The position numbers and the translations under genes were made by a program. A DNA stretch of 30,508 bases from a virus: the IMG/VR virus record IMGVR_UViG_3300026183_000023, positions 1 through 30,508 of that record; one strand, given 5' to 3'. Shown piece after piece: positions 1-30,508 of the stretch. The notes under the pieces were generated by a model that was not told the origin of the DNA, did not search any database, and saw nothing but the letters and a program-made list of their open reading frames with translations. How positions within the stretch are numbered: position 1 is the first letter of the stretch; each line of letters begins with the position of its first letter.

Positions 1-2843
1 GAATAACCAGTTGCGTTAGGAGAGTTCACCCAAGCCCCACGACCACCTAATGTTTGCTCCAGAGCACCCGCCCTACCGTTAGGATGTGGACCTGCAGTTG
101 GGTCTGTGAAAGTCATGTTTTCTATATTGTCACCGTTAATCGTGTTGGTGCGAGTGGTTGCGTCAGCACTCAAAGCACTTCCCCTGGGTGTTGCACCGTG
201 ACCGACGTTCCAACCAGAAGCCGAGGAAGCTAGTGAAATAGTTCTGGCAGCTTGACCTGCTGTGTTAGTATCACCACCAGAAGCAGTCCCGCCTGTACCA
301 CCTGTAGAGGTTGCAACAGAATTTGACGTAGCACGAACACCATTACCAGCGCCTCCACCACCTGCGGTAAGGCTAACACCAGTACCTGTCACAGTTGTTG
401 AGCCACCTGCCGTAGCTGCTTGAGATTCAGACGCATCTGATACGCTACGACCGAGACCCCCAGCACCTACAGTAATGGTTAAGTCAAGGTCGGAGGTCGG
501 TTCTAGCAATTTAGCCACCCAACCACCGGAACCACCACCTGATGCAGTAGTTGCGCTGGAACTATCATCGTCGATAGCTCCCGCACCGCCACCACCGCCA
601 CCGCCAACAGCAATAACTAGGGCTTTTGTATTTGCGGGGATGGTTACTGTTTGAGAAGACGATATGGATAGAGAATAATGTAATACCGTGTCTGCACCAC
701 CAGCGTCAGCCCAGCTGAACGAGCCATCACCGTCAGAAGTCAGAGCCTGACCTGCAGTGCCGTTACCAGTAACGTTAAGTTCGGTTGCGCCAATAGAGTT
801 TGAAGCAACGCTTGTCAGAAAAGCAGAAGCGTGTTGTCCGTCCAGTGTGTCGGCATCTAGGCCAGAGCCAGTACCGTCCACAGTTTTAATAGATGTCAAC
901 AACTCGCTTGCGGTCGGATTGACTTCAGCACCAGCTTCAATGCCGTCCAACTTTGTGCCATCTGTGGCTACATTACGGCCATCAACATTACCAGAGACAA
1001 CGATGTTGCCAGTGATGTCTACACCTGTGGTGGTGGTGGCGAGTTTGGTGGAGTTGTTGTAGTAAAGATTTACAGCACCATTTTGGTCAGCTGTAATCAT
1101 GTTCTCATTGTCAGCAGAGTTCTTTATACGGAGATTACCAGCAAGTAACTTGAGGTTCCCTGTACCTGTATCCGCAATATAACTATTCGACCCATCATGG
1201 TAAATCCCAAGGTCGTTTGCCGCACCAAAAGTGGCCTTGACGTTATCGCTGAACTTTAAGTCTCCAGAGGTCTTCGTGTCAGCGGTATCGCTGCGAAGGA
1301 ACTGGGTACTGTTGATACCATCCAGAGTGTCAGCGTCTCCACCAGCAGCAACCCAACTAAATGAGCCATCACCATCAGACGATAGTAACTGCCCTGCAGT
1401 ACCGTTACCAACTACGTTTAGCTCAGAAGCGCCTACAGCATTAGCTGCAATCTCGGAAGAGCCTACAGAGTCAGCGGCGAGGGATACAGCGATTGAAGTT
1501 GTACCAGTGCCTGTAACATCACCACTAAGAGTGATAGTTTGGTTGCCTGTTAGGTAGGAACCAGCAGGTTGGATACCCGCTTCCGCTAAGGTGTTGTTAA
1601 TCCACGCACTACCGTTCCACTTTAGGATTTCACCTGCAGAGTTAGACGTGATAGTAGTATCAGACAGGCTGTCCAGAGTACCACCACCACCAGCAGCATC
1701 TGCGGCATCCCAGCGCGAATTAGCGTTATCCCACGCCAACACTTGGCCGTCTGTGGGGGCCATTGTGTTTACATCAGAGAGAGCCTCAATACTGATAGAG
1801 CCGAGGGCTGTAGTGACATTAGTTGCGTCTGTTACGTCTGCACCAGCTTCAATACCATCAAGCTTTGTGCCATCTGTAGCTACGTCTCGACCGTCTACTG
1901 TACCAGATACAGTAATGCTGCCATCTACATCAAGGGCTGTTGCAGGGCTGCTTGCCCCAATACCTACGTTACTGGTACTAGCATCCACAAACAGCGCGTG
2001 AGTGTTAGTCGCGCTCTCGACGCGGAAGTCGTAGTCGCCACCACCATCATTAATAGTAACAGGCGCAGCTTCAATATTTATCGAGCCTGTGTTCGTTGAA
2101 ATTCGACCAGAAGCCGTCCCATCTCCGTCAAAAAACTCAATCTTATAGTTTTCTCCAAAATTGTTATCTGTACCGCCTTGGATTTTTATGCCTTTGGCGT
2201 TTGTCGAATCTCCATCGTTGATGAAACTAGCGATATTCCCCGTGACAGTACCATCCACAGTCAGACCATCGCTGGTCAAAGTCCCAGTGATGTCTACACC
2301 TGTGGTGGTGGTGGCGAGTTTAGTGGCTCCACTAAGTTTTAGCTCAACAGAACCAGTAGAGGAATTAGTGCTAAGATATTCTAATACGCCAGAACTAGAT
2401 TGAAGTTTAATACCAGTAGAACCACGAAGAATTAAGTCGCCATCTCCAGCGTCCCAAATATAACTATTCGACCCATCATGATAAATCTGCAAATCAGACG
2501 CACCACCAAAAGTGGCCTTGACGTTATCGCTAAATGCTAAGTCTCCGGAAGTCTTAGTATCAGCAGCATCGCTACGAATGAACGAAGAGCTATCGATACC
2601 ATCTAGAGTAGCAGCGTCAATACCAAGAGCATCAATGTCAGCCTTAGTCTGGTCAGCCGTAGCGCCAGCTTCAATGCCAGCAAGTTTATCACCATCAGCA
2701 AGCTCAATAACAGTCCCACCAGTGGTCTTTGTATATAATTTCTTATCGGCGAGATTAACTGCAATCTCTCCCGGCTCCAACGAACCAGCAGCAGGAACGC
2801 TACTTGCGGTTGAAGACTTCTTATGAATAATCTTAGTTGCCAT
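1..2843 (-). CDS. Modular tail fibre protein with glycine-rich C-terminal part (partial)
   Basis: The reading frame is open from the ATG at 2843 to the left edge (about 947 codons), so the C-terminus is missing. The start follows an AGGAGA ribosome site. The N-terminus (MATKIIHKKSSTASS, then LEPGEIAVNLADKKLYTK) resembles the N-terminal domain of phage fibres of the Mtd_N kind and closely matches the neighbouring fibre at 4547. The middle repeats blocks such as KATFGxAxDLxIYHDGSNSY, VDGRxVATDGTKLDGIEAGA and NGTAGQxLxSDGDGSFSW, each at least twice. Near the left edge a domain begins with SQTVTIPANTKALVIAVGG and continues with long glycine runs, like the glycine-rich domains found at phage adhesin tips. 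It probably binds the host surface (inference). It is the first gene after a promoter-like motif at 2898-2915. Confidence is high that it is a fibre, low on its receptor. Confidence 0.8.
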   Translation of the reverse strand, partial: MATKIIHKKSSTASSVPAAGSLEPGEIAVNLADKKLYTKTTGGTVIELADGDKLAGIEAGATADQTKADIDALGIDAATLDGIDSSSFIRSDAADTKTSGDLAFSDNVKATFGGASDLQIYHDGSNSYIWDAGDGDLILRGSTGIKLQSSSGVLEYLSTNSSTGSVELKLSGATKLATTTTGVDITGTLTSDGLTVDGTVTGNIASFINDGDSTNAKGIKIQGGTDNNFGENYKIEFFDGDGTASGRISTNTGSINIEAAPVTINDGGGDYDFRVESATNTHALFVDASTSNVGIGASSPATALDVDGSITVSGTVDGRDVATDGTKLDGIEAGADVTDATNVTTALGSISIEALSDVNTMAPTDGQVLAWDNANSRWDAADAAGGGGTLDSLSDTTITSNSAGEILKWNGSAWINNTLAEAGIQPAGSYLTGNQTITLSGDVTGTGTTSIAVSLAADSVGSSEIAANAVGASELNVVGNGTAGQLLSSDGDGSFSWVAAGGDADTLDGINSTQFLRSDTADTKTSGDLKFSDNVKATFGAANDLGIYHDGSNSYIADTGTGNLKLLAGNLRIKNSADNENMITADQNGAVNLYYNNSTKLATTTTGVDITGNIVVSGNVDGRNVATDGTKLDGIEAGAEVNPTASELLTSIKTVDGTGSGLDADTLDGQHASAFLTSVASNSIGATELNVTGNGTAGQALTSDGDGSFSWADAGGADTVLHYSLSISSSQTVTIPANTKALVIAVGGGGGGGAGAIDDDSSSATTASGGGSGGWVAKLLEPTSDLDLTITVGAGGLGRSVSDASESQAATAGGSTTVTGTGVSLTAGGGGAGNGVRATSNSVATSTGGTGGTASGGDTNTAGQAARTISLASSASGWNVGHGATPRGSALSADATTRTNTINGDNIENMTFTDPTAGPHPNGRAGALEQTLGGRGAWVNSPNATGY
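1009..2321. repeat. Direct repeats inside the left fibre gene
   Basis: A 38-bp block at 1009-1046 recurs without a mismatch at 2284-2321. A second, longer repeat pairs about 1177-1310 with about 2457-2580 and includes identical stretches such as CCAAAAGTGGCCTTGACG. The repeats lie in frame about 1.27 kb apart, so recombination between them would delete or duplicate a fibre segment without a frameshift. Confidence 0.85.
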
Positions 2844-2869
2844 TGGGCGATTCTCCTATGTGTGAGGAA

Positions 2870-2893
2870 GGAGGAACCTATGGAGGCTCCCCC
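2870..2893 (-). promoter_or_regulatory. Leader hairpin downstream of promoter-like motif 1
   Basis: On the minus strand GGGGGAGCC (2893-2885) can pair with GGTTCCTCC (2878-2870) across the 6-nt loop TCCATA, giving a 9-bp stem with two G-U pairs. If transcription starts at the G of the motif (2898), the hairpin begins five bases into the RNA and precedes the AGGAGA site of the fibre gene. A role in mRNA 5' end stability or translation control is inference. Confidence 0.5.
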
Positions 2894-2897
2894 TCTT

Positions 2898-2915
2898 CTT
2901 TAACGTCAGGTATTA
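2898..2915 (-). promoter_or_regulatory. Phage promoter-like motif, copy 1
   Basis: The minus strand reads TAATACCTGACGTTAAAG, identical to copy 3 over 20 bp and one base different from copy 2. The layout parallels the T7 promoter, which has TAATAC at -17 and G at +1. Its first three bases are the stop codon of the upstream fibre gene (2913-4547). It would drive the fibre gene starting at 2843. Confidence 0.65.
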
Positions 2916-4547
2916 ATACGAGCCACCATCAATGATGACATCACCGAGAGTTTCTCCGCCCAATGACCATTGACCTGCTGATTCATCCCAGAGGAATGAA
3001 ACATTAGCCGAAGTACCTCGTTCAATTTCGATACCACCATCCTGCGATGGTGCTCCAGTTTCATCTGAGTTAAGAACAATAATGGAGTCGCCAATAGCCA
3101 CTTCATTAGAGTTTACTGTAGTAGTTGTACCATTAACCGTTAAGTTGCCAGTAATAATTGTATTACCGCCAACGTTAAGGTTTCCTCCAACACCAACACC
3201 ACCAGTTACCTTTAAAGCACCTGTAGTGGTTGAAGATGAGGCGGTATTGTTAGTAATGCTAACAGCAGTACTAGTAGTTGCACCCCGACCAGTAACACTC
3301 GCAAGAGTGTCGCTTTCCGAAGTTAAATAAGAACCTGATGGTTGAATGCCTGCTTCTGCTAAGGTATTATTGACCCAAGCTGTGCCATTCCACTTTAAAA
3401 TCTCTCCAGATGCTACGCTTGTTACTGTAACGTTAGAAAGATCTTGAATATTCTCACCAGTAATTCCCGTCAGATAGCTTCCAAGATCACTAATCTGTGA
3501 TTCTGTAATACTAAGTGCTGCTTGGTGTTGTGTTACATTGCTCTGTGCAATCCGGCCATCTGCGAAAGTGCCACTAGTAATAGCACTAGCTGCATGAGTA
3601 TGAGACGCAGCAGCTACTCCAGCTTCAGCAAGAGTATTGTTAACCCAAGCTGTACCGTTCCACTTTAGGAGTTCTCCAGAACCAATAGTAGTAATTGTAA
3701 CATCAGCAAGAGCAGAAAGGTTATCTCCGGATACATCCGTAATATAACTTCCGAGATCACTAATTTGTGATTCAGTGATACTTAAAGCTGCTTCGTGTTG
3801 AGTAACATTAGATTGAGCAATTCTTGCATCGGCAAAAGTACCGCTAGTGATAGCACTAGCTGCGTGATTGTGTGATGCCGCAGCAATACCTGCCTCTGAC
3901 AGAGTATTGTTAATCCAAGAAGTGCCGCTCCACTTAAGAATTTCACCTGAAGCAATATTGGTAATAGTTACATCAGAAAGATCCCCCAAAGGTTCAGAAG
4001 TAACATCTCCAATGTAAGCCCCAAAATCACTAATCTGTGACTCGGTAATACTTAGAGCAGCCTGATGCTGAGTAACGTTGCTTTCAGCAACTCTTGCATC
4101 ATTAAAAGTTCCAGAAGTAATATCTGAAGCGGCGTGAGTATGTGTGGCTGCTGCATAGGAGCCTGCAGGTTGAATTCCTGCTTCTGCTAAAGTATTGTTA
4201 ACCCAAGCAGAACCATTCCACTTAAGAATTTCACCACTACTATTAGAGGTAATCGTTACGTTTTCTAGAGAATCTAGAGTTGAATAGCCCGAAGCATTAA
4301 AGGCTGTTCCATTATAGGCTTTTAGAATATCATTTGCAGTGTCATACCACAAATCACCTTCTGACGCATTAGAGGGAGCGGTTGCACCTACATAAGCGCC
4401 GTCTAGTCTAACAATAGCATTACTATTGTCTTTTGTATAAATTTTACGGTCAGCAAGGTTTACAGCGAATTCGCCCTGTTCCAAGTCTGCCGCAAGAGGA
4501 GCGCCACCTGACGTAGAACTCTTCTTAATGAGAATTTTGGTTGCCAT
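2913..4547 (-). CDS. Tail fibre protein with repeated HTHAASDITSGTF modules
   Basis: 544 aa. The N-terminus (MATKILIKKSSTSGG, LEQGEFAVNLADRKIYTK) matches that of the next fibre gene and resembles Mtd_N-type fibre N-termini. Residues about 90-390 contain three units of about 90-97 residues, each with VTITxxxSGEILKWxG, NNTLxEAGI, HxHAASxITSGTF and ALSITESQISD; a fourth partial unit follows. The C-terminal part carries a TVNSNEVAIGDSIIVLNSD segment ending in GGIEIERG, seen in structural proteins of cyanophages and other marine phages. A GGGAGG site precedes the ATG, which overlaps the stop of the upstream gene as TAATG. The two adjacent fibres share N-termini and SGEILKW blocks, so they may be paralogues that exchange segments. 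Confidence 0.78.
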   Translation of the reverse strand: MATKILIKKSSTSGGAPLAADLEQGEFAVNLADRKIYTKDNSNAIVRLDGAYVGATAPSNASEGDLWYDTANDILKAYNGTAFNASGYSTLDSLENVTITSNSSGEILKWNGSAWVNNTLAEAGIQPAGSYAAATHTHAASDITSGTFNDARVAESNVTQHQAALSITESQISDFGAYIGDVTSEPLGDLSDVTITNIASGEILKWSGTSWINNTLSEAGIAAASHNHAASAITSGTFADARIAQSNVTQHEAALSITESQISDLGSYITDVSGDNLSALADVTITTIGSGELLKWNGTAWVNNTLAEAGVAAASHTHAASAITSGTFADGRIAQSNVTQHQAALSITESQISDLGSYLTGITGENIQDLSNVTVTSVASGEILKWNGTAWVNNTLAEAGIQPSGSYLTSESDTLASVTGRGATTSTAVSITNNTASSSTTTGALKVTGGVGVGGNLNVGGNTIITGNLTVNGTTTTVNSNEVAIGDSIIVLNSDETGAPSQDGGIEIERGTSANVSFLWDESAGQWSLGGETLGDVIIDGGSY

Positions 4548-5098
4548 TAGAAGCTACCTCCCTGAATTATAGTGTTTTCGTTTTGTATAGTAGCTGTCGC
4601 TTCATATTTAAAAGAAGTACCATTATATACAAGTAAAGAACCATCTGTTCTAGAAGTGTTATCAACATCTCCTAAACTACTTGTTGTTGCAAAAGTATGT
4701 TCTCTATTTTCCCAAGAACTACTTGCAGAATTATAAACGAGTACTTGATCATTTTGAAGTCCAGTAATATTTACATTACTAAGACTATTAATATCAGTTA
4801 AAGAGGATACATTTCCCGCATTAATTTCGTTTTCAATTCCTGCTCCATTTGTAACAACAATTATTAGTTCACTGGATGCGTTAATATACGCACTCGTAAC
4901 AGAATCGCCTTTAGAGCCTTGAGATCCGGTTCTACTAAGACTAACCTTTAACTCATTTTTATCCATAGATAAATTGTAGTCAATAGTCTTAACAGAAACG
5001 TCATACTCAACAGGTACTACATTTAATACTTGACTTCCTCTTTCGAGGTTTATACTATACTTTGTTGGATTTAGAGTTAATTCGTATTTAGTAGACAT
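4547..5098 (-). CDS. Small fibre-like structural protein
   Basis: 183 aa. A short collagen-like turn (GSQGSKGDS) occurs near residue 58. The second half contains LSNVNITGLQNDQVLVYNS and LGDVDNTSRTDGSLLVYNG, which are degenerate forms of the VTIT...ILKWNG repeat in the fibre at 2913-4547. It starts right after the stop of the upstream gene, with CGGAGG as ribosome site inside that gene's last codons. It is probably a fibre connector or accessory fibre; this is inferred from repeats and position. Confidence 0.6.
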   Translation of the reverse strand: MSTKYELTLNPTKYSINLERGSQVLNVVPVEYDVSVKTIDYNLSMDKNELKVSLSRTGSQGSKGDSVTSAYINASSELIIVVTNGAGIENEINAGNVSSLTDINSLSNVNITGLQNDQVLVYNSASSSWENREHTFATTSSLGDVDNTSRTDGSLLVYNGTSFKYEATATIQNENTIIQGGSF

Positions 5099-5572
5099 TT
5101 ACGCCTCCGAAGGGCTATAAAGTACCTCTATTAATCCACGCAATGGTTTCCACACCTGTTTTGCAGTGCCAATACCACCATCATCAATCTCTAGTCCAAT
5201 AAAACCATAAACAGGGCTATCTGGTGTGGGGGCTTGTGACCAAGAATCAATAAGTGTTTCAGGAATCACTATTTTAAAAATATTATCTGTGTTATCAGCA
5301 TCAATAATATCTAAATTAGTTACCTGCCCGCCAGACTTAGCTGTTTTAGGAACTGTGCCGTTCCCATCATTATCGCCTTCTACTACTTTAGCGGTAATAG
5401 TGGCGCTAGATAAATTAGTCATCCAACTAACTGTAATCTCAATTTGTATTTGTTCACCGTCTACAAGAGAAATTAAAGCAGTGCCATCATCAGCGATTGT
5501 ATCTTTGGATGGCGAAGTAATACGACTTCTACCCATAGGCTGAGTAGTCGTAGGGTTTGTTATTCGAGCCAT
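5099..5572 (-). CDS. Probable virion structural protein, family not recognised
   Basis: 157 aa, acidic, with no signal peptide or membrane segment. The N-terminus is rich in Thr, Pro and Ser. The body alternates short hydrophobic and polar stretches (EQIQIEITVSWMTN, YGFIGLEIDDGG, GLIEVLYSP), as expected for a beta-sandwich. Its ribosome site is AAAGGGA. Its place within the fibre run suggests a minor virion component. No enzymatic motif is visible. Confidence 0.5.
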   Translation of the reverse strand: MARITNPTTTQPMGRSRITSPSKDTIADDGTALISLVDGEQIQIEITVSWMTNLSSATITAKVVEGDNDGNGTVPKTAKSGGQVTNLDIIDADNTDNIFKIVIPETLIDSWSQAPTPDSPVYGFIGLEIDDGGIGTAKQVWKPLRGLIEVLYSPSEA

Positions 5573-5604
5573 TGTTGTTCCCTTTCTCGATCCTCAGATG
5601 GAGA

Positions 5605-6117
5605 TTATGCGGACAAGGCAATTGCTTGCTTGACTGCTTTTAGTATTTTGTCGAGTTGTGCGTCCTGCTCTGGCGTCAACGCCCCTGTAGAAGTCTCTAC
5701 TGTTTGAGCAAGGTTTGATACCGTGGCGATTACACCGCCGCCGGGGTTAATTATAAAGGGTTTTAGAGAGGGGTTATCATGATACAAGATACCATTAACT
5801 TCTACTAAATCGTTGACTACGATTTGCCAGTCATTAATTAAGAAGTAAACGTCAGCCGTAAATTGTCCATCACCTGCGGGGTCGCCGCCTGTAGTGCGGA
5901 TAGCAGGGAGAAATTTTGCATTATCTCTCACCTGCATCCATTCTTTCCAACCGGAGTAAATATCTCTCTTTACAGAGATTTCACTCTCGCCTTCATTTAT
6001 AATGATTCTTTTATTAGCACCATCAAAAGTAACTTTTTGATTGCCATAAAAATCATTTGAAGGATCATAATCTGCCCAAAACTCCCAATAACCATAGTTA
6101 AAGGCTAGAGTGCTCAT
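5605..6117 (-). CDS. Probable virion structural protein, family not recognised
   Basis: 170 aa. The N-terminus (FNYGYWEFWADYDPSNDFYG) is aromatic-rich, followed by KVTFDGANKRIIINEGESEISVK. The C-terminus (LTPEQDAQLDKILKAVKQ) is helical and could be an oligomerisation stretch. GAGGTTAATT precedes the ATG, two bases after the stop of the 672-aa gene upstream. It probably belongs to the same virion assembly as its neighbours; the exact role is unknown. Confidence 0.5.
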   Translation of the reverse strand: MSTLAFNYGYWEFWADYDPSNDFYGNQKVTFDGANKRIIINEGESEISVKRDIYSGWKEWMQVRDNAKFLPAIRTTGGDPAGDGQFTADVYFLINDWQIVVNDLVEVNGILYHDNPSLKPFIINPGGGVIATVSNLAQTVETSTGALTPEQDAQLDKILKAVKQAIALSA

Positions 6118-6119
6118 AA

Positions 6120-8138
6120 TTAACCTCTAAGCTCTTTCCACTTAACGTCTACGTGTACGCCAGTTGCGTTAGTATAAGCAGAGGCTGGACCTATACGGTG
6201 TACCACAATCGCCCAGAGGAACTCAGAGCCAAAGTTGCCCCACAAGTCAGCACTACCTGCTACGTATGTCCCTACTTCACTTGAGGTGTCATAAGGGGTG
6301 GTGAATCCTGCATCAGTGTACAACTCAGCAGTGTTTGATCCAGTAATCTTAGGATAAACAACTTGACCTTCGATACCAGTCATAGCTGTAATGCTACCAG
6401 AGGTGTTTTCCACAATAGTTAGGGGATAACCCTCACGGAAGATATGATACTGGTTGTCAGTAGGAACAGAACGAGTTGAGTTATCCTCAACCGTAATTAC
6501 CGCAGGGCTTGCCTTAGTAATCGCCGTAATGCTTGAACGATGTTGACCACCATTCTCAGCGTAGTTCTTAACAGCACTGTTTGACATCTGAGTGTAGATT
6601 TCAGAAAGGTCTAGGTTAAAAGAGCCTTTGCCATAACCGACATAAATCTCACCACCACGGCCGGGGTTGAACTCGTAGAAAGTAACATCAGTCGGATCTA
6701 CTAGCTCTTCAACCGAAGAGGCAGGTCCAGTACGTTGCCACTGATAAGGTGTTACACTGTTGCTACCGATGATAGGCTCAACATATAGTTCCACCTTAAC
6801 ATGCACATCCTCAACAGTTACGGAGTCGTGGGCGCAAACTGCAATTTCTGTGGGGAAGTAAATAGCACGGTTAGTACCACCCGCAGCATAGGTAGCGGCG
6901 GGACGCATAACTGTAGCAATAAAGTCATCATCAGTGGTAGCTGTAGATGGGATTGTAACAGTAGGTGCTGAGTTACGGCCAGGGATACCATAGTCGATAG
7001 GTTCAATTTCCGACTCAGTGTAGACAGCAGCACAGTAGACGTTCATGCTATGTGCAGAACCGATAGCTACACCATTAGCTTTTTGTACAAAGCAGATAGG
7101 TAGTGAGCCAGTACCCGTGACAGGCGGTACATAGTTGTTGCCGTGGTAATATTCATGACAGACAATACGTTGCCCATTGTAGAATACACCAAAGCGAGTA
7201 CGACCCGCACCTAGCCACTGAACGTCAATCCAATAGAGGTTGTCCTTGGTCACGTCCAAGGTCATCTGAGAACGACCAGTGCCATCTAGCGGGTCAATGT
7301 TCCAGTCTGCTTGTGCAATATTTGTGTCTACAACAGATCCTGTGACATCACTACGAACAGTCGCATAAAGGTTGCCATCAACTTGCTTAAACAAGAAACC
7401 ATTACGGGCCTCAAACATACCCCAAGCACGAATGAGGTTTGTAGCTCCTGTGTCACCTAAAGCCAAGGTTCCCATGAAGGTATGGGAAGAGCCAGGAAAA
7501 TAGGTATGGTAAGTGTTTGACGTTTGGGTAATAACTTCGTCTGCTGAGTTACCATCTACTGTCAAAACAGCAGCACGGTAGTTAGCATTCCAAGTAATCG
7601 ACGCACCAGTCTGGGAAATAGTGTTGCTAAACTGACTGGGGAGTGTACCTGTGTTAAACACATAGTCCCCAAGCAAAGTAGCCCCAGAGGTGCGAAGTTT
7701 ACCAAAAGCATCTAGCTGTGGGTTGCCCTCGGCAAAGCGTACATTAGCTGCACCGAAGTTATCAATGTCCAAACCGTTTTCAGGGTTGTCGTAACCAATA
7801 ATATTATTGGAGTTAATCCAAACATCTACAGAGGTAGAAACAACACCACGAACAACTCCGTCAGAGTCTTGAATGTCTTCGCCAACTGTCGGGTTTAGGT
7901 TTTCGTATTGTGCACTCTTAGAGTAGTGGACCTCCAGAATACCAGAGGTTCCACTCTCATATACCCCGTGAACATGCACTGTCCACCCGCTAGTCGCCAA
8001 GGTGTACCTTTCCCCGATAACCCAATTGTAGTCAGAGGGAGTCTTACCCGTGTAAGAAATCTGAGCGGTATGCTTCAGACGTACACGTTTACCTGTACTG
8101 TCTGGAGGGATTCTTGTAAAATTTCGTTCACCGGACAT
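6120..8138 (-). CDS. Large virion structural protein (672 aa), function unknown
   Basis: The sequence is beta-rich with no membrane segment or enzymatic motif. It opens with MSGERNFTRIPPDSTGKRV and contains segments such as NPQLDAFGKLRTSG and DNLYWIDVQWLGAGRTRFGV. The latter reads like a lectin- or laminin-like beta-sandwich with a hydrophobic core around residues 290-350. The ribosome site is AAGGAA. Size and position between fibre genes suggest a baseplate, tail or fibre-base protein, possibly carbohydrate-binding. This is inference. Confidence 0.55.
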   Translation of the reverse strand: MSGERNFTRIPPDSTGKRVRLKHTAQISYTGKTPSDYNWVIGERYTLATSGWTVHVHGVYESGTSGILEVHYSKSAQYENLNPTVGEDIQDSDGVVRGVVSTSVDVWINSNNIIGYDNPENGLDIDNFGAANVRFAEGNPQLDAFGKLRTSGATLLGDYVFNTGTLPSQFSNTISQTGASITWNANYRAAVLTVDGNSADEVITQTSNTYHTYFPGSSHTFMGTLALGDTGATNLIRAWGMFEARNGFLFKQVDGNLYATVRSDVTGSVVDTNIAQADWNIDPLDGTGRSQMTLDVTKDNLYWIDVQWLGAGRTRFGVFYNGQRIVCHEYYHGNNYVPPVTGTGSLPICFVQKANGVAIGSAHSMNVYCAAVYTESEIEPIDYGIPGRNSAPTVTIPSTATTDDDFIATVMRPAATYAAGGTNRAIYFPTEIAVCAHDSVTVEDVHVKVELYVEPIIGSNSVTPYQWQRTGPASSVEELVDPTDVTFYEFNPGRGGEIYVGYGKGSFNLDLSEIYTQMSNSAVKNYAENGGQHRSSITAITKASPAVITVEDNSTRSVPTDNQYHIFREGYPLTIVENTSGSITAMTGIEGQVVYPKITGSNTAELYTDAGFTTPYDTSSEVGTYVAGSADLWGNFGSEFLWAIVVHRIGPASAYTNATGVHVDVKWKELRG

Positions 8139-8155
8139 ATTTTATTCCTTAATTA

Positions 8156-9769
8156 TTACGGGTTATCGTAGTTACGTTCCTGTGCAGGTGCAAGCAAGAA
8201 GGTGTTACCAGAACCCTCGTTAATAGTATAATCAACTGAAATGAACTGACCACCACTCAAGCCAATGCCAATCAGTTTTACGTTAGTTGGTGTGTCTGCT
8301 GTCCGGCTCTTTTGCGTATTCTTCGAGAAGGCATAGTCAAAGGAGACGTCAGAACCAGAGTAAGTACCAGTAATATCTGAACCAAGGTTATCTTGAACAA
8401 GCTCTGCAGTTGCCGTACCATAGTCTGTCGAGATGAACATAAAGTATTCAAAGTCGCCAGAACCAGCGAAGGTACCAAATTGGATAGTACCAGATGCAAC
8501 TTTCGGGAAGAGGTAGAAAGTACCATCGTCTGCTTTAAACTTAACGTTAGCATAGAGCGAAGTATTGAGGCCAGCGATGTAAACACCATCGCCAGTGGTT
8601 GCTTGCGAAGTACCTGTTTCCAGAGTGCTACCAACAAAGTTAAGCAGCGGAACCTGAACACGACCAATTAGGTTAGTGATTTCACCATCAACATCGATAT
8701 CGCTGGTGCTACGGAGCAAGTACTGAACTTTTTCATAGATTTGCTGAAGAGTTGCAACACCCGAAGCGTCAGTAACTTCAACACTATAGCTTTCATTTGT
8801 AGAGTCTTGGTTAACATCGTAGCTTTTCGGGTTAGTAGTCCAGTAACCAACAGTAATACCTGCATGAATTGAGTCTACTGTACCACCCTGAGTAGAAGCA
8901 CTGCCGGGATCCGAAATAGACAATTCAAAGGAGTTGGCGTCTGGAACATCTGTAATATCCCCAGTTACATTATAACCAGATGGTAGCATACCAGAAATAG
9001 TCACTGAGTCTCCAATAGAGAATCCATGACCCGTTGCCGAGTAAGTCGCCGTACCACCACTAAAGCTTGCCGAAGTGACAGTTGCTGTACGTGTAATATC
9101 AGCATCAGCCGCTGAAATGTTCAGGTCTGTACCATTAGACAGCGGGAAACGATAAGTAATGTAGGTTAGCGTAGACGCACCAACAGCGGTCGAGCTTGAT
9201 TGTGCATAAGTTTTACCAGCTTCCCGGCAGAAAATGTTAAACACATCTGCTGTTTCACGATAATCAAAATCGCTAGCTGCACCATAGGTGGTGTCGCCAA
9301 ACACTTGAACAGCTTCGTTAACTGGACCTTGATAGGTGAAGTTTTGAGCACCCTGCGAGACGCTGTTATCAACAAATTCATAGTAGGGTTGGTCTGTGGC
9401 ACCAATGGAACCCAGCGACACAACGCCAATGTATTCGCTAATAACGTTGCCGTTTGCATCTTTTTCTGCCCAACCAGCTGTACGAATCAGTTTACGAGTA
9501 GCAGCGTTTGCAGGTGCCCAGCCGTTAATAAATTCAAACTGTTCAGGAGTAATCGCTTCCATGGGGAAGGGGTATTTAATAAAAGTTGCGTCAGCCTTCC
9601 AACGCTCTTTCAGGTAAGAGTACAAGCATTGTCCAGTGACACCACCAGTAGCCCCTTCGTCAGTAACCGAACCTGTCGTAACAATCTCAATAGTTTTTGC
9701 TGAGACATTAATATTGATATCAGTTCCGTTAACGTTGGATAGGGAAGTAGGATCTGAAATAAGTGGCAT
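8156..9769 (-). CDS. Virion structural protein with an inserted small beta domain
   Basis: 537 aa. The N-terminus (MPLISDPTSLSNVNGTDINI) leads into YSYLKERWKADATFIKYPFP, a pattern I associate with structural proteins of marine phages. Residues about 227-298 (8876-9091) form a separate module with GHGFSIGDSVTISG, GYNVTG and VPDANSFELS, a small beta domain that recurs in many phage virion proteins. The surrounding fold seems to resume at DSIHAGITVGYW. The C-terminus ends RNYDNP, similar to the VYENP end of the gene at 9983-11566. The ribosome site is AAGGAA, and the gene is 4 nt from the gene upstream. Confidence 0.6.
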   Translation of the reverse strand: MPLISDPTSLSNVNGTDININVSAKTIEIVTTGSVTDEGATGGVTGQCLYSYLKERWKADATFIKYPFPMEAITPEQFEFINGWAPANAATRKLIRTAGWAEKDANGNVISEYIGVVSLGSIGATDQPYYEFVDNSVSQGAQNFTYQGPVNEAVQVFGDTTYGAASDFDYRETADVFNIFCREAGKTYAQSSSTAVGASTLTYITYRFPLSNGTDLNISAADADITRTATVTSASFSGGTATYSATGHGFSIGDSVTISGMLPSGYNVTGDITDVPDANSFELSISDPGSASTQGGTVDSIHAGITVGYWTTNPKSYDVNQDSTNESYSVEVTDASGVATLQQIYEKVQYLLRSTSDIDVDGEITNLIGRVQVPLLNFVGSTLETGTSQATTGDGVYIAGLNTSLYANVKFKADDGTFYLFPKVASGTIQFGTFAGSGDFEYFMFISTDYGTATAELVQDNLGSDITGTYSGSDVSFDYAFSKNTQKSRTADTPTNVKLIGIGLSGGQFISVDYTINEGSGNTFLLAPAQERNYDNP

Positions 9770-9773
9770 ATCT

Positions 9774-9965
9774 TTATTCCTTAATTAAATTTATTTGATA
9801 ATTAGGAGTAACAACTATTGCAGTTGTGTTATCCTCATCGAAAAGCAGCTTATCGATAGCTACCACGTCCCCATCCGGGAAAGTCATAATATTACCAACT
9901 TCTAAAAACTCTATTCTCTCACCAATGTGTTGACCATCTGTAGTGCTAGCTATAATCCAAGCCAT
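9774..9965 (-). CDS. Small conserved-looking protein of unknown function
   Basis: 63 aa, acidic. It alternates hydrophobic strands and turns (MAWIIASTTDGQHIGERIEF, FPDGDVVAIDKLLFDED), like a compact all-beta fold. AAGGAA lies before the ATG, and the gene sits between two structural genes with gaps of 4 and 17 nt. It is real by context and ribosome site; the role is unknown. Confidence 0.5.
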   Translation of the reverse strand: MAWIIASTTDGQHIGERIEFLEVGNIMTFPDGDVVAIDKLLFDEDNTTAIVVTPNYQINLIKE

Positions 9966-9982
9966 TTATATATTCCTTTTTA

Positions 9983-11566
9983 TTATGGGTTTTCATAGAC
10001 TCGGTCCACAACCTGCTTCACGGCAATAGTGTCGTTAGTTGACTTATAAGTATAATCTACATAAATGTCTCGATAGCCTGTGGCGAAGATGACATAAAAC
10101 CCCGATTGACCCGCAATAGTGTGACTAAAAGTAAAACTAGTTCCACTATTTTCTACTCCGCCTACTTCTGTTGCGCTAGCTGGGTCTGTGCCATTATAAA
10201 AGCGAACTTCAGAGTTAGATTGCAACCCGGTTAGTGTAATATCCGCCCCTGCTTCGATAGTAACAGTAGCACCAGCAGTTCTTACTGAAGGAGTGTCCCC
10301 GCCGCTCACAGTTAGCGTAAAGCTACCAGAACTAATATTAACATAAACAGCTTCATTTCCAGTAGTACCAGAGGTAGAGCCGGGAGTCCCGGCATAGCCT
10401 GAATAGGTTATGTTGCTAAGGGTTGCTTCCGTACCGCTAGTAATTTCAATAGCATGGCCTGTACCAGAAGAAGTAAAGGCCGTATTATTTAGGTTTTGAC
10501 CGAGATCTACTCCTGAGTTATCTAAAAGAACAGCTGATGTAGCTGTACTTCCATTAATAACACAATTCGAAATAACTGCTTGATTTTGGTCTATCTGACC
10601 ACACCTGCGGAAAACTGTTTCATTAACTGTTGAATTAGAAAGGAAACCAAAAGTATCCATATCAACAAAGGTGCAAGATTCGAAGTTAATATCAGCATCA
10701 TCGTTAGCTAAAAAGTAACCCTTAGAGGTTGTGCCAAGAGAACTAATAGAAATGTTTGTCCAATCTACTCTGCTAGTAGCTTGGTTAACTTCAATACCAT
10801 TAAAAGTAGAGCCTACCTTTGTTGTATCAGCAATAAAGATAACACGGTTGCTATCTCTAAAATCTACTGGTGAAGTGCCATCTCCTAGTTGCATCAACCC
10901 TTGCATGGTGTAAACACCGTTAGCGTAGATGAAACAGCCCCACTGGTTAGCTAGGGTGTTAGATGTGTCGCTTAGCCCACCAAACGTAGCGTAGCCATTT
11001 GCTAAGTCACCATCAGTGATCGTGAAGCTACGACCAACACGCATAGCGTCAATCTTAAAAGGGAAACCTTTCGACGGACCTGAACCGGGAACGTTCCAGC
11101 GAACACCGAATTGTGAAGTACCTGCTCCACGACCAGTAATGTCTGCTGTAATCGTAGGGTCAACTACGTAGCACTTCCAGCCACCGATCTGGTATGTGTC
11201 ACTACCATCCATGTAGTAGAAGTCGATGGCATTGGTCGCAGATCCGATAGCAACCTGTACACCTGCACCATCAGCGTCAGCAGGGACAAGGGTATCAAGT
11301 GACTGGGCCACATCAGCTTTAGTCCAGATCCAAACCGCATCACCTGATGCAATAGTCTGTGTGGATGCAAAGACCATACCACGAGCAGCATTAGAAAAGG
11401 GGTTACGTGATACTGCGCTAGAGCCTTGAATGTAGTCATCAGTCTCAGGGTCAGTTAGTGCGTTCTGACCACCACCCCCAGACGAAATGAGCGTCCAAGT
11501 GCCAGTACCGCCGTCAGTAAAAATCTCTTGATTAGTTAATTCTGTTGTATAACTAGGTGCTGCCAT
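9983..11566 (-). CDS. Virion structural protein with probable beta-helix region
   Basis: 527 aa. The first part is Gly/Ser/Thr-rich (TGTWTLISSGGGGQNALTD). From about residue 240 to 390 the sequence runs in short strands with stacked Asn/Ser/Thr and hydrophobics (NRVIFIADTTKVGSTFNGIE, INFESCTFVDMDTFGFLSNS, NQAVISNCVINGSTATS), typical of right-handed parallel beta-helices in phage spikes and fibres. A C-terminal beta domain (VRFYNGTDPASATEVGG...) ends in VYENP. GGAGGTATAAGC precedes the ATG, two bases after the collagen-like gene. No active-site motif is apparent, so depolymerase activity is only a possibility. Confidence 0.6.
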   Translation of the reverse strand: MAAPSYTTELTNQEIFTDGGTGTWTLISSGGGGQNALTDPETDDYIQGSSAVSRNPFSNAARGMVFASTQTIASGDAVWIWTKADVAQSLDTLVPADADGAGVQVAIGSATNAIDFYYMDGSDTYQIGGWKCYVVDPTITADITGRGAGTSQFGVRWNVPGSGPSKGFPFKIDAMRVGRSFTITDGDLANGYATFGGLSDTSNTLANQWGCFIYANGVYTMQGLMQLGDGTSPVDFRDSNRVIFIADTTKVGSTFNGIEVNQATSRVDWTNISISSLGTTSKGYFLANDDADINFESCTFVDMDTFGFLSNSTVNETVFRRCGQIDQNQAVISNCVINGSTATSAVLLDNSGVDLGQNLNNTAFTSSGTGHAIEITSGTEATLSNITYSGYAGTPGSTSGTTGNEAVYVNISSGSFTLTVSGGDTPSVRTAGATVTIEAGADITLTGLQSNSEVRFYNGTDPASATEVGGVENSGTSFTFSHTIAGQSGFYVIFATGYRDIYVDYTYKSTNDTIAVKQVVDRVYENP

Positions 11567-11568
11567 GC

Positions 11569-12348
11569 TTATACCTCCACATCAGTTATGCTGGTTAAAT
11601 TGCCTTCAGCATCATAGTTAAACGTTCTTGTTAAAGTTGTATCTACCTTGTAGTAGACTAGTTCAGAAATATTAGAGTCTGTGTCATAAGAGAAAGTTTT
11701 ATACTTCCCACCTGAGTAATCAATTCTACTAATATTTCCATCTGAATAAGTAAAAGTCGGGTTTAAAGGGGATGCTTCTCCGTCAGCCCCAGCAGGCCCC
11801 GTCTCGCCTTGAATACCTTGAGGGCCTTGTGGGCCAGTCTCACCCTGAATACCTTGGGGGCCTTGTGGCCCAGTATCACCCTGTGGACCTTGTGGACCAA
11901 TATCACCTTGGATGCCCTGTGGACCTTGTTCACCTTGAATGCCCTGTGGACCTTGTGGGCCAGTGTCCCCTTGAGGACCAGTTGCACCAGTATCCCCTTG
12001 AATACCTTGAGGGCCCTGAAGCCCTGTTTCACCTTGGATACCCTGCTCGCCTTGAGGTCCAGTATCGCCTTGTGGCCCTTGAATACCTTGTGGGCCTTGC
12101 TCTCCGGTGTCACCTTTGGAAACCATAAGCTCCCAATTAGTTAGATTACTGGGAAGGCTATTAGTATTATCTGCTATAGCAACGTAAGCAGAGCCATCAT
12201 AGAAAACAACATCTCTATTACTATAATTAGTAGTGCTATCCCAAACGCCCTTCCAAGGATTTCCACTAGCACCCTGTGCACCTACTCTTTCTAAGGAAAG
12301 TTTTAAGATAGGGGATGACTTTTCTAGATTATAACTGTATACTGCCAT
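11569..12348 (-). CDS. Collagen-like virion protein
   Basis: 259 aa in three parts. Residues 1-78 contain NPWKGVWDSTTNYSNRDVVF, which looks like a small carbohydrate-binding (CBM5/12-like) module with aromatic residues. Residues 79-191 are about 37 uninterrupted Gly-X-Y triplets (GPQGIQGETGPQ type), able to form a collagen-like triple helix; phage collagen-like segments usually link trimeric fibre parts. Residues 195-259 hold repeats like FSYDTDSNISELVYY and FNYDAEGNLTSITD, similar to YD repeats. AGGAGG precedes the ATG. The likely role is a trimeric fibre shaft or capsid decoration. The shaft is clear; the flanking domain names are tentative. Confidence 0.75.
   Translation of the reverse strand: MAVYSYNLEKSSPILKLSLERVGAQGASGNPWKGVWDSTTNYSNRDVVFYDGSAYVAIADNTNSLPSNLTNWELMVSKGDTGEQGPQGIQGPQGDTGPQGEQGIQGETGLQGPQGIQGDTGATGPQGDTGPQGPQGIQGEQGPQGIQGDIGPQGPQGDTGPQGPQGIQGETGPQGPQGIQGETGPAGADGEASPLNPTFTYSDGNISRIDYSGGKYKTFSYDTDSNISELVYYKVDTTLTRTFNYDAEGNLTSITDVEV
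11776..12114 (-). repeat. Collagen-coding tandem repeat tract
   Basis: Repeats of 9 and 18 bp encode Gly-X-Y triplets, dominated by GPQGIQGET- and GPQGDT-type units. Near-identical units make slippage and in-frame length change likely. Confidence 0.85.
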
Positions 12349-12422
12349 TATTATCCTCCTGTCAATCCTCGGATGGGCTAGTTATGGTTATCAGCACTAT
12401 TCTTAAAACTGTTAAAGCTACC

Positions 12423-12443
12423 GCTACTGCCTAAAACAATAGC
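12423..12443 (-). other. Small hairpin in the 12349-12455 gap
   Basis: The minus strand can form GCTATTG / CAGTAGC with a 7-nt loop (TTTTAGG), just after the basic-protein gene and before the collagen-like gene. No T-run follows, so it is not a classic terminator. It could be a processing or stability hairpin. Confidence 0.3.
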
Positions 12444-12455
12444 GATATCCTGATA

Positions 12456-12779
12456 TTACATACCGCCACGACCACCACGGGTATTGCGGATGCCAAGTAC
12501 GCTCTTGACTTTCTGTGTGCCACGAGCTCTCATAGTACGAGCCTTGGCAGAAGCAAGTTGTGCCTTTTTCAATGCAGCCTTACGAGCAGCAGTCATCTTA
12601 AAAGCTGCACGACGCTTGATATTACCTGCACTCGTGTTGCGGCCAATGGCAGCTACTGATGCGCCAGTTACACGGCTTGCAGCACCATACGCTTTTCTAC
12701 GCATATTGGCACGAGCTGTTTTTCTTGTTCTTTTTGCGCCAATTCTTTCACGCAGTTTTTGTGTATTTGATTTAGCCAT
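12456..12779 (-). CDS. Very basic Ala/Arg/Lys-rich protein, paralogue of the next gene
   Basis: 107 aa, with about a third of residues Lys or Arg and many Ala, and almost no acidic residues, which suggests nucleic acid binding. The central stretch (AASRVTGASVAAIGRNTSAG, then NIKRR...TAARKAALKKAQ) is closely repeated in the protein encoded at 12813-13403. The upstream leaders of both genes also match (GGAAATTATAATG), so the pair arose by duplication. It lies between the terminase and fibre genes. A DNA-condensing or internal head protein is a reasonable guess; no known family is recognised. Confidence 0.6.
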   Translation of the reverse strand: MAKSNTQKLRERIGAKRTRKTARANMRRKAYGAASRVTGASVAAIGRNTSAGNIKRRAAFKMTAARKAALKKAQLASAKARTMRARGTQKVKSVLGIRNTRGGRGGM

Positions 12780-12812
12780 TATAATTTCCTCTTCTTTATT
12801 TTAATTGATTAA

Positions 12813-13403
12813 TTACGAGCGTCTACGAGCGGCTGACGATGCTCTTTGGGCTTTCTTTAATGCAGCTCGACGGGCAGCGGTAAATTTATACCGACGACGA
12901 ATGTTACCTGCACTAGTATTTCTACCAATAGCTGCAACAGATACTGTTCTGCCAGTTACTTTAGAAGCTACTCTAGAAGCTGCTGCGTAGCGGTTTGCTC
13001 GTTTCAGTGCTTTTCTAGTCTTTCTGGCTTTTTCTTTACGTAAACGTCTTCGAAGTTGCGATGTACTTTCATTTGTACCAGTTTTAAAACGATACCTTGC
13101 CGTTTTAATTCGAGTACGAAGACCGCCGCTAACACCTGTTACAGAATTAGCAACTCTTTCAGCAGTCCCAACAGCAATACCAGCGTAAGTACCTGGTGCT
13201 CCTATGACTCCTGCTGTAAAGCTTTTAAGGCCTCCTTTTTGAATTCTGTTAAGAGAAGCCATCTGTGATGGGCTAGATGTAACTTGTCTACCCGCTCTAG
13301 TCATATTACCCGAAGTAAGGCCCCTTGTTGCATTATACAGCAAAGCTATATCACTGCGCCAACTTGCCCTAGAAGAAGAAATTGGTTTTAATGGTTTTGA
13401 CAT
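12813..13403 (-). CDS. Basic protein with a copy of the GRNTSAGNI module
   Basis: 196 aa from the ATG at 13403, chosen because AAAGGAA lies just upstream; a longer frame to 13445 would overlap the terminase and has no good site. The N-terminal half is Ser/Gly-rich with a mildly hydrophobic segment (GVIGAPGTYAGIAVGTAERV). The C-terminal third is strongly basic and repeats the neighbour's module: AASRVASKVTGRTVSVAAIG, RNTSAGNIRRR, TAARRAALKKAQ. It probably binds DNA or packaged genome ends. Its position directly after the large terminase suggests head assembly or packaging; this is inference. Confidence 0.6.
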   Translation of the reverse strand: MSKPLKPISSSRASWRSDIALLYNATRGLTSGNMTRAGRQVTSSPSQMASLNRIQKGGLKSFTAGVIGAPGTYAGIAVGTAERVANSVTGVSGGLRTRIKTARYRFKTGTNESTSQLRRRLRKEKARKTRKALKRANRYAAASRVASKVTGRTVSVAAIGRNTSAGNIRRRYKFTAARRAALKKAQRASSAARRRS

Positions 13404-13428
13404 TATAATTTCCTTTCTTTGCTTATAA

Positions 13429-14757
13429 TTAGAAACCAAAGCCACGCTTAATGACTGCGGTTCCTGCTCTGACTGGATATAAATACTCTACAGCATAGCG
13501 TAAAGCATCTGTCCAGTGTTCAACACCTTCCTTTTTATCAATCGTAGCACTATCTGGGTTAGACTCTACCCACTGTGTACGCTCTAGAGACTTAACGGTA
13601 TTAACACATCTAGGGTGAACTAGTATGTCAATATCGCCATTGGCATTCTTAAACTTTTTATTTACAGCTGCTACTGAGTCTACAATCGGCGGAGCCTTGT
13701 TATGTGCTCTGGTAGCTATACCATGTGTCTCTAGGATTCTGAAATCAGTAACACCGACAGCAGCTGAAGTTTTTCGTGCCCTCCCTGCGGGATCAGGATA
13801 AGAAATGATACGATGATCTTTATACTTATCCTTAAGCGCCCTCGCAAGGGTTTCAGTATCGGGGTGTCCCTGCATCTCATCAATGATGTGAATTTGATTG
13901 CCCCGAATAGCAAAGATAACAGAGGCCATGATACCAACGTTAAAGTCAATAGCGACATGAACGTCTTCTCTGTCCTCAAAATATGGAAGTGTGTTATCTA
14001 TGTGATCTTTACGATTAAACGTATAGAACACATTATTGCCAGAGTCCTCAAAGCTAGCTGTATATTCTCTAGCAAACTTTAAAGGATCTAGCGTTAATTT
14101 CACCCTATCGATTTCTTCCTCGTCGAGAAAGGGTGAATCCTTATAAGTATAATGATAACTTTTCCAGTCATCATCATAGTCTTGTCTGTTATACATCTCA
14201 TAAAAGTAGTCATAACCGCTGGGAGTACTAATAATAAGTGCTCGACCAGGATTAGCGCCCCACTTAGAAGAGTTCTGTCTGGACCAACGAGTTGATACAC
14301 AAGGCTGAATGATAGACTCCCAAGATTCCTTGAGGTTCATACCAGCGCCCTTCCATGAAGTAACCTCGTCGGCTACTACAAAGTATTGACCAGTACCACG
14401 CATACGTTGTGATGCTTCATATGACCATAACTTTAATTGTACGTTATTAGGAAACCAAAACGTACCAGCCGCCTTAGATGCTTTATCGGCATAGTCTTCC
14501 ATACCTAACTGCCAAGCTATCAGCGGATAGTAAATATCCACTGCTTGGCTATAGGTAGGAGCAATAAGTGCAACATTTTTGTTAGGCACTTCTTCATCTA
14601 ATTCAATTAATTCTTGTACAGCAATAATAGCTGCAGTAGCTGCTAAATATGATTTACCAAAACCACGGCTAGCATTAACAACAGAATATCTACAAACATT
14701 ATCTACGAATAAGTCTCGAATAACTTCTGACTGTTTATCATGTAACTTTACTTGCAT
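13429..14757 (-). CDS. terL: Terminase large subunit (packaging ATPase and nuclease)
   Basis: 442 aa. The ATPase half has a Walker A motif ASRGFGKS (residues 29-36), Walker B FVVADE (126-131) and coupling motif ALIISTPSG (173-181). The nuclease half shows candidate metal-binding acids D271 (VAIDFNVG), D322 (YPDPAG) and D417 (HWTDALRYA), as in the RNase H-like nuclease of terminases. It cuts and pumps phage DNA into the prohead at the portal. It begins a few bases after a small gene, with the probable small subunit about 620 bp upstream. Length and motif order fit a complete gene. Confidence 0.92.
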   Translation of the reverse strand: MQVKLHDKQSEVIRDLFVDNVCRYSVVNASRGFGKSYLAATAAIIAVQELIELDEEVPNKNVALIAPTYSQAVDIYYPLIAWQLGMEDYADKASKAAGTFWFPNNVQLKLWSYEASQRMRGTGQYFVVADEVTSWKGAGMNLKESWESIIQPCVSTRWSRQNSSKWGANPGRALIISTPSGYDYFYEMYNRQDYDDDWKSYHYTYKDSPFLDEEEIDRVKLTLDPLKFAREYTASFEDSGNNVFYTFNRKDHIDNTLPYFEDREDVHVAIDFNVGIMASVIFAIRGNQIHIIDEMQGHPDTETLARALKDKYKDHRIISYPDPAGRARKTSAAVGVTDFRILETHGIATRAHNKAPPIVDSVAAVNKKFKNANGDIDILVHPRCVNTVKSLERTQWVESNPDSATIDKKEGVEHWTDALRYAVEYLYPVRAGTAVIKRGFGF

Positions 14758-14760
14758 TCT

Positions 14761-15042
14761 TTACCACTTGACTTTATCAGCCCAATAAGCAGCACTCATC
14801 TTGCCTTTAGAAATGTTCTTAGCATGTCTAGCTTTAAACGACTTTCTTCGAGCAGCATAGGCATTAGACTCTCCTTTCTTCTTAGGAGAACCTTTAACAC
14901 CTTGAGCACCAAACCTAATGGTCTTAATAGTGTCACCTTCTTTAGCAACAACAACATGGCTCTTAGTTGGATGGTTAGGTGTTCTCTTTGGTTTGTTATA
15001 ACCAGAAACACCAGCTCTCTCTAATCTAGGATCTTTAGCCAT
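14761..15042 (-). CDS. Small basic phage protein, conserved type, unknown role
   Basis: 93 aa, Lys-rich. MAKDPRLERAGVSGYNKPKR, HPTKSHVVVAKEGDTIKTIR and FKARHAKNISKGKMSAAYWA look like a compact conserved phage protein that I have seen near terminase genes but cannot name. Its ATG overlaps the stop of the 19-aa gene upstream (TAATG). Position next to the terminase suggests a part in packaging or head completion. Confidence 0.6.
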   Translation of the reverse strand: MAKDPRLERAGVSGYNKPKRTPNHPTKSHVVVAKEGDTIKTIRFGAQGVKGSPKKKGESNAYAARRKSFKARHAKNISKGKMSAAYWADKVKW

Positions 15043-15101
15043 TATTTCTTTTTACCGCCACCCTTAACAGGTTTTAGTCCACATTTGTAACCATTATGCA
15101 T
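15042..15101 (-). CDS. 19-aa Lys/Gly mini-protein
   Basis: The frame encodes MHNGYKCGLKPVKGGGKKK. AGGAGATTACA precedes the ATG and the stop overlaps the next ATG as TAATG, so it is fully integrated in the operon by translational coupling. The C-terminus resembles a basic nucleic-acid- or membrane-contact tail. The alternative is that it only serves as a leader peptide coupling translation to the next gene. Confidence 0.55.
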   Translation of the reverse strand: MHNGYKCGLKPVKGGGKKK

Positions 15102-15110
15102 TGTAATCTC

Positions 15111-15383
15111 CTATTGTGTTCTATCAGCCATACGTTCAACAGAGTCCCGAATAGCCTTAATGTTCTCATCCATACGAACAAGAGTTAAAGCTTGTTGTTG
15201 AACCATTTTTTCTAGTGCTTCAAGGCGAACTTCTTGTCTAAGTATATCTTTTGTGTTATTACTCACAGCATTATCAAGACTAGAAACATACCATACCAAG
15301 GCAATAGTCTGTAATACAATAGCTAATATAAGAGTCAAAGGGACACTCTTAGATAGGTGCCACTGAGGGCTTACTTCATTCAT
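15111..15383 (-). CDS. Membrane-anchored coiled-coil protein (holin- or spanin-like candidate)
   Basis: 90 aa. A single hydrophobic segment at residues 14-34 (SVPLTLILAIVLQTIALVWY) follows a short N-terminal tail. The rest is a heptad-like helix (LRQEVRLEALEKMVQQQALT), giving an N-in, C-out topology with a periplasmic coiled coil. That layout fits an inner-membrane spanin or a holin-like protein, but no endolysin or outer-membrane partner is visible nearby. It overlaps the gene upstream by 8 nt. Confidence 0.55.
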   Translation of the reverse strand: MNEVSPQWHLSKSVPLTLILAIVLQTIALVWYVSSLDNAVSNNTKDILRQEVRLEALEKMVQQQALTLVRMDENIKAIRDSVERMADRTQ

Positions 15384-15735
15384 TGTTATTCTCCCGAGAA
15401 TCAGTTAACATGATTGTCACAGGTTTCTTTTTGGTGACTTCCTGCTCCACCTTATCCGGGATCTTCTTATAACCATACTGCATAAGATTATTAATGAGAG
15501 TACCTTGAGTGGCAATCAACTGAGCATAAGCCCCAGTGCCTTCTCTAACAGCACCAGACATTAGCTGTTGTTGGATCTCATTATACTTTTTAACCATCAT
15601 TTCAATAGGATCAAAACCAAGTTCTTCTAGCTTCTTTACTGAAGCCATTGAGTTAATATTCTTAGAGCCTTTAGGACGACCAGCACCTTCACGCTTGCCT
15701 CCCTTAGTTGGCTTCGTAGGGTTTGGATTAGCCAT
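15376..15735 (-). CDS. Probable terminase small subunit
   Basis: 119 aa from the ATG at 15735, chosen for the AAAGGAA site just upstream; an extension to 15792 would need TTG and has no site. The N-terminus KGGKREGAGRPKGSKNINSM is the GRPKGS-type basic motif common at the start of small terminases. It is followed by a helical region (KKLEELGFDPIEMMVKKYNE) typical of these proteins. It would recognise phage DNA and hand it to the large subunit at 13429-14757. Gene order supports the call, but the motif alone is not decisive. Confidence 0.55.
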   Translation of the reverse strand: MANPNPTKPTKGGKREGAGRPKGSKNINSMASVKKLEELGFDPIEMMVKKYNEIQQQLMSGAVREGTGAYAQLIATQGTLINNLMQYGYKKIPDKVEQEVTKKKPVTIMLTDSRENNNE

Positions 15736-15842
15736 CTTAGAGGTTTCCTTTTCTAATATAATTTCAAAGAAAATTTTAATAATTACTTTCAATAACTTAA
15801 TAATAGAAATTATAACTCATTGAAGTTATTAAAAAATATTAT

Positions 15843-16586
15843 TTATTTTTCCAAGTCAATATAGGCGTTTTCTACTAAAAGTACATCGAATGCTGCTGTC
15901 AACCGAGCGTTGTTAGATCTTACTGTAGCTCTAACATCAATATCGCTTTTCTCGGGAATACGAATAGGAACTGCGAACTCATAGTTATACATCCCACCAA
16001 CACCTGCGACTTCAAAGCTATGGCCAACTCTAAAAGAGTCTTGACCAAAGTATCTTACAAACATATCGCCAGTAGCATCAGCAGAGGATTGTACTGTACA
16101 AACACCTTTAATTAAATACCCTGTAAAACCTGCTGGAACTGTATAAATAGCCATTAAGGTTTGACCCTTTCCTGCTTTAATTCTACAAACAGTTGTAGAA
16201 GAAGCTTGAAGGTCAATATCACCCACATTAGTAGAACCATCTACTACATAAGCTCTATATACTCTAAGAAAGCTTTTGGTAGTTGTAACAGAAGAAGCAG
16301 AACTAACAACAACATCTTCTTGTTGTTCATTATAATTACTATCTAAACCTAAAATAGTAATTGTTTTACCAGTATCACTAGCATTAACAGCAGGAATGGT
16401 CAGCTGGGTAGTTGTAGCTAAAGCACTCCAAGGGTAGTCTGTATCATTAACATCCCAAATAGTACCAGTTTGGTTTTGAGACATTGCAGGAACAGCACCA
16501 AACTTATGAATAGCCCTGTGAGCATTAACTTTGCCTTTAGAAACCTTTAGGTAAAAAGGTTCTGTATGAAACTGTCCAAAGTTCAT
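15843..16586 (-). CDS. Virion structural protein, family not named
   Basis: 247 aa, mostly beta, with no signal peptide. The sequence (MNFGQFHTEPFYLKVSKGKV, GTIWDVNDTDYPW, LKGxxTVQSS-like strands, PIRIPEKSDIDVRATVRSNN) resembles a jelly-roll-like structural protein seen in several marine phage genomes; I cannot name it more exactly. AAGGAGAA precedes the ATG. It is the first gene after promoter-like motif 2 and the structured leader, so it should be among the most strongly controlled late genes. The 107 bp to the next gene are very AT-rich. Confidence 0.55.
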   Translation of the reverse strand: MNFGQFHTEPFYLKVSKGKVNAHRAIHKFGAVPAMSQNQTGTIWDVNDTDYPWSALATTTQLTIPAVNASDTGKTITILGLDSNYNEQQEDVVVSSASSVTTTKSFLRVYRAYVVDGSTNVGDIDLQASSTTVCRIKAGKGQTLMAIYTVPAGFTGYLIKGVCTVQSSADATGDMFVRYFGQDSFRVGHSFEVAGVGGMYNYEFAVPIRIPEKSDIDVRATVRSNNARLTAAFDVLLVENAYIDLEK

Positions 16587-16658
16587 TGGAGTTCTCCTTA
16601 AATAAGTATAAATTAAAAAACATAAAATTCTTTAAATTATACTTAAAGAATTCTTACA

Positions 16659-16817
16659 CTAAAGATACCAAAGTGATACTATTAATAATCCCCCGTATTG
16701 TATACATCTTGGGAGACATAGAAGTGGATATCAGCGGGGGATTTTACAGTGTGATTTCAGATATCAATATCACACAAACCCACAAGGGGTAATAGTATCA
16801 CTTTGGCAGAGCTTTAG
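16659..16817 (-). ncRNA. Nested inverted-repeat structure, probable structured 5' leader
   Basis: A perfect 17-bp inverted repeat (16668-16684 with 16790-16806, TAATAGTATCACTTTGG) encloses two further perfect repeats: AATCCCCCG with CGGGGGATT (16687-16695 / 16735-16743) and GTGTGAT with ATCACAC (16749-16755 / 16769-16775). An outer 6-bp pairing (16659-16664 with 16812-16817) extends the base. Folded as RNA this gives a three-way junction. It lies between promoter-like motif 2 and the structural gene at 16586 and has no credible gene. It could be an RNA leader, a small RNA, or a DNA element such as an origin or packaging site. Confidence 0.65.
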
Positions 16818-16827
16818 CAAAGTTATT

Positions 16828-16845
16828 CTTAAACGTCAGGTATTA
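16828..16845 (-). promoter_or_regulatory. Phage promoter-like motif, copy 2
   Basis: The minus strand reads TAATACCTGACGTTTAAG, one base different from copies 1 and 3. It sits in the largest stretch without a protein gene (16587-16912), about 240 bp upstream of the first structural gene. The presumed start base G is at 16828, 22 nt before the perfect 17-bp stem begins. Confidence 0.65.
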
Positions 16846-16912
16846 TTTCTGATATTAATAAGAGAGCAAATTTGAGTTAATTTTAACACCTACTGCTACA
16901 CCTAACCATTAG

Positions 16913-17149
16913 TTAGTCTTTCTTCATAACAAATTCATAAAGAGTTTCAGCTTGTTTTTTAACCTCTTCGGGTGTATACATCTTGGGGATATACTTCTCC
17001 CAAGCATCCATAGCCATCTCACTATTCTCTTTCATGAGTTCAAAAGCTTGGTTAGTAATTTGGAGGTTAGTTTCGTATGCCTTATCCAGCATTTCTTTAG
17101 ACATCTGGAGGACGTCATAGCGGAGTTGGTAGGGGTTTTTCTGTGTCAT
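16913..17149 (-). CDS. Small helical protein of a common phage type, unknown role
   Basis: 78 aa, almost all helix. MTQKNPYQLRYDVLQMSKEM, then LDKAYETN and a C-terminal YTPEEVKKQAETLYEFV. I recall similar short proteins in T4-like cyanophages but know no function. GAGGAA lies 9 nt before the ATG. It stands alone between the tRNA terminator and promoter motif 2, so its RNA would have to come from read-through or an unseen promoter. Confidence 0.55.
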   Translation of the reverse strand: MTQKNPYQLRYDVLQMSKEMLDKAYETNLQITNQAFELMKENSEMAMDAWEKYIPKMYTPEEVKKQAETLYEFVMKKD

Positions 17150-17170
17150 GTGTATGTTCCTCGCTATAAG

Positions 17171-17282
17171 AAAAAAAAAAAATAAAGGTCTCCCCTAGAA
17201 CACCCCAATACCACCCTTATTCCAATAACACTTAAAGTGATACTGAAACAAGAATGATACTGAGATGCTCTAGGAGATACCT
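17171..17282 (-). terminator. Long-stem intrinsic terminator after the tRNA genes
   Basis: On the minus strand AGGTATCTCCTAGAGCATC (17282-17264) pairs with GGTGTTCTAGGGGAGACCT (17204-17186) over 19 positions with one mismatch and three G-U pairs. It is followed by TTTA and a run of twelve T (17182-17171). The 59-nt loop is unusually long. It starts three bases after the tRNA-Leu CCA end and would end transcripts carrying the tRNAs. Confidence 0.65.
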
Positions 17283-17284
17283 AT

Positions 17285-17367
17285 TGGTGTCCGTACTCGG
17301 ACTTGAACCGAGAAGCCGAAGCGACAGATTTTAAGTCTGTTGTGTTTACCTATTTCACCATACGGAC
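17285..17367 (-). tRNA. tRNA-Leu(UAA), CCA encoded
   Basis: All arms are visible: acceptor GTCCGTA/TACGGAC with discriminator A, D-stem GTG/CAC, anticodon stem ACAGA/TCTGT with loop CTTAAAA (anticodon TAA), a long variable arm (GCTTCGGC) as in class II tRNAs, and T-arm CTCGG-TTCAAGT-CCGAG. The 3' CCA is in the DNA. It reads UUA, frequent in this AT-leaning genome. Confidence 0.95.
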
Positions 17368-17404
17368 GTAATGGTGCTCCCTACAAATTCGAAACCCGGG
17401 AGGT

Positions 17405-17481
17405 TGGCCTTCTCTGTAGGACTCGAACCCACAACCTGCTGATTAGAAGTCAGCTGCTCTATCCAGTTGAGCTAAGAGAAG
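17405..17481 (-). tRNA. tRNA-Arg(UCU), CCA encoded
   Basis: Acceptor CTTCTCT/AGAGAAG with discriminator G, D-stem GCTC/GAGC, anticodon stem GCTGA/TCAGC with loop CTTCTAA (anticodon TCT), and T-arm GTGGG-TTCGAGT-CCTAC with one G-U pair. CCA is encoded. It reads AGA/AGG. It is separated from tRNA-Leu by 37 nt containing a CTCCC/GGGAG hairpin. Confidence 0.95.
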
Positions 17482-17518
17482 GTAATGAGCAGTTTATAGT
17501 CTTGCTCAGGACAATTAT

Positions 17519-17719
17519 TTAAATAGCTTGGAGTTCTACAACTTCAAACCTTTCCTGAAGAAAAGAAACAACTTCTTTCCATGTAGGATGTTCTTTAGGT
17601 TCTCTTGTTAGCCAGATAAAATCATCCATTTCATCTTCACAGAGAACATTAACATTTGAATATTCATTTAGAGTACCATAGCACTCTACACCATTAATAA
17701 TAACAGGAGCGTAAGCCAT
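17519..17719 (-). CDS. Small acidic protein, unknown
   Basis: 66 aa from the ATG at 17719 (a GTG just before it is possible). It has a beta-like start (YAPVIINGVECYGTLNEYSN) and a helical C-terminal part (TWKEVVSFLQERFEVVELQ). Start and the preceding stop overlap as TGATG, so it is coupled to the upstream gene. No family is recognised. Confidence 0.5.
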   Translation of the reverse strand: MAYAPVIINGVECYGTLNEYSNVNVLCEDEMDDFIWLTREPKEHPTWKEVVSFLQERFEVVELQAI

Positions 17720-17925
17720 CACGGAATAAATCCTTCTTGATCTTCAACTTTACCAGCATAATAAGAGTAGTATTCATCCCAATACAACTCATATTCTTTT
17801 CCTTTATAGTCAACAACCATAATATCAGCAAACATACCTTGTTCTGATCGTTTCATCTCTACAAACTCAACCATCATATATTGGCGGTTTTGATTATAAG
17901 GGATAAAGGTTTCTACTTCAGTCAT
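17719..17925 (-). CDS. Small acidic, Tyr-rich protein, unknown
   Basis: 68 aa. Strand-like segments (YMMVEFVEMKRSEQGMFADI, MVVDYKGKEYELYWDEYYSY) suggest a small beta-barrel. It overlaps the AT-hook gene upstream by 4 nt (ATGA). No family is recognised. Confidence 0.5.
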   Translation of the reverse strand: MTEVETFIPYNQNRQYMMVEFVEMKRSEQGMFADIMVVDYKGKEYELYWDEYYSYYAGKVEDQEGFIP

Positions 17926-18374
17926 TTGCTTTCCAGCATAATTAATTTAACTCCATACGGATTAGATCTCTTTTTAACTGACTCCCAGCAGTCTTTAGAG
18001 ACAAGAATAATATCTACTTGGGGATGTTCAATAAAGTTACTCGTACTAATTGCTTGCCAGCGATACATAGAGAAACTTCTTTGACCATACTTACGATTAG
18101 CATTATCTAGTCTAGATGAGTTCTCATCAGCCACCAAGAAAGAGATTTCAGGGTTGTTCCACAGGTCTGATACTACACTATCAACTACTTCGTCGATACC
18201 GTAAACACCAAAGTCTGTAATACCTGTTTTAATTAGTTCCTCAACAATACTAAGCGGGGTAGGTTTAATACTAATACGAGTGCTTCGTTTAGTAGGACGT
18301 CCCGGACCACGTTTAGGTTCTTCTTTTTTAGTTTTAGGTCTACCTGGACCCCTCTTCTTAGTCTCCGAACTCAT
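17922..18374 (-). CDS. AT-hook DNA-binding protein
   Basis: 150 aa. Two AT-hook motifs lie at the N-terminus: KKRGPGRPKTKK (residues 6-17) and KRGPGRPTKR (21-30). These insert the GRP core into the minor groove of AT-rich DNA. The rest is a globular domain (VEELIKTGITDFGVYGIDEV, ISFLVADENSSRLDNANRKY, HPQVDIILVSKDCWESVKKR) with alternating helices and strands, possibly Rossmann-like, that I do not recognise. It overlaps its neighbours on both sides. It could compact or regulate phage or host DNA; this is inference. Confidence 0.65.
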   Translation of the reverse strand: MSSETKKRGPGRPKTKKEEPKRGPGRPTKRSTRISIKPTPLSIVEELIKTGITDFGVYGIDEVVDSVVSDLWNNPEISFLVADENSSRLDNANRKYGQRSFSMYRWQAISTSNFIEHPQVDIILVSKDCWESVKKRSNPYGVKLIMLESK

Positions 18375-18600
18375 GAGTCATTACCATAGACTGAACTGCA
18401 TTATAGTCACCAACAAGTTGAAGTACTTGAGGTACAGAACGAACTTTAAGAGTGTTAACTAGAAAATTCATCCAGAAGTCATCGTTAATAGCATCACCTG
18501 AAGTAATAGAAACATACTCATAAGCGATGTTCTTTCGTTCTAGTAAAGCTTTAGTGTTTTCACAAGCAGGGCAATTATTCTTCCCGATCACCAGCATCAT
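18358..18600 (-). CDS. Glutaredoxin-like protein
   Basis: 80 aa from the ATG at 18600, chosen for the GGAGGAAG site just upstream. The N-terminus MMLVIGKNNCPACENTKALL carries the CPAC redox pair (C10, C13) on a thioredoxin fold. RSVPQVLQL supplies the cis-proline stretch. Length fits a small phage glutaredoxin. It probably reduces the C-terminal cysteines of the ribonucleotide reductase encoded at 20011-21882. It overlaps the genes on both sides. Confidence 0.8.
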   Translation of the reverse strand: MMLVIGKNNCPACENTKALLERKNIAYEYVSITSGDAINDDFWMNFLVNTLKVRSVPQVLQLVGDYNAVQSMVMTHEFGD

Positions 18601-18808
18601 AGAGTTCTTCCTCCGCAGCTTCAAGATTGTTAATCGTCATCATTACCGCATCGACAAAGATCATTTTAAATACCTCATCAAAGGTCTGACTACTACTAAA
18701 ATCAAACCCTCCTTCAATATATTCTTCAAACATCTCGTCAATCATCTGATTAATTTGATCTTCTTCAGTCATTACCACCATCTGATCAATTTGATCTTCT
18801 TCAGTCAT
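18575..18808 (-). CDS. Small very acidic protein with duplicated N-terminus, unknown
   Basis: 77 aa from the ATG at 18808. A second ATG at 18772 is equally placed because the first 12 codons (MTEEDQI.QMVV) are duplicated in tandem. The protein is rich in Glu/Asp with a long helix (FKMIFVDAVMMTINNLEAAE). No family is recognised. It overlaps the glutaredoxin gene by 26 nt and the DUF1127 gene by 8 nt. Confidence 0.5.
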   Translation of the reverse strand: MTEEDQIDQMVVMTEEDQINQMIDEMFEEYIEGGFDFSSSQTFDEVFKMIFVDAVMMTINNLEAAEEELYDAGDREE

Positions 18809-18815
18809 TACCACG
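18744..18815. repeat. 36-bp tandem duplication at a gene start
   Basis: Two copies of a 36-bp unit (18744-18779, 18780-18815) differ at two positions. The unit includes the ATG and first codons of the acidic gene, so both copies carry a usable start. Confidence 0.85.
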
Positions 18816-18995
18816 ACCTCGCATGTCCTTATCTTCACCAAGCCAAATCAATCGGTCAATATCACAACGATTAAGGCCGATATCATTAAGTTCTTTATCT
18901 GTCAACATATTTAGTTCTTTAATTACTCGACGATGTTCACGCCAAGTGGCTAGGAAGTTCATATACCTCCAAAACCATGTCATTTTAACTTTCAT
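18801..18995 (-). CDS. DUF1127-type small protein
   Basis: 64 aa from the ATG at 18995 (AAGG ten bases upstream); an ATG at 18983 is the alternative. WREHRRVIKELNMLTDKELN followed by DIGLNRCDIDRLIW matches the DUF1127 pattern (RELxxLxDxELxDIGLxRxDI). These short Arg-rich proteins are common in Alpha- and Gammaproteobacteria, and some of them affect RNA and phosphate metabolism in their hosts. In a phage it may have been acquired from the host. It overlaps both neighbours. Confidence 0.75.
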   Translation of the reverse strand: MKVKMTWFWRYMNFLATWREHRRVIKELNMLTDKELNDIGLNRCDIDRLIWLGEDKDMRGRGND

Positions 18996-19221
18996 CACTT
19001 TTACCTTCAACAATCAAACCTGCTCCAATAATAGCAGCAAGCATCGTCTCTTTATCTTCCATTGTACTTGATATCTGAAGCTCACCTTCAACAATAGCAA
19101 TAATCAAAGCACCTTCTGGAAAGAAATCATCACACATGTCAAGCATTTGATCATGACAGTGTTTATCTGTTAAGTATTGTTTTTGTTTTAGCTTCTCGGA
19201 GATATCAATTACATTATCCAT
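18985..19221 (-). CDS. Small protein, unknown
   Basis: 78 aa from the ATG at 19221, which overlaps the stop of the membrane-protein gene as TAATG. The N-terminal helix (MDNVIDISEKLKQKQYLTDK) contains HCHDQMLDMCDD, a His/Cys cluster that might bind metal. The C-terminal half alternates strands and a hydrophobic helix (ETMLAAIIGAGLIVEG). No family is recognised. Confidence 0.5.
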   Translation of the reverse strand: MDNVIDISEKLKQKQYLTDKHCHDQMLDMCDDFFPEGALIIAIVEGELQISSTMEDKETMLAAIIGAGLIVEGKSDES

Positions 19222-19358
19222 TAGAACGGCAACCACCCAAAGTTAGCAAGAATCCAAAGACCAGCCCAGAGTACGAATAGTTGGATAGCAATTCGAGTTA
19301 CTACTCCGAGTGCCATACCGACACCCTTGGCGATTTCTACTTTTTTATCTTTACTCAT
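19221..19358 (-). CDS. 45-aa single-pass membrane protein
   Basis: The frame encodes a basic start (MSKDKKVEIAKGVGMALGVV) and a hydrophobic helix (IAIQLFVLWAGLWILANFGW) ending LPF. AAAGGAATTTAAA precedes the ATG and the stop overlaps the next ATG. The topology is probably N-in. The function is unknown; it could act on the host envelope or superinfection. Confidence 0.65.
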   Translation of the reverse strand: MSKDKKVEIAKGVGMALGVVTRIAIQLFVLWAGLWILANFGWLPF

Positions 19359-19359
19359 T

Positions 19360-19488
19360 TTAAATTCCTTTGTTTCGTCGTTTATGTTTATTCATAGAAG
19401 ACGTCTTAAGATTACGTTTACCAATAGAGGTTTTCTTCTTAAAATAATTAAGAGAATTCTTATTATTACCGCTACTCTTCTTTGCCAC
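19360..19488 (-). CDS. 42-aa very basic protein, GTG start
   Basis: It starts at GTG 19488 inside the end of the upstream gene, with GGGAGAG as ribosome site. The protein (MAKKSSGNNKNSLNYFKKKT, then SIGKRNLKTSSMNKHKRRNK) is about 40% Lys/Arg, suggesting nucleic-acid or ribosome contact. The stop lies one base before the next ATG, so the gene is coupled to its neighbours. No family is recognised. Confidence 0.5.
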   Translation of the reverse strand: MAKKSSGNNKNSLNYFKKKTSIGKRNLKTSSMNKHKRRNKGI

Positions 19489-19672
19489 AAATACTCTCCC
19501 ATTCTTCTGGAGTTACCCCAGACAAAATAAATTCTCGTTCGTCGGCGGTTAGCTCAGGAAATACATCCTGAACCAACTCACCTTCGACCCAACGCTTAAT
19601 CTGCTCAGGAGTAACAGGCATATCCCATGCATGTTCTTTTCCTGTAATAAAAGACTTTCTATTAATTATCAT
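19472..19672 (-). CDS. Conserved phage protein of unknown function (SFITGKEH...EEW)
   Basis: 66 aa from the ATG at 19672. The sequence (SFITGKEHAWDMPVTPEQIK, RWVEGELVQDVFPELTADER, EFILSGVTPEEW) follows a pattern I know from many cyanophage and marine phage genomes, with no function assigned. It overlaps the upstream gene by 11 nt and the basic gene downstream by 17 nt. Confidence 0.65.
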   Translation of the reverse strand: MIINRKSFITGKEHAWDMPVTPEQIKRWVEGELVQDVFPELTADEREFILSGVTPEEWESICGKEE

Positions 19673-19844
19673 TTGAATACACCGAGCAACCCTTAATAAC
19701 GTTTTCAATATGACTGTTAGCTGATTCAATAGTATTAAAGATCAGCTTGATATCATCCCAATCACCTTCAGAATTACGACCATTGTAATTTACAATAAGT
19801 CCATTTTGTGCAATTTCAATGTTGATATTCGTTACTTCTTTCAT
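19662..19844 (-). CDS. Small protein, first gene after promoter-like motif 3
   Basis: 60 aa. MKEVTNINIEIAQNGLIVNY and GDWDDIKLIFNTIESANSHI look like a small alpha/beta fold. GAGAGATCTAGA lies just before the ATG. It would be the first gene of the transcript starting at motif 3, 31 nt downstream of the predicted start base. Confidence 0.55.
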   Translation of the reverse strand: MKEVTNINIEIAQNGLIVNYNGRNSEGDWDDIKLIFNTIESANSHIENVIKGCSVYSNDN

Positions 19845-19874
19845 TCTAGATCTCTCTAATATAATTTAATTGTT

Positions 19875-19892
19875 CTTTAACGTCAGGTATTA
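19875..19892 (-). promoter_or_regulatory. Phage promoter-like motif, copy 3
   Basis: The minus strand reads TAATACCTGACGTTAAAG, identical to copy 1. Its upstream half overlaps the last codons and stop of the 42-aa gene at 19883-20011. It would transcribe the ten small genes from 19844 down to 17519 and the tRNAs. Confidence 0.65.
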
Positions 19893-20011
19893 TCTACCTT
19901 ACTAATTTCAAACTTATAACCAAGAAAATAAAGCTTATTAGCCATAATATCTCTTTCACCCTTGTCTTTAGCCAAGTAAGTTTTAGAATTGTAGACGTTA
20001 ATTTCATACAT
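19883..20011 (-). CDS. 42-aa protein coupled to nrdJ
   Basis: The ATG at 20011 overlaps the nrdJ stop as TGATG. The protein reads MYEINVYNSKTYLAKDKGER, then DIMANKLYFLGYKFEISKV, an alpha/beta pattern with no known family. The final codons GATAATACCTGA are also part of promoter-like motif 3, so coding and promoter sequence constrain each other. Confidence 0.55.
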   Translation of the reverse strand: MYEINVYNSKTYLAKDKGERDIMANKLYFLGYKFEISKVDNT

Positions 20012-21882
20012 CAAATTTCACAGCCTCCTGCTGCACAAGCTAAGGTTTGAGCACCTTCTGTTGTATCTTCTACTTCATACTCTTGCAGTTTGTCAAAGTC
20101 TACTTTCGGGAAAGCAGCAACTGCCTTAATGTATTCTTGTTCAGATGCAGCAGTATAGGGTGCCTGTTGATAGGTATGCTCCGAATAAGGCAAGAAGCTA
20201 ATACCAGTGATTTGATCAAAGTGTTTATAAACCCAATCACCAACTTCCATCCACTCGTCTTCTTTAACATAGATAGTCACAGAGACAGAATGTTCTGACC
20301 AGTTCTCTTGGAACTTAAGCCAGTTTTCAAGTTGTTGAAGTGCTGTTTGTTCATTAGCCAAAGTAGCACCAACAGGTGATTTAATCGGGAAGTAAAACAC
20401 GGTAGTCTTAAGAGGATTCATGACATCCGCTTCATTAGGTACACCCTGGTCCTTTAACATTTGAGTCAAGGGATCATTGTTGGACTGGCGAACAGCCCGT
20501 ACATAATAAGGCGCAAAACGTCCATGAATACCAGAAGAACTATCGACGAGCTGAGAAACAGTACCACTAGGCTTAACAGTTGTAATAGCCGTAGCAGGGT
20601 TGATGCCCAGCTTTTCAGCATACTCTTTGTTAGTATCAATTGCAATTTGACGCAGCCTCCGTAACATTGCGGGGTCAGGGTTGCGCAGAATACGAGCATC
20701 TTGAATACCAGTTAAAGATACACCAAGAAGTCGTTCTTCTTCACAATTCTTCTGCCACACTTTACGGACATATTTAAAGTCTGTAAGAGTTGACTGAAGT
20801 GTACCAAGGATAGTAGCCATGCGAATCTTACGAGCAAGGTCTTCCTCAGTATCATGTTCACGACACACTACTTCAGAGAGGTTACAAAGTTGAGCAGAAC
20901 GCAATAGGATTTCTGCACAAGGGTTTGAACCTTCAATTAAAGTACTGTCCCGACGACCGCTGTTGTTTTGTTTCTGAGCGCCATAACGACTAAAGATTCC
21001 TCGCTCACCAGAACCTGATTTCATTAGAGCAACCCACTCTTCCATGAACACTGCCATAGAAGGTTTCTGATCATACACTGCTGAGTTATTAGCTAAAGCA
21101 CGTTGTTCTTCAGTTTCCCACCAACGGCCAGACTTACAATCTCGAATCTCAGGATCACCAAGGTCTGACATCGAAATGAGAGCAGAACGACGAACACCAC
21201 CAACTACAACAATTTCAGCAATTTTACAAACAATATCATGAACTTCGATAGGACGAAGTTTACGACCTTTTGCATTTTTAAATGTACGAGTTACAAAGTT
21301 AAAAAGATCCATAAGTGGTTGTGGACCAGAAGCTCGTCCACCCATAGTCTTAAGTCTTGCCCCTTCAGGGCGAATTTTAGAGTAATCCCATTCATGTTCG
21401 TTTCCAAGATACAAATCAGCAATAAGTTTGCGAAGTGCTTTAGCCCAACCTTCTGCACTATCTTCTACAGCAATAATCCGTTCACTCTTAGTAAACGTAT
21501 CATTAATGATAGGCAGCTTATTTACATACTTAGCTTCAGCTGAAAAGCCTACACCAGTACCGGCCATCAAGATAAACAGAATTTCATCAAATACACGAGG
21601 ATGATCAACTGCAGCAAAACTACAATTATAACCTCGGAAGTGATTCTTTTTAAGAGCCTCGCCAGCAGCCCACATTGAGCGCATTGAAGGCATAACTTCA
21701 TGACTATAAACAGATTCTTGAATTTGTTTAAATTCATCATCTGTAATCACATTGTTATTGATTTGTTCTTTCCAGAAACCAACCAATCTATCTACAGTCT
21801 CAGACCACGTTTCACGACGACCTTCCTCGTCTAGAAAGCGTGAATACCTCGAAAGATGGATAAATGAGCGATAGGGGTCCAT
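20011..21882 (-). CDS. nrdJ: Class II (adenosylcobalamin-dependent) ribonucleotide reductase, monomeric type
   Basis: 623 aa. It reduces ribonucleotides to deoxyribonucleotides with a cobalamin-generated thiyl radical. N320-P-C322-A-E324 (NPCAEILL) gives the radical cysteine and catalytic acid. C87 (NCSF) and C333 are the redox pair; the 322-to-333 spacing equals that of the Lactobacillus RTPR. C616 and C621 in the tail (CAAGGC) are the swinging dithiol that a thioredoxin or glutaredoxin would re-reduce, and the gene at 18358-18600 is a candidate. It is shorter than RTPR (739 aa). GGAGAGGCAC precedes the ATG. The host must make or import cobalamin for this enzyme to work. Confidence 0.93.
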   Translation of the reverse strand: MDPYRSFIHLSRYSRFLDEEGRRETWSETVDRLVGFWKEQINNNVITDDEFKQIQESVYSHEVMPSMRSMWAAGEALKKNHFRGYNCSFAAVDHPRVFDEILFILMAGTGVGFSAEAKYVNKLPIINDTFTKSERIIAVEDSAEGWAKALRKLIADLYLGNEHEWDYSKIRPEGARLKTMGGRASGPQPLMDLFNFVTRTFKNAKGRKLRPIEVHDIVCKIAEIVVVGGVRRSALISMSDLGDPEIRDCKSGRWWETEEQRALANNSAVYDQKPSMAVFMEEWVALMKSGSGERGIFSRYGAQKQNNSGRRDSTLIEGSNPCAEILLRSAQLCNLSEVVCREHDTEEDLARKIRMATILGTLQSTLTDFKYVRKVWQKNCEEERLLGVSLTGIQDARILRNPDPAMLRRLRQIAIDTNKEYAEKLGINPATAITTVKPSGTVSQLVDSSSGIHGRFAPYYVRAVRQSNNDPLTQMLKDQGVPNEADVMNPLKTTVFYFPIKSPVGATLANEQTALQQLENWLKFQENWSEHSVSVTIYVKEDEWMEVGDWVYKHFDQITGISFLPYSEHTYQQAPYTAASEQEYIKAVAAFPKVDFDKLQEYEVEDTTEGAQTLACAAGGCEI

Positions 21883-21897
21883 GTGCCTCTCCTTAAT

Positions 21898-22116
21898 TTA
21901 AAAGTTTTTATCTTCGTTTAGTTTATTAAAGTACGTATCTGCGAAATAATAAATCGCATCACTAAGTTCTTGACTTTGTATCTTGTTAAACTCGTCTACT
22001 AGACCTTGTAAATAGTCTACTACATAGGGATTCATGTTAGAAATATCAGCCCCGTTGTCTAGGAGCTGATAGATGATTGAGATCAGCATAACCTGATCTT
22101 CGTCAGTTAAGTTCAT
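21898..22116 (-). CDS. Small acidic helical protein, unknown
   Basis: 72 aa. MNLTDEDQVMLISIIYQLLD and DYLQGLVDEFNKIQSQELSD form amphipathic helices. It overlaps the primase-helicase gene by 4 nt (ATGA) and precedes nrdJ by 15 nt. It could be a small replication partner; no family is recognised. Confidence 0.5.
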   Translation of the reverse strand: MNLTDEDQVMLISIIYQLLDNGADISNMNPYVVDYLQGLVDEFNKIQSQELSDAIYYFADTYFNKLNEDKNF

Positions 22117-23741
22117 ATTTGAATAAACTCCGTCTCAGTAAAGTCTTGACCCTTGGCAAGCCTACCTGTATCAAAGTCGTAATTAAATGTTCCAGACGGA
22201 CCTGTCAAGCCCGTGAAGCGACACTTAAGTACTTTTGTTTTAATAACATTCCGCTCTTCAACAGAATCTGCCCCAGAGTTTCTAGCAAAAGCGATGATAT
22301 CCATAGAAATTTGCTTAATAGAACCAGAGCCACGAATATCATCCATTGACGGTAGTTTACCTTCTTCAAAACTTTTTCCTTTATTGTCTGTTTTACGCAA
22401 GTGACTAATAAGACCAATCCAAACATTATGCTTCTTGACTAGTCGAAGTAAGTCATTCATAATCTTATCTATAGCTTCATTGCCTGTAAGACCTTCTGCG
22501 CCTTCTGATGCCAAAATGGTAATGTGATCAACAAATAAATACTTGCAACCAGAAAGGCACATATACTCAAGAAAGTCCATAATAGACCCATCTGAGATAG
22601 ATCCTTGATGATCGAGAACCATGACCCGATCAGAGCCAAATATACGATCAAATCCCACCTTAAGATCTTCAATAGGTATTTCTTCATTAGCTGGATTCCT
22701 GTTAATAGCCATACCTGCCATCTTTCTAGCAGTCTCGGCTGGGGATTCTTCAAGGGAAATAATCCCAATTTTATCTTCTACTGTTTCTAAAAGGTGAACA
22801 GCAATTTCACGAAGGAGGGTAGATTTACCAGAACCAGTACCAGAAGTCCAAAGAGTAATTTCTCCAAAGCGCATACCTTTCAGCTTATCATTGAGTCCTT
22901 CCATAAAATCAGGGTAAGGTACTGACTCAATTTCATTATACTTTTCAAGTTGATTCCACAGTTCATCTTTAGTTAGAATACCTGCGGGAGTATAAGTTAC
23001 AGCATCGTAAATAGTTTTCAGAACCTTGTCTGGATCTTTAATCCAAAGCTCATTAGCGTCTTTCTCAGAAGATTTAGCAATCTTTACTTTGTCAACGCCA
23101 ATTATACGACAAGCTTCTTTGACGGCGGTTTGACCAGCGTCATCGTTATCAAACCATAAAACTACTTCATCAAAATTTCTAATCCACTCTCTAGCATCAA
23201 TTAGGTCTTTAACACTAGAAGCAGATCGAAGTGACACTACTGGGTAGAAGGTTCTATACTTCTTGAACCAAGCGGACTGCACTGACATTGCATCAATTTC
23301 GCCCTCACAGATAACGAGTCTTTTACCACCAGAGTACAATTGCTGTCCAAACAAGCCACCTCTAACGGTGCCAATGCTGGTAAAATCCTTTGGTAGTTTT
23401 CTGACTTTGTATCCTGACAAGATGTCTGATTTGTAATAGGGGTAGTAGTGAGCATCAATATCACCATCAAGATTATAAGAAACCTTAACCTGATAATGCT
23501 CAGTAACTTGTTTATAAATACCTCTTTCTTTAAAGCCGGAGATAGGATATTCATTTTTAACCTCCTCCAATTTATCTGACCAATCTTTAGATTGAATAGG
23601 TTTTTCCATGTGCTCTTCCTTTGGAGCAAAGAAATTCTTTTTACAAGAGAAGCAGTGAGCAGATCCATCTTCATAAATTTGTTTGGCGTCTGAACTACCG
23701 CAACTCTCGCAAGGCTGATTACGGGTTACTATTCGTCCCAT
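22113..23741 (-). CDS. T7 gp4-type primase-helicase
   Basis: 542 aa. An N-terminal zinc-binding domain (C11, C14, C30, C33) is followed by a TOPRIM primase domain with EGEIDA (146-151) and FDNDDAG (197-203). The C-terminal RecA-like helicase has Walker A GTGSGKST (301-308), Walker B YLFVDH (401-406), and GSGSIKQISMDIIAFARN (471-488), the region holding the Q-sensor and arginine contacts. It unwinds the fork and makes primers as a ring. Domain order and length match the T7 enzyme (566 aa). The start overlaps the GIY-YIG gene by 23 nt. Confidence 0.93.
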   Translation of the reverse strand: MGRIVTRNQPCESCGSSDAKQIYEDGSAHCFSCKKNFFAPKEEHMEKPIQSKDWSDKLEEVKNEYPISGFKERGIYKQVTEHYQVKVSYNLDGDIDAHYYPYYKSDILSGYKVRKLPKDFTSIGTVRGGLFGQQLYSGGKRLVICEGEIDAMSVQSAWFKKYRTFYPVVSLRSASSVKDLIDAREWIRNFDEVVLWFDNDDAGQTAVKEACRIIGVDKVKIAKSSEKDANELWIKDPDKVLKTIYDAVTYTPAGILTKDELWNQLEKYNEIESVPYPDFMEGLNDKLKGMRFGEITLWTSGTGSGKSTLLREIAVHLLETVEDKIGIISLEESPAETARKMAGMAINRNPANEEIPIEDLKVGFDRIFGSDRVMVLDHQGSISDGSIMDFLEYMCLSGCKYLFVDHITILASEGAEGLTGNEAIDKIMNDLLRLVKKHNVWIGLISHLRKTDNKGKSFEEGKLPSMDDIRGSGSIKQISMDIIAFARNSGADSVEERNVIKTKVLKCRFTGLTGPSGTFNYDFDTGRLAKGQDFTETEFIQI

Positions 23742-24204
23742 TATATCGCTTTCTTATCTTATTAATGAAAGAACGAGTACGTTTAGTTGGATGTTCTTTA
23801 GGAACAAATCTAATAGCAGCAATCTGTCGATTATAAAACCTAGGAATGTCGCTATTAGGTAAAGTCTCTGTCATACAATCACAAAGCATTTGTAGATACG
23901 CTTCAGCATAATACATTCCACCTTTAGTTTTGTATAAATCAACTATATCAAACTTAAAGGCATCTTTACCATACTTTTTTATATCTTTCTTAACATGTGT
24001 TGAAGAACCAACATAGGTTCTCCAAGACATTTCTTTACCGTAAGTTTTAGATTTCTTTTTACCATGATGATAAAACTGTTTCTTACCAATATAAAATTGT
24101 TTAGTAGCAGTATTTTCAATACAGTAAACAAATCCAAACCACTGCTCTGGATCAAACCTGTAAGAATACTCCCAATGCCCAATCTCACTAAGAGATAGCA
24201 TCAT
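23719..24204 (-). CDS. GIY-YIG family nuclease-like protein
   Basis: 161 aa from the ATG at 24204, chosen for AAGGAAAAG upstream. GFVYCIENTATKQFYIGKKQ (24-43) is a GIY-YIG core (GFVY and YIG), followed by WRTYVGSS and a helix (DIKKYGKDAFKFDIVDLYKT). The MYYAEAYLQ region could hold the catalytic Glu. Phage members range from homing nucleases to host-DNA degraders. Lying between exonuclease and primase-helicase as a full operon member suggests a replication or recombination role rather than a free homing gene. The C-terminus is basic. Confidence 0.75.
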   Translation of the reverse strand: MMLSLSEIGHWEYSYRFDPEQWFGFVYCIENTATKQFYIGKKQFYHHGKKKSKTYGKEMSWRTYVGSSTHVKKDIKKYGKDAFKFDIVDLYKTKGGMYYAEAYLQMLCDCMTETLPNSDIPRFYNRQIAAIRFVPKEHPTKRTRSFINKIRKRYNGTNSNP

Positions 24205-24898
24205 TATACTTTTCCTTGTTGAAGTGGAAGTAATCTCGATCATGTCGAAGAATATGAATTAGCTTGCCATTAGACAGTAAGTATTCATAACCTTTAATTC
24301 CAAAGTGATTGTTATAAGCTTGTGCTACAGTTTTCCTGTAATCATCGCTGGGTTTTAGTAAGGCTTCTGCTTTCTTAGGTCCGATGCCAGGAAGTCCTGG
24401 GATGTTATCTGTAGAGTCTCCCATCAGAATTTGCTTCCAATAATGGAATTCTGCGTCTTCTTCTTTTACGCTATAAATCTCTTTCTTACGAGGATTATAG
24501 TGCAAACCAGAGATACAGTCTAGGTCTTTATCAACACTAATAACTACAGAAGGTACTCCAGCGGCATCACATTGATGCCACCAGATACGGACCATATCAT
24601 CCGCTTCACAATAGTCAGTTGTAATACAACCAGCATAATCATTTGCAATTTCAGACTTCAAATCATGAAACCAATCAGGTATTGTTGATTTTGACTTAGC
24701 ACGATGAGCTTTATACTCAGGATAAATATCCAGTCTAAAGTTACTATCACCACCAATGGCCATAGCATAGTCAGTTACAAATAATTCTTCTGTGATTGCT
24801 TCGAATAGATCGTCGAAGTTTTGACGAGCTTGTTCTTTAACGTCAGCATTCCAGAGTGCTATATAAACAAGAACATCGCCATCAATAATTGCTATCAT
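24188..24898 (-). CDS. 5'-3' exonuclease (FEN / T7 gp6-like)
   Basis: 236 aa from the ATG at 24898, chosen for GAGGAGATTAC upstream. Metal-binding acids appear in order: IIDGD (D6, D8), GGDSNF (D51), EADD (98-101), SVDKDLD (D123-D127) and GDSTD (D161, D164). The last leads into the helix-hairpin motif NIPGLPGIGPKKAEALL. YKAHR (62-66) matches the arch/substrate contact. It removes RNA primers and trims 5' ends during replication and host DNA breakdown. A truncated promoter-like motif lies inside its coding sequence. Confidence 0.9.
   Translation of the reverse strand: MIAIIDGDVLVYIALWNADVKEQARQNFDDLFEAITEELFVTDYAMAIGGDSNFRLDIYPEYKAHRAKSKSTIPDWFHDLKSEIANDYAGCITTDYCEADDMVRIWWHQCDAAGVPSVVISVDKDLDCISGLHYNPRKKEIYSVKEEDAEFHYWKQILMGDSTDNIPGLPGIGPKKAEALLKPSDDYRKTVAQAYNNHFGIKGYEYLLSNGKLIHILRHDRDYFHFNKEKYNDAIS
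24830..24846 (-). promoter_or_regulatory. Truncated promoter-like motif inside the exonuclease gene
   Basis: The minus strand CTGACGTTAAAGAACAA is identical over 17 bp to the core and downstream part of motif 3, but TAATAC is replaced by GGAATG. It encodes part of the exonuclease (ADVKEQ). It may be a weak promoter, a relic, or chance. Confidence 0.3.
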
Positions 24899-25200
24899 GT
24901 AATCTCCTCTAAAATCTCTATTGTAGAACCAAGATACCAAGTACCTCCTTGTGACTCCGGTCTTTTAATTTCAGACATTGGAGTGAACTTTACCTTACAC
25001 CACACACGATTAGTTCCTTCTTGTTTTAAATGAGGTGCTGACATTTCAGAACAAATATGCCAGCCAGGTCTATGAGCAAAACCCTTAGTGGGCTTATCTT
25101 CATATTTATAAACTTCACCTAGATTAAGACGTTGTTTCTTATTAATGAATAAGGGAGAATACCCATCCTTCATTTTACGAAATAACTTATAGCCTATCAT
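24895..25200 (-). CDS. Conserved phage protein of unknown function (KGFAHRPGWH)
   Basis: 101 aa. YKLFRKMKDGYSPLFINKKQ, PTKGFAHRPGWHICSEMSAP and RPESQGGTWYLGSTIEIL form a pattern I know from many phages without an assigned function. The conserved His, Trp and Cys suggest a small binding or catalytic domain. It overlaps the MazG-like gene by 4 nt (ATGA). Confidence 0.6.
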   Translation of the reverse strand: MIGYKLFRKMKDGYSPLFINKKQRLNLGEVYKYEDKPTKGFAHRPGWHICSEMSAPHLKQEGTNRVWCKVKFTPMSEIKRPESQGGTWYLGSTIEILEEIT

Positions 25201-25490
25201 TTTTTACCTTCTCTGCGAGCATCTAGTTTCATTAGATTACGCCCCATCAAGCCCTCAAGGCTCGACCCTCGACGTTCAGCAATGCGAGTAATATACCAAA
25301 GTACATCAGAGAGCTCATCTAGCATCTGTTCTGTACGGTCCCTATCCGGACGGTCTAAACGTTCCTCCTTGAGCCACTCTGCCAGAACTTCACCTGCTTC
25401 CGAAGCAAGCCCTGTCATTAAAACTGCGTCGGTAGTCCCTTCATATTCAAACATAGCTGATCTCCTTTGATAAACTTCTGCTTTATTCAT
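25197..25490 (-). CDS. MazG-like nucleotide pyrophosphohydrolase
   Basis: 97 aa from the ATG at 25490 (GGGGAG upstream). GLASEAGEVLAEWLKEER gives E31 and E34, and DELSDVLWYITRIAE gives E59 and D62, which together form the ExxE...ExxD metal site of all-alpha NTP pyrophosphatases. It likely hydrolyses (d)NTPs or alarmone-type nucleotides, as proposed for phage MazG, feeding nucleotide supply beside nrdJ. Length fits the short phage forms. Confidence 0.78.
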   Translation of the reverse strand: MNKAEVYQRRSAMFEYEGTTDAVLMTGLASEAGEVLAEWLKEERLDRPDRDRTEQMLDELSDVLWYITRIAERRGSSLEGLMGRNLMKLDARREGKK

Positions 25491-25761
25491 TATACTCCCC
25501 TGTACTTGCACCAAAGTATTCCAGCAGACGTTTAGCTGCTAGTACGTCCGCACTTAGTTCAGCATAATCTTCCCACATGGGGTCGGTGACGTTCTTACGT
25601 TCCTTGATACGCCACATCTCTTCCAGTGACCACTCTACTACCTGACGTAGACGAACAATACACACACTGTCATAGATGTCCATAAGTGCATCACCTTTAG
25701 TAGATACTTCTTTCAGTGTATCATTCCACATCTTTCCAGCCCATTCGTTTTGTTCACTCAT
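25483..25761 (-). CDS. Small helical protein, unknown
   Basis: 92 aa from the ATG at 25761, chosen for AAGGAG upstream inside the previous gene. It is helical with several Trp (EWAGKMWNDTLKEV, RQVVEWSLEEMWRIKERK). It may be an all-alpha partner of the MazG-like product, with which it overlaps by 8 nt; that is only positional inference. Confidence 0.5.
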   Translation of the reverse strand: MSEQNEWAGKMWNDTLKEVSTKGDALMDIYDSVCIVRLRQVVEWSLEEMWRIKERKNVTDPMWEDYAELSADVLAAKRLLEYFGASTGEYNE

Positions 25762-25981
25762 CTTCATCTCCTTTTAGTTCTGCTAAGGCAGCTTCTGCTT
25801 CCTCACGATTGTTAAATTGATAGACCAAGCGGCCATCTCTATAAACGTAGGCGGGGTAATCACCTGCGCCGTACACACCCCCTTTTCTTTGCGTGTTTGA
25901 CCACATGGTTGCCTCATCCTCTGAAACTTCGACGTAACCGCTAACTTGGTAGTCTACTGGAATAGTCCTAAACTCACTCAT
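25754..25981 (-). CDS. Small protein, unknown
   Basis: 75 aa. MSEFRTIPVDYQVSGYVEVS and YPAYVYRDGRLVYQFNNREE form a small alpha/beta fold. The end (EEAEAALAELKGDEDE) is acidic. It overlaps the next gene by 8 nt. Confidence 0.5.
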   Translation of the reverse strand: MSEFRTIPVDYQVSGYVEVSEDEATMWSNTQRKGGVYGAGDYPAYVYRDGRLVYQFNNREEAEAALAELKGDEDE

Positions 25982-25982
25982 C

Positions 25983-26195
25983 TTAATCCTCTAGCTTATG
26001 AGAAATAATCCAGTCTAGTACGTCCTGAAAATCTACATTGTATGCAGCACAGTAGAATGTAATTTCTAAACCAAGTTGAGCCATCGTTACAGCTGCATCC
26101 TCATCCAAGTCAACCTCAATATCAGACCCGCCATCTTCACGGTCTGTGATATTTTTGATTCGTACTTCTCCTAGTTTATCTTCTTCAGTCATCAT
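25983..26195 (-). CDS. Small acidic protein, unknown
   Basis: 70 aa with two possible ATGs (26195, 26192). The body (VRIKNITDREDGGSDIEVDL) is strongly acidic, then a helix (MAQLGLEITFYCAAYNVDFQ) follows. GAAGGG precedes the start, which overlaps the upstream stop by 4 nt. Confidence 0.5.
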   Translation of the reverse strand: MMTEEDKLGEVRIKNITDREDGGSDIEVDLDEDAAVTMAQLGLEITFYCAAYNVDFQDVLDWIISHKLED

Positions 26196-26551
26196 AGTTT
26201 CCCTTCTTCTTTCAGTCTGAGTATCTCATGAGCAGCAGCAACATAAGTGCCTAACTCTTTGGCGAGTGATTCTGCTTTAGCATTGTTCAGTCCATCCTGA
26301 ATGTCTTCTTCAGTCATAGGAACCAAACCAACAGGCATTACTGTAGGGGTTCCTAAGTAATCTTCGTAAGGCTCGTAGGTAGACTCAAACTGCAATCTGA
26401 TATTTTTTAACCCCCGCTTCTCTGCCTTCTTTACCATAGTTTCTAACACTCCTACGACATCTACAAAACTCTCAGAAGAAAAGTCCACACGGAGGTCATA
26501 AAGCTCTACCTCTTTATACTTACTATAGTCAAACTCGTATTCACCCATCAT
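26192..26551 (-). CDS. Acidic protein, unknown
   Basis: 119 aa. LYDLRVDFSSESFVDVVGVL and KAEKRGLKNIRLQFESTYEP give an alpha/beta N-terminal part, and a C-terminal helix (AESLAKELGTYVAAAHEILR) follows. GAGGTG lies before the start. No family is recognised. Confidence 0.5.
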   Translation of the reverse strand: MMGEYEFDYSKYKEVELYDLRVDFSSESFVDVVGVLETMVKKAEKRGLKNIRLQFESTYEPYEDYLGTPTVMPVGLVPMTEEDIQDGLNNAKAESLAKELGTYVAAAHEILRLKEEGKL

Positions 26552-26741
26552 TTAACACCTCGTCTACACCTTGAACATAACCTTGTTTATACCCAGCTTT
26601 GTAAGCCTCACGCATCATTTCTTCTATGTAATCATGGAAGTTATTTACCCTTTCATCTACATCCTCAGCAGGAGTTCCTTCTCCTTTAAAGTGAGGGAAC
26701 ATCCATTCAGTGAAGTGCTTGTCAACTGTTGTTCGTGTCAT
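26541..26741 (-). CDS. Small helical protein, unknown
   Basis: 66 aa. The end contains MREAYKAGYKQGYVQGVDEV, a Gly/Tyr-spaced helix also seen in the gene at 30314-30505 (GYECGHVDGYEQAL). It overlaps the upstream gene by 20 nt and the downstream gene by 11 nt. Confidence 0.5.
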   Translation of the reverse strand: MTRTTVDKHFTEWMFPHFKGEGTPAEDVDERVNNFHDYIEEMMREAYKAGYKQGYVQGVDEVLNDG

Positions 26742-26928
26742 CTTCTTTCTCCCAGTAACGGCAACCTACATGTGCCAGCCTAAACAGTTCTTCCTGTGGG
26801 TAGCCCTCACTGACAAGCCACATCTCAAGTTCAAAGTTTTCTCCCATCTCATAATATAGGTCCGGCATAGGTTTAGGAAACCCGTACTTCCACCCCATAG
26901 GCGGGTCACACATCAAAATCTTAGTCAT
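26722..26928 (-). CDS. Small conserved-type phage protein (MCDPPMGWKYGFPKP)
   Basis: 68 aa. TKILMCDPPMGWKYGFPKPM and WLVSEGYPQEELFRLAHVGC plus RYWE follow a pattern I recall from other phages, function unknown. ATGA overlap with the upstream gene. Confidence 0.55.
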   Translation of the reverse strand: MTKILMCDPPMGWKYGFPKPMPDLYYEMGENFELEMWLVSEGYPQEELFRLAHVGCRYWEKEDDTNNS

Positions 26929-27119
26929 CCCAAGTCTTCCCTTGTTCGTTTTAGTGCCAGTAGTACACTCTCTAGAGCCGCAGCGTCTTGCACACGACAG
27001 CTTGTGAACTGATTTGGACGAAACTCTCTACCATCATCTGTTTCTTCTTTCATGTCAAGTAGTCTAAACAACTCATCTACGAGAGTGTCATACTGTTGCA
27101 CTTTACTTGTTAGGCTCAT
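26925..27119 (-). CDS. MSLTSK paralogue 1, unknown function
   Basis: 64 aa. MSLTSKVQQYDTLVDELFRL, then EETDDG and SCRVQDAAALE, is a clear paralogue of the gene at 28908-29102. The first 17 bp also encode the last residues of the upstream gene (YEPNK plus stop), so its start arose within an existing gene end or the reverse. Confidence 0.6.
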   Translation of the reverse strand: MSLTSKVQQYDTLVDELFRLLDMKEETDDGREFRPNQFTSCRVQDAAALESVLLALKRTREDLG

Positions 27120-27336
27120 AGCCTTTCACCCCATGCTTATCAATGTCTTTCAGAATCAGCAGTAGCATCTTTTTTACATCTTCAATGCTGTCCCCATCGA
27201 CAGTCACTGGATTCTCTGTCCAAACAGGGACCCCGTCATCCATTTCATAGTATTCATGCACAGCATAATAACCCTCCTCGCCGAGGACAGGGTTATCATA
27301 CTTGTGGTACATTAGTTGGTAGTGCCAATGACTCAT
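27103..27336 (-). CDS. Small conserved-type phage protein (MSHWHYQ)
   Basis: 77 aa, His/Tyr-rich start (MSHWHYQLMYHKYDNPVLGE), then YAVHEYYEMDDGVPVWTENP. Similar short proteins occur in other phages; I recall no function. ATGA overlap with the upstream gene. Confidence 0.55.
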   Translation of the reverse strand: MSHWHYQLMYHKYDNPVLGEEGYYAVHEYYEMDDGVPVWTENPVTVDGDSIEDVKKMLLLILKDIDKHGVKGYEPNK

Positions 27337-27497
27337 TTGTCCATCTCCACAATAGCCAACACTTTGTCGTACTCAATAGTGTAACCACAAGCACGAAGAA
27401 AGTTTTGGAACTCTTCAAGCACATCATCAAGTTCAGCATAAATGCTTAGGTGCACCGCAATTTCTGTACCGTTATCCTTCTCATAAAGAAACTTCAT
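27333..27497 (-). CDS. 54-aa protein, paralogue of the gene at 28747-28911
   Basis: It fills the space between two genes with ATGA overlaps on both sides. DVLEEFQNFLRACGYTIEYD is nearly identical to EVLEEFQNFLRACGYMIEYN in the other copy, and both end with VEMD plus one residue. The function is unknown. Confidence 0.7.
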   Translation of the reverse strand: MKFLYEKDNGTEIAVHLSIYAELDDVLEEFQNFLRACGYTIEYDKVLAIVEMDK

Positions 27498-27823
27498 TTG
27501 ATAATCCAATCCCAGTCTTCTTTATTCCACTCTTGGTCTTCAAGAGCAACAAACTTGTCACCATGCACTCTGTGGTAGCTCTCGTAAGTATGTGCAGAAA
27601 CCATGTTGAAACCATAAGAGTCAACGTAACACTTGTAACAGCTACCACTAGACCCATAGAAGTACCAGTAGTCACCATCAAAGTCAACCTTGGTGATACC
27701 AGAGTTCATACGCCAGTAGTCACCATCAAGGTAGCCTCCAGACCAACCTGCAAGCACACGATAATGTGGGTCGGGTCCACCAATCTTTACTACGACCCAT
27801 CTGTTTGGTTTATATTCGGTCAT
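27494..27823 (-). CDS. Small Trp/Tyr-rich protein, conserved type, unknown
   Basis: 109 aa. HYRVLAGWSGGYLDGDYWRM and NSGITKVDFDGDYWYFYGSS form a compact aromatic beta domain with SCYKC, a possible redox or metal pair. It lies directly after the metallophosphoesterase gene, whose stop touches its upstream side. No named family is recognised. Confidence 0.55.
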   Translation of the reverse strand: MTEYKPNRWVVVKIGGPDPHYRVLAGWSGGYLDGDYWRMNSGITKVDFDGDYWYFYGSSGSCYKCYVDSYGFNMVSAHTYESYHRVHGDKFVALEDQEWNKEDWDWIIK

Positions 27824-28377
27824 TATTTTACTCTCAGTTCTTCAATGTTTACAGGTGTATAGTTTATAGCCTCAACACTCACGTTTTTATATGGACCGTC
27901 AGGAGATTTATTCTGATGAATATGGCCATGCACATTCAATAACATTTCACAGTCATCAGGATACTTACCATTTGGATTAGTGAGTCTCAGGAGGCTACTG
28001 GTGTGTTGTGGTGTATGACTCAGCATCAAACCAAACTCAGGAAACATGCGCCACAGTCCAATCTTCTGAAAGAAACCGCCAGAACCCAAGAACTTACCGT
28101 CGTCGTGGTTGCCAAGCAACAGTCGTTTACTACCAATCAGTCGCGGCCACAGTTTTTTGAACTCTTCTTTATCACCGAACATTACATCGCCTAGGTGATA
28201 AACAATGTCACCTTTCTTGACGACACTGTTCCAGCGCTCAATCATGTGCTCATTCATTTCTTCCACGTCTTTGAAGTTACGAACCAGTTCTCCGGTTGCG
28301 CTATCACGGAATGTGAGAATGTTTTTATGATTGAAGTGTGTGTCGGATACTATCCAGATATTTCTACTCATTGTCAT
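27823..28377 (-). CDS. Calcineurin-like metallophosphoesterase
   Basis: 184 aa. All family motifs are present in order: SDTHFNH (D12, H14), HLGDV (D64), GNHDD (N90, H91), SHTP (H121) and NVHGHIH (H150, H152). These bind two metals and hydrolyse phosphoesters; the substrate could be a nucleotide, cyclic nucleotide or phosphoprotein. AAGGAG precedes the ATG, which overlaps the upstream stop (TAATG). Phage members have been proposed to act on signalling nucleotides or RNA ends; which applies here is open. Confidence 0.88.
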   Translation of the reverse strand: MTMSRNIWIVSDTHFNHKNILTFRDSATGELVRNFKDVEEMNEHMIERWNSVVKKGDIVYHLGDVMFGDKEEFKKLWPRLIGSKRLLLGNHDDGKFLGSGGFFQKIGLWRMFPEFGLMLSHTPQHTSSLLRLTNPNGKYPDDCEMLLNVHGHIHQNKSPDGPYKNVSVEAINYTPVNIEELRVK

Positions 28378-28571
28378 TACTTCTTCTCCTTCAAGACATA
28401 AGTCACACCATCAATCTCAATCTCACGACCTTCACAAGATGCCTTTTTAGGCTCACGCAAGTCATGTACCTTGGCAAGACCTGCAATATAAGCACGTCTC
28501 ATTAGGTCAACACTACTTTCTCCGAAGTCAATGTTCATTTGATTTGCTGATAGCCATTGTTCCCAGTTCAT
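28377..28571 (-). CDS. Small protein with EIEIDGVTYVLKEK C-terminal cassette
   Basis: 64 aa from the ATG at 28571, which gives an ATGA overlap and a GGAGA site; a longer start at 28592 is possible. The N-terminal part (SVDLMRRAYIAGLAKVHD) is helical. The last 29 codons (DLREPKKASCEGREIEIDG, then VTYVLKEKK) are shared with the pentapeptide-repeat protein at 29109-29777 at 92% DNA identity. Confidence 0.6.
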   Translation of the reverse strand: MNWEQWLSANQMNIDFGESSVDLMRRAYIAGLAKVHDLREPKKASCEGREIEIDGVTYVLKEKK

Positions 28572-28750
28572 TCGTAATGTGTCTCCATACATTGCACCTT
28601 TGCTGCATCTGTTTCCATCTTAGCGCAAACCTCCCAAGGCGTCAACGAAAAAACCGTCTGCCAGAAAACATACAGGACTAGAATGAGTGCTGCACCTACT
28701 GCAAATACAAATGCATAGAACAGTCCTTCAATTGCTCCGCCTACATTCAT
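28568..28750 (-). CDS. Single-pass membrane protein, unknown
   Basis: 60 aa. Hydrophobic helix at residues 8-33 (GLFYAFVFAVGAALILVLYV), then a polar C-terminal part with two Cys (WEVCAKMETDAAKVQCME). No positive N-terminus. ATGA overlaps on both sides. Confidence 0.6.
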   Translation of the reverse strand: MNVGGAIEGLFYAFVFAVGAALILVLYVFWQTVFSLTPWEVCAKMETDAAKVQCMETHYE

Positions 28751-28911
28751 TCGTCCATCTCCACAATATCCAGAAATTTGTTGTATTCAATCATATAACC
28801 ACAAGCACGAAGAAAGTTCTGAAACTCCTCAAGCACTTCGTATAGTGTGCTATCATCGTGGACTTCCATCTCAATCTTAGCATTGTGGTCATTGTATCTA
28901 CTGAATTTCAT
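28747..28911 (-). CDS. 54-aa protein, paralogue of the gene at 27333-27497
   Basis: Start at ATG 28911, overlapping the upstream stop by 4 nt; a longer frame to 28983 exists but lies inside the upstream gene. It begins MKFSRYNDHNAKIEMEVHDD. The core EVLEEFQNFLRACGYMIEYN matches the other copy. Confidence 0.65.
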   Translation of the reverse strand: MKFSRYNDHNAKIEMEVHDDSTLYEVLEEFQNFLRACGYMIEYNKFLDIVEMDE

Positions 28912-29102
28912 CCCCAATCCTCCAGTACACTTTTCAGTTCTTTCAAAACTTGTTCCAACTTTTCCGCATCCATTGCACGACAAGAAGAGATTCTGGTAGT
29001 ATGAAATACAAGACCATCATCAGTCTCTTCTGTTTTGTCAAGCAATACGAATAGTTCTTTCACCAGAACATCATAGGCTTGTGCTTTACTTGTTAGGCTC
29101 AT
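28908..29102 (-). CDS. MSLTSK paralogue 2, unknown function
   Basis: 64 aa. MSLTSKAQAYDVLVKELFVL, EETDDG and SCRAMDAEKLEQVLKEL align over the whole length with the gene at 26925-27119. AGAGG lies before the ATG. Here it is followed by the 54-aa paralogue, whereas in the other locus the order of the two families is reversed and a third gene lies between. Confidence 0.6.
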   Translation of the reverse strand: MSLTSKAQAYDVLVKELFVLLDKTEETDDGLVFHTTRISSCRAMDAEKLEQVLKELKSVLEDWG

Positions 29103-29108
29103 AGTAAT

Positions 29109-29777
29109 TTACCTCTTCTCCTTCAAGACATAAGTGACACCATCAATTTCAATCTCACGACCCTCGCAAGATACCTTCTTAGGCTCACGCAAGTCAATAC
29201 CAGTAATTTCTAGGAAAACATCGGCATCAAACGCAGGTAGACGCTTGGTCAGCTCAATGTCTTCTGGTGTAGCGTTATTATAAGCCTTTCGCCACTCTTC
29301 TTTTATGTCATTCACACGAAGGTAACCTCCTGTTGCCTCATGTGTTGGGTTGTCTGCTTTTTCTTGAGGGGTCATGTCTCCTGATGATACCCAAGCCGTA
29401 GGGCGTAGGTCATAAATCCAGCTAGGTTTTCTAGCATTGTCCCACACGTTTTTATCAATAAGTTGATTGAAGTAGTAGGCTTTTTCTGCACAAGTTGTGT
29501 TGAAACAACCTACATGATAGTCACCAGTGTTGTAGTGACCAGTGTTGTAGTCACCAGTGTTGTAGTCACCAGTGTTGTAGATACCAGTGTTGTAGATACC
29601 AGTGTTGTAGTAACCAGTGTTGTAGTCACCAGTGTTGCGCCAACCAGTGTTGCGGTTACCAGTGTTGCGGTTACCAGTGTTGGAGAAACCAGTGTTGTAG
29701 TTACCAGTGTTGTAGCTACCAGTGTTGTAGTGACCAGTGTTGCGGTAACCAGTGTTGTTTTTCTCATCAGTAGTCAT
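29109..29777 (-). CDS. NTG pentapeptide-repeat protein
   Basis: 222 aa. Residues 8-95 are sixteen NTGxx pentapeptides plus two degenerate ones, like the Pentapeptide_2 (NxGxxNxG) class that should form a right-handed beta solenoid. Residues 96-190 are a separate domain (AYYFNQLIDKNVWDNARKPS, EEWRKAYNNATPEDIELTKR), also seen after such repeats in other phage proteins as far as I recall. The C-terminus is the shared cassette (LREPKKVSCEGREIEIDG, VTYVLKEKR). The start overlaps the upstream stop (TAATG). The role is unknown; some other pentapeptide proteins mimic DNA, but of a different sequence class. Confidence 0.7.
   Translation of the reverse strand: MTTDEKNNTGYRNTGHYNTGSYNTGNYNTGFSNTGNRNTGNRNTGWRNTGDYNTGYYNTGIYNTGIYNTGDYNTGDYNTGHYNTGDYHVGCFNTTCAEKAYYFNQLIDKNVWDNARKPSWIYDLRPTAWVSSGDMTPQEKADNPTHEATGGYLRVNDIKEEWRKAYNNATPEDIELTKRLPAFDADVFLEITGIDLREPKKVSCEGREIEIDGVTYVLKEKR
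29493..29756 (-). repeat. 15-bp tandem repeat array (NTG-coding)
   Basis: The plus strand repeats ACCAGTGTTG plus five variable bases about sixteen times. The array is coding (NTGxx), not a CRISPR. Units differ mainly in the codons for the two variable residues. Confidence 0.9.
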
Positions 29778-30067
29778 TAGTAATATCCTTTCTTTAGCAC
29801 AGCCTTAACCTTCTTAAACACAGGGACTAGCTCAGCACCTTCATCTGCGTAGTAACCTAAGCTCTCGACCCACGCATCTACCTCTTCAAGGACTTCTGTT
29901 AGCTCACCTATACGTTCACCAAGTTGTCCTGTGTCAGAGAGGTATTGAAGAGCCTGCTCTTTAAGTTCAGCCTCCAGTTCTTCAATGCGGTCTGCTGCAT
30001 CACGCATTACGTTTGCAGCGGTTGATATAGGCCATCCACGCAACCGCTTCACCAGTTCGTCACTCAT
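29777..30067 (-). CDS. Coiled-coil protein, unknown
   Basis: 96 aa. DELVKRLRGWPISTAANVMR is a pattern common in small phage proteins, followed by a coiled coil (DRIEELEAELKEQALQYLSD) and VFKKVKAVLKKG. AGGAGGCG precedes the ATG. No function is known. Confidence 0.55.
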   Translation of the reverse strand: MSDELVKRLRGWPISTAANVMRDAADRIEELEAELKEQALQYLSDTGQLGERIGELTEVLEEVDAWVESLGYYADEGAELVPVFKKVKAVLKKGYY

Positions 30068-30314
30068 CTTCGCCTCCTGTCAGAGAAGCCTTCTGGTAGT
30101 AAGCACCATCGGGCAGGTTATAAGCCAACACAATATCCTTAAGCTGTTGTGGTGACAAGATAATCATCTGAGTACCTTCATACTCATCTACTTGACGGAT
30201 AAAGACGCTATCCTCATAGAGAATAACTTCAACATCATCATATTCACCCTTTTCATCAAGAGTAACAATAGTGCTTCCTTCACCGTTGTCTGTGTCATTC
30301 TCTACAGTAAACAT
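30060..30314 (-). CDS. Small acidic protein, unknown
   Basis: 84 aa. Strands (STIVTLDEKGEYDDVEVILY, DSVFIRQVDEYEGTQMIIL) then SPQQLKDIVLAYN. It resembles a small beta domain. It overlaps the next gene by 8 nt and touches the stop of the upstream gene. Confidence 0.5.
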   Translation of the reverse strand: MFTVENDTDNGEGSTIVTLDEKGEYDDVEVILYEDSVFIRQVDEYEGTQMIILSPQQLKDIVLAYNLPDGAYYQKASLTGGEDE

Positions 30315-30505
30315 TATACTTCTATCTCATAGTCGTTCAGAGCCTGTTCATAACCATCCACATGGCCACACTCATAGCCAAAACGCTCGCCCTCTTCAAA
30401 GCCTTCTTCGAATCTCTCTTCAGCCTCGGTTGTGTGATTTTGATTAGCAAGTTCGATGACTTCTTCTTCAAGCTCATTTATAAGTGTCAGCATGGTTTCT
30501 GACAT
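30314..30505 (-). CDS. Small acidic helical protein, unknown
   Basis: 63 aa, very Glu-rich (INELEEEVIELANQNHTTEA), with GYECGHVDGYEQALNDY at the end. The ATG is 3 nt from the window edge, so the ribosome site is not visible and the start cannot be checked. Confidence 0.45.
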   Translation of the reverse strand: MSETMLTLINELEEEVIELANQNHTTEAEERFEEGFEEGERFGYECGHVDGYEQALNDYEIEV

Positions 30506-30508
30506 GGC

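Follow-up and report, generated by a model that had tools for sequence, protein, structure and literature searches.

What does a folded, non-coding stretch of about 160 bases do in front of the late genes of an uncultured aquatic phage? The element lies at 16659-16817 on the minus strand of the window, by which we mean the whole analyzed stretch of 30,508 nucleotides (positions 1 to 30,508 of IMG/VR record IMGVR_UViG_3300026183_000023), and was recognized by its nested inverted repeats between an ORF at 16913-17149 and the start codon of the next gene at 16586. An earlier note on this DNA had offered four roles, namely a stabilizer of late mRNA, a cut site for host RNase III, a phage small RNA, or a DNA element, and of these the stabilizer is now the leading candidate. 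The same note took the locus for the largest non-protein-coding interval in the window, which is correct if the two-tRNA interval at 17150-17518 is excluded and incorrect otherwise.

Nested repeats and the predicted fold

All of the pairings described earlier were recovered: a perfect 17-bp repeat (16668-16684/16790-16806), perfect repeats of 9 bp (16687-16695/16735-16743) and 7 bp (16749-16755/16769-16775), and an outer 6-bp pairing (16659-16664/16812-16817). The outer arm had been placed about 12 nt past the start base of the promoter, and position 16817 is indeed about +12 from the predicted +1 at 16828. RNA folding gave z scores of -7.7 for the plus strand and -7.2 for the minus strand, and no shuffled sequence equalled the native fold. 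As with the flanking genes, the minus strand is the one taken as transcribed, and the parts of the element are given below on that strand.

The predicted RNA is closed by two successive helices. The outer one, P0 (5' strand 16812-16817, 3' strand 16659-16664; from the fold and the alignment), is separated from P1 by a conserved asymmetric internal loop, CUCUG at 16807-16811 opposite 16665-16667, which was seen in alignment A1 (described below) and is retained in copies L344, L347, and L355 despite their different P1 sequence. P1 (5' strand 16790-16806, 3' strand 16668-16684) is a perfect 17-bp stem in the window and, like the two inner hairpins, was identified by repeat search and covariation. 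A small accessory hairpin, CCCCTTGTGGG, present also in L091, occupies the junction at 16779-16789 according to A1 and the fold. Hairpin P2 spans 16749-16775 (stem 16769-16775/16749-16755) and carries a 13-nt loop at 16756-16768, AUUGAUAUCUGAA, of which the family form is AYY-N6-YGAA. Hairpin P3 spans 16687-16743 (stem 16735-16743/16687-16695); its apical part is variable, and covariation marks a conserved 7-bp part at 16735-16741/16689-16695.

The two inner hairpins have mutually complementary loops, in which 16765-16760 is predicted to pair with 16732-16727 as a 6-bp kissing pseudoknot. The 5' strand of this helix, GAUAUC at 16760-16765, lies within the P2 loop, and the 3' strand, also GAUAUC (16727-16732), lies on the 5' side of the P3 loop. 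The three-way junction proposed in the earlier note is supported by the relatives, whereas the kissing pseudoknot had been overlooked. Those relatives show the kissing interaction to be the most informative part of the element.

No open frame was found within the element; stops occur in all six frames in ten copies, and a coding explanation was therefore rejected. Neither an intrinsic terminator (GC hairpin and T run) at the element or in the following tract nor a sigma-70 promoter (-35/-10) at the element was found. From the element to the ribosome-binding site runs a very AU-rich tract (16600-16658), recognized by its GC composition; the GC content of the first 60 nt after the element is 0.15 in the window and 0.07-0.30 in the relatives.

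Compensatory changes and exchanged modules in related phages

About 39 distinct copies of the element were recovered from related viral contigs. This listing required a matched kissing pair and was excluded from the evidence for that pair, which comes from a set of 23 copies obtained by scans for the P1 arm and the promoter. These were chosen by promoter plus inverted repeat, regardless of the kissing pair, and aligned by MAFFT on sequence only (alignment A1). Diverged copies were added by a scan for the P2 loop, by a covariance model (R1), and through homologues of the TerS-like protein discussed below. Model R1 was built without the kissing pair, and the copies found with it (L365, L368, L373, and L381) all have matched kissing strands. 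A weak match to the model in L399 (E 0.005) was rejected, as it has no kissing pair and resembles an ordinary terminator. Homologues of the 247-aa product of the next gene led to L004-L007, which share the promoter and P1 and have different inner hairpins. The isolate phage and plasmid records searched contained no element, and the bacterial genome contigs searched for the TerS-like protein contained no relative.

On A1, RNAalifold found P0, P1, P2, and P3, with 16 of 35 pairs compensated. With the full named structure applied to the 23 copies, 98.9% of 891 cells are paired and two-sided compensatory changes are present in 19 of 39 pairs. Covariation was 0.312, compared with 0.123 when shuffled (none of 500 shuffles was as good), and controls in which the structure was slid reached at most 0.077, with at most 54.3% of cells paired. 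The earlier note had named paired arms that change together as the outcome in favor of an RNA, and this is what was observed. Loss of pairing on one side, which it had said would refute the idea, was not seen in element-carrying copies; L360 and L361 retain the promoter and terminase genes and lack the whole element.

The kissing complementarity, first spotted by eye in A1, is intact in all 23 copies (138 of 138 cells paired). Two-sided changes affect five of its six pairs, with a covariation of 0.625 versus 0.315 when shuffled; the strands read GATATC/GATATC in the window, and GACATC/GATGTC and GGTACT/AGTACC are found in relatives. In a core alignment of 27 copies (A4), the kissing helix is 100%, P2 99%, and P3 92% paired, and 10 of 18 pairs are compensated; P3 falls short because rows with ACCCCCG/CGGGGGU are displaced by one column. 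The listing of about 39 copies, for which a matched pair was required, contains eight kissing variants, each of them matched, and a set of eight requires at least seven paired changes. Read in the sense direction, the alignment has 24 G-U cells against 2 A-C cells, an excess that supports an RNA role, though it is dominated by one pair (18 of the 24 G-U cells come from one position). That the element is an RNA placed in a leader we regard as secure, with very little room for doubt.

The sequence of P1 is free, and its length ranges from about 7 to about 49 bp: the stem approaches 50 bp in L345, measures about 22 bp in L355 and 7 bp in L368, and has all but vanished in L373. The arm reads CCAAAGTGATACT in most copies, CCTAGAAGATACC in L344, and CCTGTTAATACCTATCTACC in L355. 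Because P1 varies so freely, the P2-kiss-P3 core is the constant part of the element and P1 a generic closing stem. Extra junction hairpins occur in the window and in L084, L195, L209, L240, L344, and L347. The arm CCAAAGTGATACT was also considered as a dispersed DNA-binding motif and dismissed as weak, with 22 matches at up to 3 mismatches in the window against 11.3 expected; the only two exact matches in the window are both P1 arms. The contigs of L148 and L356 start no more than 2 bases apart within the 5' arm of P1; the assembly may have broken at the hairpin, or the DNA may really end there.

The way in which the kissing letters change is seen best in L138 and L130, of which the downstream flanks are 95% identical and P1 and P3 are the same, while P2 and both kissing strands have been replaced together. 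Part of the change in kissing type is therefore a block exchange of the P2/kissing module between close relatives; because of such exchange, the changes of kissing type on a TerL/TerS tree, at least 11 in number, are not to be read as 11 independent mutations.

Promoter and late operon

A late phage promoter, TAATACCTGACGTTTAAG, was recognized by its recurrence and lies at 16828-16845 on the minus strand, with a predicted transcription start at 16828. Its 19-base form, AATACCTGACGTTNAAGAA, occurs three times without a mismatch in the window, each time on the minus strand (2896-2914, 16826-16844, and 19873-19891), where 0.04 matches would be expected at up to 3 mismatches. Two sub-types can be told apart, GTTTAAGAATAA ahead of the late leader and GTTAAAGAA at other sites, and the other promoter copies head unrelated leaders. 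The promoter occurs 2-5 times per record, on a single strand, in four related viral records, and a reversed control gave none. A T7-type RNA polymerase of about 735 aa is encoded by most of the related records searched, and several encode an additional giant second polymerase-like protein (about 1450-1580 aa). Because of these T7-type polymerases in relatives and the one-strand recurrence of the promoter, a single-subunit phage polymerase is the likely reader of TAATACCTGACGTTTAAG. Both the T7-type enzyme and a second polymerase-like protein are found in the G016, G019, G020, G008, and DSS3_VP1/PM1 records, the second protein being of the giant size in most of them, a layout that recalls the multiple polymerases of N4. 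The element survives a change of promoter type: L381 has a different promoter, AAATACTGCCGACTAATGATAA, L345 has a close form of it, and this type is found again in a related 63-kb record; in both copies the element stands behind the promoter. Counted from the start, most copies have the P2 loop at +46/+47, and inserts shift it in the others.

Downstream of the leader, a Shine-Dalgarno sequence, AAGGAG (16594-16599), precedes the start codon at 16586. The first gene (15843-16586, minus strand) encodes a 247-aa virion-type protein matching phrog_8198. It is an occasional insert between the element and the TerS-like gene and is absent there in most relatives; we rejected it as the carrier of the element, its homologues being mostly in other phages without the promoter or the element. 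The next gene (15376-15756, minus strand) encodes a small basic protein without a Pfam match, which from its position and conservation is probably the small terminase subunit. The large terminase subunit, TerL, is encoded at 13429-14757 on the same strand (PHROG and Pfam matches). The TerS-like gene is downstream of the element in all copies with enough flank, with or without the intervening 247-aa gene, and so is TerL where the contig extends to it; the spacer from element to gene varies from about 20 to about 220 nt. Comparison of these sequences places the element as the putative 5' leader of a late operon, upstream of the TerS-like gene and TerL, and reading into the operon is presumed because there is no terminator. 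The position of a late-transcript leader, as claimed in the earlier note, is supported, while the link to the terminase operon had escaped it. We would be surprised if the predicted fold with its kissing helix, or the position of the element between the promoter and the terminase genes, proved wrong. The nearest named phages by TerL (66% identity) are Noahvirus DSS3_VP1 and DSS3_PM1 of the Naomviridae, which are roseobacter phages; these isolates gave no match to the element, and their leaders differ.

Several other features of this region and of the window were recorded. Directly ahead of the TerS-like gene is an AT-rich dyad, TTTTCAATRRSTTA...TAAGTTATTGAAA (window 15757-15860, minus strand), seen at the same place in many relatives, some of them without the kissing RNA, and a candidate packaging/cos site or hairpin. 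A different leader, consisting of a hairpin GAGACAG...CUGANAGUCUC and a G/C-rich hairpin between two promoter copies, is present at L305:595-706, in L254, and in others, and at least in L286 a homologue of the window ORF at 14761-15042 follows it. Group I introns (Rfam RF00028) lie inside the TerL gene of two relatives (L344:9768-10016 and L345:2665-2908), and the TerL of DSS3_VP1 is annotated in two parts. At 29109-29777 (minus strand), the window has a gene of NTGxYNTG-type repeats, an unusual tandem-repeat protein. A sub-threshold match to the HDV-like ribozyme drz-agam-1 at 256-333 (minus strand; 31.0 bits versus 37 needed, E 0.015) is probably within coding sequence and probably due to chance.

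Possible functions and relation to known RNAs

The main question then is what such a leader is for. Our favored answer is that the late transcript carries at its 5' end a structured leader that acts in cis as a protective cap, and to this whole statement, function included, we assign a probability of roughly 0.4. The phage polymerase would start at about 16828, and the first ~170 nt would fold into a three-way junction, with P0 and P1 closing the ends and hairpins P2 and P3 locked by the 6-bp kissing helix between their loops. The AU-rich, weakly structured tract and the ribosome-binding site would come after this folded RNA. The compact cap could bury the 5' end of a long-lived late mRNA, fend off 5'-end-dependent host nucleases, and keep the ribosome landing tract open. 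Here we infer that transcription proceeds as proposed, that the kiss forms within one molecule, that the function is protective, and that the late mRNA is served in cis. Some observations fit poorly. Since protection needs merely a simple 5' hairpin, the kept kissing helix and the loop letters A-Y-Y...Y-G-A-A suggest a more specific role; the promoter and terminase genes of L360 and L361 do without the element; P1, the presumed seal of the 5' end, is almost gone in L373; and pure protection does not predict that the P2/kissing module swaps between close relatives.

The first rival is an operator. A protein of the phage or the host would bind at the kissing core and extend along the AU-rich tract, controlling translation of the first late genes in the manner of gp32. 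The anatomy, knotted RNA followed by a very AU-rich leader and Shine-Dalgarno sequence, is the same as in the T4 gene 32 leader, the operon is constant downstream, and unpaired loop letters are conserved. We nevertheless consider this reading unlikely: the first gene differs between copies, being either the 247-aa gene or the TerS-like gene, which argues against a dedicated gp32-type operator; the spacer varies in length; loop and P2 sequences swap between near-identical phages; and no candidate binding protein was identified. The block exchange of the kissing module would suit an RNA acting in trans, cut from the leader at P0/P1 by RNase III or another nuclease, possibly as a packaging RNA whose molecules assemble by pairing through their loops. 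Such an RNA would agree also with the three-way junction, with loop letters that vary while their complementarity stays, as in the phi29-group pRNAs (PMC5340915), with the adjoining terminase genes, and with the single sense-strand copy in each record searched. It seems distinctly unlikely, however, as neither a terminator nor a transcription unit of its own was found, the two loops may pair inside a single molecule, and a canonical TerL and a probable TerS are present; moreover, packaging in L360 and L361 would be independent of the element unless it has been relocated outside the fragment. A bolder version, by analogy, is a long shot: the loops would pair between molecules, and copies released from the leader would form a multimer serving the terminase, a pRNA-like device outside the phi29 group. 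If it were true, the kissing letters would mark types of specificity, and their block exchange between near-identical phages would be explained.

A processing site at which RNase III trims the late transcript could use the long perfect P1 of the window, L345, and L355 beside its conserved asymmetric internal loop, but a duplex of about 11-22 bp is not found in all members; P1 has shrunk to about 7 bp or less in L368 and L373 with the P2/P3 kissing core intact, which disfavors the obligate cut site offered by the earlier note, and no kissing helix is needed for cleavage. We rate this as improbable. Control of transcription, in which the nascent RNA acts on its own polymerase by pause release or antitermination over the long late operon, is about equally improbable. 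The element does lie at the transcript start, at a near-constant distance from +1, behind a promoter that heads the terminase/structural operon; yet transcription here is probably the work of a single-subunit phage enzyme, a class for which we know of no RNA-based antitermination, and no terminators were mapped downstream. Least probable of all is a role as DNA, whether replication origin, packaging site, or single-strand hairpin promoter of a giant virion-type polymerase. The strong inverted repeats, the giant second RNAP-like protein of relatives, and the contigs (L148, L356) that end inside P1 would speak for it. The purely DNA role suggested earlier is disfavored by the fixed place after the promoter, the kissing covariation, and the surplus of G-U cells over A-C cells when the sense strand is read, and the 13-nt loops are unlike the 3-base loops of N4-type promoter hairpins.

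Is this a new RNA? In Rfam 15, the window element had no match at E ≤ 5, six relatives had none at the gathering score, and a scan of copy L192 gave chance-level matches only. No description of the element was found in the literature, which was covered by titles and abstracts, mostly outside subscription papers. Compensatory changes on both arms were found in many copies, as a new family calls for, and we conclude that the element is a new RNA family on a known architecture, the three-way junction with kissing loops. A little-studied group of aquatic phages gains from this a structured RNA family with good support and no earlier listing. Its eight matched kissing versions are natural variants for testing how a phage controls or protects its late mRNA, and the module exchange between near-identical phages is a natural experiment on action in cis versus in trans.

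Among known systems, the T4 gene 32 mRNA has a pseudoknot and, after it, a UUAAA-rich tract of less structure that holds the ribosome-binding site, and gp32 acts on its own mRNA (PMC535899). The element shows the same order, with knotted RNA on the 5' side and then a weakly structured, AU-rich stretch and a ribosome-binding site. The T4 structure, however, is a pseudoknot of ~28 nt ahead of the gene for a single-stranded DNA-binding protein, whereas our element is a three-way junction of ~160 nt whose hairpins kiss, and it precedes terminase/structural genes, with no candidate for a bound protein. In the phi29-group pRNAs the mutually complementary loops vary in their letters between phages while the structure stays (PMC5340915). 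The element shares the three-way junction and the two mutually complementary loops and has no relation to the phi29-type pRNA in Rfam; the pRNA stands as an RNA of its own whose copies pair with one another in the packaging motor, whereas the element lies within the leader of the late mRNA. Kissing three-way junctions of the purine-riboswitch type likewise have a closing helix and two hairpins joined by loop-loop pairing, but the element has no Rfam match, evident conserved ligand pocket at the junction, or visible expression switch. The 5' stem-loops and RNase III sites of T7-like late mRNAs also form a structured leader directly behind a promoter for a single-subunit RNA polymerase; those are simple hairpins, whereas here the leader is a multi-helix RNA with a covarying kissing helix.
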